A program made the translations under genes and the position numbers. A stretch of 48,743 nt of DNA from Candidatus Gastranaerophilales bacterium (GTDB lineage Bacteria; Cyanobacteriota; Vampirovibrionia; Gastranaerophilales; Gastranaerophilaceae): contig CANPZB010000008.1 in the NCBI GenBank assembly GCA_947588755.1, forward strand, positions 1 to 48,743, read 5' to 3'. Shown here piece by piece: positions 1 through 48,743 of the stretch; the stretch's first letter is position 1, and every line of letters begins with the position of its first letter. Below the pieces are notes generated by a model. It saw only the letters and a program-made list of their open reading frames with translations. It searched no databases and was not told where the DNA came from.

Positions 1-76
1 ATTTCATGACCCCCTATTTCTATTATTCCCATTTACACACGAATTCTAACATTTTCTTTAAGTTTTGTCAAGAAAA
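1..76 (-). repeat. Dispersed promoter/leader repeat, copy 1
   Basis: This segment matches 39162-39237 at 73 of 76 positions, in the same orientation; the differences are at positions 6, 33 and 38. Read on the minus strand it holds a consensus sigma-70 promoter, a leader of about 30 nt and a G-rich Shine-Dalgarno-like stretch. It stops at the window edge where copy 2 has an ATG, so it probably is the 5' region of a minus-strand gene lying just outside the window. The left border cannot be seen. Confidence 0.8.
43..71 (-). promoter_or_regulatory. Sigma-70 promoter inside repeat copy 1
   Basis: On the minus strand TTGACA (71-66) and TAGAAT (48-43) are separated by 17 bp. It would start transcription near position 36, toward the left window edge. 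Confidence 0.6.
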
Positions 77-242
77 AATACGGATTTTATTACTCTCATA
101 TATAGTAACTTCGTACTAAATAAATTTAATTATTGTACTTTTTGCTTAAATGTTTTTATCAATTTTTGAGATTTTTAATATTGCAGTCTCGTAGAATGGT
201 TTTTGGTTAAATTGGACTTTATCCTGTGTCTAAGGAACCAAT

Positions 243-1208
243 ATGAAAAAAATTCTTTCTCTTATCATAACCGCAATTATAATTAATACATTTGCATGCG
301 ATGTGTATGCACAAAGCCAATACGGTGCTGCCTTAGGCAAAATAGAAAATATACTGTACGGATTTCAATACAATGATGAAGATGATACAACAAGGATTAA
401 TCGTATTGAAAAAACTGTTTACGGGAAAAGTACAAATAAAAATAATACCCAAAAACTCGCGGATTTAAAAAAACATTTGTCAACAGACTTGCTCGGTCAG
501 GAAATTACACCTAAGGAAGATACATTTGCAGAGGAATCCGACAGCTACAAAGAAGAAACTCTTGCCCAAAATGCACCTTCAACGGGGCCCGGAGTCGATT
601 ACCCCGCAATAAACGAACTTGAAAAACAACTTTTTAAACAAGAATTTAAAACACAAGACCTAAACACACGGTTAGCCAATCTTGAGAAAAAATCCATGGG
701 TAAAACTTTTCCGTCAGATGACTTTAGTACACGTGTCGACAGGCTCAGAGCGGAAATTAAACCTAAAAGCCTTATGGATAACGCCATCGCACAAAGTTCC
801 AACGAATATTTTGACGATGACCCGATTGAACTTGAAAAAAATTATAATCTTGACCGTTACGAATCGCCAAATCGATTTGATTATGATGAATATAACGCGA
901 GAAACAAAGCCCGAGCGAATAACAGCAGCTTAGCCAAAAATGTCAATTTAGCTTCGGTCGAAAAATCAATATTTCGAAAATCATTTCAAAATGACAGTTT
1001 GGAATCACGATTAACAAGACTTGAATCAACCATGTTCGGAACATCATTTACAAATGACAGCAACGAGGATCGTATGAGAAGAATTTCAAGTGCATACAGA
1101 GCCACAAAATCCGCGGGCAAGTATGATTCCAATAAATTCTCCCAAAATGCCATGACCGCAGTGCAGATAGGAACTCTAATTTTAATGGTATTAGCTTGTA
1201 TATTATAA
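243..1208 (+). CDS. Exported repeat protein with C-terminal membrane anchor, function unknown
   Basis: I do not recognise a named family. The 321-residue product has a Sec signal peptide (residues 1-23, ending VYA/Q) and a hydrophobic tail at about 303-321, so most of it should lie outside the cytoplasm held by a C-terminal segment. Three diverged repeats occur at about 31-63, 123-171 and 237-285. Each follows a pattern like LE-x3-F-x3-F-x4-L-x2-RL-x2-LE-x3-FG, with acidic and Asn-rich linkers between them. The start is supported by AAGGA at 232-236. It converges with miaA with no intervening base. A cell-envelope structural or adaptor role is possible but unproven. Confidence 0.75.
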   Translation: MKKILSLIITAIIINTFACDVYAQSQYGAALGKIENILYGFQYNDEDDTTRINRIEKTVYGKSTNKNNTQKLADLKKHLSTDLLGQEITPKEDTFAEESDSYKEETLAQNAPSTGPGVDYPAINELEKQLFKQEFKTQDLNTRLANLEKKSMGKTFPSDDFSTRVDRLRAEIKPKSLMDNAIAQSSNEYFDDDPIELEKNYNLDRYESPNRFDYDEYNARNKARANNSSLAKNVNLASVEKSIFRKSFQNDSLESRLTRLESTMFGTSFTNDSNEDRMRRISSAYRATKSAGKYDSNKFSQNAMTAVQIGTLILMVLACIL

Positions 1209-2093
1209 CTACTTTTTAAGTTTTTCGGGATAAAAATTCCATTTTATATCGGGGTTTCTCCGAAACCATGTAAGCTGACGTTTGGCATAATTTCTGGTAT
1301 TTTGTTTAAGCTTATCTGCCGCTTCCTGCAAAGTACATTCTCCGTCAAGATACTTTGTTATTTCACGATAACCGATAGTGTTTACAATATTGTAAATATG
1401 CCCGAATTTGTCCAACAAACCTTTTGTTTCTTCAACAAGCCCGTTTTTAATCATCAAATCGACTCTGTCATTAATCCTTTGATAAAGAATTTCACGCGGG
1501 TAATTGAGCCCCAGCCATTCCACATCATAAAGACTCTCACCTTTTGTACTTCTGACTTCATTTAACGGTTTGCCCGACTTAATAACGATTTCCAATGCCC
1601 GAATAAGTTTTTTTTTGTCGTTTGCATAAATTTGTTCCGCAGAAACACTGTCACGCTCATAAAGCATTTTATGCAGTTCTTGCGATGAATAATTATTAAG
1701 TTTTTCACGCAATACTTTATCAGGTGCAACTTTCGGCATAACATAATTATTCAAGAGCAAATTAAAGTACAGTCCCGTTCCGCCTGCAATTACGGGGATT
1801 TTACCTTCGGACAAAATATTATCGATAATTTCTTTCGCTTTTTGAACGTATAACCCCGCAGTATAATCAAAATCAGGCTCTGCAATATCAATCATATAAT
1901 GTTTTACAATATCAGTTTCAGCCTTTGAAGGCTTTGCCGTGCCGATATCAAATCCTTTATATACAAGTCTTGAATCGGCAGATATAATTTCTCCGTTAAC
2001 TTTCAGTGCAAGATTTATTGCAAAAGCTGTTTTCCCGCTCGCAGTAGGCCCTACAACCGCTATTACTTTTTTCCTTTTATCAGAATTAATCAT
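1209..2093 (-). CDS. miaA: tRNA dimethylallyltransferase MiaA
   Basis: The enzyme transfers a dimethylallyl group to A37 of tRNAs reading UNN codons. The 294-residue product shows the P-loop GPTASGKT near the N-terminus, then ISADSRLVYKGFDIGTAKP (substrate and tRNA-binding region) and the VIAGGTGLY motif. Its length is close to the usual bacterial 300-315 residues. The ATG lies inside the end of the upstream membrane-protein gene (8-nt overlap), which implies translational coupling. It is the last gene of the minus-strand run that begins with the sigma factor at 6200. Confidence 0.96.
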   Translation of the reverse strand: MINSDKRKKVIAVVGPTASGKTAFAINLALKVNGEIISADSRLVYKGFDIGTAKPSKAETDIVKHYMIDIAEPDFDYTAGLYVQKAKEIIDNILSEGKIPVIAGGTGLYFNLLLNNYVMPKVAPDKVLREKLNNYSSQELHKMLYERDSVSAEQIYANDKKKLIRALEIVIKSGKPLNEVRSTKGESLYDVEWLGLNYPREILYQRINDRVDLMIKNGLVEETKGLLDKFGHIYNIVNTIGYREITKYLDGECTLQEAADKLKQNTRNYAKRQLTWFRRNPDIKWNFYPEKLKK

Positions 2094-2964
2094 TGTTTGA
2101 TTTTACTGTTTCCGTATTCCCCGTATTGAAAGTCATATCATAGTATACAAAAAGTAATATTATCATAAATACAAAGAAATAAAACAAAACCACGCTCATT
2201 ATAAGAAATATTACGGGTGCAACCACCGAAAAACAATAGAGAATAGTTATCAAAAATATTAAAAGCCAAACAGAAACAAACATTAATAATGATTTAAAAA
2301 ATGTTTTAAACAATTTTTTTACGGCAATAAATAACGCTTTCAGTGGATTTAGAGTATGATAAATGATTTCGGGCATCCAAAACATTATTAAAAAATAAAA
2401 TATTGCGGAAAATAATACTATAATCAAGCTTAATTTGAGTAAAAATAACTGCTGTTCCGGAGTTAAAGAGTTAACAAAGGCAGTAACCGACTTTCCCTGC
2501 CCGTTTGCCGACTGAACCGACAGCAAATCCATTAGATTTTGCAAAGAAGTCTGATCAAGAACTTTTATGAAAAAAGTCCCCAGAGAATACACAACAACAA
2601 AAAACAATGTCTGAAATACAAACATAATTAATTGTACTCCCGTCAGCGAAAGAAAATACTTACCGATACCTGCGGGAAAAAGTTTTAAAAGATTCCATGT
2701 CGCATTAGCCCTGTCAGTATCCATAACATAAATTTTTTTTGAAACATCTACCGCTCCTTTAACCATATACAACCAGCCGCCAAAAAATGCCGAAACCATA
2801 AACATTACGGTTATTGAAGCAATGGTGTATTCAGGTGCGGTATCAACGGTGTATTTGGTAAAAGCAGAATATAAATTAAATATCCACACAAACAGTATAA
2901 GAGGAAATGCTATAATTATATTTTCATTTGTTGTTTTAAAGGCTTGCAAATATATTTTTTTCAT
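2086..2964 (-). CDS. Multi-pass membrane protein, function unknown
   Basis: The roughly 292-residue product has about six hydrophobic segments, with long hydrophilic stretches after the second and third. I recognise no catalytic motif. The open frame extends upstream to a TTG at 2982, but ATG 2964 is preferred because TGAGGT lies 12 nt before it. The gene sits between a dehydratase-like Fe-S protein and miaA and overlaps miaA by 8 nt, so the pair is probably cotranslated. Its role cannot be deduced from these unrelated neighbours. Confidence 0.7.
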   Translation of the reverse strand: MKKIYLQAFKTTNENIIIAFPLILFVWIFNLYSAFTKYTVDTAPEYTIASITVMFMVSAFFGGWLYMVKGAVDVSKKIYVMDTDRANATWNLLKLFPAGIGKYFLSLTGVQLIMFVFQTLFFVVVYSLGTFFIKVLDQTSLQNLMDLLSVQSANGQGKSVTAFVNSLTPEQQLFLLKLSLIIVLFSAIFYFLIMFWMPEIIYHTLNPLKALFIAVKKLFKTFFKSLLMFVSVWLLIFLITILYCFSVVAPVIFLIMSVVLFYFFVFMIILLFVYYDMTFNTGNTETVKSNND

Positions 2965-3005
2965 AAGTAGTTTATACCTCAAATTATATTTTTTAACATT
3001 CTCTT

Positions 3006-4148
3006 TTAAACAGCCGCAAGAGCAGTTCTTTTATTTTTGGCTTCCAATTTACGTTTTCTTCTTCTCATCAAGTCCGTAAATGCTTCCAGTCTGGTTAAAT
3101 AACCTGCCTTACCCGTTTGTTCATCCATAATTAAAGGAAGAATAGGGATATCACAATTTTCACGCATAGCGGGAAAAATATTTTGCGACATAATTTCGGG
3201 CATACACGTAAAAGGGCTGATATGAATTATTCCGTCAATTCCTTTTTCATCGGCAAATGCCACATCTGAAACACATTCCAATGAATCACCGCCGATATCA
3301 CGCATCAAATAAGGCTTTGCCATTCTGACCGCACGCTGAAGGTGCGTTTCACCTTTTCTGAAAATTTTAGGAATAATAGCATCCTTCAAAAAACCGCTTA
3401 TGGTAAGACTTCTGCGGGTCTGAACTCCCATTTTTCCCAGTTCCTTTTCTATATCCTGATTTGAAAATGTATCGCAAACCATATAGATTTCACCCGTCAA
3501 ATCCACATGAAGAACCTCTCTTTGCGGGTCAATTTTTGTTTTGCGAATTTCTTCAAATGCGAGTTTTTTTGCTTTTTTCAACTGCTTACCGTTTTCGGCA
3601 TCTTTAATCATTTCTAATGCTTTTATATAATGTTTTTCGGCTTCACCGATTTTAATCTCTCTTGCACGGTAATATGAAAGCAAATTAACCATTTCATCAA
3701 GAATAAAGACTTTTTTTATCGCAAAAACTATACATCTTATAAAAAGTATGGGGTCATTTTTTCCGCTCAATTCTCTGAGGAAATTATACATACCTTTTAT
3801 GCCGTCATAAAGTGTAAGTTCAATATACTTTGCATCGTAACCCAAATCCGTAAGTGCATTATAAATACAATTACCGTACTCGCCCAAACGACAACAGCCT
3901 GGTGAAGAAATCATGGCAACATAATCCGCACCGCCTTCTATTGCTTCTATAAAGTTTCCCAGTATAAGTTTATACGGCAAACAAATTGCTTCGGGCGAAT
4001 GCTTTGTTCCTATTGATAATGTTTTTTTACTTGTATAAGGCGGAATGTAAGGCTCTACACCGACTTTTTTTAAAGCTGATGCCCAGGCTATATATATTGT
4101 TCCCATGTGTGGGAAAGCTACTTTTAATTTTTTCTTTTCTTTATTCAT
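3006..4148 (-). CDS. 2-hydroxyacyl-CoA dehydratase-like (BadF/HgdB-associated) Fe-S protein
   Basis: The 380-residue product resembles the cysteine-rich proteins that accompany 2-hydroxyglutaryl-CoA dehydratase and its activase (COG3580/COG3581-type). Visible signatures are HSPEAICLPYK, SSPGCCRLGEYGNC and the late PFTCMPE; these cysteines are the expected ligands of a [4Fe-4S] cluster. A lysine-rich helical stretch lies near residues 170-210. The classical ATP-dependent activase and the partner subunit are not next to it, so it may be one of the orphan forms whose substrate is unknown. It lies 9 nt after gcvPB in the same operon. Family membership is likely; activity is not established. Confidence 0.7.
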   Translation of the reverse strand: MNKEKKKLKVAFPHMGTIYIAWASALKKVGVEPYIPPYTSKKTLSIGTKHSPEAICLPYKLILGNFIEAIEGGADYVAMISSPGCCRLGEYGNCIYNALTDLGYDAKYIELTLYDGIKGMYNFLRELSGKNDPILFIRCIVFAIKKVFILDEMVNLLSYYRAREIKIGEAEKHYIKALEMIKDAENGKQLKKAKKLAFEEIRKTKIDPQREVLHVDLTGEIYMVCDTFSNQDIEKELGKMGVQTRRSLTISGFLKDAIIPKIFRKGETHLQRAVRMAKPYLMRDIGGDSLECVSDVAFADEKGIDGIIHISPFTCMPEIMSQNIFPAMRENCDIPILPLIMDEQTGKAGYLTRLEAFTDLMRRRKRKLEAKNKRTALAAV

Positions 4149-4157
4149 TTTTTCTCT

Positions 4158-5579
4158 TTACTGTTTAAAATTCAAATCGGGATGTCTTGCCGCGGTAGTT
4201 TCATCAATCTTTTTAACCGGAGTATTGTGAGGAGCCGACAAAATATCATGCGGGTCAGATTTAACTTCTTTAGCAATTTTAATCATAATTTCTGCGAATT
4301 CATCCAGTCTTTGTTTATTTTCCGACTCTGTCGGCTCTATCATCATTGCTTCATGAACAATCAGAGGGAAATAAATCGTAGGCGGATGAGTGTTATTATC
4401 CATAAGACTCTTTGCTATATTTAAAGCGGATACCCCGCACTCTTTTTGTTTGTCTGCCGATAAAACAAATTCATGCATACAGGGCTGGTTATAAGGCAAA
4501 AAATATTCCTCTCTGAGTTTCTCTTTAAGATAATTGGCATTCAAAACAGCATCTTCGGAAGCTCTTTTTAAATTTTTGCCCATCATCAGTATATAAGCAT
4601 ACGCACGAACCAACACCCCGAAGTTACCGAAATAACTTCTGACTTTTCCGATTGAATTTTTTAAATCATAATTTGCATGATATTTTTCTCCGTCAAAATC
4701 AATAATAGGAACGGGTAAAAAGTCTTTAAGTTTTTCAACCACGCCTACCGGCCCTGCACCCGGGCCACCGCCGCCATGAGGTGTTGCGAATGTTTTATGC
4801 AGATTTATATGAACAACGTCAAACCCCATTAACCTCGGATTTGTATAACCCATTATTGCATTAAAGTTTGCACCGTCATAATACAATAATGAACCGTTTT
4901 TATGCATAATTTCGGAAATTTGCAAAACATTTTCTTCAAAAATACCAAGAGTATTGGGATTAGTCATCATAATTGCAGCAACATCATCCGTTAAAAGTTC
5001 TTTTAAAGCATTTATATCCACCTGACCTTTTTCATCGGAAGCGACAGGCAAAATCTCAAAACCGCAGGCATTGGCACTTGCAGGATTTGTCCCGTGAGCC
5101 GAATCGGGAATAATAACTTTCGAACGATTTTCTCCTTTAACCTCAAAGTATTTTTTAATAATCATCATCCCCGTCAATTCACCGTGAGCACCCGCCGCAG
5201 GCTGAAGGCTCACACAGTCCATGCCCGTAATTTCTTTCAGTGCGTTTTGGAGTTTAAACATCAATTCCAAAGCTCCCTGTGAATCATCTTCATCGGCACA
5301 GGGATGAAGATTTGCAAAACCTTCCAGAGATGCAAGCAGTTCGTTAACTTTGGGATTATATTTCATAGTACAAGAACCCAGCGGATAAAAACCTTTTTCT
5401 ATACAAAAATTCAAATCCGACAGTTCTTTATAATGTCTTAAAACCTCTAATTCACTCATCTGAGGTAAATCAGGTTTTTCAAGACGCAAAAATTTTTTAT
5501 CGATAAAATCCAAATTTTCTTTTATATCAGAAATATTAATGCCTGAAGCACCGTTGCTTTTTTCAAATATAGTTTTCAT
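4158..5579 (-). CDS. gcvPB: Glycine dehydrogenase (decarboxylating) subunit 2, P-protein beta chain
   Basis: This is the PLP-binding half of the split glycine cleavage P-protein, which decarboxylates glycine and passes the aminomethyl group to lipoylated H-protein. The 473-residue length is typical. The PLP lysine is in HINLHKTFATPHGGGGPG, and SCTMKYNPKVN and DSAHGTNPASAN are also visible. The partner subunit gcvPA, gcvT and gcvH are not in the window, so the system must be split across the genome. The ATG lies 3 nt after the sigma-factor stop with no clear Shine-Dalgarno site, suggesting reinitiation after the upstream gene. Confidence 0.95.
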   Translation of the reverse strand: MKTIFEKSNGASGINISDIKENLDFIDKKFLRLEKPDLPQMSELEVLRHYKELSDLNFCIEKGFYPLGSCTMKYNPKVNELLASLEGFANLHPCADEDDSQGALELMFKLQNALKEITGMDCVSLQPAAGAHGELTGMMIIKKYFEVKGENRSKVIIPDSAHGTNPASANACGFEILPVASDEKGQVDINALKELLTDDVAAIMMTNPNTLGIFEENVLQISEIMHKNGSLLYYDGANFNAIMGYTNPRLMGFDVVHINLHKTFATPHGGGGPGAGPVGVVEKLKDFLPVPIIDFDGEKYHANYDLKNSIGKVRSYFGNFGVLVRAYAYILMMGKNLKRASEDAVLNANYLKEKLREEYFLPYNQPCMHEFVLSADKQKECGVSALNIAKSLMDNNTHPPTIYFPLIVHEAMMIEPTESENKQRLDEFAEIMIKIAKEVKSDPHDILSAPHNTPVKKIDETTAARHPDLNFKQ

Positions 5580-5582
5580 ATT

Positions 5583-6200
5583 TTATATAATCCCTTGCTT
5601 TTTCAAATCTTTTTTTATTTTGTCCAAACCTGACTGGATAATTCTTGATATTCTTGATTCCGAAATATCAAATTCTTCCGCTATTTCACGTAATTTTTTT
5701 TCTTTAAAAAACTTGTATTCAATTAGCTCTCTTTCTCTTGGCGGAAGTTTTTTTACACATTCAATAATTTCCGCTTTAAGTTCGGACAACTCAATACTTT
5801 CGTCCGGAGTCAAATCATTTGTTTTAAACTGGACAGGGACTTCGGCATCCTGCATTTCGTCAATGGAAAGTATTGTTTTGTACACTTCCATTCTTAATTG
5901 AGCGGTATCGTCATCAGAGTTTTGCCTTCTGTTTTTAAGTGTATACCATTTGTAACGGCGTCTGACTTCGTTTCTTATTGCCCACTTTATCGCCGTTGAA
6001 AGATATGCATTGTTAAATGATTCTTTCGGATTATTTTTAAACAAGATATACAGAGTATGATTACCTATGTTAATTAATTCAGGCAATTCTATAAGGTGCA
6101 TTGAGGAAAATTTTTGAAATTCCACTTTGGCTATAGTTTCTATAAATTCCCTGTAATCTCGTAAATTAGTTTGTTGTTGAATATTACGCTGTGCCGGCAT
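5583..6200 (-). CDS. Sigma-70 family RNA polymerase sigma factor (FliA/SigB-like)
   Basis: The 205-residue alternative sigma factor has a weakly conserved region 2 around residues 65-100 (including KWAIRNEVRRRYKWY) and a clear region 4 at the C-terminus. There LPPRERELIEYKFF is followed by the helix-turn-helix REIAEEFDISESRISRII that contacts the -35 element. No anti-sigma gene adjoins it. It is the first gene of the minus-strand operon and diverges from the universal stress protein gene at 6329, so the 128-bp gap carries promoters in both directions. It may be a stress or stationary-phase sigma factor; its regulon is unknown. Confidence 0.88.
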   Translation of the reverse strand: MPAQRNIQQQTNLRDYREFIETIAKVEFQKFSSMHLIELPELINIGNHTLYILFKNNPKESFNNAYLSTAIKWAIRNEVRRRYKWYTLKNRRQNSDDDTAQLRMEVYKTILSIDEMQDAEVPVQFKTNDLTPDESIELSELKAEIIECVKKLPPRERELIEYKFFKEKKLREIAEEFDISESRISRIIQSGLDKIKKDLKKQGII

Positions 6201-6328
6201 GTTACATTTTACATCCTGTTACTCGAACCAAGTCCCGTAAATATATTATCAGAAAAAAATATAGAATACCAGACAATGTAATTTCTCTTAACATAATTTA
6301 TTCTTTATAAGTCATAAAAGGAGTAACT

Positions 6329-7186
6329 ATGAAGGTATTATTTTGTACGGACGGTTCAAAAATAAGCTTTGATGCATTAAGAAATTTTGCGGACTGGTAT
6401 AAAAAGGCAGTCGTTGATATAATTTGCGTAATCGATTGGAGTTTTCTGCCCGATGAAATAAGCATTGAACAAATCGGATTTGCAGATTCCTGTGCAAATA
6501 TTGCCGACACAATACTTAATTTTGCCGAAAAAGAAGTTAAAAAACTCAATTTGGACATCGGACAAAAAATTAAACATTGCGGAAACGCTTCCGAATGTAT
6601 TTTAGAGGAAGCCGAAAAGGATTATGACCTTATAGTAATGGGTTCACACGGCAAAAAAGGAATACAAAAGTGGTTAGGTTCGGTGTCTCAAGATGTTATA
6701 AACAACACTACAAAATCGATATATGTAAGCAGACAGGAAAATTCAAGAGAAAAAATTCTGTTTACGACGGACGGAAGCAAGTTTTCACTGAATTTAATTA
6801 CCGGAATACTGCCGGATATAAATCTGGAAAACAAAAAAATACATATTTGCATGGTTAATGAAGAACCCGATTTACTGTTTCTTGAAGGAACTCTTGATAC
6901 AAATTGGCTTCTTGAGATTGAAAAACGGCAAAATCTTTTTGCCGAAAAGGCATTACGGGAAATAAATAACCTGTTTGAAAAATACGGCTGTAACATTACA
7001 GGTTCTAAAATCCTTACGGGAAATCCAGCACAAAAAATAACAGATTATGCCAAAGAAAATGGCATTGACTTAATCATAGCGGGAAATCGTAAAAAAACAA
7101 AAATGGATAAATTTTTATCTAATTCCGTAAGCAAACGTGTACTGGAAAATGTAAAAAGTGATATGCTTATTGTCAAAGAAAATTAA
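6329..7186 (+). CDS. Tandem-domain universal stress protein
   Basis: The 285-residue protein consists of two UspA folds, about 1-133 and 138-285. The first retains the ATP-binding signature GSHGKKGIQKWLGSVSQ (G-x2-G-x9-G-S). The second has a degenerate version (AGNRKKTKMDKFLSNSVS) and may not bind nucleotide. An AAAGGAG ribosome site lies 7 nt before the ATG. The gene diverges from the sigma-factor operon and is followed by ABC permeases under their own promoter, so it is probably monocistronic. Confidence 0.9.
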   Translation: MKVLFCTDGSKISFDALRNFADWYKKAVVDIICVIDWSFLPDEISIEQIGFADSCANIADTILNFAEKEVKKLNLDIGQKIKHCGNASECILEEAEKDYDLIVMGSHGKKGIQKWLGSVSQDVINNTTKSIYVSRQENSREKILFTTDGSKFSLNLITGILPDINLENKKIHICMVNEEPDLLFLEGTLDTNWLLEIEKRQNLFAEKALREINNLFEKYGCNITGSKILTGNPAQKITDYAKENGIDLIIAGNRKKTKMDKFLSNSVSKRVLENVKSDMLIVKEN

Positions 7187-7190
7187 ATTA

Positions 7191-7218
7191 TTGACCTGAA
7201 TACAATTAAATGTAATAA
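7191..7218 (+). promoter_or_regulatory. Promoter of ABC permease operon, predicted leaderless
   Basis: TTGACC (7191-7196) and TAATAA (7213-7218) are 16 bp apart. The expected start site falls on or next to the ATG at 7226, and no Shine-Dalgarno site precedes that ATG. Confidence 0.6.
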
Positions 7219-7225
7219 TCAATTT

Positions 7226-8098
7226 ATGTTTAAATACTATGGCAAATATGCACCATATCTGTTTTTATTACCTGCTATTGCAGTGCTTACGGTTTTTTTC
7301 TTTATACCGTTTTTTCAAACTTTCGGGCTTAGCTTTTTGGATTATTCCGCTTCAATATACAAGCCTGAATTTGCGGGATTTGATAACTATATAAACCTGC
7401 TCCGTAATCCGATATTTTATAAGGTAATGTTTAACACATTCATTTATCTTGTTGCAGCCGTGCCTGTACTGGTAATATTTCCGCTGTTTCTTGCCATATT
7501 AATAAACAGGAAAATAAGAGGAATAACTCTGTATAAAATTCTTATATATTTACCCGTTATAGTTTCCATTGTCGTTGCGGCAATAGCGTTCAAATGGTTA
7601 TATGCAGAGCAGGGAATTTTAAATTACCTTGTTGGGGAAGCGGGTTTTTCACCGATAGGATGGCTTACCGACCCTAAATACGCTATATATTCCGTTATCC
7701 TCGTAACAATATGGAAAGGCATCGGGTATTATATGATAATATATCTTGCCGCACTTATGAGTGTGCCGAAAGAGTTGTATGAAGCTTGCGATATCGACGG
7801 TGCCGACTTTTTGACAAAACATTTAACGGTAACGGTTCCGCATGTTATGCCGACAATTGCTCTGGTAAGCACCATCAGTGCAATATCCGCAATGAAAGTG
7901 TTTGCCGAAATATACGTTATGACTAAAGGCGGGCCTTTAAACTCCAGCAAAACCATTGTTTATTACATCTATGAAAGAGCTTTTGAAAATCTTGATTTGG
8001 GATTTGCTTCGGCAATGGCGGTAATACTTTTAATTATTGTAATGATATTTTCTGTGATAAATATTTTTTGTTTTGAAAGGAATAAATATCAAATATGA
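7226..8098 (+). CDS. ABC transporter permease, carbohydrate type (MalF/UgpA-like)
   Basis: The 290-residue inner-membrane protein has six predicted helices and the EAA loop EACDIDGADFLTKHLTVTVP, which docks the ATPase. The family is the binding-protein-dependent sugar or glycerol-phosphate importers (CUT1). It overlaps the second permease gene by ATGA. The solute-binding protein and ATPase that complete such importers are not adjacent, so the substrate cannot be named; a shared ATPase elsewhere is common for CUT1 systems. Confidence 0.92.
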   Translation: MFKYYGKYAPYLFLLPAIAVLTVFFFIPFFQTFGLSFLDYSASIYKPEFAGFDNYINLLRNPIFYKVMFNTFIYLVAAVPVLVIFPLFLAILINRKIRGITLYKILIYLPVIVSIVVAAIAFKWLYAEQGILNYLVGEAGFSPIGWLTDPKYAIYSVILVTIWKGIGYYMIIYLAALMSVPKELYEACDIDGADFLTKHLTVTVPHVMPTIALVSTISAISAMKVFAEIYVMTKGGPLNSSKTIVYYIYERAFENLDLGFASAMAVILLIIVMIFSVINIFCFERNKYQI

Positions 8099-8937
8099 AA
8101 AAATTAACGGAAAAACTAATAGTACACATAATATTAATATCGGTTTCTTTATTGTCCGTTTTTCCTTTTATATGGCTTATATCAACATCTTTGAAAGGCA
8201 ACGGAGAAAATATTTTTGCTTATCCCCCGCAGTTAATCCCTTCGGATTTTACATGGCAAAACTATGTCGGGGTATGGGATAAGGTTAATTTTATAGGATA
8301 TTTCATTAACAGCATGATTGTTGCGGGCGGAACGGTTTTGTTAAATCTTATACTTTCCGCACTTGCGGGATATCCGCTTGCCAGAATGGAATTTAAGGGC
8401 AAAAAAATAACCTTTTTTGCAATACTTGCAACAATAATGATACCTTTTCAGGCAATAATGCTTCCTGTGTATTTGATTACTCTTAAACTTAATCTTGTTG
8501 ATACGGTAAGTAATACTGCGGGATTTCTGGGACTTATAATGCCTTTTGCGGTAAGTGCCTTCGGAATATTTTTAATGAGACAGGCTTTTCTTGCCATCCC
8601 GAGAGAAATGGAAGAAGCTGCAATAGTCGACGGATGTAATGTATTTCAAGTTTTTCTGAAAGTGCTGGTTCCCATGATAAAACCGTCTCTGGCAGTTCTT
8701 GCAATATTTACTTTCATAGGTTCTTGGGGTGAATTTCTTTGGCCGAGTATTGTTTTGACAAAAGAATCTATGTACACACTTCCCGTAGGAGTAAACAATT
8801 TACAGGGAATGTTTAGTTCCAATTGGCGATTTATAGCTGCAGGCTCAATACTTTCAACAATACCGATATTAATTTTCTTTCTTTCAATGCAAAAATATTT
8901 TATATCGGGCGAAAATGAAGGGGCAATTAAAGGTTAG
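8095..8937 (+). CDS. ABC transporter permease, carbohydrate type (MalG/UgpE-like)
   Basis: The 280-residue second permease subunit has six helices and the EAA loop EEAAIVDGCNVFQVFLKVLVP. It also carries the PLARMEFKGKK segment typical of MalG-type subunits. It is translationally coupled to the preceding permease, with which it would form the membrane heterodimer. Its 3' end overlaps the convergent TPR gene by 4 nt, so the substrate-binding gene does not follow here. Confidence 0.92.
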   Translation: MKKLTEKLIVHIILISVSLLSVFPFIWLISTSLKGNGENIFAYPPQLIPSDFTWQNYVGVWDKVNFIGYFINSMIVAGGTVLLNLILSALAGYPLARMEFKGKKITFFAILATIMIPFQAIMLPVYLITLKLNLVDTVSNTAGFLGLIMPFAVSAFGIFLMRQAFLAIPREMEEAAIVDGCNVFQVFLKVLVPMIKPSLAVLAIFTFIGSWGEFLWPSIVLTKESMYTLPVGVNNLQGMFSSNWRFIAAGSILSTIPILIFFLSMQKYFISGENEGAIKG

Positions 8938-10085
8938 TTATTTTCAAACGGGATGTTTATACCGTAACGAACAGTGTCATATTCGGTGTCTTCATCCGAC
9001 ATTTCTTCTTTTATAATCTTTTCCGCCGAACATACACCGAAATTTTTCATTATTGCCTTATCCATTTCCTCGGATGAGACCAGTTTACCATTAACATAGG
9101 TAACTTTAGAGGTTTTTGACGGCTCATCACCTATTTTCTCCACAAAAGAACTGTCCTGATTTGCCAAAATTGTTCTTGTTACATCGTTCATAACATCAAA
9201 AATATATGTTTGACGATTTGATGCGGCACCGTCACTGTTCATAACAAGACTTGTAGCCTTTTCCAGTTCCTCGAGAGATTCTTTATAATGACGTAAACTT
9301 CTCAGTAATACCGCAAGATTGTAATGTGCATCATATTGCAGAGGAGATAATTCTATTGCTTTACAATAATTTAATCCCGCTTCACGATAATTACCGAGCA
9401 TGTGATATGTCAAAGCCAGATTATAACGTGCATCGTAATCTTTTTTAAGAATTTTAACCGCATTTTTATAAGCATCCAGAGCTTCCAAAAGATATTTCTG
9501 TTGTAAATAAATATCGTCACCCGAATAAATAGACTTTTGCTTATATGCCACACCTTTATTGTAATATGCAAGTCCTTTGTTATATTTTGTACTCTTTTTG
9601 TTACTGAATACAAACGGTATTGAGAATAAACGCTTTTTCAAAGTAATAATTTCGTTATATTGAGAAATTGCACCGTCAAAATCACCGAGTTTTTCGGTTG
9701 AAATTATACCGTAATTCATTCTTGCGGGAATAAATTTCGGATTATGTTCAACTGCCTGTTCATAAGCATCAGCGGCGGAAAAATAATCTTCATAAGCGAC
9801 ATAAATATTCCCCAGATTATACCATGCACTATAGTGAGCGGGATAAAATCTTAATGCGGAATTGTAATAATTTATGGCTTTTTGTAAATGCCAATCCCTG
9901 TAAGCTTTATCGCCTTTGTATACGTAATAAATACCTCTGAGTTTATCAAACTGGTTATTATAAAAATCAGGAAACAAGTAAAACGAAGCACCTATTCCTA
10001 AAAATATCAATAACGTAAATAATGCCGAAAAAAACTTTTTCAAATCTTCACCTCTCAATTCTATAATATATTGATTTTTCTTCAT
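8934..10085 (-). CDS. Membrane-anchored TPR protein
   Basis: The roughly 383-residue protein has a short cytoplasmic N-terminus, one membrane helix at about 17-36 and a chain of tetratricopeptide repeats. At least five are readable, for example AWYNLGNIYVAYEDYFSAADAYEQAV and ARYNLALTYHMLGNYREAGLNYCKAI. A charged C-terminal tail of about 90 residues has no repeats. ATG 10085 is preferred; a TTG two codons upstream (10091) is possible. Upstream, TTAACA-18-TATACA lies so close to the start that the leader would be only a few nucleotides. A scaffold role is the usual reading; partners are unknown. Confidence 0.82.
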   Translation of the reverse strand: MKKNQYIIELRGEDLKKFFSALFTLLIFLGIGASFYLFPDFYNNQFDKLRGIYYVYKGDKAYRDWHLQKAINYYNSALRFYPAHYSAWYNLGNIYVAYEDYFSAADAYEQAVEHNPKFIPARMNYGIISTEKLGDFDGAISQYNEIITLKKRLFSIPFVFSNKKSTKYNKGLAYYNKGVAYKQKSIYSGDDIYLQQKYLLEALDAYKNAVKILKKDYDARYNLALTYHMLGNYREAGLNYCKAIELSPLQYDAHYNLAVLLRSLRHYKESLEELEKATSLVMNSDGAASNRQTYIFDVMNDVTRTILANQDSSFVEKIGDEPSKTSKVTYVNGKLVSSEEMDKAIMKNFGVCSAEKIIKEEMSDEDTEYDTVRYGINIPFENN

Positions 10086-10214
10086 TTGCAACTTTGTGTA
10101 TAAGTTGAAATATTACGAAATGTTAACAAAATTTATAAAAACATGCAATTTCACTGTTAGAAATTTTTTTATATAAGTAAGGTAGGTTAGAAAATTTAAT
10201 TTAGGGGTTAGGCT

Positions 10215-11006
10215 ATGTCAGGTATTTATGATGTAACGGCAAATATGTTCGGATTATACCCGAATATGTACAACAACCAAATAGCAATGAATGAAATAAG
10301 CGGTCTTGATATGTATTCCCCGATGGGAATGTACGGAAGCATATTCCCGATGGCAGGAATGGGAATGTCTTTCCCGTTTATGGGCGGAGGCAATGACTAT
10401 TTCAGCTATTATGACAAATATCAGGATTTCATGGTTGACAATTATACACGTCAACAGGAAAGAATGCGTAATGCTAATTTGAGATTGAACGCTCCGCAAG
10501 AAGGTGTTGAAAAAGCCGCTACAATTCTTCGTGAAAAAATCATGCAGAATGAGCAGCAGCAAATTTTACCCGCATTAAAAGCATACTACGCAAGTGTCGG
10601 CAACTTATATAAAGGTGCATCAGAATCAGATATAAAAAACAGAGCGGCTGCACTTTATGCACAACGCTATAATTCCTCAATAATTGATGATATAAGAAAA
10701 TATGATAACAGTTCTTTCACTCAAGGTATGCTTCAATCATTAACTTTAGGGTTGGCAAACAAAGTAACGGGTGAAGAAAACATTTCAGCAATAACGGGAC
10801 AACCCGTAGCGAGATATGAACGGATGAAAAAAGTGGCAGGTAATGCTGCGGGCGGTGCAGTTGTCGGTGTTGGCGGTGCAATAGCATTAAATCAACTCTG
10901 GAAATTTAAAGGCCCTGTAGCTAAAGCATTGACCAGAGTACCGGTTCTTGCGGCAATAGGTTGTGCAATTGCAGGTGTGGCAGCATTTATGGGATTTAAA
11001 AATTAA
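10215..11006 (+). CDS. Hypothetical protein with Met/Gly/Tyr-rich N-terminus and glycine-zipper C-terminus
   Basis: I recognise no family. Residues 1-65 are very rich in Met, Gly, Tyr and Phe (for example FPMAGMGMSFPFMGGG). The middle (about 70-190) is charged and probably helical. The C-terminus holds two small-residue hydrophobic segments (GGAVVGVGGAIAL and VLAAIGCAIAGVAAFMGF), which look like glycine-zipper membrane helices. There is no signal peptide. An AGGGG stretch at 10203-10207 may be the ribosome site. It stands alone and ends in a strong terminator. Confidence 0.7.
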   Translation: MSGIYDVTANMFGLYPNMYNNQIAMNEISGLDMYSPMGMYGSIFPMAGMGMSFPFMGGGNDYFSYYDKYQDFMVDNYTRQQERMRNANLRLNAPQEGVEKAATILREKIMQNEQQQILPALKAYYASVGNLYKGASESDIKNRAAALYAQRYNSSIIDDIRKYDNSSFTQGMLQSLTLGLANKVTGEENISAITGQPVARYERMKKVAGNAAGGAVVGVGGAIALNQLWKFKGPVAKALTRVPVLAAIGCAIAGVAAFMGFKN

Positions 11007-11047
11007 AGGTAGTGTGTAATAAATAAAAAGTGTGAATGTGTGTGACG

Positions 11048-11077
11048 GAGATTGAATAATTCAATCTCTTTTTTTTT
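11048..11077 (+). terminator. Intrinsic terminator after the Met-rich gene
   Basis: A perfect 9-bp stem (11048-11056 with 11060-11068, loop TAA) is followed by nine T. It serves the plus strand; the minus strand has no T-run after the stem. The T-run overlaps the stop codon of convergent yjbQ. Confidence 0.9.
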
Positions 11078-11492
11078 AATAAACTATTTGAACATAAACC
11101 GTTCTTGTGCGGGCTTTATTATCAAAATCAATAAGAACAATTTGCTGCCATTGTCCCAACTGCAAAGCTCCGTCAATCAGGGGAACCGTTGTACCGTTAC
11201 CGATTATGGATGCACGAACATGAGCATAACCGTTTCCGTCATGCCAGGTATTATCATGATGATATTCGCCGTCGGAAGGAGCAATTTTTTCAAGGACTTC
11301 TGGTAAATCAACCAGTAATCCCGGTTCAAATTCAATATTAGTAACCGAAACAGTACTGCCCGCAACATAAACATGAACTACGGCACTGTGTAAAGTATGC
11401 TTGTAAACCGCATTTTTAACTTTTTGCGTAATATCAATTATATCGGTAAAACCATGCGTATTAATATTAAATTTCTCAGTTATTACGGTCAT
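11076..11492 (-). CDS. YjbQ family protein (UPF0047)
   Basis: The 138-residue protein carries the family's signature histidine and acidic cluster GEYHHDNTWHDGNGYAHVRAS, followed by GALQLGQWQQIVLIDFD. Homologues have been reported to show weak thiamine-phosphate synthase activity and may coordinate metal or phosphate through the clustered histidines; the physiological role is unsettled. It is coupled by an ATGA overlap to the amidohydrolase-like gene upstream. Confidence 0.93.
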   Translation of the reverse strand: MTVITEKFNINTHGFTDIIDITQKVKNAVYKHTLHSAVVHVYVAGSTVSVTNIEFEPGLLVDLPEVLEKIAPSDGEYHHDNTWHDGNGYAHVRASIIGNGTTVPLIDGALQLGQWQQIVLIDFDNKARTRTVYVQIVY

Positions 11493-12796
11493 ACCGAAAA
11501 TCTTACCTCACCGTTTTTTACAAGTTTTTTCCCTTTGGCATAAACGGCATAAGGAACAATATGTTTTACTATATCCTTGTAATTTTCACCATCGTCAAGC
11601 TTAAATACATTAAAATCGGCATCTTTACCCTTTTCCACGGAGCCTGTGGAATTAGCTAAACGCAAGATTTTTGCGGGATAAATCGTAAGATATTTAATAA
11701 TGTCTTCAACACTCAAAACATTACCCTCGTTAGCATCAAGTGCGGTTTTAAGCAGACTGTAATTATTATTAACAAAACTCTGATTTGAAAATCCGAAGTT
11801 TTCTTTGAAATATTTCAAAACAGTTGCCAACGGAAGCTTTTTCCCGCAAATTTCTTCACTGTAATAAGGTTGATAAACATATTCGGCACCTGTCTTTGCA
11901 AGTTCCTCAAGTTCGGTTTCGGTTGCGTAATTTGCATTTGCGGCAATAATTTTATTTGACAGCACTTTTAAATTAGCCAGATATTCAACGGGGTTAATAC
12001 CCTGTTCGTAGGGCGATATTTTCCGATATCCCATAAATTTTTGCAAAATATCAATATCCGAAAAACCATGCTCAAGCCATTCGGTTTCATCTTTTGATTC
12101 CGCAAACCGTGTCAATAAAAGCATGTTGTGTTTTCTGCAATATTTTGAAAAAAGCTCCCACAATTTTCTGTGAACACCTGAAATTGAATGCAGCATAATT
12201 CCTATATGAGTATTTTCACCCTTATGCCAGACTAATTCTTCGACTTTATCTCTCAAGTACTTGAAAGTTTTTTTACTCTTGTCTTTTGAATCGGCAAAAA
12301 CCTCAAAAAACAAATAATTTTTAACCGGAAGCTTATTTATAACTTCAAAATACTTAAATTCTTTTGAAACCTGAGCAAAACATGTCGTTCCGTTTATAAC
12401 TGCCTGTGTAATACCATGCTTAAAAGAGGTGATTTTTTCATTTCGGTCAAGACAAAAATAATCACGCAGAATTCCCGCCCACTTTCTTGAATAATTATCG
12501 GCAGGTATGCCTGCAAAATTATAATTCAGCGAAATTGTCTTAAAAATTCTTTTCAATTTATTTTTAAAAGTCTGCGGCTTTGAAATGTGAATATCCGTGA
12601 ATTGATACTGCGTAAATAAATCAATAAATCCGGGAGTAATTACCGCATTACCGTAATCTTTAATATACTTTTCATCCAAATCGGTTTTATCGTTCGGTAA
12701 AATATCAACTATAATACCCTCATCAACAATAATGCCAAAATCCTCAAGAATTTCACCCGCAGCAGTTATAATCCATTTTGCTTTGTAACATTTCAT
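11489..12796 (-). CDS. Amidohydrolase-like protein lacking metal ligands (predicted pseudoenzyme)
   Basis: The 435-residue length and overall plan match the cytosine deaminase/chlorohydrolase group of amidohydrolases. There is an N-terminal beta domain, PGFID at 55-59, NGTTCFAQV around 135, a FAES segment at 231-234, and the closing GSVEKGKDADFNVF. The residues that normally bind metal are replaced: the HxH after PGFID is FTQ (61-63), the His before the AE motif is Arg230, the later His is in ANAN (about 286-289), and the GTD segment reads FSN. It therefore probably has no hydrolase activity. Transcription starts from a near-consensus promoter whose -10 is 6 nt before the ATG. Confidence 0.8.
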   Translation of the reverse strand: MKCYKAKWIITAAGEILEDFGIIVDEGIIVDILPNDKTDLDEKYIKDYGNAVITPGFIDLFTQYQFTDIHISKPQTFKNKLKRIFKTISLNYNFAGIPADNYSRKWAGILRDYFCLDRNEKITSFKHGITQAVINGTTCFAQVSKEFKYFEVINKLPVKNYLFFEVFADSKDKSKKTFKYLRDKVEELVWHKGENTHIGIMLHSISGVHRKLWELFSKYCRKHNMLLLTRFAESKDETEWLEHGFSDIDILQKFMGYRKISPYEQGINPVEYLANLKVLSNKIIAANANYATETELEELAKTGAEYVYQPYYSEEICGKKLPLATVLKYFKENFGFSNQSFVNNNYSLLKTALDANEGNVLSVEDIIKYLTIYPAKILRLANSTGSVEKGKDADFNVFKLDDGENYKDIVKHIVPYAVYAKGKKLVKNGEVRFSV

Positions 12797-12802
12797 AGGC
12801 TT

Positions 12803-12831
12803 ATTATAGATAAGAATTTATAAAAATACAA
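12803..12831 (-). promoter_or_regulatory. Promoter of amidohydrolase-like gene, predicted leaderless
   Basis: On the minus strand TTGTAT (12831-12826) and TATAAT (12808-12803) are 17 bp apart. Six bases then precede the ATG at 12796. No Shine-Dalgarno site is present. Confidence 0.7.
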
Positions 12832-12846
12832 GCCTGATAATTTTTG

Positions 12847-14130
12847 TTAACCGTACATTTCATCGGCATAAAAAACAAACTCAAGCTTGCCTATAATGAT
12901 AGTATCGCCGTCTTTAATTCCTTTTTCGGATAATTTATCAAACACTCCCATACCTTTCATTATATTTTGAAATCTTATAACCTGCTCCGAATTGCGTTCA
13001 TCGGTAACATCGGCAATACGCTCTATTTTGCCTCCCTGAATTATATAAACATCCTTTGCTGCCTTGTATATTTCAAAAGCACTGTCATCGTTATTATAAG
13101 CACCTAAATCTTCTTCAACCGTAACTTCTATTTCGGACTTCGGCAATTCATCCGTTTTAATTCCCATAAAATCGGTTAATTTTTCTACATTTTCGCCCGT
13201 TACCGCAGAAATTAAAAACACATCATCGGCATTTTTTTTAAATTCCGCCTGTAATTTTTCCTTAACATCATCGTCGACAGCATCAATTTTATTTATTGCG
13301 GTAATTTGATAAAGATTTGCGAGATTTTGTGAATATTTTTCCAATTCAAGATTAATTTTTTTATAATTTTCCAAAGGGTTTTCATCAGTCGCATCTATTA
13401 AATGAACAAGAAATCTGCATCTTTCAACATGTCTTAAAAAATCATGTCCCAAACCTACACCTTGTGAAGCACCTTCGATAAGTCCGGGGATATCTGCCAC
13501 TACAAAGCCGTCACCCGAACGCTTCTTAACCACACCCAGATTAGGAACAAGCGTGGTAAAGGGATAATCGGCAATTTTCGGTTTTGCGGAACTTATACGA
13601 CTTATCAAAGTCGACTTTCCCGCATTAGGCATACCGATAAGTCCCACATCCGCAATAAGTTTTAATTCCAAAAATAATTCACGTTCAATTGAAGGTTCAC
13701 CCGGTTCACAAAACTGCGGAGCTCGTTTTTGTGCGGTAGCAAAACGTGCATTACCTCTGCCGCCCCTGCCACCTTTGGCTGCAAGAACTTTTTGTCCGTT
13801 TATCGCCAAATCCGCAATAATATTCCCTGTTTTTATATCTTTTACAACGGTACCGACGGGTACTTTGATATACAAATCCTTGGCACAGCGTCCGTGCATA
13901 TTTTTTATACCGCCGTTTTCGCCTGAATCGGCTTTAAAAACCGACTTATGTTTGAAATCCATAAGTGTCGACAGGTTTTCATCGGCAATAATATAAACAT
14001 CACCGCCTCTGCCGCCGTCACCTCCTGCGGGGCCGCCTTTATCAACGTATTTTTCACGACGCCATGCAACCATTCCGTTGCCGCCGCGTCCCGATATTAC
14101 TCTTATTTTACTTTTATCAATAAATTTCAT
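12847..14130 (-). CDS. obg: GTPase Obg (CgtA)
   Basis: This ribosome-associated GTPase acts in late 50S assembly. The 427-residue protein has the glycine-rich Obg fold (residues 1-158, with GGPAGGDGGRGGDV), a G domain with the P-loop GMPNAGKSTLI, the DIPGLIEGA switch and NKID specificity motif, and a C-terminal OCT domain from about residue 350. AGGCGG lies just upstream of the ATG. It is a separate unit from the amidohydrolase gene and diverges from tsaD. Confidence 0.97.
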   Translation of the reverse strand: MKFIDKSKIRVISGRGGNGMVAWRREKYVDKGGPAGGDGGRGGDVYIIADENLSTLMDFKHKSVFKADSGENGGIKNMHGRCAKDLYIKVPVGTVVKDIKTGNIIADLAINGQKVLAAKGGRGGRGNARFATAQKRAPQFCEPGEPSIERELFLELKLIADVGLIGMPNAGKSTLISRISSAKPKIADYPFTTLVPNLGVVKKRSGDGFVVADIPGLIEGASQGVGLGHDFLRHVERCRFLVHLIDATDENPLENYKKINLELEKYSQNLANLYQITAINKIDAVDDDVKEKLQAEFKKNADDVFLISAVTGENVEKLTDFMGIKTDELPKSEIEVTVEEDLGAYNNDDSAFEIYKAAKDVYIIQGGKIERIADVTDERNSEQVIRFQNIMKGMGVFDKLSEKGIKDGDTIIIGKLEFVFYADEMYG

Positions 14131-14183
14131 TTTCCGCCTAAAAAAAATACGCTGTTAAAACTTCAATACAAAAACTTTTGTTT

Positions 14184-14189
14184 TATAAT
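14184..14189 (+). promoter_or_regulatory. Probable -10 element of tsaD
   Basis: A perfect TATAAT ends 9 nt before the ATG at 14199. The matching -35 is weak (CTTCAA at 14161-14166, 17-bp spacing), so confidence is moderate. Confidence 0.4.
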
Positions 14190-14198
14190 AATATTACT

Positions 14199-15263
14199 AT
14201 GAAAAATGTTAAATACAAACTTTATTCTAATGAACCGACGGAATTAAAAGAAGATTGTTACATAATGGCACTTGAATCCAGCTGTGATGAAACTGCCTGT
14301 GCAATCGTAAAAAACGGACGGGAAGTAATATCCAATGTCGTAGCATCGCAAATAAAAACACATGAAAAATTCGGCGGAGTAATTCCCGAAATTGCGGCTA
14401 GAGAGCATTTGGAAGCGGTAAATGTAGTCATTGATGAAGCTTTTAAACAGGCTAAAGAAAAAATAAATCTGCAACCACAAGACATTACCGCATTTGCGGC
14501 TACCGCAGGACCTGGTTTGGTAGGCTGTCTTTTAGTAGGACTTAATGCGGCAAAGACGCTTGCTCTAACTTATGATAAACCGTTTATCGGAATAAATCAT
14601 CTTAATGCACATATTTGTGCAAATTACATTGATACTGAACTTAAACCGCCGTTTATGGCACTGCTTGTCAGCGGAGGACATACACAAATTATTGATGTAA
14701 AATCTTATGCCGAACAGACTATTCTGGGTGAAACAATTGATGATGCCGTCGGTGAAGCTTACGATAAAGTGGCAAGACTTATCGGTCTGCCTTACCCCGG
14801 AGGTCCCAAACTGGATAAACTTGCTCAAATCGGAAATCCTTCGGCATACAAACTTCCCGAAGGTAAAGTTGACGGATATAATTTCAGTTTCAGCGGGTTA
14901 AAAACAGCCGTACTCAGACTGGTTAAATCAATTCAAAAACAGCTTAACACCGAAACTTTGCCCTCTGAAACGATTAATGATATTTGTGCAAGTTTTCAGG
15001 AAACTGTTTCTTCAACTCTGGTTAAAAAATTAAAAAAAGCACTGCATGAAAGAAATTACACCCAAGTTGTCATAGCGGGCGGAGTTGCCGCTAATTCTGA
15101 AATACGAAAAAAAGTGTTTGCACTTGAAGCCGAAGGTTATAAAGTTTACGCTCCCGCAATGAAATATTGTACGGATAATGCCGCAATGGCTGCATCATGT
15201 GCTTTTTTTAATACGAATTGTTACAATGATGTAAATATTGAAGTATTTTCCAGAGTAAAATAA
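14199..15263 (+). CDS. tsaD: tRNA N6-adenosine threonylcarbamoyltransferase TsaD
   Basis: TsaD transfers the threonylcarbamoyl group to A37 of ANN-decoding tRNAs, working with TsaB and TsaE, which are not in the window. Visible motifs are LESSCDETACAIV, GGVIPEIAAREH (metal-binding His), AATAGPGLVGCLLVG, NHLNAHICA and VSGGHTQI. ATG 14199 gives an unusual N-terminal extension of about 22 residues before MALESSCDET. An internal ATG at 14265 would give a conventional start; the TTG at 14178 is less likely. Confidence 0.95.
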   Translation: MKNVKYKLYSNEPTELKEDCYIMALESSCDETACAIVKNGREVISNVVASQIKTHEKFGGVIPEIAAREHLEAVNVVIDEAFKQAKEKINLQPQDITAFAATAGPGLVGCLLVGLNAAKTLALTYDKPFIGINHLNAHICANYIDTELKPPFMALLVSGGHTQIIDVKSYAEQTILGETIDDAVGEAYDKVARLIGLPYPGGPKLDKLAQIGNPSAYKLPEGKVDGYNFSFSGLKTAVLRLVKSIQKQLNTETLPSETINDICASFQETVSSTLVKKLKKALHERNYTQVVIAGGVAANSEIRKKVFALEAEGYKVYAPAMKYCTDNAAMAASCAFFNTNCYNDVNIEVFSRVK

Positions 15264-15295
15264 CAATTTTAATTCTTTACATGTTTTAAGTAATT

Positions 15296-16156
15296 ATGCA
15301 AATAAGTGAGTGTCAAAATTATAAACCCCGTGTACATTTCAACGGTTTAACAAGCAAATTGCGTAAAACCAATCCGAAATGCATGGAAGATATTCGGGAT
15401 ATGTTTATAAAATACCAAAAATCGGACGGTATCGCGGGTTCACTGCCTTCAAGCTGGATAGAAAGAATTTCTTCAAAATCCAAGGATGAAAAAGGTTCGG
15501 CAATAAAAACAATTTATGCAAAAATCAGAGAAATTGTCCAAAATCTCGGTGATAATGCTTCATCAAAAAATGAATTAAAAAAAGCTTCAAAAGAACTCAC
15601 CGAAACAATGCGAAAAACAGGCTTTCTTCCCAAAACAAATTCCGTTTTCATTCAAGAACGTAAGGTATTTGGCGGTGTTATGTCCAAAGCTTTAACAATT
15701 CATGAATACGGGAAAAATCCGTCATTACAAAAACTTTTTATAAAAAAATACATTCCGCACGAAGATTTACCGCTCGTACAAGCACAAAATAACGGGCTTT
15801 TGCCTGAATTAAGCTTAGGCTTAAGAATGAATTACGTACACAAAAACAGACATAATTTAAGAATTTATTGGGGCGATTATGCAGGTAATTTTATGGTATC
15901 GGAATACCTTCAACCCGTAAAAAATGTAAAAATACCTACAAGATGGTCACTGTACGGTTGTTATAATGCATGGGAAAATTTCTTTGAAAAACTTAAAAAA
16001 TTAACCCGCGACGATAAAAAAATCAGTGAAATTCTCCGAAATCGGGGATATATTGCATTCGATTTGCATGACTGCAATGTTATGGTTTGTAAGGATAAAA
16101 AAGGCTTACCCGTGGTTAAAATATTGGATTACGGCGATATATTAAAACTAAAATAA
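15296..16156 (+). CDS. Hypothetical protein with kinase-like C-terminal motifs
   Basis: I do not recognise the family. The 286-residue protein has a basic helical N-terminal half. Near the C-terminus it has D256-L-H258-D-C-N261 followed 17 residues later by D278-Y-G. This is the order and spacing of the catalytic loop (DxHxxN) and metal-binding DFG motif in kinase and aminoglycoside-phosphotransferase folds. A candidate ATP lysine is in LFIKKYIPHED (about 155). The protein ends just after DYG, so the C-terminal lobe of a canonical kinase is missing. It starts 32 nt after tsaD and ends 5 nt from convergent gshB. Confidence 0.6.
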   Translation: MQISECQNYKPRVHFNGLTSKLRKTNPKCMEDIRDMFIKYQKSDGIAGSLPSSWIERISSKSKDEKGSAIKTIYAKIREIVQNLGDNASSKNELKKASKELTETMRKTGFLPKTNSVFIQERKVFGGVMSKALTIHEYGKNPSLQKLFIKKYIPHEDLPLVQAQNNGLLPELSLGLRMNYVHKNRHNLRIYWGDYAGNFMVSEYLQPVKNVKIPTRWSLYGCYNAWENFFEKLKKLTRDDKKISEILRNRGYIAFDLHDCNVMVCKDKKGLPVVKILDYGDILKLK

Positions 16157-16161
16157 TCAGA

Positions 16162-17124
16162 TTATAGCATACAAGGTGATTTTACCGTCGACAAAATAAA
16201 TTTAGCCAGACTTTTTTCCAATTGAACGTTGTGACAACGGTTTATCTCTTTTATAAAATAACATGGACTGGTCACGTTAATTTCAATAATTTTTTCGTCT
16301 ATAACATCAAGTCCGACAAGAGGAAGTCCCATGGAGTTTAATTCTTTGGCAACGGGAAGAAATTTTTGTTTTTCGTTTTCCGTTAATTGTGCTTTAATTA
16401 TATTTTCATCACAGTGTTCGTTGAATTTAAAGTCATTATTTGACGGGAGTTTTTGTACACACACATCAAGAACTTCATCGCCCAAAAACAAAACTCTTTT
16501 ATCGCCGAATTTTGCTTTCGGAATGTATTTTTGAACCATAATATGCTTTTGACCGTTATTCGTCATGGCATTAATAATCACGGATGTGTTTAAATCACCT
16601 TTTGTCAAAGTCATTACACCCGCACCAAAACAAGCATTCAACGGCTTTAAGACAAGCATTTCATGAATATCCAAAAATTCCAGAATATCTCTCTTTGAAC
16701 AGGTAACAATATTTTCCGGCATTAAATCCAAAAACTTAACCGCATGAAGTTTTTCGTTAAAATTCCTTATTGCGGAAGTATCATTTAATATCAAAGTTTT
16801 ATTCTTATCGGCAAAATCAAGTATATACGTGGCATTAATATAATCCAAATCAACGGGAGGGTCAGGTCTGAAAATTACAAGTTGAAATTCTTCGACTTCT
16901 TTTATCAATTCGGATTTTTCATAAAAAATATCGCCGTCTTTTTCGTTAACCCTGTAACAATGTGCATAAGGTATTCCTGATTTTAATCCTAATTTATCCG
17001 TCGTTGTTATGAATAAATTTTGATTTTCATATATCAACTCTCTTATAATCCAAAAATTAGTAACTAAATCGTTAAACTCAAAATATTTTAACTCAACTTT
17101 ATCAATGACAAAAAGAATATCCAT
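16162..17124 (-). CDS. gshB: ATP-grasp ligase, glutathione synthetase GshB type
   Basis: The 320-residue length and motifs match prokaryotic glutathione synthetase: FRPDPPVDLDYINATYIL, an IRNFNEKLHAVKF segment, the ATP-grasp lysine in VLKPLNACFGAGVM, QKYIPKAKFGDKRVLF, and GLDVIDEKIIEINVTSP with the metal-binding Glu and Asn. The region equivalent to the conserved Arg-rich loop is altered (KLPSNNDFKFNEH), so substrate preference could differ. No gamma-glutamylcysteine synthetase is nearby. GAGGT lies upstream of the ATG, and a terminator-like hairpin lies 66-91 nt upstream in the leader direction. Confidence 0.82.
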   Translation of the reverse strand: MDILFVIDKVELKYFEFNDLVTNFWIIRELIYENQNLFITTTDKLGLKSGIPYAHCYRVNEKDGDIFYEKSELIKEVEEFQLVIFRPDPPVDLDYINATYILDFADKNKTLILNDTSAIRNFNEKLHAVKFLDLMPENIVTCSKRDILEFLDIHEMLVLKPLNACFGAGVMTLTKGDLNTSVIINAMTNNGQKHIMVQKYIPKAKFGDKRVLFLGDEVLDVCVQKLPSNNDFKFNEHCDENIIKAQLTENEKQKFLPVAKELNSMGLPLVGLDVIDEKIIEINVTSPCYFIKEINRCHNVQLEKSLAKFILSTVKSPCML

Positions 17125-17189
17125 AGTATTTTACCTCGCCACAAAAATACTATCACTAAAAAAATACAACAACAATAGAAATACAGGCT

Positions 17190-17215
17190 AAAAAAAATAC
17201 CCCTAATCAGGGGTA
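17190..17215 (-). terminator. Terminator-like hairpin upstream of gshB
   Basis: The intergenic stretch 17125-17454 is about 330 bases. It holds a perfect 7-bp stem TACCCCT/AGGGGTA (17198-17204 with 17209-17215, loop AATC). On the minus strand this is followed by eight T (17197-17190). Because it precedes gshB on the same strand, it could be a leader attenuator or the end of a small RNA. Confidence 0.6.
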
Positions 17216-17391
17216 AAACTTTTTGTAGGTAGAATAGGAATATTGTCTCTCTTTTTTTTAAACGGAAATAAAATTTTCTCTCTTAATATCTCTCGTGTTT
17301 TATTTAATGTTCTTATATATATAAAGTATATATTTTTTATATAAATTCAGTAATCGTAATTATTGTTACAAAAGTTAATACATTTTGCAGG

Positions 17392-17420
17392 TTGCATTTT
17401 TTTAAAGAGTATTGTACAAT
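17392..17420 (+). promoter_or_regulatory. Promoter of the small gene at 17455
   Basis: TTGCAT (17392-17397) and TACAAT (17415-17420) are 17 bp apart. The -10 lies inside the perfect palindrome ATTGTACAAT (17411-17420). Confidence 0.5.
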
Positions 17421-17454
17421 ATGCAGGTAAAAGACATATTACAGGAGTTAATGA

Positions 17455-17739
17455 ATGTTAGTTTCGGCGATAGCACATTATAGCATTCCAAACGGCATAA
17501 ATAGTACGAATTTAGGAGTGGTACAACCGCCCAAAAACGTATCAAATCAGACTAATAATTCTTTCGGCAGCGATTCGGGTCAGCAGACTAATCAACCCGT
17601 ACAAAACGGAATTTATTTGACGGGAGAATTTTATAAACTTATATCTCTTGCATCTTTTGTGCAAAATAATATTATTACCGGAATAAATCAAAACAACGGT
17701 AACGAAGCTTGCAAAAAGCCGTTTAATACATTGGCATAA
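17455..17739 (+). CDS. Small hypothetical protein, Asn/Gln-rich
   Basis: The 94-residue product is unrecognised. The first two thirds are low in complexity and rich in Asn, Gln, Ser and Gly; the last third contains a short amphipathic stretch (GEFYKLISLASFVQNNIITG). There is no signal peptide or membrane helix. AGGAG at 17443-17447 with a 7-nt spacer and a reasonable promoter argue that it is a real gene. It converges with the MFS gene with a 1-nt gap. Confidence 0.6.
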   Translation: MLVSAIAHYSIPNGINSTNLGVVQPPKNVSNQTNNSFGSDSGQQTNQPVQNGIYLTGEFYKLISLASFVQNNIITGINQNNGNEACKKPFNTLA

Positions 17740-17740
17740 T

Positions 17741-18910
17741 TTAATCAAAAATTTTCTTTACAAGTACCGAGCAGATTGCAGGGACTGCCGAAACTAGCAG
17801 AAGTACGTTTGTAATGCCGTAATGCTCAGCACCGAAGCCTAAAAATGACATTATAATTGCTACAACTCCCCATGAAAAACCGTTAATAAATCCTGATATA
17901 ATACTTTTATACTCAGGCAGAACATTTTGTGCAGTCACCATAATGACAGGAGTCGCCATCATTGTCACAAATCCCGCCGTAACGAAAACCGCCAAAGAGA
18001 ACAAGGGGAAAATTTTGTATGTTAAAACGAACATTATCATAAGCGGCAGCGTGGAAATCATGGAAATATACAACACTTTATCTGAGCCGATTTTTTTCTC
18101 AGCCTTACTGCTGAAAAGTGAACCCAAACCGCCTGCAAATATAAATAAAAACAGTGCCGTACCGATATAAAACGGAGTATATCCCATATCTTTCCACAAA
18201 AACGGAAGTAAAATAAAACACGATGATGTAATAACAGTCTTTAGCATTGCTATAACATTCAGAATAATGAGTTTATTATTGGTTAAAATATCTTTAAAAG
18301 CGGATTTAAAGTTTATTTTTGTGATTTTATCCGAACATTCGGACAATTTCGGCACAAAATAAAACATAATTAATGCCCAAAATATACCTGCAAATGTCAT
18401 CAAAAACATTTTATCCATGCCTAAAAACTGGGTAATAGCCGACGATACGACAGGGCCGAGAGAATATCCCAATGTCCCTGCCGCAATAAAGACGGCCATA
18501 ATTTTACCGGTATCTTTTTTATCATTTGATGCAAAATACGAAGCAAGCCCCAAAGCCTGCGGATGAAAAAGACTCGAACCGATACTGCCTAAAATTATAA
18601 ACGGCAAAAGTATTGATATATGTGATGCATTTGTCGATAAAGGTATAAATACGGAAGAAAGAATAAGCCCCCAGAAAATAAAAGACCTTTTAGAAATATT
18701 ATCGGCAAAATATCCGAAAATCGGCTGCAAAAGTGATGAGAATATATGCGAAACAGTAAGTATCACAGCGGCAATTCCCATTGAAATCCCTATTTTTGCG
18801 GCAATAAACGGCATTATGGGGTTTAAAATCCCTGTGTAAACATCATTTATAAAATGAGCACCGCTCAACCAAAAAAGGGGGCGGTTTTCTTTAGTGTAAT
18901 TACTGTTCAT
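17741..18910 (-). CDS. MFS transporter, fosmidomycin-resistance (Fsr)-like
   Basis: The protein of about 389 residues has twelve predicted helices. Early signatures are the FWLSGAHFINDVYTGIL start and FGYFADNISKR between helices 2 and 3 (the MFS loop); GSIGSSLFHPQALGLAS follows. These resemble the Fsr efflux group, although the substrate here is unknown. ATG 18910 (MNSNYTKENRP) is chosen over the TTG at 18976, which would add 22 residues and overlap lgt. It follows lgt and is probably in the same transcript. Confidence 0.85.
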   Translation of the reverse strand: MNSNYTKENRPLFWLSGAHFINDVYTGILNPIMPFIAAKIGISMGIAAVILTVSHIFSSLLQPIFGYFADNISKRSFIFWGLILSSVFIPLSTNASHISILLPFIILGSIGSSLFHPQALGLASYFASNDKKDTGKIMAVFIAAGTLGYSLGPVVSSAITQFLGMDKMFLMTFAGIFWALIMFYFVPKLSECSDKITKINFKSAFKDILTNNKLIILNVIAMLKTVITSSCFILLPFLWKDMGYTPFYIGTALFLFIFAGGLGSLFSSKAEKKIGSDKVLYISMISTLPLMIMFVLTYKIFPLFSLAVFVTAGFVTMMATPVIMVTAQNVLPEYKSIISGFINGFSWGVVAIIMSFLGFGAEHYGITNVLLLVSAVPAICSVLVKKIFD

Positions 18911-18948
18911 AACAAGCTTATTTAAAGATAAAAACGAGAAAAAAGCAA

Positions 18949-19734
18949 TTAACTTCTTTTTTCGCTTAACAGACAAAAAGCAGACACTAAAGCCGACAAA
19001 GCCAGAAAAACCGAAACAATTTGTGCTATCGGAAAGTTATAAATATTTAAAGCACTGTCAATCCTGATATTTTCAACGGCTATTCTTGCCAGAGAATAAA
19101 GAAAAATGTACAAACAAGTTACAATTCCGGGGGTTTTGCTTAATTTTTTAAATAAACAGAGCAGCAAAATAAATATTAAAAAATCCAGTATACTTTCATA
19201 CAGAAATGTAGGATGAAAATATTCATAACCCGCGAATTCCAAAGGCCTGTTAATCGGCGGAATATAAAGTTTCCAGGGCAAATCACAAGGGACACCAAAT
19301 GCTTCCGAGTTAAAGAAGTTTCCCCATCTGCCTATACTTTGTGCCAGTGCCGCACCGCAAAAGCAAACATCACAAACTTTCGCAAAACTCATTTTGTATA
19401 AACGGGATAAAAAAAACAATGCTAAAAATCCCGTAATAATCATACCGTGTACGGACAAACCGCCTTCCCGAAAATAAAAAATTTCAACGGGATGTGCAAA
19501 ATAATATCCGAAATTTAAAAAACAATAATATAACCTTGCCCCGACAAGTCCCAAAATTATCAGATAAGGTGCAAAATCAATAATACATTCGGCTTTATCT
19601 TTGTCATAAAACTTTTTGTAAAGAAAATATGCACAGTACACCCCTACCAGTACCGAAAAAGCAAGCACTATGCCGTAATTATATACCGGTAAACCGAAAA
19701 GAGTAAAAGCTGTATCACCGGGAGAACTAAACAT
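18949..19734 (-). CDS. lgt: Prolipoprotein diacylglyceryl transferase Lgt
   Basis: Lgt attaches diacylglyceryl to the lipobox cysteine of prolipoproteins in the inner membrane. The 261-residue, seven-helix protein carries the signature IGRWGNFFNSEAFG and the REGGLSVHGMI segment with the essential His. It lies 2 nt after the gene for a TPR lipoprotein, which would itself be a substrate. The Tat lipoprotein at 46845 is another likely client. Confidence 0.97.
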   Translation of the reverse strand: MFSSPGDTAFTLFGLPVYNYGIVLAFSVLVGVYCAYFLYKKFYDKDKAECIIDFAPYLIILGLVGARLYYCFLNFGYYFAHPVEIFYFREGGLSVHGMIITGFLALFFLSRLYKMSFAKVCDVCFCGAALAQSIGRWGNFFNSEAFGVPCDLPWKLYIPPINRPLEFAGYEYFHPTFLYESILDFLIFILLLCLFKKLSKTPGIVTCLYIFLYSLARIAVENIRIDSALNIYNFPIAQIVSVFLALSALVSAFCLLSEKRS

Positions 19735-19736
19735 AT

Positions 19737-20342
19737 TTACGAATGCACATCCCCGTCAGTTTCGTATTTTTGTGATAATTCTTTCAATTCATCTATTTTT
19801 TCTTCAACATCTTTTCTGTCAGCAGCCTGAGTATTTTTTTCAAGATATTTTTCGTAATTACCGATTGCGGAATTTATTGCGGATACAACGGCACCTTTGT
19901 CACTGTCAGAAAGTTCAAAATCTTGATTTGCTTCATCATCCGAGGTTTTTTCTTCAATTTCGCGTTTTTCAAACGTACCGTCCGCCGCGGCTTTTATATC
20001 TCCGCTGATAATATCTTTTGCCAGATTTTCCTGACATACGGCAAGTGAATAATATGTGTCGGCAAAATCAGGATTTAACTTCGCCGCTTCCGAATAAGCA
20101 GCTGCCGCATTAGCATAATCCTCAGCTTTTGTATATGCTACCGCGAGATTATATCTTGTTTCAAAAACCGAACCGTCAAGGTCAATACTTGATTTAAGCC
20201 TTTCTATCGCCGCCTGATAATCCCCCGCGTCCATAAATTCTTTGGCTTTATTGTTCAACTCCTGAACGGCAAAATTATTTATACATGCCGTCGTAACTAC
20301 GGAAATAAATAACACGCTTACAAGCAAAAGTGCTTTTTTCAT
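19737..20342 (-). CDS. TPR lipoprotein
   Basis: The 201-residue product has a hydrophobic leader ending VVTTAC, an imperfect lipobox with Cys20, then two or three TPRs (residues about 26-110, such as TRYNLAVAYTKAEDYANAAAAYSEAA). An acidic helical tail follows. Lipidation is supported by adjacency to lgt, but the Thr at -3 is unusual. A GAGGATAG ribosome site precedes the ATG. It is the first gene of the lipoprotein-lgt-MFS unit and diverges from the long operon starting at 20459. Confidence 0.82.
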   Translation of the reverse strand: MKKALLLVSVLFISVVTTACINNFAVQELNNKAKEFMDAGDYQAAIERLKSSIDLDGSVFETRYNLAVAYTKAEDYANAAAAYSEAAKLNPDFADTYYSLAVCQENLAKDIISGDIKAAADGTFEKREIEEKTSDDEANQDFELSDSDKGAVVSAINSAIGNYEKYLEKNTQAADRKDVEEKIDELKELSQKYETDGDVHS

Positions 20343-20401
20343 GATATAACTATCCTCATGTTAAGTGGTTGTAAAACTAATTATAAATTAATCATTAACA
20401 T

Positions 20402-20431
20402 TTGGCAAATTTTATAAATTTAAGTTACAAT
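20402..20431 (+). promoter_or_regulatory. Promoter of the 20459-27479 operon
   Basis: TTGGCA (20402-20407) and TACAAT (20426-20431) are 18 bp apart. The AAGGAG ribosome site of the first gene lies at 20447-20452. Confidence 0.5.
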
Positions 20432-20458
20432 ATTAACATAAAATATAAGGAGTAAAAT

Positions 20459-20743
20459 ATGTCAGAAAAAGTTGTTAATTTAGGAGCAAAACGGGGCAAT
20501 AAACCCGAGAAAAAAGAACACTCCGCCGAAAAACACAAAGATGACAAAAATGATGAACTTGTATATTGCAGTTTTTGCAACAGACCAAACACTCAAGTTC
20601 TTAAAATGGTACAAGGCCCCGGCGTTAATATTTGTTCCGAATGTGCAATGATTGCCGTTCAGTATCTCATTTTGAACGACAGAATGCCCTCGGCAGAAGC
20701 ACAACAAATTCTTGATGCATTTTGGGGTAAAGCTAAAAGATGA
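20459..20743 (+). CDS. Stand-alone ClpX-type C4 zinc-finger protein
   Basis: The 94-residue product has a Lys-rich, probably disordered N-terminus (1-34). It is followed by a ClpX N-terminal zinc-binding domain: CSFC (37-40) and, 18 residues later, CSEC, then a dimerisation-type helix ending in GKAKR. In ClpX this domain dimerises and recruits substrates and adaptors; here no AAA+ ATPase follows. The stop overlaps the next start (ATGA). It may act as an adaptor or competitor for ClpX. Confidence 0.88.
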   Translation: MSEKVVNLGAKRGNKPEKKEHSAEKHKDDKNDELVYCSFCNRPNTQVLKMVQGPGVNICSECAMIAVQYLILNDRMPSAEAQQILDAFWGKAKR

Positions 20744-22332
20744 TAAAAGACAATTTTGCATGCGACAAATTAAACAAAGAACTTAACCTTTTTGAAATAA
20801 AAGCGGAAATTAATTCCGTTTTGTCGAAACTCAAAGGCATAAAAGACCCTGAAAATTATGAAATACATTACAGAAAGCTTGATGCACAAAGCGACAAAAG
20901 TCTTATTGTAAAACTTTTGTTCAAAGAGATTTCCGATGTTCAACAAAACGGTACGATTTTAAAATATTTATTAAAACGCTATGCCTCTCCCGAGGAATTA
21001 ACCGACAAACTCTGGTCAATAGTAAAAAGCGGAATAAGCTCCAATAAAGTTAAAATTTTTGCTCTGGATTTATTGCGTGATACAGACTCTCAATGGAATT
21101 ACGACGAAAGTTGCGATTATCTGGAAAATCCCGATGAATTTGTCGATGAGGACACAAAAAAGTTATTGGAAAACGCAATTTTAAATCCTGAAGTACAAAT
21201 TGATTTTTTGGATTTCATAAATTCACTTCCCGATAACGATAAAATTATATTGCTGGACTCGCTCGGTCAGGATTATTCAAAAGATGAACTGGCAAATGTA
21301 TTAATTCCCGTTTTTCTGTCGCAGCCTGACTCGCAAACAGGGAAAAAAGCTCTGGAAATCCTCGGCAATTCAAAATCCGCACTCGCATATCATGCCCTGA
21401 ACACATCAATGGAAATTGTCCCCGAACATCTTAAACAGGCCGTAAAGAAAAACATTTCCACACTTAAACTTGCGGGTATAAGAAACGACAATTCGGTGGA
21501 ATTTTATCGCGAGATTTTAAAAAATTCCAAGCCCTATAAATTCTGTCTTACATATCCTGACGGACAAGGTAACACTCCGATAATTATGTCAAGAATAAAT
21601 AACAACGGAAAAGTTCAATTTGTAGCGGTTGTAATTAATGACTATTACGGAATAAGAGACTGTTTCGGATTTAACGAAATTGCACCCTTTGAATGTAATA
21701 CCATTATTGAAAAATTTTACCAAAACGAAAAGCAGGTTGATTTATCACCCGAAGTCATCAAGTTTTTACTGCTTCAGGGAGAATTGATATCCCATAAAAA
21801 TAACAATTCAAAAATGTCTTATGAATACATTTGCTGGAAAAATATTCTTGCAGACATTGAACCGTCCGATAATGATATTGAAAAAACTTTGAAAGATAAT
21901 TTTGTACCCCGAAATATTTCTAAAGATATTCTTACCGAAATTAATCACTATGATTTTATGTGTCACTGGTTTCTTGACGAAAACTACAGCGACGAATACG
22001 AAGAATTTCTGGAAGAAATTAAAAAATCGTCCCCAGAAAACTACGACTCCGTAATTGATAATCATCTTTTAAAAATATTTTATGAAAAAGAATACAACAT
22101 TTGGGCAAAACGGCTTTTGACAACCGCTTACATAAAATTAAAAGAAGAACTGACATCTCAGGCTCAAAACCTTTACAGCCTTTATAATGATGAAGAAATG
22201 TTTGCCGAGTTTTTAAGAAATATACTCAGGACAAGCATATATCAGTATTTTTACAAAATGAGAAATGAAAATAACGATTATAACGCGATAATAACTCAAA
22301 TAGAAAAAATATGGGTGGCTGCGGATGAATAA
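20740..22332 (+). CDS. Large helical-repeat protein, function unknown
   Basis: The 530-residue protein has no family that I recognise. Residues about 15-240 look like HEAT-type helical pairs (LIVKLLFKEISD, VKIFALDLLRD, GKKALEILGNSKSALAYHALN). A central block (about 260-330) with QFVAVVINDYYGIRDCFGFNE seems to be a separate alpha/beta domain. The C-terminus is again helical and acidic. There are no membrane segments. It is coupled at both ends: ATGA with the zinc-finger gene and an 8-nt overlap with ruvX. Confidence 0.75.
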   Translation: MIKDNFACDKLNKELNLFEIKAEINSVLSKLKGIKDPENYEIHYRKLDAQSDKSLIVKLLFKEISDVQQNGTILKYLLKRYASPEELTDKLWSIVKSGISSNKVKIFALDLLRDTDSQWNYDESCDYLENPDEFVDEDTKKLLENAILNPEVQIDFLDFINSLPDNDKIILLDSLGQDYSKDELANVLIPVFLSQPDSQTGKKALEILGNSKSALAYHALNTSMEIVPEHLKQAVKKNISTLKLAGIRNDNSVEFYREILKNSKPYKFCLTYPDGQGNTPIIMSRINNNGKVQFVAVVINDYYGIRDCFGFNEIAPFECNTIIEKFYQNEKQVDLSPEVIKFLLLQGELISHKNNNSKMSYEYICWKNILADIEPSDNDIEKTLKDNFVPRNISKDILTEINHYDFMCHWFLDENYSDEYEEFLEEIKKSSPENYDSVIDNHLLKIFYEKEYNIWAKRLLTTAYIKLKEELTSQAQNLYSLYNDEEMFAEFLRNILRTSIYQYFYKMRNENNDYNAIITQIEKIWVAADE

Positions 22333-22726
22333 AATAATGGCACTCGACATAGGCACAAAACGAATAGGTATTGCATTGAGTGATTTTTTGCATATAATTG
22401 CGAACGGATATTCCTGCATTGACAGAAATCCTGAAAACGAAGCCTTAGCGAAAATAGAACAAATCGCGAAAGAAAATAAGGTGGAAATAATTGTTGCGGG
22501 TTTGCCCGTAAATATGGACGGTTCCCATGGCAAACAGGCGGAAGATTGTGAAAATTTCGCTTCAAAGATAAAGGGGTACAAAATTATTTTTGAAGATGAA
22601 CGGCTGACTTCCGAACAGGCAGAAGAAAATTTAAAGCAAAGGAAAAAAGATTTCAGAAAAAATAAAGGACTTGTAGATATTGAAAGTGCCCGTATAATAC
22701 TTGAACAATATCTCTCAGGAACTTAA
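22325..22726 (+). CDS. ruvX: Putative Holliday junction resolvase / pre-16S rRNA nuclease RuvX (YqgF)
   Basis: The 133-residue RNase H-fold nuclease shows ALDIGTKRIGIALSD (catalytic Asp), VEIIVAGLPVNMDGS, FEDERLTS (catalytic Glu) and a late Asp in GLVDIESARIIL. YqgF is linked to 16S rRNA 5' maturation and was also proposed as a junction resolvase. It overlaps the upstream gene by 8 nt and is followed by a DUF1292 gene, an order also known from Bacillus (yrrK-yrzB). Confidence 0.95.
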   Translation: MNKIMALDIGTKRIGIALSDFLHIIANGYSCIDRNPENEALAKIEQIAKENKVEIIVAGLPVNMDGSHGKQAEDCENFASKIKGYKIIFEDERLTSEQAEENLKQRKKDFRKNKGLVDIESARIILEQYLSGT

Positions 22727-22757
22727 TAATTTACAAACAACAAAAGGAGACATTACT

Positions 22758-23027
22758 ATGGCAGACGAAGAACAAATTATTGAAACTGTTGATGAAGCAG
22801 GCAATGTTATCAAATTTGAACTCTACGATATTGTAGAAGTTGACGAAAAAGAATATGCTTTATTAATTCCGGCCGAAGCTCAACCGGGCGAAGAAGATGA
22901 ACTTGTATTAATGCGTTTAACAAAAGACGGCGATGATTATTTATTTGAAACAATAGAAGATGATGCCGAATTTGACAAAGTTGCGGCTTATGTGGAAAGT
23001 TTAGACGAAGAAGCAGAGGAAGAATAA
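22758..23027 (+). CDS. DUF1292 family acidic protein
   Basis: The 89-residue protein, counted from MADEEQIIE, is strongly acidic and resembles the YrzB/DUF1292 family: DEAGNVIKFELYDIVEVDEKEYALLIP followed by ELVLMRL and an acidic tail. The frame is open back to 22701, but AAGGAG at 22744-22749 marks ATG 22758. Function is unknown. The ruvX-DUF1292 neighbourhood is conserved in Firmicutes. Confidence 0.9.
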   Translation: MADEEQIIETVDEAGNVIKFELYDIVEVDEKEYALLIPAEAQPGEEDELVLMRLTKDGDDYLFETIEDDAEFDKVAAYVESLDEEAEEE

Positions 23028-23028
23028 C

Positions 23029-24393
23029 TTGTTTGAGAAATTTACCGAAAAAGCAATAAATGTAGTAAGCACATCACAGGAAATCGCAAACGGTTTCGGC
23101 TCAAAACAGGTTTGTCCGGAACATATTTTGCTGGCACTTTTACGCGAAGCAAAAGGGATTTCGCTAAAAATATTTAAGTCTTACGATATAACTTACGAAA
23201 AGTTGGAAAGAAACATTATTAAAGACCACAAAATACTTAACGGTACAAACGGGTCTGAAACTCTTTCCTTCAGCAACGAAAGCAAAGAAATCCTGAAAAA
23301 ATCGTTAGATTTGGCGAACAAATCGGGAAATCCCACAATACTTTACGAGCATTTATTTCTTTCGGTAATAAGTGATAAAAAATCAACAAATGTCAAAGCC
23401 TTGGAAAATTTGGGATTTGACATGTACAAGTCAAAAAATTTGCTTGAAAAACTCGTTCAAAAGAAAACAAAAAAGATGTATCATCCGGAAATTGATGATA
23501 ACAAGGACATTGACAATCCGAATGCAAATCCCGTTGACACCATTTTTGATAATGAAGAAACAGCCAAATTGTTTAGTAAAGCGGCAGTTAAGTTATCCGC
23601 ATCAAATTACGAAATTATGGGTACTGAACAAATAATTGCATCCATACTTGAAGATAAAGACTCGCAGCTTTCGCAAATTTTGTCGCAAAACGGCATTACG
23701 GAAGAAAAATTTAATGAAAAACTTGAAAAAATAAGTTCCAGACAATCCGAATACGAAGACAGACAAATAATATTTACGCCAAACGCTTTCAGAGCAATGA
23801 ATTTAGCATTACAAACGGCGAAAGAACTCGGTTCTTCGGTTGTTCTGCCCGAACATATTGTACTCGGGCTTTTAAAAACCAAACGCGGAGTAGCTTATGA
23901 TATATTTAAAGAATTAAAAGTTATTGATGATGATTTGGCACACAGTATAATTAAACCGATAGAAAAACAAATGCCCGAAACTCTTACTATCTTGCGTCTT
24001 GCCAAAGAAGAAGCCAGACGTCTCGGAAGAAATATTGTCGGTACCGAAATGTTTTTGCTAGGGATAATCGGTGAAGCGACGGGAGTGGGTGCAAAGGTAC
24101 TTAACGAACTTGAAATCAATATCAAAGATGCGAGAAAAACCGTTGAAAATTTAATAGGCTTCGGCGATGAATATTTTGAAACCGAAATTATATTCACAAA
24201 ACGGGCAAAAAGAGTTCTTGAAACAGCCTGGGAATTGGCAAAAAAAGATAACAAGACTAAAATAGAATCCTCTCACATGCTTGCTGCTTTAACGACCGAA
24301 CCCGACAGCCTTGCTATGAAAGCACTGGAACAACTCGGTGTTGATGCCGTTGAGATTAAAGAGGGTATTAAAAAATACAACAGACCGGATTAA
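23029..24393 (+). CDS. Protein made of three ClpC/ClpA N-domains without AAA+ modules
   Basis: The 454-residue product is built from six Clp_N half-repeats, that is three double domains. They lie at about 2-65, 78-140, 172-236, 245-312, 315-375 and 384-450. Typical elements recur: FTEKAINVV, PEHILLALL, NIVGTEMFLLGII and SSHMLAALTTEP. No Walker motifs occur, so it is not an unfoldase. In ClpC these domains bind substrates and adaptors such as MecA. The start is a TTG one base after the DUF1292 stop, supported by AGAGGA just upstream and by FEKFTEKA being the family's usual start. Confidence 0.9.
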   Translation: MFEKFTEKAINVVSTSQEIANGFGSKQVCPEHILLALLREAKGISLKIFKSYDITYEKLERNIIKDHKILNGTNGSETLSFSNESKEILKKSLDLANKSGNPTILYEHLFLSVISDKKSTNVKALENLGFDMYKSKNLLEKLVQKKTKKMYHPEIDDNKDIDNPNANPVDTIFDNEETAKLFSKAAVKLSASNYEIMGTEQIIASILEDKDSQLSQILSQNGITEEKFNEKLEKISSRQSEYEDRQIIFTPNAFRAMNLALQTAKELGSSVVLPEHIVLGLLKTKRGVAYDIFKELKVIDDDLAHSIIKPIEKQMPETLTILRLAKEEARRLGRNIVGTEMFLLGIIGEATGVGAKVLNELEINIKDARKTVENLIGFGDEYFETEIIFTKRAKRVLETAWELAKKDNKTKIESSHMLAALTTEPDSLAMKALEQLGVDAVEIKEGIKKYNRPD

Positions 24394-24395
24394 AT

Positions 24396-25727
24396 ATGAA
24401 CATTAACGAAAAAGTCGAAAATTTTTTAAAAGAATACAATCTGTTAAAAAAGAATAACACTCTTTTAGTGGCATTTTCCGGCGGTTATGACTCAATGTGC
24501 CTGTTACATATCATTAATCTGTTATCAGGTAAATACGGATTTAAAATTACCGCAATACACTTGAACCACAATTGGCGTGGCAGTGAAAGCGACAAAGAAG
24601 AATTAAACTGCAAGAAATTCGCTGAAATTAATAACATAGAATTTTACAGCGAAATACTTTCATCTGAAATTCCGCATAATGAAACAAGTGCAAGAAATGC
24701 GAGGTACGATTTTTTCAAAAAGTGTGCCGAAAAATTTAACAGCGAATGTGTGCTTACGGCACATAATGCCGATGACAATGCGGAAACGGTGCTTTACAGA
24801 ATTATTAAAGGTACCGGTACTTCAGGGCTTGAAGGGATTAAAGCACACAGAGGGATTTTTTACAGACCCCTGCTTAAAGTTACAAGACAGGAAATTGAAA
24901 AATATTGCGGACAAAATGGTCTAAATCCCAATAAAGACAGTTCAAATTACGATACTAAATACAGACGTAATTACATCAGGCACAAAATATTTCCGCTTCT
25001 GGAAAAAATTAATCCCGACTGCAAAAATGCAATTAATTCGCTTTCAAATATCGCATCAACGGAAAATCAATACTTTGACGGTGAAATTAAAGAATATATT
25101 CTCACACTCGATAATTCAATTTCCGCAAAACAATTTGATAAATTGGCTCTCCCCGTAAAACAACGTATAATAATGCAGATTTACAAGGATTTTAACCTGA
25201 CTTACGACAAAGAGAATATTGAATATTTACTTGATTTTATAACGGAAAACAAAAAATCAAAATCAGGTAAAATCTGCTCAATCACCGATAATTTATGGCT
25301 TTTTAGCTCCGAAAAAGAAATAAAACTCATTACCGAAAATAAACAGACTAAAATGCTTACAAGAATTGACGGATGCGGAGAATATAATCTGGGGAATTGC
25401 ACATTCAGCATACAACCTTATACCGAAAAAACTTCATTTCCGGATGATAAGTCCAATACGGCTTTTGTAAATTTTGACGGTTATGAAATTAAATTTGTAC
25501 TGCGAAACCGATGTGACGGTGATTTTATATGTCCGCTGGGGATTTCGGGGAAACAAAAGCTGAAAAAATATCTTAATAACAAAAAAGTTCCCAACTACCG
25601 CAAAGAAAAACTTTTATTTTTATGTAAAGGGAATGAGGTTTTGTGGGCTCCGTCTCTTGGGATAAGCGAAAAAATAAAAGTAAAAAATAACCCGACACAT
25701 GAACTTAAACTTATAAGAAATAAATGA
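24396..25727 (+). CDS. tilS: tRNA(Ile)-lysidine synthase TilS
   Basis: TilS converts C34 of the CAU-anticodon isoleucine tRNA to lysidine so that it reads AUA. The 443-residue protein has the PP-loop FSGGYDSMCLLH, AIHLNHNWRGSESD, TAHNADDNAETVLYRI and the C-terminal TilS domain with KKYLNNKKVPNYRKEK. It sits between the Clp_N gene and hpt; tilS-hpt pairing is common in bacteria. A CAU tRNA lies at 41596, but whether it is this enzyme's substrate cannot be told. Confidence 0.96.
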   Translation: MNINEKVENFLKEYNLLKKNNTLLVAFSGGYDSMCLLHIINLLSGKYGFKITAIHLNHNWRGSESDKEELNCKKFAEINNIEFYSEILSSEIPHNETSARNARYDFFKKCAEKFNSECVLTAHNADDNAETVLYRIIKGTGTSGLEGIKAHRGIFYRPLLKVTRQEIEKYCGQNGLNPNKDSSNYDTKYRRNYIRHKIFPLLEKINPDCKNAINSLSNIASTENQYFDGEIKEYILTLDNSISAKQFDKLALPVKQRIIMQIYKDFNLTYDKENIEYLLDFITENKKSKSGKICSITDNLWLFSSEKEIKLITENKQTKMLTRIDGCGEYNLGNCTFSIQPYTEKTSFPDDKSNTAFVNFDGYEIKFVLRNRCDGDFICPLGISGKQKLKKYLNNKKVPNYRKEKLLFLCKGNEVLWAPSLGISEKIKVKNNPTHELKLIRNK

Positions 25728-25736
25728 GGAATTACA

Positions 25737-26270
25737 ATGAAATATAACACTGAAAACATAAAAATACTGTATGACGAAGTAACCGTTCAGGAAAAAATTA
25801 AATCAATGGCTGCGGAAATGAACAATTTTTACAAAGGTGAAGAAATCGTTGCTATATGTGTTTTGAAAGGTGCTGTAATGTTTGCCGCAGATTTGGTAAA
25901 AAACCTAGACATGCCAGTAAAAATGGAATTTATAAGACTTTCCAGCTACAACGGGACTACACAAACAACGGGAAAAGTCAGAGCCGTAGACATTACTCTG
26001 CCTGACCTGAACGATAAAAATGTTCTGATTATTGAAGATATAGTAGACAAAGGATATACGGCAAAATTTTTGGTAGATTTTATAAACTGCAATTTTAAAG
26101 TAAAAACTTTAAAATTTGCTTCACTTCTGGATAAAAAAATTGCGAGAATAATTGATATTGAACCTGATTACTACGGGTTTGAAATTGACGATAAATTTAT
26201 TGTGGGCTACGGCTTGGATTACGATGAATATTTCCGTAACCTCAGATATATAGGGTATATTGATAAATAA
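25737..26270 (+). CDS. hpt: Hypoxanthine phosphoribosyltransferase
   Basis: The purine-salvage enzyme joins hypoxanthine or guanine to PRPP. The 177-residue protein has the family plan: AICVLKGAVMFAADL, LSSYNGTTQTTGKV (flexible loop), and the PRPP motif VLIIEDIVDKGYTAKF, in which KGY replaces the more common TGL/TGK. DEYFRNLRYIGYID is the usual C-terminus. GAGGA precedes the ATG. It lies 9 nt after tilS. Confidence 0.94.
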   Translation: MKYNTENIKILYDEVTVQEKIKSMAAEMNNFYKGEEIVAICVLKGAVMFAADLVKNLDMPVKMEFIRLSSYNGTTQTTGKVRAVDITLPDLNDKNVLIIEDIVDKGYTAKFLVDFINCNFKVKTLKFASLLDKKIARIIDIEPDYYGFEIDDKFIVGYGLDYDEYFRNLRYIGYIDK

Positions 26271-26285
26271 AATATCGGGGTTAAT

Positions 26286-27479
26286 TTGGCAAAAGATACT
26301 TACAAAAATATTTTCAAACATATAAACAAGTTTTTTAAAATTAATACATCGTCAGAAAACTTTCATAAAGAAGTTTTTGAAACATTGCGTAAAATAGTTG
26401 ATTATAATTCTTGTTATATTTTTTTTATTACTCCCGAAAAAATAACTCTTGAATATTCGCACAATCCGCAAATAACGGGGAAAAGCTTTAAAATAACGGA
26501 AAATAATTCCAAAAAACTTTTTAAAGGTACTTTTGATAAAAAAACTGCAAATTTGACGGGAATAAATTGTGAATTTCTAGCACAGCCATTAAAAATTAAA
26601 GAGCAAATATTCGGCTACATTATAATAACTTTAGACAAAACAACCGCTGAAACCGCGGAAATATTTGATACCTGCGGAGTTATTATCTCAAATTTGATTA
26701 AAGAAAACGAACTTGCAAAAATACACTCAATGCAAATACAATCACTGCAAAGCAGTATAAAAGATATTAATTATGAAAACCAAAAAATAGTCAGGGCAGA
26801 TAAAATAAAAAATTACTATCTTGCAAATATATCACATGAACTCCGTACCCCGCTTAACTCAATAATCGGGTTTTCCGAGCTGCTTGATGGCGAATTTAAC
26901 GGGAAATTAAACAATACTCAAAAAGAATATGTGCGAGATATACATATTTCAAGCCTGCACCTTTTGAGTATGATAAATGAAATTTTGGATATTTCAAAAA
27001 TAGAATCAGGTACGGAAAAACTGAACAAAACACAATTTTCTTCACAAACCGTTACGGAAGAAGTTTGTAATATCATTGCACCTCTTGTGCAAAAAAAGAA
27101 AATCAAACTCACAAAAAATGTCGACAATTTTGTTATTACCGCAGATTACAGAAAAATTCAGCAAATTTTATTTAACCTGTTGAGTAATGCCATAAAGTTT
27201 ACTGCCCCAAACGGGAAAATTGACATTATCGTTTTGAAGAAAAATACCGATTTAGTTATTAAAATAAAAGATAACGGTATCGGAATTGACAAAAAATATC
27301 ACGACAAAATTTTTGAAAAATTCATACAAATAGAAAATCCGCAAATAGCTAACGAAAGTTCCACCGGTCTGGGTTTAACCATTACTAAAAAACTTGTTGA
27401 ACTTCATAACGGAACAATTAATTTGAAAAGTACACCCGGAAAAGGCAGTGAATTCAGTATAATTGTTCCAATATTTTAA
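26286..27479 (+). CDS. Soluble GAF-domain sensor histidine kinase
   Basis: The 397-residue protein has no membrane helix. Residues about 15-140 look like a GAF-type sensor, followed by a short coiled coil. The kinase core has the H-box ANISHELRTPLNSIIGF, N-box NLLSNAIKFTAP, G1 DNGIGID, an F-box-like KFIQIE and G2 STGLGLTITKKL. It would sense a cytoplasmic signal and autophosphorylate the His. No response regulator is in the window. The start is TTG at 26286, fifteen bases after the hpt stop. Confidence 0.92.
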   Translation: MAKDTYKNIFKHINKFFKINTSSENFHKEVFETLRKIVDYNSCYIFFITPEKITLEYSHNPQITGKSFKITENNSKKLFKGTFDKKTANLTGINCEFLAQPLKIKEQIFGYIIITLDKTTAETAEIFDTCGVIISNLIKENELAKIHSMQIQSLQSSIKDINYENQKIVRADKIKNYYLANISHELRTPLNSIIGFSELLDGEFNGKLNNTQKEYVRDIHISSLHLLSMINEILDISKIESGTEKLNKTQFSSQTVTEEVCNIIAPLVQKKKIKLTKNVDNFVITADYRKIQQILFNLLSNAIKFTAPNGKIDIIVLKKNTDLVIKIKDNGIGIDKKYHDKIFEKFIQIENPQIANESSTGLGLTITKKLVELHNGTINLKSTPGKGSEFSIIVPIF

Positions 27480-27486
27480 CAAACAC

Positions 27487-27515
27487 TTGATTTTTTTTTA
27501 ATAATATGTTATTAT
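27487..27515 (+). promoter_or_regulatory. Promoter of membrane protein gene at 27546
   Basis: TTGATT (27487-27492) and TATTAT (27510-27515) are 17 bp apart. GAGGGA precedes the ATG at 27546. Confidence 0.5.
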
Positions 27516-27545
27516 TAAAAATGTAGCAGTAATCGAGGGATTAAT

Positions 27546-28283
27546 ATGGCTTCTATAAAAGATGCTATTGAGGATTCGTTTCAAGATGATTTATGTCTTG
27601 TCAAATATTTTGTGTACACAATTCCGCTATATTATTGCGTTTACTTGTATTCAACAAGCAAATTATCAGGAATGTTTTGGACAGCAGCAGTATTCACATT
27701 TATGCTGCTTTTCGGTTTTATGCTGATTTGCACTTCAAATACACGAAACGGGAAAGACAGTATTCTTCCGTCATATAACATTTTTGCATTGTTCTTTTAT
27801 TCAATAAAAGGTTTGATAGCATTGGGACCGTATATTTTATTGACGTTCTGGGCGGCAACATATATAACTTCACAAATTAATATATATATTGCCGATCCTA
27901 ATGTATCTCTTATATTCAAAATCATTACCTGGGCGGTTCTGTCCTCGGTAACTTTAACCGGATATCTTTTATATTCGCAAAAATTTACAATATCAGATAC
28001 ATATAATTTCAAGATAATATCAGAATCCTGCGTAGATATAATGATAAGAATTTTATTTATTATTCCTGCAATTCTGGTCATTAACGGGGTTTTTGTAGGC
28101 GGAATAACATATCTTTTCTGGGTATTTGTCGGCATACCAAATCCGGTATGTACATTTGTCTGGTGCATGGCTTTTGTTATAAATCTCGCTGCAATAGGAA
28201 ATTACATGGCACAAATTGACTATGAATCCATCGGAATAAAAAATGAAACTGATGACATAATTCCCACAAAATCGAAAGAATAG
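27546..28283 (+). CDS. Multi-pass membrane protein, function unknown
   Basis: The 245-residue protein has about six hydrophobic segments, an N-terminal acidic helix (IKDAIEDSFQDD) and a short charged C-terminal tail. The layout resembles DUF4013-type integral membrane proteins, but I cannot confirm the family. It has its own promoter and ribosome site and converges with uvrB with a 2-nt gap. Confidence 0.65.
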   Translation: MASIKDAIEDSFQDDLCLVKYFVYTIPLYYCVYLYSTSKLSGMFWTAAVFTFMLLFGFMLICTSNTRNGKDSILPSYNIFALFFYSIKGLIALGPYILLTFWAATYITSQINIYIADPNVSLIFKIITWAVLSSVTLTGYLLYSQKFTISDTYNFKIISESCVDIMIRILFIIPAILVINGVFVGGITYLFWVFVGIPNPVCTFVWCMAFVINLAAIGNYMAQIDYESIGIKNETDDIIPTKSKE

Positions 28284-28285
28284 TT

Positions 28286-30283
28286 TTATTTGCTATCCTC
28301 ATCGATCATTTCTCTAAGTTTTTTCAACTTATCCCGAATTTCTGCCGCTCTTTCAAAATCAAGAATTTTGGCGGCTTTATGCATGTCTTTTTCAAGTTTA
28401 TCAATTAATTTAGGTAAATCTTTTTTCTCAATATTCAAATCAACCATTTCTTCGGCGACAATATCTTCCAAATCTCTATAACTTGCAACAAGAGACAGTA
28501 AATTATTTTCAATTGGTTTCTTAATAGTTTGCGGTATAATTCCGTATTTTTTATTGTAATCGAGTTGAATTTTACGTCTCCTTTCGGTTTCGTTAATAGC
28601 TTTTTCCATGGACTCCGTCATTCTGTCGGCATACATTATGACCTCACCGCAGGCGTTACGTGCGGCACGTCCTATTGTTTGTATAAGGCTGGTTTCGGAA
28701 CGCAAAAAACCTTCTTTATCGGCATCCATAATCGCAACAAGAGAAACTTCGGGAATATCAAGTCCTTCTCTCAAAAGGTTTACGCCGATAAGAACGTCAA
28801 ATTCGCCTAATCTTAAATCTCTGAGAATTTCAACTCTTTCAAGCGACTGAATTTCACTGTGAAGATATCGGACTCTGATACCTTCCTGAATAAAGAAATC
28901 GGTTAAATCTTCAGCCATTTTCTTGGTAAGTGTAGTCACAAGCACGCGTTCATTTTTATCGGCACGTTTTTTAATTTCGGATTTTAAATCGTTAATTTGC
29001 GACTGAATAGGTCTGACTGAAATTTTAGGATCAACAAGTCCTGTCGGGCGTATTATCTGTTCAACAAGATTTTGAGAAGTTTTACGCTCAAAATCGGAAG
29101 GAGTTGCCGAAATGTATATTTTCTGATGGACTTTTTTGAAAAACTCATCATTTTTTAAAGGTCTGTTATCTTTTGCACAGGGCAGCCTGAACCCGTACTC
29201 AATCAAAACATCTTTTCTGGCGGCATCACCTCTGTACATTCCTTTCAACTGCGGTAAAGTAACGTGAGATTCATCTATCACCGTCAAAAAATCACCTTTA
29301 AAATAATCCAGCAAAGTAGCGGGTGCAGACCCCGGCGGTCTGCGTTCTATTATTCTTGAATAATTTTCAATTCCGGAACAATATCCCATTTCTTTAATCA
29401 TTTCAATATCATATCTGACCCTCTGTTCAAGCCTTTGGGCTTCAATAAGCTTGTTTTGGGAATTGAGTTCGCCAAGCCTTTGTTTTAATTCCTGTTTTAT
29501 AAGATTTATGGTTTCATCAACATTTTCATCATAAGACAGATAATGAACCGCGGGATAGATTACAACCTTATCGGGGGTTTCAATAATCTCACCCGTTACA
29601 TTATCAATTCTTATAATTTTTTCTATTTCATCTCCGAAAAAATAAATTCGTGTAACCGTTTTTTCATAAGCGGGCATAATTTCGACAATATCACCTCTGG
29701 CTCTGAATGTAGAGCGTTCCAACACTAAATCGTTGCGGGTATACTGAATACTGATTAAATGTCTTAAAAAGTCATCACGTGCGACGGCATCGCCTACTTT
29801 AAGTTCTACTGAGCCCCTGAAATAGTTTTCAGGCAGTCCCAAACCGTATATGCAGGATACGGAAGCTACAATGATAACATCATTTCGCTCATTCAGACTT
29901 CTTGTGGTATTATGTCTCAGCCTGTCTATTTCTTCATTAATTGAAGCGGATTTTTCAATATAAGTATCCGTTCTCGGAATATAAGCTTCAGGCTGATAGT
30001 AATCGTAATAACTTATAAAATATTCAACCGCATTTTCCGGAAACAACTCTTTAAATTCATTATAAAGCTGTGCGGCAAGAGTTTTATTATGAGCAATAAT
30101 CAATGTGGGCTTCTGAACTCTTTCAATAACATTTGCAATGGTAAAAGTTTTACCCGAACCCGTTATACCCAATAATGTTTGAGAATCAAAGCCGTTATTA
30201 ATGCCTTCCACAAGTTTTTCCACGGCTTGCGGCTGATCACCCGACGGTCTGTAATTTGAATAAATTTTGAATTTTCTTTCCAC
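28286..30283 (-). CDS. uvrB: Excinuclease ABC subunit UvrB
   Basis: UvrB is the damage-verifying helicase-like subunit of nucleotide excision repair. The 665-residue protein has Walker [11 protein letters not shown], the beta-hairpin region [12 protein letters not shown], helicase motifs [18 protein letters not shown] and QTIGRAARN, and the C-terminal UVR domain ([15 protein letters not shown]) that binds UvrC. The start is GTG at 30283, set by the family N-terminus [15 protein letters not shown]; the promoter ends 7 nt before it. uvrA and uvrC are not in the window. Confidence 0.98.
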
Positions 30284-30290
30284 AATAAAA

Positions 30291-30319
30291 ATTATACTTC
30301 ACTTAAATAAAATTTACAA
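30291..30319 (-). promoter_or_regulatory. uvrB promoter, predicted leaderless
   Basis: On the minus strand TTGTAA (30319-30314) and a perfect TATAAT (30296-30291) are 17 bp apart. Seven bases separate the -10 from the GTG start codon, and there is no Shine-Dalgarno site. Confidence 0.7.
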
Positions 30320-30388
30320 AACAAGTAGCAAAAAATATATTTCACAAATATTATAATAATATACGATAAGGTAACATTTGCTAAAATT

Positions 30389-31384
30389 ATGACTTCGGTA
30401 TCAAATAATATAAAAACTACAAGTCTTAACGACCCGATAAATCAGACTCCGCTGAGATATTTGTCGTATTCAAACGAATTGGGTGCGGCAATAAGCGAAA
30501 TTGCCCCAAAACTCGGGACAGCTTTATGGGCACCTACTTTTATGTATCTGGGTGCAGACATATATGACAAATACAAAAACGACAGAAACGGTTACAACCC
30601 GAGTACTAAAAGAGCATTGGGACGTGCAATTTTTCAGGCCATCAGTGCATTGGTTGCATTACCCGCCATAATATTTGCGGGACAAAAAATAGTTTCTCCG
30701 CTTTCAAGGTTAGGAAAATTCAGAATTTCCACAAATGCAAAAGATGCCATCATAAAACACACAAGAGATATTATAAATCTCAGCAGAGAAGATATATTTT
30801 CGGATGACAAAAAATTTAAAGAAAATATCCTGAAATCTTTAAAAAATATGATTAATTCAAAAAAAGACGAGAAAAAAACAGTAAGTTTTTTTAGAAAAAT
30901 TATAAATTTCTTTACGGGTAAATATCCGTTGTTGGGTACAAAACAAGATAAGATTTTCAATTACGCAGAAAACAATATTAATAAAGTTCTTCAATTATCC
31001 GATAATATCAGGAATAATAAAGCCGTAAATATTCCTAAAAAAATATACAAAAAATACCATTCGTTACTTCCGAAAATGCAGGAGTTGTACGGACAGGATT
31101 ACAATGACCATGCTTTAAGAACAGTGCTTACGGATTATCAAAACTCTCTTATTTTCAAAAATAAACTGTTAAAAACTCTCGGCGGTTTTATTTCTCTTAT
31201 AATTTTTTCCGCACCCGTAAACAAGTATATAGAAAACACCATTATGGAAAAATATGTGACACCCGAAATAGACCAAATTTCAAAAAATATCGTAAATAAT
31301 TCACATATAAAAGAAATTTTTAACCAGATGGAAGAAAAAAACGTATCATCACAGAAAACAGAATTGCAGCCCAAAGCGGAATAA
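30389..31384 (+). CDS. Membrane protein resembling mitochondrial fission process protein MTP18/MTFP1
   Basis: The 331-residue protein has three recognisable blocks. At 21-35 is PLRYLSYSNELGAAI, at 53-63 YLGADIYDKYK, then a hydrophobic segment with FQAISALVALPAIIFAG (about 80-97). Near 260-290 a C-terminal segment reads TLGGFISLIIFSAPVNKYIE. From memory, human MTFP1 has RYLGYANEVGEAF, YVLADAIDKGKK, WQALASVAIPG and ALGLLTIPIIIHPIDRSVD in the same order. A basic insert of about 150 residues separates the last two blocks here. Function in a bacterium is unknown; an inner-membrane location is likely. The assignment rests on motif order, not on an alignment. Confidence 0.55.
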   Translation: MTSVSNNIKTTSLNDPINQTPLRYLSYSNELGAAISEIAPKLGTALWAPTFMYLGADIYDKYKNDRNGYNPSTKRALGRAIFQAISALVALPAIIFAGQKIVSPLSRLGKFRISTNAKDAIIKHTRDIINLSREDIFSDDKKFKENILKSLKNMINSKKDEKKTVSFFRKIINFFTGKYPLLGTKQDKIFNYAENNINKVLQLSDNIRNNKAVNIPKKIYKKYHSLLPKMQELYGQDYNDHALRTVLTDYQNSLIFKNKLLKTLGGFISLIIFSAPVNKYIENTIMEKYVTPEIDQISKNIVNNSHIKEIFNQMEEKNVSSQKTELQPKAE

Positions 31385-31410
31385 TTTATAAAACAAGTGT
31401 CGGCAGAGTT

Positions 31411-32766
31411 TTATTTAAAAACAACTTCCTTAAATGAATTTAATCCGTTTATCGGCTTTTCAACCTGCAAAACAGACTTCACACACTTCAAATCATCGGA
31501 ATTTTTCCCCAAAAGTACAATATAATCCGTTTGAGATAATAAGTTTATATTACAGGGCATTTTTGATTTATCGGAATTATCGGAAAAACCTCCAAAGTTT
31601 AATGCAATATCTTCAAGAGAAGAAGCACGTACCGATAAAAGAAGCCCTTTTACGCCAGACAAAATTTCAAAGCAATTTGCACAATACATGAAATTATTTA
31701 TATCAAAAACATAAAATTCGGGTTTTACCGCAGATAAGCTTCTGAGTAATTTGAAAAAATCAGTTTCGCAATACACCTGAGACAAATCAAATTTCATTAA
31801 CAATTCGTTATTTGAAACAATTTGCGGGAATTCCTGTATTAATATTCCTCTTTTGCCTTTTATGTACGAATTTATCATACAGTTGATAAGATTTGTTTTG
31901 CCCGAGTCGGCTTCCCCGCAGATTAAAATATTCTTTTTTAAAGCCGCTGCCGAAATCAAAAAATCTAAGATTTCTTTTGATACAAATCCGTTTTTAACAA
32001 GTTCCCGAGGAGTTATCGACGAAACATCGGATTTCTTTATAATTATGCTGATTCCGTCTTGTGAAACAGGCGGAAAAATAACCGAAATATACATATCATT
32101 GATTTTACAATTCCATATATATGAATTTTCATCGGGTTTTATTTCGGCATAATGCAGTATATTGTTAACTATAAAATCAATATGAGTTTTATTTAACTTA
32201 ATTTCCGTATTTAAAATTTTACCCGAAATCTCTATATGAACGGAATTTTCGCCATTTACGTAAACAGCATCCACCTTTTCGTTTTTCAAAAGATAATCAA
32301 GCGGTCCAAACCCCGTAACTGCCGAAAATAACCTGTCGATTAATACGGATTTTTTTTCAATATCAAACCCGTCCTCAATTAATTTATTTGACAGAAAATC
32401 CGCAACAAGCTCTTTTTGCTTTTCCGTGCCGTATTCATACCATACAGGTACAGACTTAATTTTTTCCAACAATAACGATTTATATTTGTTCTCTGCAGGA
32501 AATAAATCATCATAAATCTCCGGGGTTACAAATACATTTTCCTGTTCATTTTGTAAATCGGTTCCGTTATCAAAAGAAGAACCATCGCTTTTGTCTGCGA
32601 ATTGTTTAAAACTTCTTTTGCCTTTATTCAATTCGGATGAATTTTCTTTATCCGGATGCAAATTTTCCGAAGAAGAAACATCTTCCGGTGTTTCTTCAAC
32701 AATTTCAATATCTTCATCCGTAATTCTGTTTTTAAATCTTGAACTTAATTTACTTAAATCAGGCAT
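31411..32766 (-). CDS. CpaF/TadA-like secretion ATPase, degenerate
   Basis: The 451-residue protein has an acidic, low-complexity N-terminus (1-75), the CpaF middle region (GFGPLDYLLKNEKVDAVYVNGENSVHIE) and a P-loop GEADSGKT at 284-291. Downstream motifs are eroded: the Walker B position reads FYVFDIN without the catalytic Glu, and the His of the VHA box is Arg (SVRASSLEDIA). ATP binding may remain while hydrolysis is doubtful. It follows the CpaE-like gene by 17 nt. No other tad/flp genes are present. Confidence 0.75.
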   Translation of the reverse strand: MPDLSKLSSRFKNRITDEDIEIVEETPEDVSSSENLHPDKENSSELNKGKRSFKQFADKSDGSSFDNGTDLQNEQENVFVTPEIYDDLFPAENKYKSLLLEKIKSVPVWYEYGTEKQKELVADFLSNKLIEDGFDIEKKSVLIDRLFSAVTGFGPLDYLLKNEKVDAVYVNGENSVHIEISGKILNTEIKLNKTHIDFIVNNILHYAEIKPDENSYIWNCKINDMYISVIFPPVSQDGISIIIKKSDVSSITPRELVKNGFVSKEILDFLISAAALKKNILICGEADSGKTNLINCMINSYIKGKRGILIQEFPQIVSNNELLMKFDLSQVYCETDFFKLLRSLSAVKPEFYVFDINNFMYCANCFEILSGVKGLLLSVRASSLEDIALNFGGFSDNSDKSKMPCNINLLSQTDYIVLLGKNSDDLKCVKSVLQVEKPINGLNSFKEVVFK

Positions 32767-32783
32767 TTTCCCATCCTTTTAAT

Positions 32784-33953
32784 CTAACCGTCGGCAGACA
32801 GTTTCATCATGTTGCGTTTGTAAATGTTATCCGAAATAATTATAGCCAGTTCTCTGTAACTTTTTGCGACATTGGAAGCCGGATTTATATCGCAAACCGG
32901 CAGACCTTTATTAATGGCTGACATCAAGGTAAAATAGTTATTCGGGATTTTTGCGAATATTTTTTTACCTAAAAGATTTTCTATATCATCGGATTTTATA
33001 TCGTCATTTTCCATAAATCTGTTAATCAAAATTTGTACTTTATCGGTATCAATTCCCGAATGGTTAAAGAATTCCAAACATCTCTGGGAATTTCTTAAAG
33101 CGGGCAGATTAGCAATACATACAAGCAGTATCAAATCGGAAATTTTTAATGCTGATATTGTTTTTTCTTCCGCAACGGCGGAAATATCGACAACCGCATA
33201 AGAAAAAGTATCCCTTAATATTTCCAAAAGAGTAAGTATTTTATCGGCGGAAATATTATCGGCTTGTTTAAAATAAGGCGGGTCTGCCAATACATAAAGG
33301 CTTGTATCTTTATATTTCTCGATGGTACTTAACAAAAAATCTTTATTAATCTTATCAAGATTTTGAAGCATATAAGAAATATTAAAAGACGGTTTCAAGT
33401 CCAAAAATGCCGTAATATCACCCGAATGAAAATTCAAATCGACAAGCACAACATTTTCTTTCGTAATTTTTGCCAATTCAAGTGCAAGATTAGTTGCAAC
33501 GGAAGTCTTTCCTATCCCGCCCTTGTTTGAATAAACGGTAATTATACGCCCTTTACCAACTTTTCCGGCATTACCGCAAAACTCATCCCAAAGATTTGAA
33601 ACCAAATCGCTAAACTCATTTTTTATAATCGGCAATGACAAAAACTTCCTGACTCCGCAACGCATAATTTTTATCATCAAATCAACTGAAGGCTTGTCTG
33701 ATAATGCAATTATTTTGCAGTCCAAAAATTCGTCTTTAATTTTATTAAGAAAATTAAGCCCCGGATCGGGATATTCGGAAATATCAATAATCAAAAGTGA
33801 TTTCGGATTTTTCCGCACCAATTCGTAAGCGTTTAAAAGGTCATTCGCAAACAAATAATCACTAAACAAATTTAATTCATTCAGATACAACTTTAAAACT
33901 TCACGAGTATTTGCATATTCTGAAATCACTATTACGGGAATATTTGTGTCCAT
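32784..33953 (-). CDS. CpaE-like ParA/MinD ATPase with receiver-like N-terminus
   Basis: Residues 1-115 form a receiver-like fold with an Asp in LLIIDIS and the SLPI turn, but the acidic pocket is incomplete, as in CpaE. From about residue 135 a MinD/ParA ATPase begins with the deviant Walker A SNKGGIGKTSVATNLA, VVLVDLNFHSGD and ILINRF. CpaE proteins position Tad pilus machines at the cell pole. ATG 33953 is preferred over the upstream ATG at 33971 because the -10 hexamer lies 6 nt before 33953. Confidence 0.85.
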   Translation of the reverse strand: MDTNIPVIVISEYANTREVLKLYLNELNLFSDYLFANDLLNAYELVRKNPKSLLIIDISEYPDPGLNFLNKIKDEFLDCKIIALSDKPSVDLMIKIMRCGVRKFLSLPIIKNEFSDLVSNLWDEFCGNAGKVGKGRIITVYSNKGGIGKTSVATNLALELAKITKENVVLVDLNFHSGDITAFLDLKPSFNISYMLQNLDKINKDFLLSTIEKYKDTSLYVLADPPYFKQADNISADKILTLLEILRDTFSYAVVDISAVAEEKTISALKISDLILLVCIANLPALRNSQRCLEFFNHSGIDTDKVQILINRFMENDDIKSDDIENLLGKKIFAKIPNNYFTLMSAINKGLPVCDINPASNVAKSYRELAIIISDNIYKRNMMKLSADG

Positions 33954-33959
33954 ACACAA

Positions 33960-33988
33960 ATAATAGCACATTTAATACAATGTGACAA
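33960..33988 (-). promoter_or_regulatory. Promoter of cpaE-cpaF-like operon, predicted leaderless
   Basis: On the minus strand TTGTCA (33988-33983) and TATTAT (33965-33960) are 17 bp apart. Six bases precede ATG 33953, with no ribosome site. Confidence 0.65.
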
Positions 33989-34011
33989 CATAACAAAATT
34001 AAATAACTTAT

Positions 34012-34040
34012 TTGACACGAAATTAATACAATAGTAAAAT
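34012..34040 (+). promoter_or_regulatory. glmU promoter
   Basis: A perfect TTGACA (34012-34017) and TAAAAT (34035-34040) are 17 bp apart. AAGGAG at 34053-34058 follows, giving a conventional leader. Confidence 0.8.
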
Positions 34041-34064
34041 TAATTGATATATAAGGAGACCACA

Positions 34065-35363
34065 ATGACTGACAATAAAAATATAAAAGCTGTTGTGCTT
34101 GCGGCAGGAAAAGGCACACGGATGAAATCGGATATCCCGAAAGTTTTGCATAAAATTCTCAACAAGCCTTTATTGGGATATGTTCTTGACAACGTAAAAA
34201 ACATAACTGATGAAGCTTTTGTTATTGTCGGTCACAAAGCACAAGCCGTAACGGATTATATAAAAGATAATTATCCGAGAGCAAAAACAGTATTACAAAC
34301 TCCTCAACTCGGTACGGGACATGCAGTATCAATGGTTTGTCCTTACCTTGAGAATTATTCGGGACTTATTCTTATACTTTGCGGTGATACTCCTTTAATA
34401 ACCGAAGAAACACTTAAAAAATTCATTGAATACCATAACTCGTTAAATTCAGATTTAACAGTCATGAGTGCAATTTTTGATAACCCTGCGAATTACGGAA
34501 GAATTATACGGGAAAACGATAATTCATTGAAGTGCATTGTTGAAGAAAAAGATGCCACAGACGAGGAAAAAGCGGTGAAAGAAATTAATGCGGGCATATA
34601 CTGTCTTAATTGGGATAAAATTAAACCTGCATTTTCGCAGTTAAAAAGCAACAATGCTCAAGGCGAATATTATCTGACAGACATAATTTCATGGGGCAAA
34701 AGCCAAGAATTAAATGTCAATGCATTTACTTTGGAGAACAACGAAGAAATATACGGAATAAACTCTCGAAAAAACCTTGCGGAAGCGGCAAAAATTATGA
34801 ATAACGAAAAACTTAACAGGCTTGCCGATAACGGAGTTACGATAATTGATTTTTCAAGTACATGGATTTCGACGGATACCGAAATCGGTTCAGATACAAC
34901 CATTTTGCCTTTCACATATCTGGAGGGTAAAAACAAAATCGGCAAATCCTGTCAAATAGGGCCTTGCACACATTTCAGAGGCGATGTGGAAATAGGAGAT
35001 AACTGCAAAATAGGCAATTTTGTCGAGTTAAAGAAAGCGAAAATCGGCGATAATACTAACGTAGGGCATTTGAGTTATATAGGCGACAGCGAACTCGGAA
35101 CTGATGTAAATATCGGTGCGGGAACAATTACCGCAAATTATGATGCCTTGTCCAAAGTAAAGAGCAAAACCGTGATAAAATCTTGTGCAAAAATAGGTTC
35201 AAACACCGTGTTAGTAGCCCCCGTAACGGTAGATGAGGGTGCGAATGTAGGTGCGGGAAGTGTTATTACAAAAAACATTCCCGAATGGTCGCTTGCTCTA
35301 ACCCGTTCTCCGCTAAAAATAATATCCGACTGGGTAAAAACACGTAAAAACAGTCTTAAATAA
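34065..35363 (+). CDS. glmU: Bifunctional UDP-GlcNAc pyrophosphorylase / glucosamine-1-phosphate acetyltransferase
   Basis: GlmU makes UDP-GlcNAc for peptidoglycan and lipopolysaccharide. The 432-residue protein starts with the pyrophosphorylase signature VVLAAGKGTRMKSDIPKVLH. It continues with LQTPQLGTGHAV and LCGDTPLI, then a left-handed beta helix of hexapeptide repeats from about residue 250 (IGDNCKIGNFVELKKAKIG, NIGAGTITANYD). The ATG at 34065 is set by AAGGAG; the frame opens earlier at 34044. It overlaps convergent pdxA by 8 nt. Confidence 0.97.
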   Translation: MTDNKNIKAVVLAAGKGTRMKSDIPKVLHKILNKPLLGYVLDNVKNITDEAFVIVGHKAQAVTDYIKDNYPRAKTVLQTPQLGTGHAVSMVCPYLENYSGLILILCGDTPLITEETLKKFIEYHNSLNSDLTVMSAIFDNPANYGRIIRENDNSLKCIVEEKDATDEEKAVKEINAGIYCLNWDKIKPAFSQLKSNNAQGEYYLTDIISWGKSQELNVNAFTLENNEEIYGINSRKNLAEAAKIMNNEKLNRLADNGVTIIDFSSTWISTDTEIGSDTTILPFTYLEGKNKIGKSCQIGPCTHFRGDVEIGDNCKIGNFVELKKAKIGDNTNVGHLSYIGDSELGTDVNIGAGTITANYDALSKVKSKTVIKSCAKIGSNTVLVAPVTVDEGANVGAGSVITKNIPEWSLALTRSPLKIISDWVKTRKNSLK

Positions 35364-36255
35364 CGGCTTTTAAGGCTTCTGTCATGCCTGTTTCATCGGC
35401 AATATTTTTTCCCGCAATATCAAAAGCGGTTCCATGCCCCGGAGATGTCCTTATAATATCCAGTCCGATAGTCATATTAACCGTACTTCTTCCCGCAACC
35501 GTTTTTATGGGAATTAATCCCTGATCATGATAATTAGCTATTATGCAGTCATAATCATACGCCCTTGTAAAAAGAGTATCTGCGGGAAAAGGTCCTGAAA
35601 TATTCACACCGTTTTTGATAAGCTTAGCTGCGGCAGGGATAAGAATATCTTTTTCTTCCGTGCCGAGAATACCGTCCTCGCCTGCATGAGGGTTAAAACC
35701 GCAAAGAGCAAATTTCGGTTTTTGTATATCAAAAAATTTGATAAAAAAGTCATTAAGAGTATTTATTTTATTAAAAACCGTTTCCCGTGTTAAATTTACT
35801 TCTTTCAAAGGAACATGACGGGTCAAAAGTAAAACTCGGAATTTACCTGCAATAAAAAGCATTTCGGCAAGCTGATTATCGTGTGCAAGAAACCGTTGTA
35901 AAATTTCCGTTTGCCCGTTAAAATTATAACCCGCAAGATGAAGTGCATTCTTTGCGACGGGTGCGGTAACTATAGCTTTTGCACCGATTTCACAAGCTTT
36001 TTTGACCGATAAAAAAGAAAAAGCACCGCATTCGGCATTTGTTTTGCCCGGAGTAACTTCCGCATTAAAAGGGATTTCGATTAATTCATATTTTTGTTTA
36101 AGCTGCCCGTAATAATCCAGAATTTTTTTATTCGAAATAATCACAACTTTATCACAGGGCAAACTGAGCTTATTTAAGGCTTTTATGGTAATTTCCGCAC
36201 CGATACCGCTTGGATCACCCGTAGTAACAGCGATTTTATCAAAGTAATTACTCAT
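35356..36255 (-). CDS. pdxA: PdxA family 4-phospho-hydroxy acid dehydrogenase (PdxA or PdxA2)
   Basis: The roughly 299-residue protein shows VTTGDPSGIGAEI, a metal-binding CGFNPHAGEDG, NYHDQGLIPIK and IRTSPGHGTAFDIAGK. Classical PdxA oxidises 4-phosphohydroxy-L-threonine for vitamin B6; PdxA2 oxidises 4-phospho-D-threonate or -erythronate. The coupled upstream DUF1537 kinase favours the second activity, while the sequence style also fits cyanobacterial PdxA. ATG 36255 is chosen over TTG 36282; it overlaps the kinase stop by 8 nt. Confidence 0.9.
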   Translation of the reverse strand: MSNYFDKIAVTTGDPSGIGAEITIKALNKLSLPCDKVVIISNKKILDYYGQLKQKYELIEIPFNAEVTPGKTNAECGAFSFLSVKKACEIGAKAIVTAPVAKNALHLAGYNFNGQTEILQRFLAHDNQLAEMLFIAGKFRVLLLTRHVPLKEVNLTRETVFNKINTLNDFFIKFFDIQKPKFALCGFNPHAGEDGILGTEEKDILIPAAAKLIKNGVNISGPFPADTLFTRAYDYDCIIANYHDQGLIPIKTVAGRSTVNMTIGLDIIRTSPGHGTAFDIAGKNIADETGMTEALKAVI

Positions 36256-37576
36256 TAACTTCACCGCTTGTATGGTTCTCAAAATATTTTAAAATATCGA
36301 CCAATGTGTTAACTCCGCCCAGATTACCTGATTTGGTAACAATCCATTGAGCATTATGGTCCATACACAGAGCAATGGCAGGGGCTACCTCATCAATAAG
36401 CTGAAGCTGATTTGCACCTATGGCATTACAGCATTTGTAAGATGTTTCCCCGCCTAAAGTAACGAGTATAAGCTGTTTTTGAGCGGTAACTTTTGCCGTT
36501 AACTCTGCCAGAAAATCGGTAATTTTACCCGCCAGAGTAGTTTTTGTAAGTTCCGCATTTAATGAAGTTTCCGAAAATCCGTCAAAACTGCTCAAAAGAT
36601 GTGAAGTATGAACAACGACGATATTTTTCGTTCCCAAATTATTTATAATACGATTAACCAGTTCATCGCTGACTCCGTTCAAAACAGTTTCCATATCAAG
36701 ACTTATAACGATAGAGTTATCAAAATCATCACTGTTTTCGAATTTTTCTATTTGATTTGCCGTAATCAAAGTCGAACTTCCCGACACAACAAACTTTGGC
36801 AGCATCGGAAACGTTTTTGCTATATGCTGTACGTCCTGCAAATCCGCAAACCACAAATCAGCTAAAGCATGTGCAAAAGAAGCCGTACCCGCAGGTAATA
36901 TATTATAATCGCTCTTGTTAAGTGCAAGTGCAAGCTGCTCAACATCCACAACGGAAACGGCATCAGCTACAATAAGCTTTTTACCATCCGCAATAAGCTC
37001 GTTAATACGTTTTAAAACGGGACCGGCACCTTTCATTACGGTTTTTAAATCAACTGTTCCCACATACTTATGATATTCTTCGGGAAGTTGATTTTTTAAT
37101 AAAGAAGGTATATGAGATTCTCTAATCGGATTATGCACATCCCTTGCCATTTCGGTTCTTTCTATCGGAGTGCCTTTCAATAAATGATAACCGCCTACGG
37201 TGTATCTGCATTCGGAAGGAAATGCGGCACACAGCAAAGCTGCATCCCAGCCCAAAATATCTAACATTCCCAGAGTTTCAACAGCTATATTCCCTCTTAT
37301 TGTAGAATCAATTTTTTTATAAAAATAATCGGGGTTAATTTTTTCCCGAAACATATTTACGGCATCACTTATCTTTTGATAAGCAATATCAGGTTCAACA
37401 TTTCTTGTCTCGGTAGAAATTGCCCAGGTTTGAGTATTTTTTTCATTAACAAACTCAATATCCTCGGATAGCAAAATTTGTGTATTTGCACCTTTCAAAT
37501 GAAACTGTAAAGCAGTATCATTTGCACCCGTTAAATCATCGGCTATAATTACCGCAATATTAGACGAAACTATCAT
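36248..37576 (-). CDS. Four-carbon acid sugar kinase family protein (DUF1537; OtnK/DtnK type)
   Basis: The 442-residue protein starts with the family motif VIIADDLTGANDTALQF and has FYKKIDSTIRGN, VVSGSSTLITANQI and the C-terminal LVTLGGETSYKCC with nucleotide-binding GNLGGVNTLVDIL. Characterised members phosphorylate D-threonate, D-erythronate or related acids at O4, and the product is oxidised by PdxA2. Here the pdxA-family gene is translationally coupled directly downstream. It overlaps ssb by ATGA, an odd partner for a sugar-acid kinase. Confidence 0.9.
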   Translation of the reverse strand: MIVSSNIAVIIADDLTGANDTALQFHLKGANTQILLSEDIEFVNEKNTQTWAISTETRNVEPDIAYQKISDAVNMFREKINPDYFYKKIDSTIRGNIAVETLGMLDILGWDAALLCAAFPSECRYTVGGYHLLKGTPIERTEMARDVHNPIRESHIPSLLKNQLPEEYHKYVGTVDLKTVMKGAGPVLKRINELIADGKKLIVADAVSVVDVEQLALALNKSDYNILPAGTASFAHALADLWFADLQDVQHIAKTFPMLPKFVVSGSSTLITANQIEKFENSDDFDNSIVISLDMETVLNGVSDELVNRIINNLGTKNIVVVHTSHLLSSFDGFSETSLNAELTKTTLAGKITDFLAELTAKVTAQKQLILVTLGGETSYKCCNAIGANQLQLIDEVAPAIALCMDHNAQWIVTKSGNLGGVNTLVDILKYFENHTSGEVNE

Positions 37577-37908
37577 ATAACTTCTGTTTCTCTTTTAGAA
37601 CCTAATAATCTTATACTGTTTGCTAAAATAAGGAAATTTTCTCTTTCATTGCCCGTAGCTTTGTCAGTCCATTTGTTTTGTGAAATTCTACCGTCCACAA
37701 CAACTTGAATACCCTTTTTTACGTATTCGCCCGCAAACTCGGCCAGTTTATCCCAAACATCAATATTAAACCAGTCGGCAACTTCCGATTTTGTTTTCGG
37801 GTCCCACCTGTTTACGGCTATAGAAAAATTGGCTTTAACTTTGCCCGATTCAAAATATCTTATTTCCGCATCCCTGCCTACGCGTCCTACTAAAACAGCA
37901 GTGTTCAT
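37573..37908 (-). CDS. ssb: Single-stranded DNA-binding protein, short form
   Basis: The 111-residue product is essentially one OB fold: MNTAVLVGRVGRDAEIRYFESGKVKANFSIAVNR, WFNIDVWDKLAEFAGEYVKKG and VVVDGRISQNKWTD. The disordered linker and acidic tip (DDDIPF type) that recruit repair proteins are missing; the protein ends LGSKRETEVI. GAGGT lies before the ATG, and a 16-bp palindrome lies just upstream. Either it is the sole, tail-less SSB or a second, specialised copy. Confidence 0.93.
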   Translation of the reverse strand: MNTAVLVGRVGRDAEIRYFESGKVKANFSIAVNRWDPKTKSEVADWFNIDVWDKLAEFAGEYVKKGIQVVVDGRISQNKWTDKATGNERENFLILANSIRLLGSKRETEVI

Positions 37909-37924
37909 TTATGACCTCTTTCTT

Positions 37925-37940
37925 TTAATACATGTATTAA
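37925..37940. promoter_or_regulatory. Perfect 16-bp palindrome upstream of ssb, candidate operator
   Basis: TTAATACATGTATTAA is a perfect inverted repeat whose edge is 16 nt before the ssb start codon. Its position suits a repressor operator, perhaps for a damage regulon, but no regulator is known. Confidence 0.4.
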
Positions 37941-38004
37941 TAATGTTATGTTACAACAAAAAATTTTAAAACAAAATTATACAAAAGTTTGTATGAATTT
38001 TTGT

Positions 38005-38035
38005 AAAAAACAGAACAGAACTATACGTTCTGTTC
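38005..38035 (-). terminator. Intrinsic terminator of the pseudopilin gene
   Basis: A perfect 9-bp stem GAACAGAAC/GTTCTGTTC (38013-38021 with 38027-38035) is followed on the minus strand by TG and six T (38010-38005). It begins 20 nt after the stop codon. Confidence 0.8.
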
Positions 38036-38055
38036 CGAAAATTTTATAAAGAAAA

Positions 38056-38799
38056 CTATTTCATTATATCAACATATTTAGTTACCGCACCTTCTTTTTT
38101 AACAGGTAAACACCCTGTAATGGTAACTTCACCTGTTAAATTATTAGTTCCTTTAAAAGACACATAAACTAAATTGTTTTTACTACTTTTAAGTAAATTA
38201 AATGAATACACATCAAATCCCGGTTCATTGGGACCTTTTTTACCGTTAACATCAAAAGCTACAACAGCAGAACCATCACCATACATAAAAAATATACTTC
38301 CGTCATTTAAGACTATTGCACCATTATTCTTTATGATATCGGAACCGAATTGACTGCATCCTGAACTGGAACTACCCCATGCATAGTCCGGCATACAACC
38401 GTTTTCAAACGCTTTTGTCTCGCAAATTTTTGCAACAGATAAATTTTTTGGAAGATGATTATAAAAAAACTCACGGCAGCCTGAAAAATTACCGGGGTCA
38501 TTTTGTCCGGCACCATAGTAACAATCAATGAAAAAATCCATATCATAATTAGTTTTTTGAACAGCGGTTGCAAATACCGAATAAGTTTTTTTAAACTGAT
38601 TATTCAAGATATTCCTTTGAATTTTTGCAATAAGTGTCGGCATAGTCATTGCCGCAACCACCCCGATTATCCCGAGGGTGATTAAAACCTCAGCGAGAGT
38701 GAAGGCATGTCTGTCATCCTGAACTCGTTTCAGGATCTTACCATTTTCGGATCTCACAGTCTTTTCTAAGATTGTCAAGTTTTTAATTTTTTCTTTCAT
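38056..38799 (-). CDS. Type II/IV pseudopilin-like protein with palindrome-derived leader
   Basis: The 247-residue protein has the class III prepilin signature HAFTLAEVLITLGIIGVVAAMTMP; cleavage by the prepilin peptidase is expected before the Phe at about residue 33. The hydrophobic helix is followed by a Cys-containing, Gly-rich extracellular domain (CYYGAGQNDPGNFSGC, GSSSSGCSQFGSD). The leader is unusually long, about 32 residues. Part of it (KILKRVQDD) is the translation of a dispersed palindrome also present three more times nearby, in whole or part. AAAGGA precedes the ATG. No pilus assembly genes adjoin it. Confidence 0.85.
   Translation of the reverse strand: MKEKIKNLTILEKTVRSENGKILKRVQDDRHAFTLAEVLITLGIIGVVAAMTMPTLIAKIQRNILNNQFKKTYSVFATAVQKTNYDMDFFIDCYYGAGQNDPGNFSGCREFFYNHLPKNLSVAKICETKAFENGCMPDYAWGSSSSGCSQFGSDIIKNNGAIVLNDGSIFFMYGDGSAVVAFDVNGKKGPNEPGFDVYSFNLLKSSKNNLVYVSFKGTNNLTGEVTITGCLPVKKEGAVTKYVDIMK
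38713..38740. repeat. Dispersed palindromic repeat inside the pseudopilin leader
   Basis: The unit starts GTCATCCTGAAC, continues TCGTTTCAGGATCTTA, and has matching half-sites ATCCTGAA/TTCAGGAT. It lies in frame within the leader and matches the units at 38858 and 38907. Confidence 0.85.
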
Positions 38800-38857
38800 T
38801 TTTTGTTCCTTTCTTGTTTTTATTTATTACTCTTTATTGAAAACTATAACTATACAT

Positions 38858-38936
38858 GTCATCCTGAATTCATTTCAGGGTCTTGTATGTATAAGGATCG
38901 AAAAATAAGATCCTGAAACAAGTTCAGGATGACATG
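38858..38936. repeat. Two facing copies of the palindromic repeat
   Basis: One unit at 38858-38884 (GTCATCCTGAATTCATTTCAGG...) faces an inverted unit at 38907-38936 (AAGATCCTGAAACAAGTTCAGG...). They are separated by 22 nt, so a large stem-loop is possible upstream of the pseudopilin gene. Confidence 0.85.
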
Positions 38937-39004
38937 GGGGATGACATGTGTGGGGTTCGCCATGACATGGTTGTTCTGCATGACATGTAAAAGGTTCGGC
39001 ACGA
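38930..39004. repeat. Degenerate tandem CATGACATG repeats
   Basis: Four spaced copies of (G/C)ATGACATG occur, interleaved with GTTCG-type words (GGGGTTCGCC, AGGTTCGGC). They look like partial palindromic units stacked head to tail. The 520-bp gap between the pseudopilin gene and the glycosylase gene consists largely of such repeats. Confidence 0.7.
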
Positions 39005-39118
39005 CAAAATTTTCGTGTCTTAACGCTTTCGAAAACACAAAAAATCCATGGACAGAACCTAAATTTTCGGGGTTTAATAAAAAATCAAAAAATCGCCAAA
39101 ACCTATGGTATGAGCGGT

Positions 39119-39163
39119 TTACCCCCCCCCCGCTTGTCCGTTTTTAATCTCTGCGTCTGCCAT
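39119..39163 (-). other. Short ORF with a 10-G tract downstream of promoter repeat copy 2
   Basis: On the minus strand ATG 39163 follows GGGGG with a 7-nt spacer and encodes MADAEIKNGQAGGG before a stop. The stop is created by the 10-G run at 39131-39122. With one more G the frame stays open for about 101 codons, to 38859, across the repeat cluster. Whether it is translated is unknown. Confidence 0.4.
39122..39131. repeat. Homopolymer C10/G10 tract
   Basis: Ten consecutive C on the plus strand, in a genome that is otherwise AT-rich. Such tracts slip during replication, and this one sits 30 nt inside a short ORF. Confidence 0.9.
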
Positions 39164-39237
39164 TTCGTGACCCCCTATTTCTATTATTCCCATGTACAGA
39201 CGAATTCTAACATTTTCTTTAAGTTTTGTCAAGAAAA
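39162..39237 (-). repeat. Dispersed promoter/leader repeat, copy 2
   Basis: This is the second copy of the 76-bp element at 1-76. On the minus strand it reads promoter, leader, G-rich ribosome site and ATG (39163), followed by the G10 tract. It points toward the pseudopilin gene 360 nt away and may be that gene's distal promoter. Confidence 0.85.
39204..39232 (-). promoter_or_regulatory. Sigma-70 promoter inside repeat copy 2
   Basis: TTGACA (39232-39227) and TAGAAT (39209-39204) on the minus strand are 17 bp apart, identical to copy 1. Confidence 0.65.
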
Positions 39238-39244
39238 TTATAAT

Positions 39245-39290
39245 AAAAAAAGATTATTTTGCCAACAATATTGCTGACAAAATAATCTTT
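39245..39290 (-). terminator. Intrinsic terminator of the uracil-DNA glycosylase operon
   Basis: A perfect 13-bp stem (39249-39261 with 39278-39290) encloses a partly paired loop. On the minus strand it is followed by a T-rich run. It starts 30 nt after the glycosylase stop. Confidence 0.85.
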
Positions 39291-39319
39291 AATTAAAAAC
39301 AGATTTTTCCCGACTATAA

Positions 39320-39973
39320 CTATACCAAAACAGGTGTCTGAGAAAAAATGTTTTGAGCATTTTCAAAACTGTGATTTACATCATAAAGAACTTCGTCTTT
39401 TATGGTTCGCAAATCCTGATTCATGTAAAACCTTGGTGAACCTTCCTCCGTTGAATGATTACGCAAAAGATATGAAGGATGGAATATAGTCATCGCTCTG
39501 TATTCTTTTCCGTCTACCGTAATATTCATCCACTGTCCTCTTACCTTTGAAATTGTCTGCTTTTTGTCAAGGTCAACAAAAGACTTCAAAGCAGTGGAAC
39601 CGCAAAGAATAATTGCACGAGGATTAATAATATCTATTTGTGCATTTAAAAACTTTCTGCAAGCTTCCTTTTCACTATCTTCAGGTACTCTGTTCTGCGG
39701 CGGTCTGCATTTTACGGTATTAATTATATATAAATCTTCTTCACGCGATATACCCGCATTTGCCAAAAACTCGTTTAAAAGCTGACCCGCACGGCCTACA
39801 AACGGTTTCCCCGTTTCATCTTCTGTTTCCCCCGGTGCTTCACCGATAAAAACGATTTTTGCAGTCTCTGCATTGCCGTCAGAAAAAACTACTTTTTTAC
39901 GGGTTTTTCCTAATGCACAAGCATGACATTTTTCACATTTTGATTGAACAATTTCCAGACAATTTTTCTTCAT
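39320..39973 (-). CDS. Uracil-DNA glycosylase, family 4 (Fe-S type)
   Basis: The repair enzyme removes uracil from DNA. The 217-residue protein has the family 4 [4Fe-4S] cysteines (CEKC near residues 13-16, KCRPPQNR and ACRKFL), the GEAPGETEDETGKPFVGRAGQLL active-site motif and the late HPSYLLRN. GGAGGA 11 nt upstream supports ATG 39973, even though it lies inside the end of the symporter gene (41-nt overlap). Confidence 0.95.
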   Translation of the reverse strand: MKKNCLEIVQSKCEKCHACALGKTRKKVVFSDGNAETAKIVFIGEAPGETEDETGKPFVGRAGQLLNEFLANAGISREEDLYIINTVKCRPPQNRVPEDSEKEACRKFLNAQIDIINPRAIILCGSTALKSFVDLDKKQTISKVRGQWMNITVDGKEYRAMTIFHPSYLLRNHSTEEGSPRFYMNQDLRTIKDEVLYDVNHSFENAQNIFSQTPVLV

Positions 39974-41453
39974 CTTTTTCTATTTCCTCCGTATTATTGC
40001 GTTTAAATAAACCTACATCATATTTTTTACAGTATCTTTTTAATTCCTTCATTATTACATCAGATAAAATAAATACCGCTATTAAGTTTGGCACAGCCAA
40101 AAACAAAGTAAATCCGTCAGATAGATTAATTATACTCTTAAAATTCATGGCTGAACCCACAATTATGAATAAACAATATATAACCTGAAACGCTCTTGTT
40201 GTCAATTTCGTGTCACCAAACAGATAATTCCACGCTTTAGTTCCGTAATATGAACCGCAAAGCATTGTCGACAAAACAAAACAACTTACCATAAAAGTCA
40301 ACAGCAAGGGAAAATATGGACAAACACTTCCGAAAGCTTGTGAAGTTAACTCAATACCTGCAATTCCCGTTGTATTAAGATAAACCCCGGATACCACAAT
40401 TACAAATGCCGTAGCCGTAGCAACAATTACCGTATCAACAAAAGGCTGCAGCATTGCAATAAAAGCCTGTGCAACAGGCTGACTGGTCTTAACGGCGGAA
40501 AAAGCTATCGGAGCAGTGCCTAAACCCGCTTCATTAGCAAACATTGCCCGCCTAAACCCCCATAGCATGCAACCAAAAACTCCGCCCGCTACTGCCTTTG
40601 CCGAAAACGCTTCTTTTAATATCAAAGCCACGGTTTGCGGAACATGATGTATGTTTAAAAGACAAACCAAAAATGCCGTAAATACATACAAAGAACACAT
40701 TACGGGTGTAACTTTGGAGGTAAATTTCCCGATAGCTTTTATGCCTCCGATAATTGTAAAATAAGTTATTACAGCAACCAAAAGTCCTATAAGCCAACTC
40801 TGACCAGCAAAAAAGCTTTTATCTCCGCCCGTAACCTCGGTTATTTGAGTTGTCATGGCATTTATTTGAAATAAATTCCAACCGCCTATCATAGCAAAAA
40901 TACAGCATACTGCGTAAATCTTAGATAAATTCGGGGCAAATTTCCCGATATATTTGTTATTTTTCAACGCGCCTTCAATATAGTACATTGGCCCGCCTGC
41001 TATTGTACCGTCAGGATTAACTTTTCTAAACTTAATCCCGAGAAGGACTTCTGCGAATTTTAAAGCCATAGAGAAAAAGCCCGCAGTTATCATCCAAAAA
41101 ATTACCCCCGGACCGCCTATAGAAACAGCCGCTGCCGAACCCGCAACATTACCTATGCCTGCCGATGCCGATATAGTTGCTGTCAGAGCCTGAAAAGATG
41201 ATACTTCACCCTTTTTTTTCTTTTTAATAATTTCTTTATGCTGATAATTTTTAGTTATAAGCTTCAAAGCATGATTAAAACCCCAAATCCCTATAAATCT
41301 TGTACGAACAGTAAAATATACCGACGCAGTGATTAATAATGCCACAAGAAATTCAATTTTTACACCGTGTATGGTAACAGATGAAAAAATTATACCTGAA
41401 ATTTTGTCGGCTATGGGCGATAAAAATGTATCTATGGCTGTGTCTAAATTCAT
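39933..41453 (-). CDS. Sodium:alanine/glycine symporter, AGCS family
   Basis: The 506-residue inner-membrane protein with about ten or more helices imports alanine or glycine with Na+. Family motifs are SIGGPGVIFWMITAGFFSMALKFAE, GGPMYYIEGAL and GLGTAPIAFSAVKTS. A hydrophilic C-terminal tail of about 40 residues extends into the glycosylase gene. Transcription is from a promoter whose -10 is 7 nt before the ATG, with no ribosome site. Confidence 0.94.
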   Translation of the reverse strand: MNLDTAIDTFLSPIADKISGIIFSSVTIHGVKIEFLVALLITASVYFTVRTRFIGIWGFNHALKLITKNYQHKEIIKKKKKGEVSSFQALTATISASAGIGNVAGSAAAVSIGGPGVIFWMITAGFFSMALKFAEVLLGIKFRKVNPDGTIAGGPMYYIEGALKNNKYIGKFAPNLSKIYAVCCIFAMIGGWNLFQINAMTTQITEVTGGDKSFFAGQSWLIGLLVAVITYFTIIGGIKAIGKFTSKVTPVMCSLYVFTAFLVCLLNIHHVPQTVALILKEAFSAKAVAGGVFGCMLWGFRRAMFANEAGLGTAPIAFSAVKTSQPVAQAFIAMLQPFVDTVIVATATAFVIVVSGVYLNTTGIAGIELTSQAFGSVCPYFPLLLTFMVSCFVLSTMLCGSYYGTKAWNYLFGDTKLTTRAFQVIYCLFIIVGSAMNFKSIINLSDGFTLFLAVPNLIAVFILSDVIMKELKRYCKKYDVGLFKRNNTEEIEKDEEKLSGNCSIKM

Positions 41454-41460
41454 TAATCAT

Positions 41461-41490
41461 ATTATATTACAAACAAAATATTATACTCAA
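41461..41490 (-). promoter_or_regulatory. Symporter promoter, predicted leaderless
   Basis: On the minus strand TTGAGT (41490-41485) and TATAAT (41466-41461) are 18 bp apart. Seven bases precede ATG 41453. Confidence 0.65.
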
Positions 41491-41595
41491 TAAATTTGAT
41501 TACTAAATAATAATTTTTAAAATGACTTGATTTTTTATATTTAGATGTTAGATTTAATATGTGGGTTAATTAAGCATATTGAACTTAATAACTAC

Positions 41596-41667
<72 letters not shown>

Positions 41668-41727
41668 GATTTTTTTTGCGTTTTTCACAAAATATGTAAT
41701 TCCGAAGGTGTAGTTGTAGTTGTATTG

Positions 41728-41765
41728 AATTGAGTAGTTTGCTGTAGTTAATTGAGTAGTTTGCT
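41728..41765. repeat. 16-bp direct repeat, 22-nt period
   Basis: AATTGAGTAGTTTGCT occurs at 41728-41743 and 41750-41765; a partial third word, ATAGTTTGCT, follows at 41774. It opens the gene-free 41668-42298 stretch. Confidence 0.8.
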
Positions 41766-41770
41766 TTTTA

Positions 41771-41993
41771 CGGATAGTTTGCTTTTTTCGGAAAGTTGGC
41801 TTCCTGTTTGGGTTTTAGCTGTCGGAAATAATCAAACTATCCGTTTACAAAACGGTCTTTTTGGACTTTTTTTGGATAAACGGTTAGTATGATTATTACG
41901 GAAAGTTGAATTAAAACTATTCCCCTGTCTGCATTTCGGCTGTGTGTTTGAAGTGTACGCTTAGGCACGATTATTTCGGAAAAGACCGTTTTG
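41771..41993. repeat. Two nested-scale inverted repeats
   Basis: CGGATAGTTTG (41771-41781) is inverted at 41833-41843. CAAAACGGTCTTTT (41848-41861) is inverted at 41980-41993. Recurrent CGGAAA words lie between and after them. No open frame with coding character is seen here, so this may be a decayed mobile element or a structured RNA. Confidence 0.65.
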
Positions 41994-42080
41994 AAAATTA
42001 GCAAAAAAATTAACACTAAGTTTCGGAAAAAGTAACACAAGTTTCAGAAATTTTTAATTGATACAAAACAGACATACATT

Positions 42081-42213
42081 CATTCTTGGCGAGAAGAATT
42101 CGAGCCTTAGAATGATGGATGCAAAATTCTTACATACAAGCAATCTGTTGATTGCGTAGTTATGTAAAGAATTCTTGCCAATACTCGGAAGTAGTGTTCC
42201 AATGCTTCCGAGT
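42081..42213. other. Three consecutive stem-loops, candidate structured RNA
   Basis: Hairpins lie at 42081-42114 (CATTCT/AGAATG plus GGC/GCC), 42121-42178 (long bulged arms enclosing GCAATC/GATTGC) and 42183-42213 (perfect ACTCGGAAG/CTTCCGAGT). A long-range pairing of 42087-42102 with 42169-42181 competes with the first two. Strand and function are unknown. Confidence 0.45.
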
Positions 42214-42255
42214 TGGATTTATGAAGTTTTTGCGAAATGATAAATAATCAAGATT

Positions 42256-42293
42256 AAAGACTCTGCCCGTATATTCGCATGAGCAGAGTCTTT
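42256..42293 (-). terminator. Probable terminator of the lar/tat operon
   Basis: A perfect 11-bp stem AAAGACTCTGC/GCAGAGTCTTT (42256-42266 with 42283-42293) encloses a 16-nt loop. It lies 6 nt beyond the alternative-frame stop of the cbiM-like gene (42299). The T-run is modest on both strands. Confidence 0.65.
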
Positions 42294-42298
42294 TAGAT

Positions 42299-42405
42299 TT
42301 ATGCTTCAATTTTTTTGCCAGCCATAATTGAAAATATTCCGAAAGATAGAAGAACAATTACAGCAAAACCAAGTATATTGCCTATTTCAGAAGGCAAAGC
42401 CCCCC
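42299..42405 (-). other. Frameshifted C-terminal coding segment of the cbiM-like gene
   Basis: If one base of the six-G run (42405-42400 on the minus strand) is skipped, reading continues as ...AVLGALPSEIGN, then a membrane helix (ILGFAVIVLLSFGIFSIMAG) and KKIEA, stopping at 42299. This would restore a 297-residue protein ending just before a terminator. Confidence 0.65.
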
Positions 42406-43193
42406 AAAACCGCCATCTTTGCTTGCAACAATTCTGACATTGTATAAATTTGTCCTTGAGTTTGTGCCACAAAACCTTCTGACATATTTAACAGTGACCA
42501 TTCTAAGCCATCCGGTTTCGCGGATGCATAATTAGATATTACTCCCGCAAGTAAAAGTGCAAAAATTCCCATAATATAAGAGAATTTTTTACTAACACAT
42601 ATTTTATTTGTAATTGCAACCAAGATTGCCGTAAATATTCCTTCAACAACACCAATTGCAAGATGTATTCCCTGCATAAGTGATGCAAACATTGCAGGAT
42701 TTGTAACCGAGCCTGACAATGTACTTTCCGCTACTACCGCCAAAGAGCCGAGCTGCAGAGCAACAATAGATGCTAAAAATGTCGCAAATATCGGATTATT
42801 TGCAAAAGATTTTTTCATAATCGGATATGCAACAAAACAAGCTAAAAATCCCATATTGAAAATATTACAGCCTAATGCCAAAAGCCCGCCGTCTGCAAAA
42901 AATACCCCTTGAACCAAAAGAATTGTGCATATTGATAAAAATGCCACGTAAGGCCCTAAAATTGCAGATAGCAATACCGCCCCCACAATATGACCGCTTG
43001 ATGAAGTAGTCGGAATTGCAAAATTAATCATTTGTAAACAAAAAACCAAAGCCGTAAGCATAACAGTCGGCAAAATTTTGTCTTTTGTAAAATCGTTTTT
43101 TGCTTTTTTAAATGCCCAAAAGGCAGTTACACCCATTGCTGCAATCATTGGAATGCCTGTTACGGGACAAATAATTGAATTTCCTAAATGCAT
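42387..43193 (-). CDS. CbiM/NikM/LarM-type metal transporter S component, truncated by a frameshift
   Basis: The 268-residue protein is the substrate-binding membrane component of a Ni/Co ECF importer. MHLGNSIICP supplies the mature N-terminus and His2 that bind metal in this family, TSSSGHIVGAVL supplies the inner His, and YASAKPDGLEWS matches the NikN/LarN-like loop. Placement beside larC and larB indicates nickel. The last predicted helix is lost because the frame ends in a six-G run. EcfA/T-type partners are not present. AGGAG precedes the ATG, 12 nt after larC. Confidence 0.85.
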   Translation of the reverse strand: MHLGNSIICPVTGIPMIAAMGVTAFWAFKKAKNDFTKDKILPTVMLTALVFCLQMINFAIPTTSSSGHIVGAVLLSAILGPYVAFLSICTILLVQGVFFADGGLLALGCNIFNMGFLACFVAYPIMKKSFANNPIFATFLASIVALQLGSLAVVAESTLSGSVTNPAMFASLMQGIHLAIGVVEGIFTAILVAITNKICVSKKFSYIMGIFALLLAGVISNYASAKPDGLEWSLLNMSEGFVAQTQGQIYTMSELLQAKMAVLGGFAF

Positions 43194-43205
43194 AATTTTC
43201 TCCTG

Positions 43206-43949
43206 TTAATCAAATTGTATAACTCTTAATATCGGGTTCTGATAGGGTCGTTTGCCCGCTCCGTTTCCGACTTTTTCAATAATAATACTTTCCGGCAATT
43301 TCTCGCCCGTATAAAGTGCCGCCGCTATTGCAGCACCTGTTGGGGTTATCATTTCCCCTTCGTTATTCGTAAATCTTAGCGGAAGTTTATATTTTGAGGT
43401 TATTTCACATACCGCAGGCACGGGAACATTCATTACTCCATGTTGACATTTCACAGTACCATACCCTTCGGTTAAAGTTCTAAAAAATGTTTTTTCGGGG
43501 TTTAAATCATCAAATAAAACTGCAAAACTTACAATGTCTATGATAGAATCTATTGCGCCAACTTCGTGAAAATGCACCTCGTTAATATCTTTGCCGTGAA
43601 CTTTTGCTTCCGCTTGTGCAACGATTTTAAAAATCTTTTTTGCAAGCTCTTTTGCGTTTTTTGTTGTATCTGCTTTATCAATTATAGCGTTCACGTCATC
43701 GAGATTTCTGTGTTCATGATGATGTCCATGTTCATTGTGATTATGTTCATAGTGCGGCAAAATAACATCAAAATCAGTTGCCATAATTGCATTAACTGCT
43801 TTTTTAGAAATCACATATTTAAACTCATTATTTAACCCCATTGATGACAGAGCTTTTTCAAGTTTTTCTTTACTTGCACCCAAATCCAAGAGTGCCGCTA
43901 CTGACATATCACCTGAAATTCCGTTTGCACATTCAAAAAATAAATTCAT
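43206..43949 (-). CDS. larC: Nickel-pincer cofactor nickel-insertion protein, LarC1 domain only
   Basis: LarC inserts nickel into the pincer nucleotide made by LarB and LarE. The 247-residue product has FFECANGISGDMSVAALLDLG, a His-rich loop (HYEHNHNEHGHHHEHRN), VHFHEVGAIDSIIDIV and PTGAAIAAAL. It ends RPYQNPILRVIQFD, which is where LarC1 ends in full-length proteins. The CTP-binding LarC2 part is missing and the next gene starts 12 nt later, so it cannot be hidden by a frameshift. It overlaps larB by ATGA. Confidence 0.93.
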   Translation of the reverse strand: MNLFFECANGISGDMSVAALLDLGASKEKLEKALSSMGLNNEFKYVISKKAVNAIMATDFDVILPHYEHNHNEHGHHHEHRNLDDVNAIIDKADTTKNAKELAKKIFKIVAQAEAKVHGKDINEVHFHEVGAIDSIIDIVSFAVLFDDLNPEKTFFRTLTEGYGTVKCQHGVMNVPVPAVCEITSKYKLPLRFTNNEGEMITPTGAAIAAALYTGEKLPESIIIEKVGNGAGKRPYQNPILRVIQFD

Positions 43950-44614
43950 TTCTTACACTCAATTTTTTGATTTATAAGATTTGCACTATATCCTGCACCA
44001 AATCCGTTATCTATATTAACAACAGTCATGCCTTCAGAGCAAGAATTTAACATTGTTAAAAGTGCCGAAACCCCTTTTAGGGATGTTCCGTATCCGACAG
44101 AAGTCGGAACGGCAATGACGGGAACATCAACAAGTCCTGTTATTACTCCGCCCAACGCACCTTCCATGCCGGCAATTGCAATAATTACGTTAGCTTTTCT
44201 TATATCATCAATTTTATCAAAAAGCCTGTGTATTCCTGCAATACCGATATCATAATATTTTTTTACATTGCTTCCGTAAAATTCCGCGGTCGCTGCAGCT
44301 TCTTCAGCTACCGCAATATCACCCGTCCCGCCTGTACAAATTGCAACTTCACCGATTTTTATCGGCTGATTTTCTATTAATGTCAGTACTCTCCCTTTTT
44401 CGTTGTACTTAATATCGGGAAAAATCTTCTTTAAAGTCTCATATTGTTCTTTTAATGCACGTGTTCCTAAAACATTCTGCCCGTTTTCTTTGAACACGGA
44501 AAATATTTTTATAAGTTCATCCGATGTTTTGCACTCGCAAAAAACGGCTTCCGAAAACCCTTTGCGTTTTTGTCTTTCTATATCAAGTTTTGCAAAATCA
44601 ATATCTTTATACAT
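43946..44614 (-). CDS. larB: Pyridinium-3,5-biscarboxylic acid mononucleotide synthase LarB
   Basis: LarB carboxylates nicotinic acid adenine dinucleotide, the first step toward the nickel-pincer nucleotide. The 222-residue PurE-like protein has CTGGTGDIAVAEEAAATAEFYG, DIGIAGIHRLF, IAGMEGALGGVITGL, VPTSVGYGTS and MLNSCSEGMTVVNIDNGFGA; the Cys in NSCSEG corresponds to the one that binds the pyridinium ring. It overlaps tatC by 8 nt upstream and larC by 4 nt downstream. Confidence 0.95.
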   Translation of the reverse strand: MYKDIDFAKLDIERQKRKGFSEAVFCECKTSDELIKIFSVFKENGQNVLGTRALKEQYETLKKIFPDIKYNEKGRVLTLIENQPIKIGEVAICTGGTGDIAVAEEAAATAEFYGSNVKKYYDIGIAGIHRLFDKIDDIRKANVIIAIAGMEGALGGVITGLVDVPVIAVPTSVGYGTSLKGVSALLTMLNSCSEGMTVVNIDNGFGAGYSANLINQKIECKK

Positions 44615-45314
44615 CTTTTTTCCTTTTTGAAAAAACTAATCCGAGTTCAAATAACAAATATGTCGGCAAGAATAATAAAACTTGGCTCACAATATCAGGA
44701 GGGGTGAGAAGTGCCGCTACTGTTAGGATTATGACCACAACATAAGGTCGTTTTGAACTTATTGAGTCATAGGATAATATATCCCATTTGATAAGTAAAT
44801 GAGTAACAAGCGGAATTTGAAACATCAAGCCGAAGGTAAACCCAAGCCATAGTGCAAGATTTACAATATTAGAAACTCCAAACATTGCGTTAATATTATC
44901 CTTGGCAAAACTCATCCCAAAATTAATTATTAAAGGCAAAATCAAACATATACAAAAAATAACCCCTGCGGCAAATAATAAACTTGATAAAATAATAATC
45001 GTTTTGATAAATTTTCTTTCATTTTCATACAATGCAGGCAGAATAAAATTCCATAATTGCTTTGCAATATAAGGGAAAGCTAAAATAATTGACATTAAAA
45101 GTGCGAGTTTGATTTGAAGCACAAAAACCTCTAACGGTGCAAAATAGTTGAGGGTAATATTATTATCAGAAACCAAAATTTTTATTAAAAAGTTTAATAC
45201 CTTAGGACTAATAATAAACATAAACGGCAGTAGAATTCCAACAGAAACAAAGCACTTTAATAAAGTGCTTCTTAGAGCCTCTAAATGCGAGATAAGACTT
45301 TCTTCTTTATCCAC
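44607..45314 (-). CDS. tatC: Sec-independent translocase TatC
   Basis: TatC is the receptor that recognises twin-arginine signal peptides. The 235-residue, six-helix protein begins with SLISHLEALRSTLLK. It has the LNYFAPLEVFVLQIKLAL periplasmic loop with the conserved Pro-Leu-Glu and FPYIAKQLWNFILPALYENER. It lies between tatA and larB. The two genes upstream of tatA both encode RRxF signals, so this looks like a dedicated translocase. Confidence 0.96.
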   Translation of the reverse strand: MDKEESLISHLEALRSTLLKCFVSVGILLPFMFIISPKVLNFLIKILVSDNNITLNYFAPLEVFVLQIKLALLMSIILAFPYIAKQLWNFILPALYENERKFIKTIIILSSLLFAAGVIFCICLILPLIINFGMSFAKDNINAMFGVSNIVNLALWLGFTFGLMFQIPLVTHLLIKWDILSYDSISSKRPYVVVIILTVAALLTPPDIVSQVLLFLPTYLLFELGLVFSKRKKDV

Positions 45315-45329
45315 CCCGTTTGTTCCCCT

Positions 45330-45548
45330 TTACACTTGCGGTTCTTGAGGATTATCCTTTATTTGATATTCTTCGGGTTTTGTTTCGGCGGCAATTTCGT
45401 CAGCTTCTTTTTTTATGGTTTCTTTCGCTTTTTTAAATTCATAAGAAGCTCTGCCTAATGCTTTTGCAAGTTCCGGTATTCTTTTCCCGCCAAACAACAA
45501 TAAAAGTACAATTAAAATTAATGTAATTTCTTGTATTCCGATAGACAT
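45330..45548 (-). CDS. tatA: Twin-arginine translocase pore component TatA
   Basis: The 72-residue protein has a short membrane helix ([14 protein letters not shown]), the hinge [13 protein letters not shown], an amphipathic helix and a charged tail. There is no separate TatB in the window, so this is probably a minimal TatAC system. A GGAG ribosome site precedes the ATG; tatC follows after 15 nt. Confidence 0.95.
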
Positions 45549-45575
45549 CTTAATTACTCCTTTTATTCTATTATA

Positions 45576-46838
45576 TCATGAAATTTTAGCCTGTTCCTTT
45601 ATTGCAAATATTTGAATTGCATTAGATGGGCATTTTTTTGCACATTTACCGCATCCTATGCATAATGAGCCGTCAACTTTTGCAGTATCAGTAACTTCAA
45701 TAGCCGATTTAGGGCATTCAGTTTTGCAAGTGCCGCATTTTGTGCATTCGGATTCTTTTACCATAGCCATAGCAATTCTTGTGTTTTGCTTTTCTTCTAA
45801 AGTTATTCTTTTTATCGCACCTGACGGACAAACTTCTGCACATATATTGCAATCATATTTGCAAAATCCTTCGCCTTTTGAATAATCAATATGAACAGCA
45901 GGAAAATTTTCATCCGCTTTTGTTAAAATTTTATTCGGACAATTTTTAATACATAAATTACAGTTTAGACATTTGTTTGCCATTCTGTTTGTGTTTTCAC
46001 TACCTGCCGGAAGAATTATATCCCGAACTTTTTTTACAAAATTCTTGCCGATTTCAATACCTGCTTTTACGGCTCCGCCAAGAACTACAAGTGTTGTTGC
46101 GGCAATTATGAAATTGCGGCGTTTCAAACTAAATTTTACGGGCTGAGTACCAAATTTTATTGCATTTTTTTTGCATTCTCCAAGGCATTTAAGGCATTTT
46201 ATACAAATTTCATTATCAACACATTTTTCTTTGTGGTCGATGCATCCCGAGGGGCAAGACTTTGCACAAAGTCCGCAAGAAATGCAAGTATCTTTATCAA
46301 TATAAATTTTATTTAATGAAACTTTGGAAATCAGTCCCAAAACTGCACCGACAGGACAAATATTTGTACAAAAATAACGATTTTTGAAAAATACCAATGC
46401 CAAAACTAAAAATGTAAAAATTAATCCGACAATAGTTAAACTTACTGCTGAGCCAAACATTGTGTAAGGGTCGAGATATCGAATTAACAGGGCAGAACCG
46501 CCGATTAATGTGCCAAAAGTTATAGCTGCGATAAAGTATTTAACGGGTAAATTCTTCTGTAGAGTATTTTTCTTTTTGAATAAAAGTGCACAAAATTCCT
46601 GCAAAATTCCAAAAGGACAAATTGTTGAGCAGTAAAATCTGCCAAACAACAATGTTAAAACTAAAATTCCCGCAATAATTCCAATTGCAATCCAGGAAAA
46701 ATCAAAAATTACACGCTGTAAAACCGCAGCGAATTGCAAGTCCATAATATGAACGGGATATATTCCCAAAATGGCAAGAACTGACAAACTCCCGACAATT
46801 CCTGCTATAGTTAATCTGATTAAATAACTTTTTTTCAT
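45576..46838 (-). CDS. NapH-NapG-like fusion: membrane ferredoxin with internal twin-arginine segment
   Basis: The 420-residue protein divides into two. Residues 1-230 are NapH-like: four helices (about 10-30, 50-67, 100-120, 131-150), two CxxxCP motifs (C70/C74, C157/C161) and two cytoplasmic [4Fe-4S] motifs (C185-C195, C212-C222). Residues 237-260 read SLKRRNFIIAATTLVVLGGA, a Tat-type signal (R240 R241). After it come four more [4Fe-4S] motifs (C290-C300, C326-C337, C365-C375, C393-C403), matching NapG. NapGH moves electrons from quinol to the periplasm; a similar flow is likely here. Confidence 0.88.
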   Translation of the reverse strand: MKKSYLIRLTIAGIVGSLSVLAILGIYPVHIMDLQFAAVLQRVIFDFSWIAIGIIAGILVLTLLFGRFYCSTICPFGILQEFCALLFKKKNTLQKNLPVKYFIAAITFGTLIGGSALLIRYLDPYTMFGSAVSLTIVGLIFTFLVLALVFFKNRYFCTNICPVGAVLGLISKVSLNKIYIDKDTCISCGLCAKSCPSGCIDHKEKCVDNEICIKCLKCLGECKKNAIKFGTQPVKFSLKRRNFIIAATTLVVLGGAVKAGIEIGKNFVKKVRDIILPAGSENTNRMANKCLNCNLCIKNCPNKILTKADENFPAVHIDYSKGEGFCKYDCNICAEVCPSGAIKRITLEEKQNTRIAMAMVKESECTKCGTCKTECPKSAIEVTDTAKVDGSLCIGCGKCAKKCPSNAIQIFAIKEQAKIS

Positions 46839-46844
46839 TTATCT

Positions 46845-48065
46845 TTAACCTGCGGTTTTATTGTATTCATCATTTATTTTTGTAAGCAATGTCGGTATAT
46901 CTAACGATTGAGGACAGTTTTTGCTGCACAGACCGCATTTGATACATTTATCCGCTTTTTCATCATCCGCAAGTGTTTCGTAATAAATCCCGAATAACAT
47001 TTTGTTATTCGTAACTTTATATTGGTTATAAAGTGCAAATAAAGCGGGAATATTTATACCTCTGGGGCAGACTTTCATGCAGTATTTGCAGGCGGTGCAA
47101 TTAATTTCGCCTTGAGATTGGATGATTTTAGCAATTTCATCAGCCAGCTTTTCTTCTTTTTCATCCATATCTTTGTAATCAATAAATGTTTGGATATTTT
47201 CTTTAACCTGTTGAAGATTGCTCATGCCTGAAAGAACGGTTACAACATTATCTCTGCTTGCAGCCCATCTTAACCCGAATGCCGCAGGAGAGTTATCGGA
47301 ATTTTCTTTTAATTTTTTAAGTGCTTTATCGCTCAAATTAACCAAGCCGCCGCCTCTTAAAGGTTCCATTACAGTAACGGGAATACCTTGTGCTTGAACA
47401 ATATCATACTGCTCGTGTGCTTTTACAACATCCCAGTCAAGATAATTTACTTGAAGCTGTGCAAAGTCCCATTCGTAATCTTTTACAACCTCTCTTAGGA
47501 TTTCGGGAGTCCCATGGAAAGAAAATCCCAAGTATTTAATCTTGCCTTCCTCTTTAAGCTTAGCAAGTTCTTCAACCATGTGAACATCTCTATATGTGCC
47601 TACAGAATTTTTGTTAATATTGTGGCACATATAAAAATCAAAGTATTCAACCTGACATTTTTTGAGTTGTTCATTAAAGATTTTTCTAACGTCTTGGGGT
47701 GTATTCATTTTATAAATCGGGCTTTTATCCGCAAGCATAAAATCTTCACGTTTAAATCTTTTTAAGGATTTCCCGATTGCAAACTCTGATTTAGAATCCA
47801 CATACATATATGCCGTATCAAAATAATTTGCACCGTGCTCCATACAGTAATCAACCATTCTATCCAGTTCTTGCTGGTCGATTTCATCACCTTTCATCGG
47901 TAATCTCATACAACCAAGCCCCAGTAATGGTATTGTAATATCTTTATATTTCCTTCTTGCAACTTGATTTTCCGATTTAATAAGCTCTTTTTTGCCGCAA
48001 CCTGCAAGTAAAGCAGTACCACCTATTGCAAGTGCCGAATTAATAATAAATTCCCGTCTTTTCAT
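46845..48065 (-). CDS. Tat-exported lipoprotein aldo/keto reductase with two ferredoxin motifs
   Basis: The 406-residue protein starts MKRREFIINSALAIGG...LLAGC: twin arginines at 3-4 and a lipobox Cys23. An aldo/keto reductase barrel follows with the tetrad Asp and Tyr (NYFDTAYMY), Lys (LADKSP) and His (MCHNI). The C-terminus has two [4Fe-4S] motifs, CTACKYCMKVCP and CIKCGLCSKNCP. Export of such an enzyme is unusual because NAD(P)H is not available outside the cytoplasm; electrons may come from the NapHG-like protein encoded 6 nt downstream. TGAGGT precedes the ATG. Confidence 0.9.
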   Translation of the reverse strand: MKRREFIINSALAIGGTALLAGCGKKELIKSENQVARRKYKDITIPLLGLGCMRLPMKGDEIDQQELDRMVDYCMEHGANYFDTAYMYVDSKSEFAIGKSLKRFKREDFMLADKSPIYKMNTPQDVRKIFNEQLKKCQVEYFDFYMCHNINKNSVGTYRDVHMVEELAKLKEEGKIKYLGFSFHGTPEILREVVKDYEWDFAQLQVNYLDWDVVKAHEQYDIVQAQGIPVTVMEPLRGGGLVNLSDKALKKLKENSDNSPAAFGLRWAASRDNVVTVLSGMSNLQQVKENIQTFIDYKDMDEKEEKLADEIAKIIQSQGEINCTACKYCMKVCPRGINIPALFALYNQYKVTNNKMLFGIYYETLADDEKADKCIKCGLCSKNCPQSLDIPTLLTKINDEYNKTAG

Positions 48066-48079
48066 TTTAAAACCTCACA

Positions 48080-48108
48080 TTACAAATATATCATAAAAAT
48101 ACTACAAT
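48080..48108 (+). promoter_or_regulatory. larE promoter in the divergent gap
   Basis: TTACAA (48080-48085) and TACAAT (48103-48108) are 17 bp apart. An AGGAT ribosome site (48124-48128) and ATG 48136 follow. Confidence 0.45.
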
Positions 48109-48135
48109 TCATATCTTTGTGGTAGGATTACTGCT

Positions 48136-48743
48136 ATGAAATTAGAGAAATTAAAAGAATATTTACAAAGTTTAGATAGTGTTGCCGTGGCTTTTTCATC
48201 GGGAGTTGATTCCACATTTTTATTGAAAATCGCACACGAAGTTCTAAAACATAATGTTATTGCAGTTACGATAAAATCCTGCTTATTTCCCGATAGAGAA
48301 CTAAGAGAAGCAATTGAGTTTTGTAAAAAAGACAATATAAAACACATTATTATAGAAATTGATGAATTGAACATCGAAGGCTTTTGCGAAAATCCGACTA
48401 ACCGCTGCTATTTATGTAAAAAAGAACTGTTTAAAAAGATATTGGAAGTAGCCCAAGCCCATAATATAAAAAATGTTATTGAAGGCTCAAACATTGATGA
48501 TGATGGCGACTATCGCCCCGGAATGCAAGCAATAAAAGAACTTAATATAAAAAGCCCTCTGCGATTTGCTAAACTGAATAAAAATGAAATAAGAACTTTA
48601 TCAAAGCAATATAATTTGCCTACTTTCGATAAGCCGTCATTTGCCTGTCTTGCTTCCCGATTTGTCTATGGAGAAAAAATAACGGAAGAAAAGTTGAAAA
48701 TGGTTGATAAAGCTGAACAATTACTTTTAAATTTAGGATTTTA
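48136..48743 (+). CDS. larE: ATP-dependent sacrificial sulfur transferase LarE (partial)
   Basis: LarE adenylates the LarB product and adds sulfur, turning its carboxylates into thiocarboxylates. The visible 202 residues include the PP-loop VAFSSGVDSTFLLK, NRCYLCKKELF, EGSNIDDDGDYRPGM and KPSFACLASRF. The Cys in ACLASR matches the position used as sulfur donor in the sacrificial class. The CxxC could instead point to an Fe-S class, so the mechanism is open. The gene diverges from the lar/tat operon and runs off the right edge, lacking roughly the last 60-70 residues. Confidence 0.94.
   Translation, partial: MKLEKLKEYLQSLDSVAVAFSSGVDSTFLLKIAHEVLKHNVIAVTIKSCLFPDRELREAIEFCKKDNIKHIIIEIDELNIEGFCENPTNRCYLCKKELFKKILEVAQAHNIKNVIEGSNIDDDGDYRPGMQAIKELNIKSPLRFAKLNKNEIRTLSKQYNLPTFDKPSFACLASRFVYGEKITEEKLKMVDKAEQLLLNLGF

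Follow-up and report, generated by a model that had tools for sequence, protein, structure and literature searches.

The window analysed here is the whole 48,743-nt stretch of contig CANPZB010000008.1 from the gut bacterium Candidatus Gastranaerophilales bacterium (assembly GCA_947588755.1). Its minus strand contains a gene (45576..46838) for a 420-residue polyferredoxin, identified from the open reading frame, Pfam, NCBIfam, relatives and an alignment, in which a NapH-like half and a NapG-like half are fused. The gene starts with ATG and has exactly the extent given in a preliminary description of the window. The single chain with an internal twin-arginine (RR) signal that was reported there is real, and its motifs can be read directly from the 420-aa frame.

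The NapH-like half (residues 1-230; 46149..46838), delimited by Pfam, NCBIfam, hydrophobicity and AF2 helices, contains four transmembrane segments (TM), two CxxxCP pairs (C70/C74 and C157/C161) and two 4Fe-4S motifs on the cytoplasmic side (C185-C195 and C212-C222). FSLKRRNF follows at residues 236-243, with RR at 240-241 and a hydrophobic stretch immediately behind it, and the signal SLKRRNF together with the weakly hydrophobic TM5 spans residues 237-265 (46044..46130). The NapG-like domain (residues 285-410; 45609..45986), delimited by Pfam, NCBIfam and the alignment, contains four 4Fe-4S motifs (C290-300, C326-337, C365-375 and C393-403). The six [4Fe-4S] motifs of the preliminary description are thus present, two on the cytoplasmic side and four later in the chain, but the two CxxxCP pairs could, judging from their sequence, bind one more cluster, so that six clusters may be seven.

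The fusion is flanked by genes that are closely packed on the same strand. An aldo/keto reductase (AKR) gene (46845..48065) lies 6 bp upstream, and tatA (45330..45548; Pfam TatA_B_E, 58 bits), tatC (44607..45314; TIGR00945, 165 bits, cut-off 133), larB for nickel-pincer nucleotide (NPN) cofactor biosynthesis (43946..44614; NF033503, 284 bits, cut-off 175), larC1 (43206..43949; TIGR00299, 188 bits, cut-off 90) and a CbiM plus PDGLE gene for a metal uptake S component of the nickel/cobalt type (42387..43193; PF01891, 147 bits; PF13190, 44 bits) follow in this order downstream, with all gaps at most 27 bp or replaced by overlaps. The larE gene (48136..48743; TIGR00268, 268 bits, cut-off 150) diverges on the plus strand and is cut by the window end; like LarB and LarC1, its product exceeds the NCBIfam cut-off. 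Rfam reported no riboswitch near the Lar and CbiM genes, only tRNA. A tRNA gene (41596-41667, plus strand) separates the CbiM gene from one resembling a sodium/amino-acid symporter gene.

The AKR (PF00248, 158 bits) is the only window protein in which a scan found an N-terminal Tat signal (MKRREF). It also has a lipobox-like LAGC and two C-terminal 4Fe-4S motifs. Its catalytic tetrad, D83, Y88, K114 and H148, is complete and invariant, and the barrel of the modelled protein matches those of AKR11C1 and AKR14A1.

Identity and topology of the fusion

Pfam assigns Fer4_5 to the first half of the fusion and detects several Fer4 models. The NapH profile PRK09477 aligns with residues 16-232 at 92 bits (curated cut-off 234) and the NapH/MauN model TIGR02163 scores 88 bits (cut-off 213); for the second half, the NapG profile PRK09476 scores 50 bits (cut-off 269) and TIGR00397 42 bits (cut-off 179). 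The preliminary description had the two parts reproduce NapH and NapG. Profiles of both do match, but all of them far below their curated cut-offs, and the halves are therefore called NapH-like and NapG-like, being related to the two proteins but not established as either of them. A Foldseek search with the modelled fusion returned nothing beyond generic ferredoxin matches with low TM-scores.

These scores bear on a first alternative, namely that the fusion is a classic quinol dehydrogenase of the NapGH type, taking electrons from menaquinol and handing them to a reductase in the periplasm. The first half does score best with NapH, the second half matches NapG among other models, and PMC5449189 describes NapGH of E. 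coli and Wolinella as a quinol dehydrogenase. We nevertheless regard a quinol dehydrogenase as unlikely, given the distance from both sets of cut-offs and a neighbourhood of the fusion that contains no nitrate reductase (nap) genes. Moreover, Gastranaerophilales are reported to be obligate fermenters with neither aerobic nor anaerobic respiration (PMC4040986), and for this reason reduced ferredoxin would be a likelier electron donor than quinol.

NapH-NapG fusions form a known class, found by bioinformatics and named "polyferredoxin" by Tooke et al. (2017, eLife; PMC5449189). According to that paper, the MLMS-1 polyferredoxin Q1NSB0 has five TM with RR before TM5, its TM1-4 are inserted by Sec and its TM5 by Tat, and reporter fusions show that it needs both pathways. 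The design rule given there is a weakly hydrophobic last TM with positive charges after it. Does the window fusion follow this rule? AF2 helices and hydrophobicity place four hydrophobic segments, an even number, before RR and one TM after it. In an alignment of 26 fusions with 41-85% identity to the window protein, R240-R241 is invariant (26/26), and each protein has 3-6 K/R right after TM5. On average TM5 is the least hydrophobic segment, with a Kyte-Doolittle mean of 1.86 over the 26 proteins compared with 2.63, 2.76, 1.99 and 2.56 for TM1-4 (Tooke et al. used the dG server instead), although it is the lowest segment in only 15 of the 26.

The weak TM5, the charges behind it and the homologue experiments together support well the dual-targeting topology that the preliminary description predicted. 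Dual Sec/Tat insertion of the window fusion is probably right by analogy with Q1NSB0, the homologue in which others demonstrated it, but it belongs to a kind already published. A literature search for the Tat system of Gastranaerophilales found no paper. The continuous wire across the membrane that was also proposed for the six motifs is one that we infer. The fusion and its dual targeting have been described before; what is new is the operon context, which places a fusion together with its own translocase and with nickel-pincer genes but no LarA.

Alternatively, the RR stretch may not be a Tat signal, and the C-terminal domain would then stay in the cytoplasm, with a fifth helix, Sec-inserted or uninserted, joining two ferredoxin domains. 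Export is not provable by sequence alone, which leaves some room for this view, but the invariance of RR, the tatAC genes in the operon, the loss of TatC along with the fusion and the homologue whose Sec/Tat insertion is published (PMC5449189) render a cytoplasmic domain very improbable.

Distribution, co-occurrence and decay of the module

A search for the fusion in related genomes, suggested in the preliminary description, found it in 51 of 146 Gastranaerophilales genomes, with a few copies broken, and further fusion-bearing contigs carry the labels Candidatus Gastranaerophilales, Elusimicrobiales and Alphaproteobacteria. Because so many genomes of the order share the fusion and R240-R241 is invariant across the alignment, the fusion is not an assembly accident. 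Fission at the NapH/NapG junction was not seen among the fusion loci of relatives. The gene is broken inside the NapH half, not at the junction, in G140, bears an internal deletion in G069 and is cut by contig ends in G122. A NapH-like paralogue that lacks the NapG half and is 35% identical to the fusion occurs elsewhere (L050, G125:C1:8029-8700).

The gene order is widely retained. Among 77 contig loci with room for neighbours, AKR is directly upstream of the fusion in 65, and TatA and TatC are downstream in 75 and 73, respectively. Across the 146 genomes, the fusion occurs in 51, TatC in 54 and LarC over its cut-off in 45. Fusion and TatC are both present in 49 genomes and both absent from 90, with two genomes having the fusion only and five TatC only; TatC is thus found in 49/51 fusion genomes versus 5/95 others. 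The two fusion genomes without TatC, G068 and G069, both have degraded modules. In most fusion-carrying genomes, the operon tatAC is the only folded-protein export machine found. A further set of 11 genomes, mostly with other group labels, has exactly one TatC each, and their loci show tatC beside the fusion. Fisher p values for these co-occurrences are tiny, but they ignore kinship and are inflated by related genomes. Nor is co-loss independent evidence for each gene, since one deletion can remove adjacent genes together.

Two module types can be distinguished. In type B, found in nine genomes, the fusion shows 41-45% identity and the loci hold AKR, fusion, TatA and TatC without Lar or CbiM genes. 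LarC exceeds its cut-off in 39/42 type-A genomes, 0/9 type-B genomes and 6/95 genomes without the fusion. The type-A genomes without LarC are G068, G069 and G134, and the contig of G134 ends within the module. In four of the six fusion-less genomes with LarC the protein is full-length; the other two, G041 and G112, encode LarC1 next to module remains. The AKRs differ as well at a few positions, with HN after the catalytic His and F183 in type A and HC and H183 in type B. These differences are no proof of NPN use, because the AKR of G148 carries type-A residues and LarC was not found in the G148 genome.

Presence of the module varies inside several genera, and stages of its decay are visible. 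Seven genomes (G001, G054, G086, G091, G112, G124 and G145) have AKR pseudogenes or fragments and neither fusion nor Tat. In G112, LarB, LarC, CbiM and LarE are intact, the AKR is broken and the fusion and Tat are gone, and G119 has a type-A AKR beside CbiM alone. The joints of chimeric reading frames sit at short shared words, such as FKKAK between TatA and CbiM in G069, as expected from deletions at short repeats, with assembly error as the alternative. Three joints occur in one locus of G069 (L044, G069:C8:9000-18000, at 4028-6485), where the AKR has no Tat signal and no Fe-S part, the fusion has lost, internally and in frame, its Tat signal and three Fe-S motifs, and TatA runs in frame into CbiM at the common FKKAK. 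A short insert, LKRLACVSGSC..THSRHVPY, is common to L048 (G091; near 3700 and 4800) and L141 (G041; near 8900), where it breaks an AKR relic and sits within CbiM; it is perhaps a small mobile element.

The nickel-pincer genes and a proposed function of the operon

Which enzyme uses the product of the lar genes? No protein exceeded the LarA cut-off (PF09861) in any of the 146 Gastranaerophilales genomes or the 11 further genomes. To our knowledge, LarA is the sole enzyme family known to employ NPN. About 15% of the genomes analysed in an earlier study, many cyanobacteria included, have larB, larC and larE but no larA; the NPN user of larA-less genomes was left there as an open question, and users other than LarA probably exist (PMC11796402). 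In the module-linked LarC of Gastranaerophilales the LarC2 domain is absent, PF01969 matching only over about positions 1-235 of 375, and the cofactor may consequently differ from NPN. This LarC1-only form is seen in the window (43206-43949) and in about 38 relatives, whereas the LarC of locus L126 has a LarC2 domain. Elsewhere in the phylum, G220 and G265 encode LarC1 and LarC2 in two adjacent reading frames.

Gut Alphaproteobacteria have the same gene set as the Gastranaerophilales operon in rearranged form. Three loci labelled Alphaproteobacteria or proteobacterium hold, in this order, AKR, flavodoxin, LarB, full-length LarC, LarE, further genes, the fusion, TatA and TatC. Among genomes with the alphaproteobacterial label, LarC is found in 4/5 with AKR and 0/3 without it. 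In fusion loci without AKR, a flavodoxin or FMN reductase gene often adjoins the fusion, which indicates that partners other than the AKR are possible and that the wire may serve further reductases. Genes of this kind lie upstream or downstream of the fusion in L126, L129 and L136, and another lies in L044 (2036-3194); some have N-terminal signals, one of them a Tat signal (L129:8207-8947). A gene that resembles a nickel permease by its GPDH motif (L126:4602-5120) is given no weight as evidence, since no Pfam, NCBIfam or PDB match backs it.

The lar genes might be chance neighbours that the history of the operon left beside the module, serving an unrelated enzyme while Tat, AKR and fusion work without NPN. 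This is possible, although we would not call it probable. Type-B modules do consist of AKR, fusion, TatA and TatC without Lar genes, the AKR tetrad and fold are normal, and G112 kept its Lar genes after the rest was lost. Chance fits less well with how closely LarC follows the type-A module (39/42 genomes), with the reordered recurrence of the gene set under the alphaproteobacterial label and with the absence of LarA as an NPN user. In the type-A operon, NPN probably serves one of the exported proteins as a cofactor. The obvious first candidate is the AKR, because among the operon products it is the catalytic one and because LarC tracks the AKR, not the fusion, in other groups; its position beside CbiM alone in G119 points the same way. 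Against this stand its ordinary tetrad and fold, the type-B and G148 AKRs without LarC, and the lar genes of G112 without an intact AKR. NPN use by the AKR is thus a guess, albeit a testable one.

From the joint evidence of sequence and gene context, we consider it rather probable that a polyferredoxin wire inserted by both Sec and Tat feeds a Tat-exported AKR, within a self-contained operon whose type-A form would add NPN as the probable cofactor of one exported protein. Sec would insert the four helices of the fusion, leaving both ends in the cytoplasm, where the ferredoxin part would end directly before the RR signal. The C-terminal domain would fold with its clusters and cross through the TatAC encoded by the neighbouring genes, and TM5 would serve as the anchor. 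Electrons would pass from the cytoplasmic ferredoxin part via the CxxxCP region and the four external clusters to the Fe-S domain of the AKR. The AKR may then reduce a hypothetical carbonyl compound outside the cytoplasm, and this reduction would serve as an electron sink. The operon would thereby supply two Tat substrates and their translocase, to which the type-A form adds the NPN genes. In a tentative and rather doubtful extension, the type-A AKR would be a non-LarA enzyme with NPN, or a LarC2-less variant of it, bound as its hydride carrier in the extracytoplasmic space, which offers no NADPH. The AKR would receive the cofactor in the cytoplasm, its own TatAC would then move the folded enzyme out, and the NapH-NapG-like wire would reduce it again.

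The operon context suggests an enzyme in the periplasm that is fed with electrons and uses a rare nickel cofactor. The fusion would be one more naturally occurring protein assembled by two translocases, and Tat genes within the operon make it easier to view how substrate and machine are inherited together. In addition, LarA-less lar genes are linked to a single small redox module in a sister lineage of cyanobacteria, and this narrows the candidates for the NPN user to a short list. For cyanobacteria themselves the AKR does not settle the matter, as it is rare and distant there.

Comparison with known systems

The window fusion shares with Q1NSB0 the NapH-NapG fusion, five TM, RR before TM5, a weak TM5 with positive charges behind it and four 4Fe-4S motifs after it. 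Q1NSB0 has seven clusters, three cytoplasmic and four external, whereas the window fusion has two plus four clear motifs, to which CxxxCP could add one. The passages of PMC5449189 considered here make no mention of a lar or tatAC operon around Q1NSB0, and such an operon surrounds the window fusion. With NapH and NapG of nitrate respiration, the fusion has in common the domain plan, the topology and the Tat signal on the NapG part; those proteins, however, are encoded by two separate genes, and the window has one gene with sub-cut-off scores. The actinobacterial Rieske protein Sco2149, another dual Sec/Tat substrate, likewise has an internal Tat signal before its last TM and a cofactor domain outside, but it differs from the fusion in its unrelated Rieske fold and its three TM. 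Finally, the window shares LarB, LarC1, LarE and a CbiM-type uptake gene with the Lar system (LarA-LarB-LarC-LarE). That system includes LarA and LarC2, whereas the window operon has neither and its lar genes are tied to Tat, AKR and polyferredoxin.
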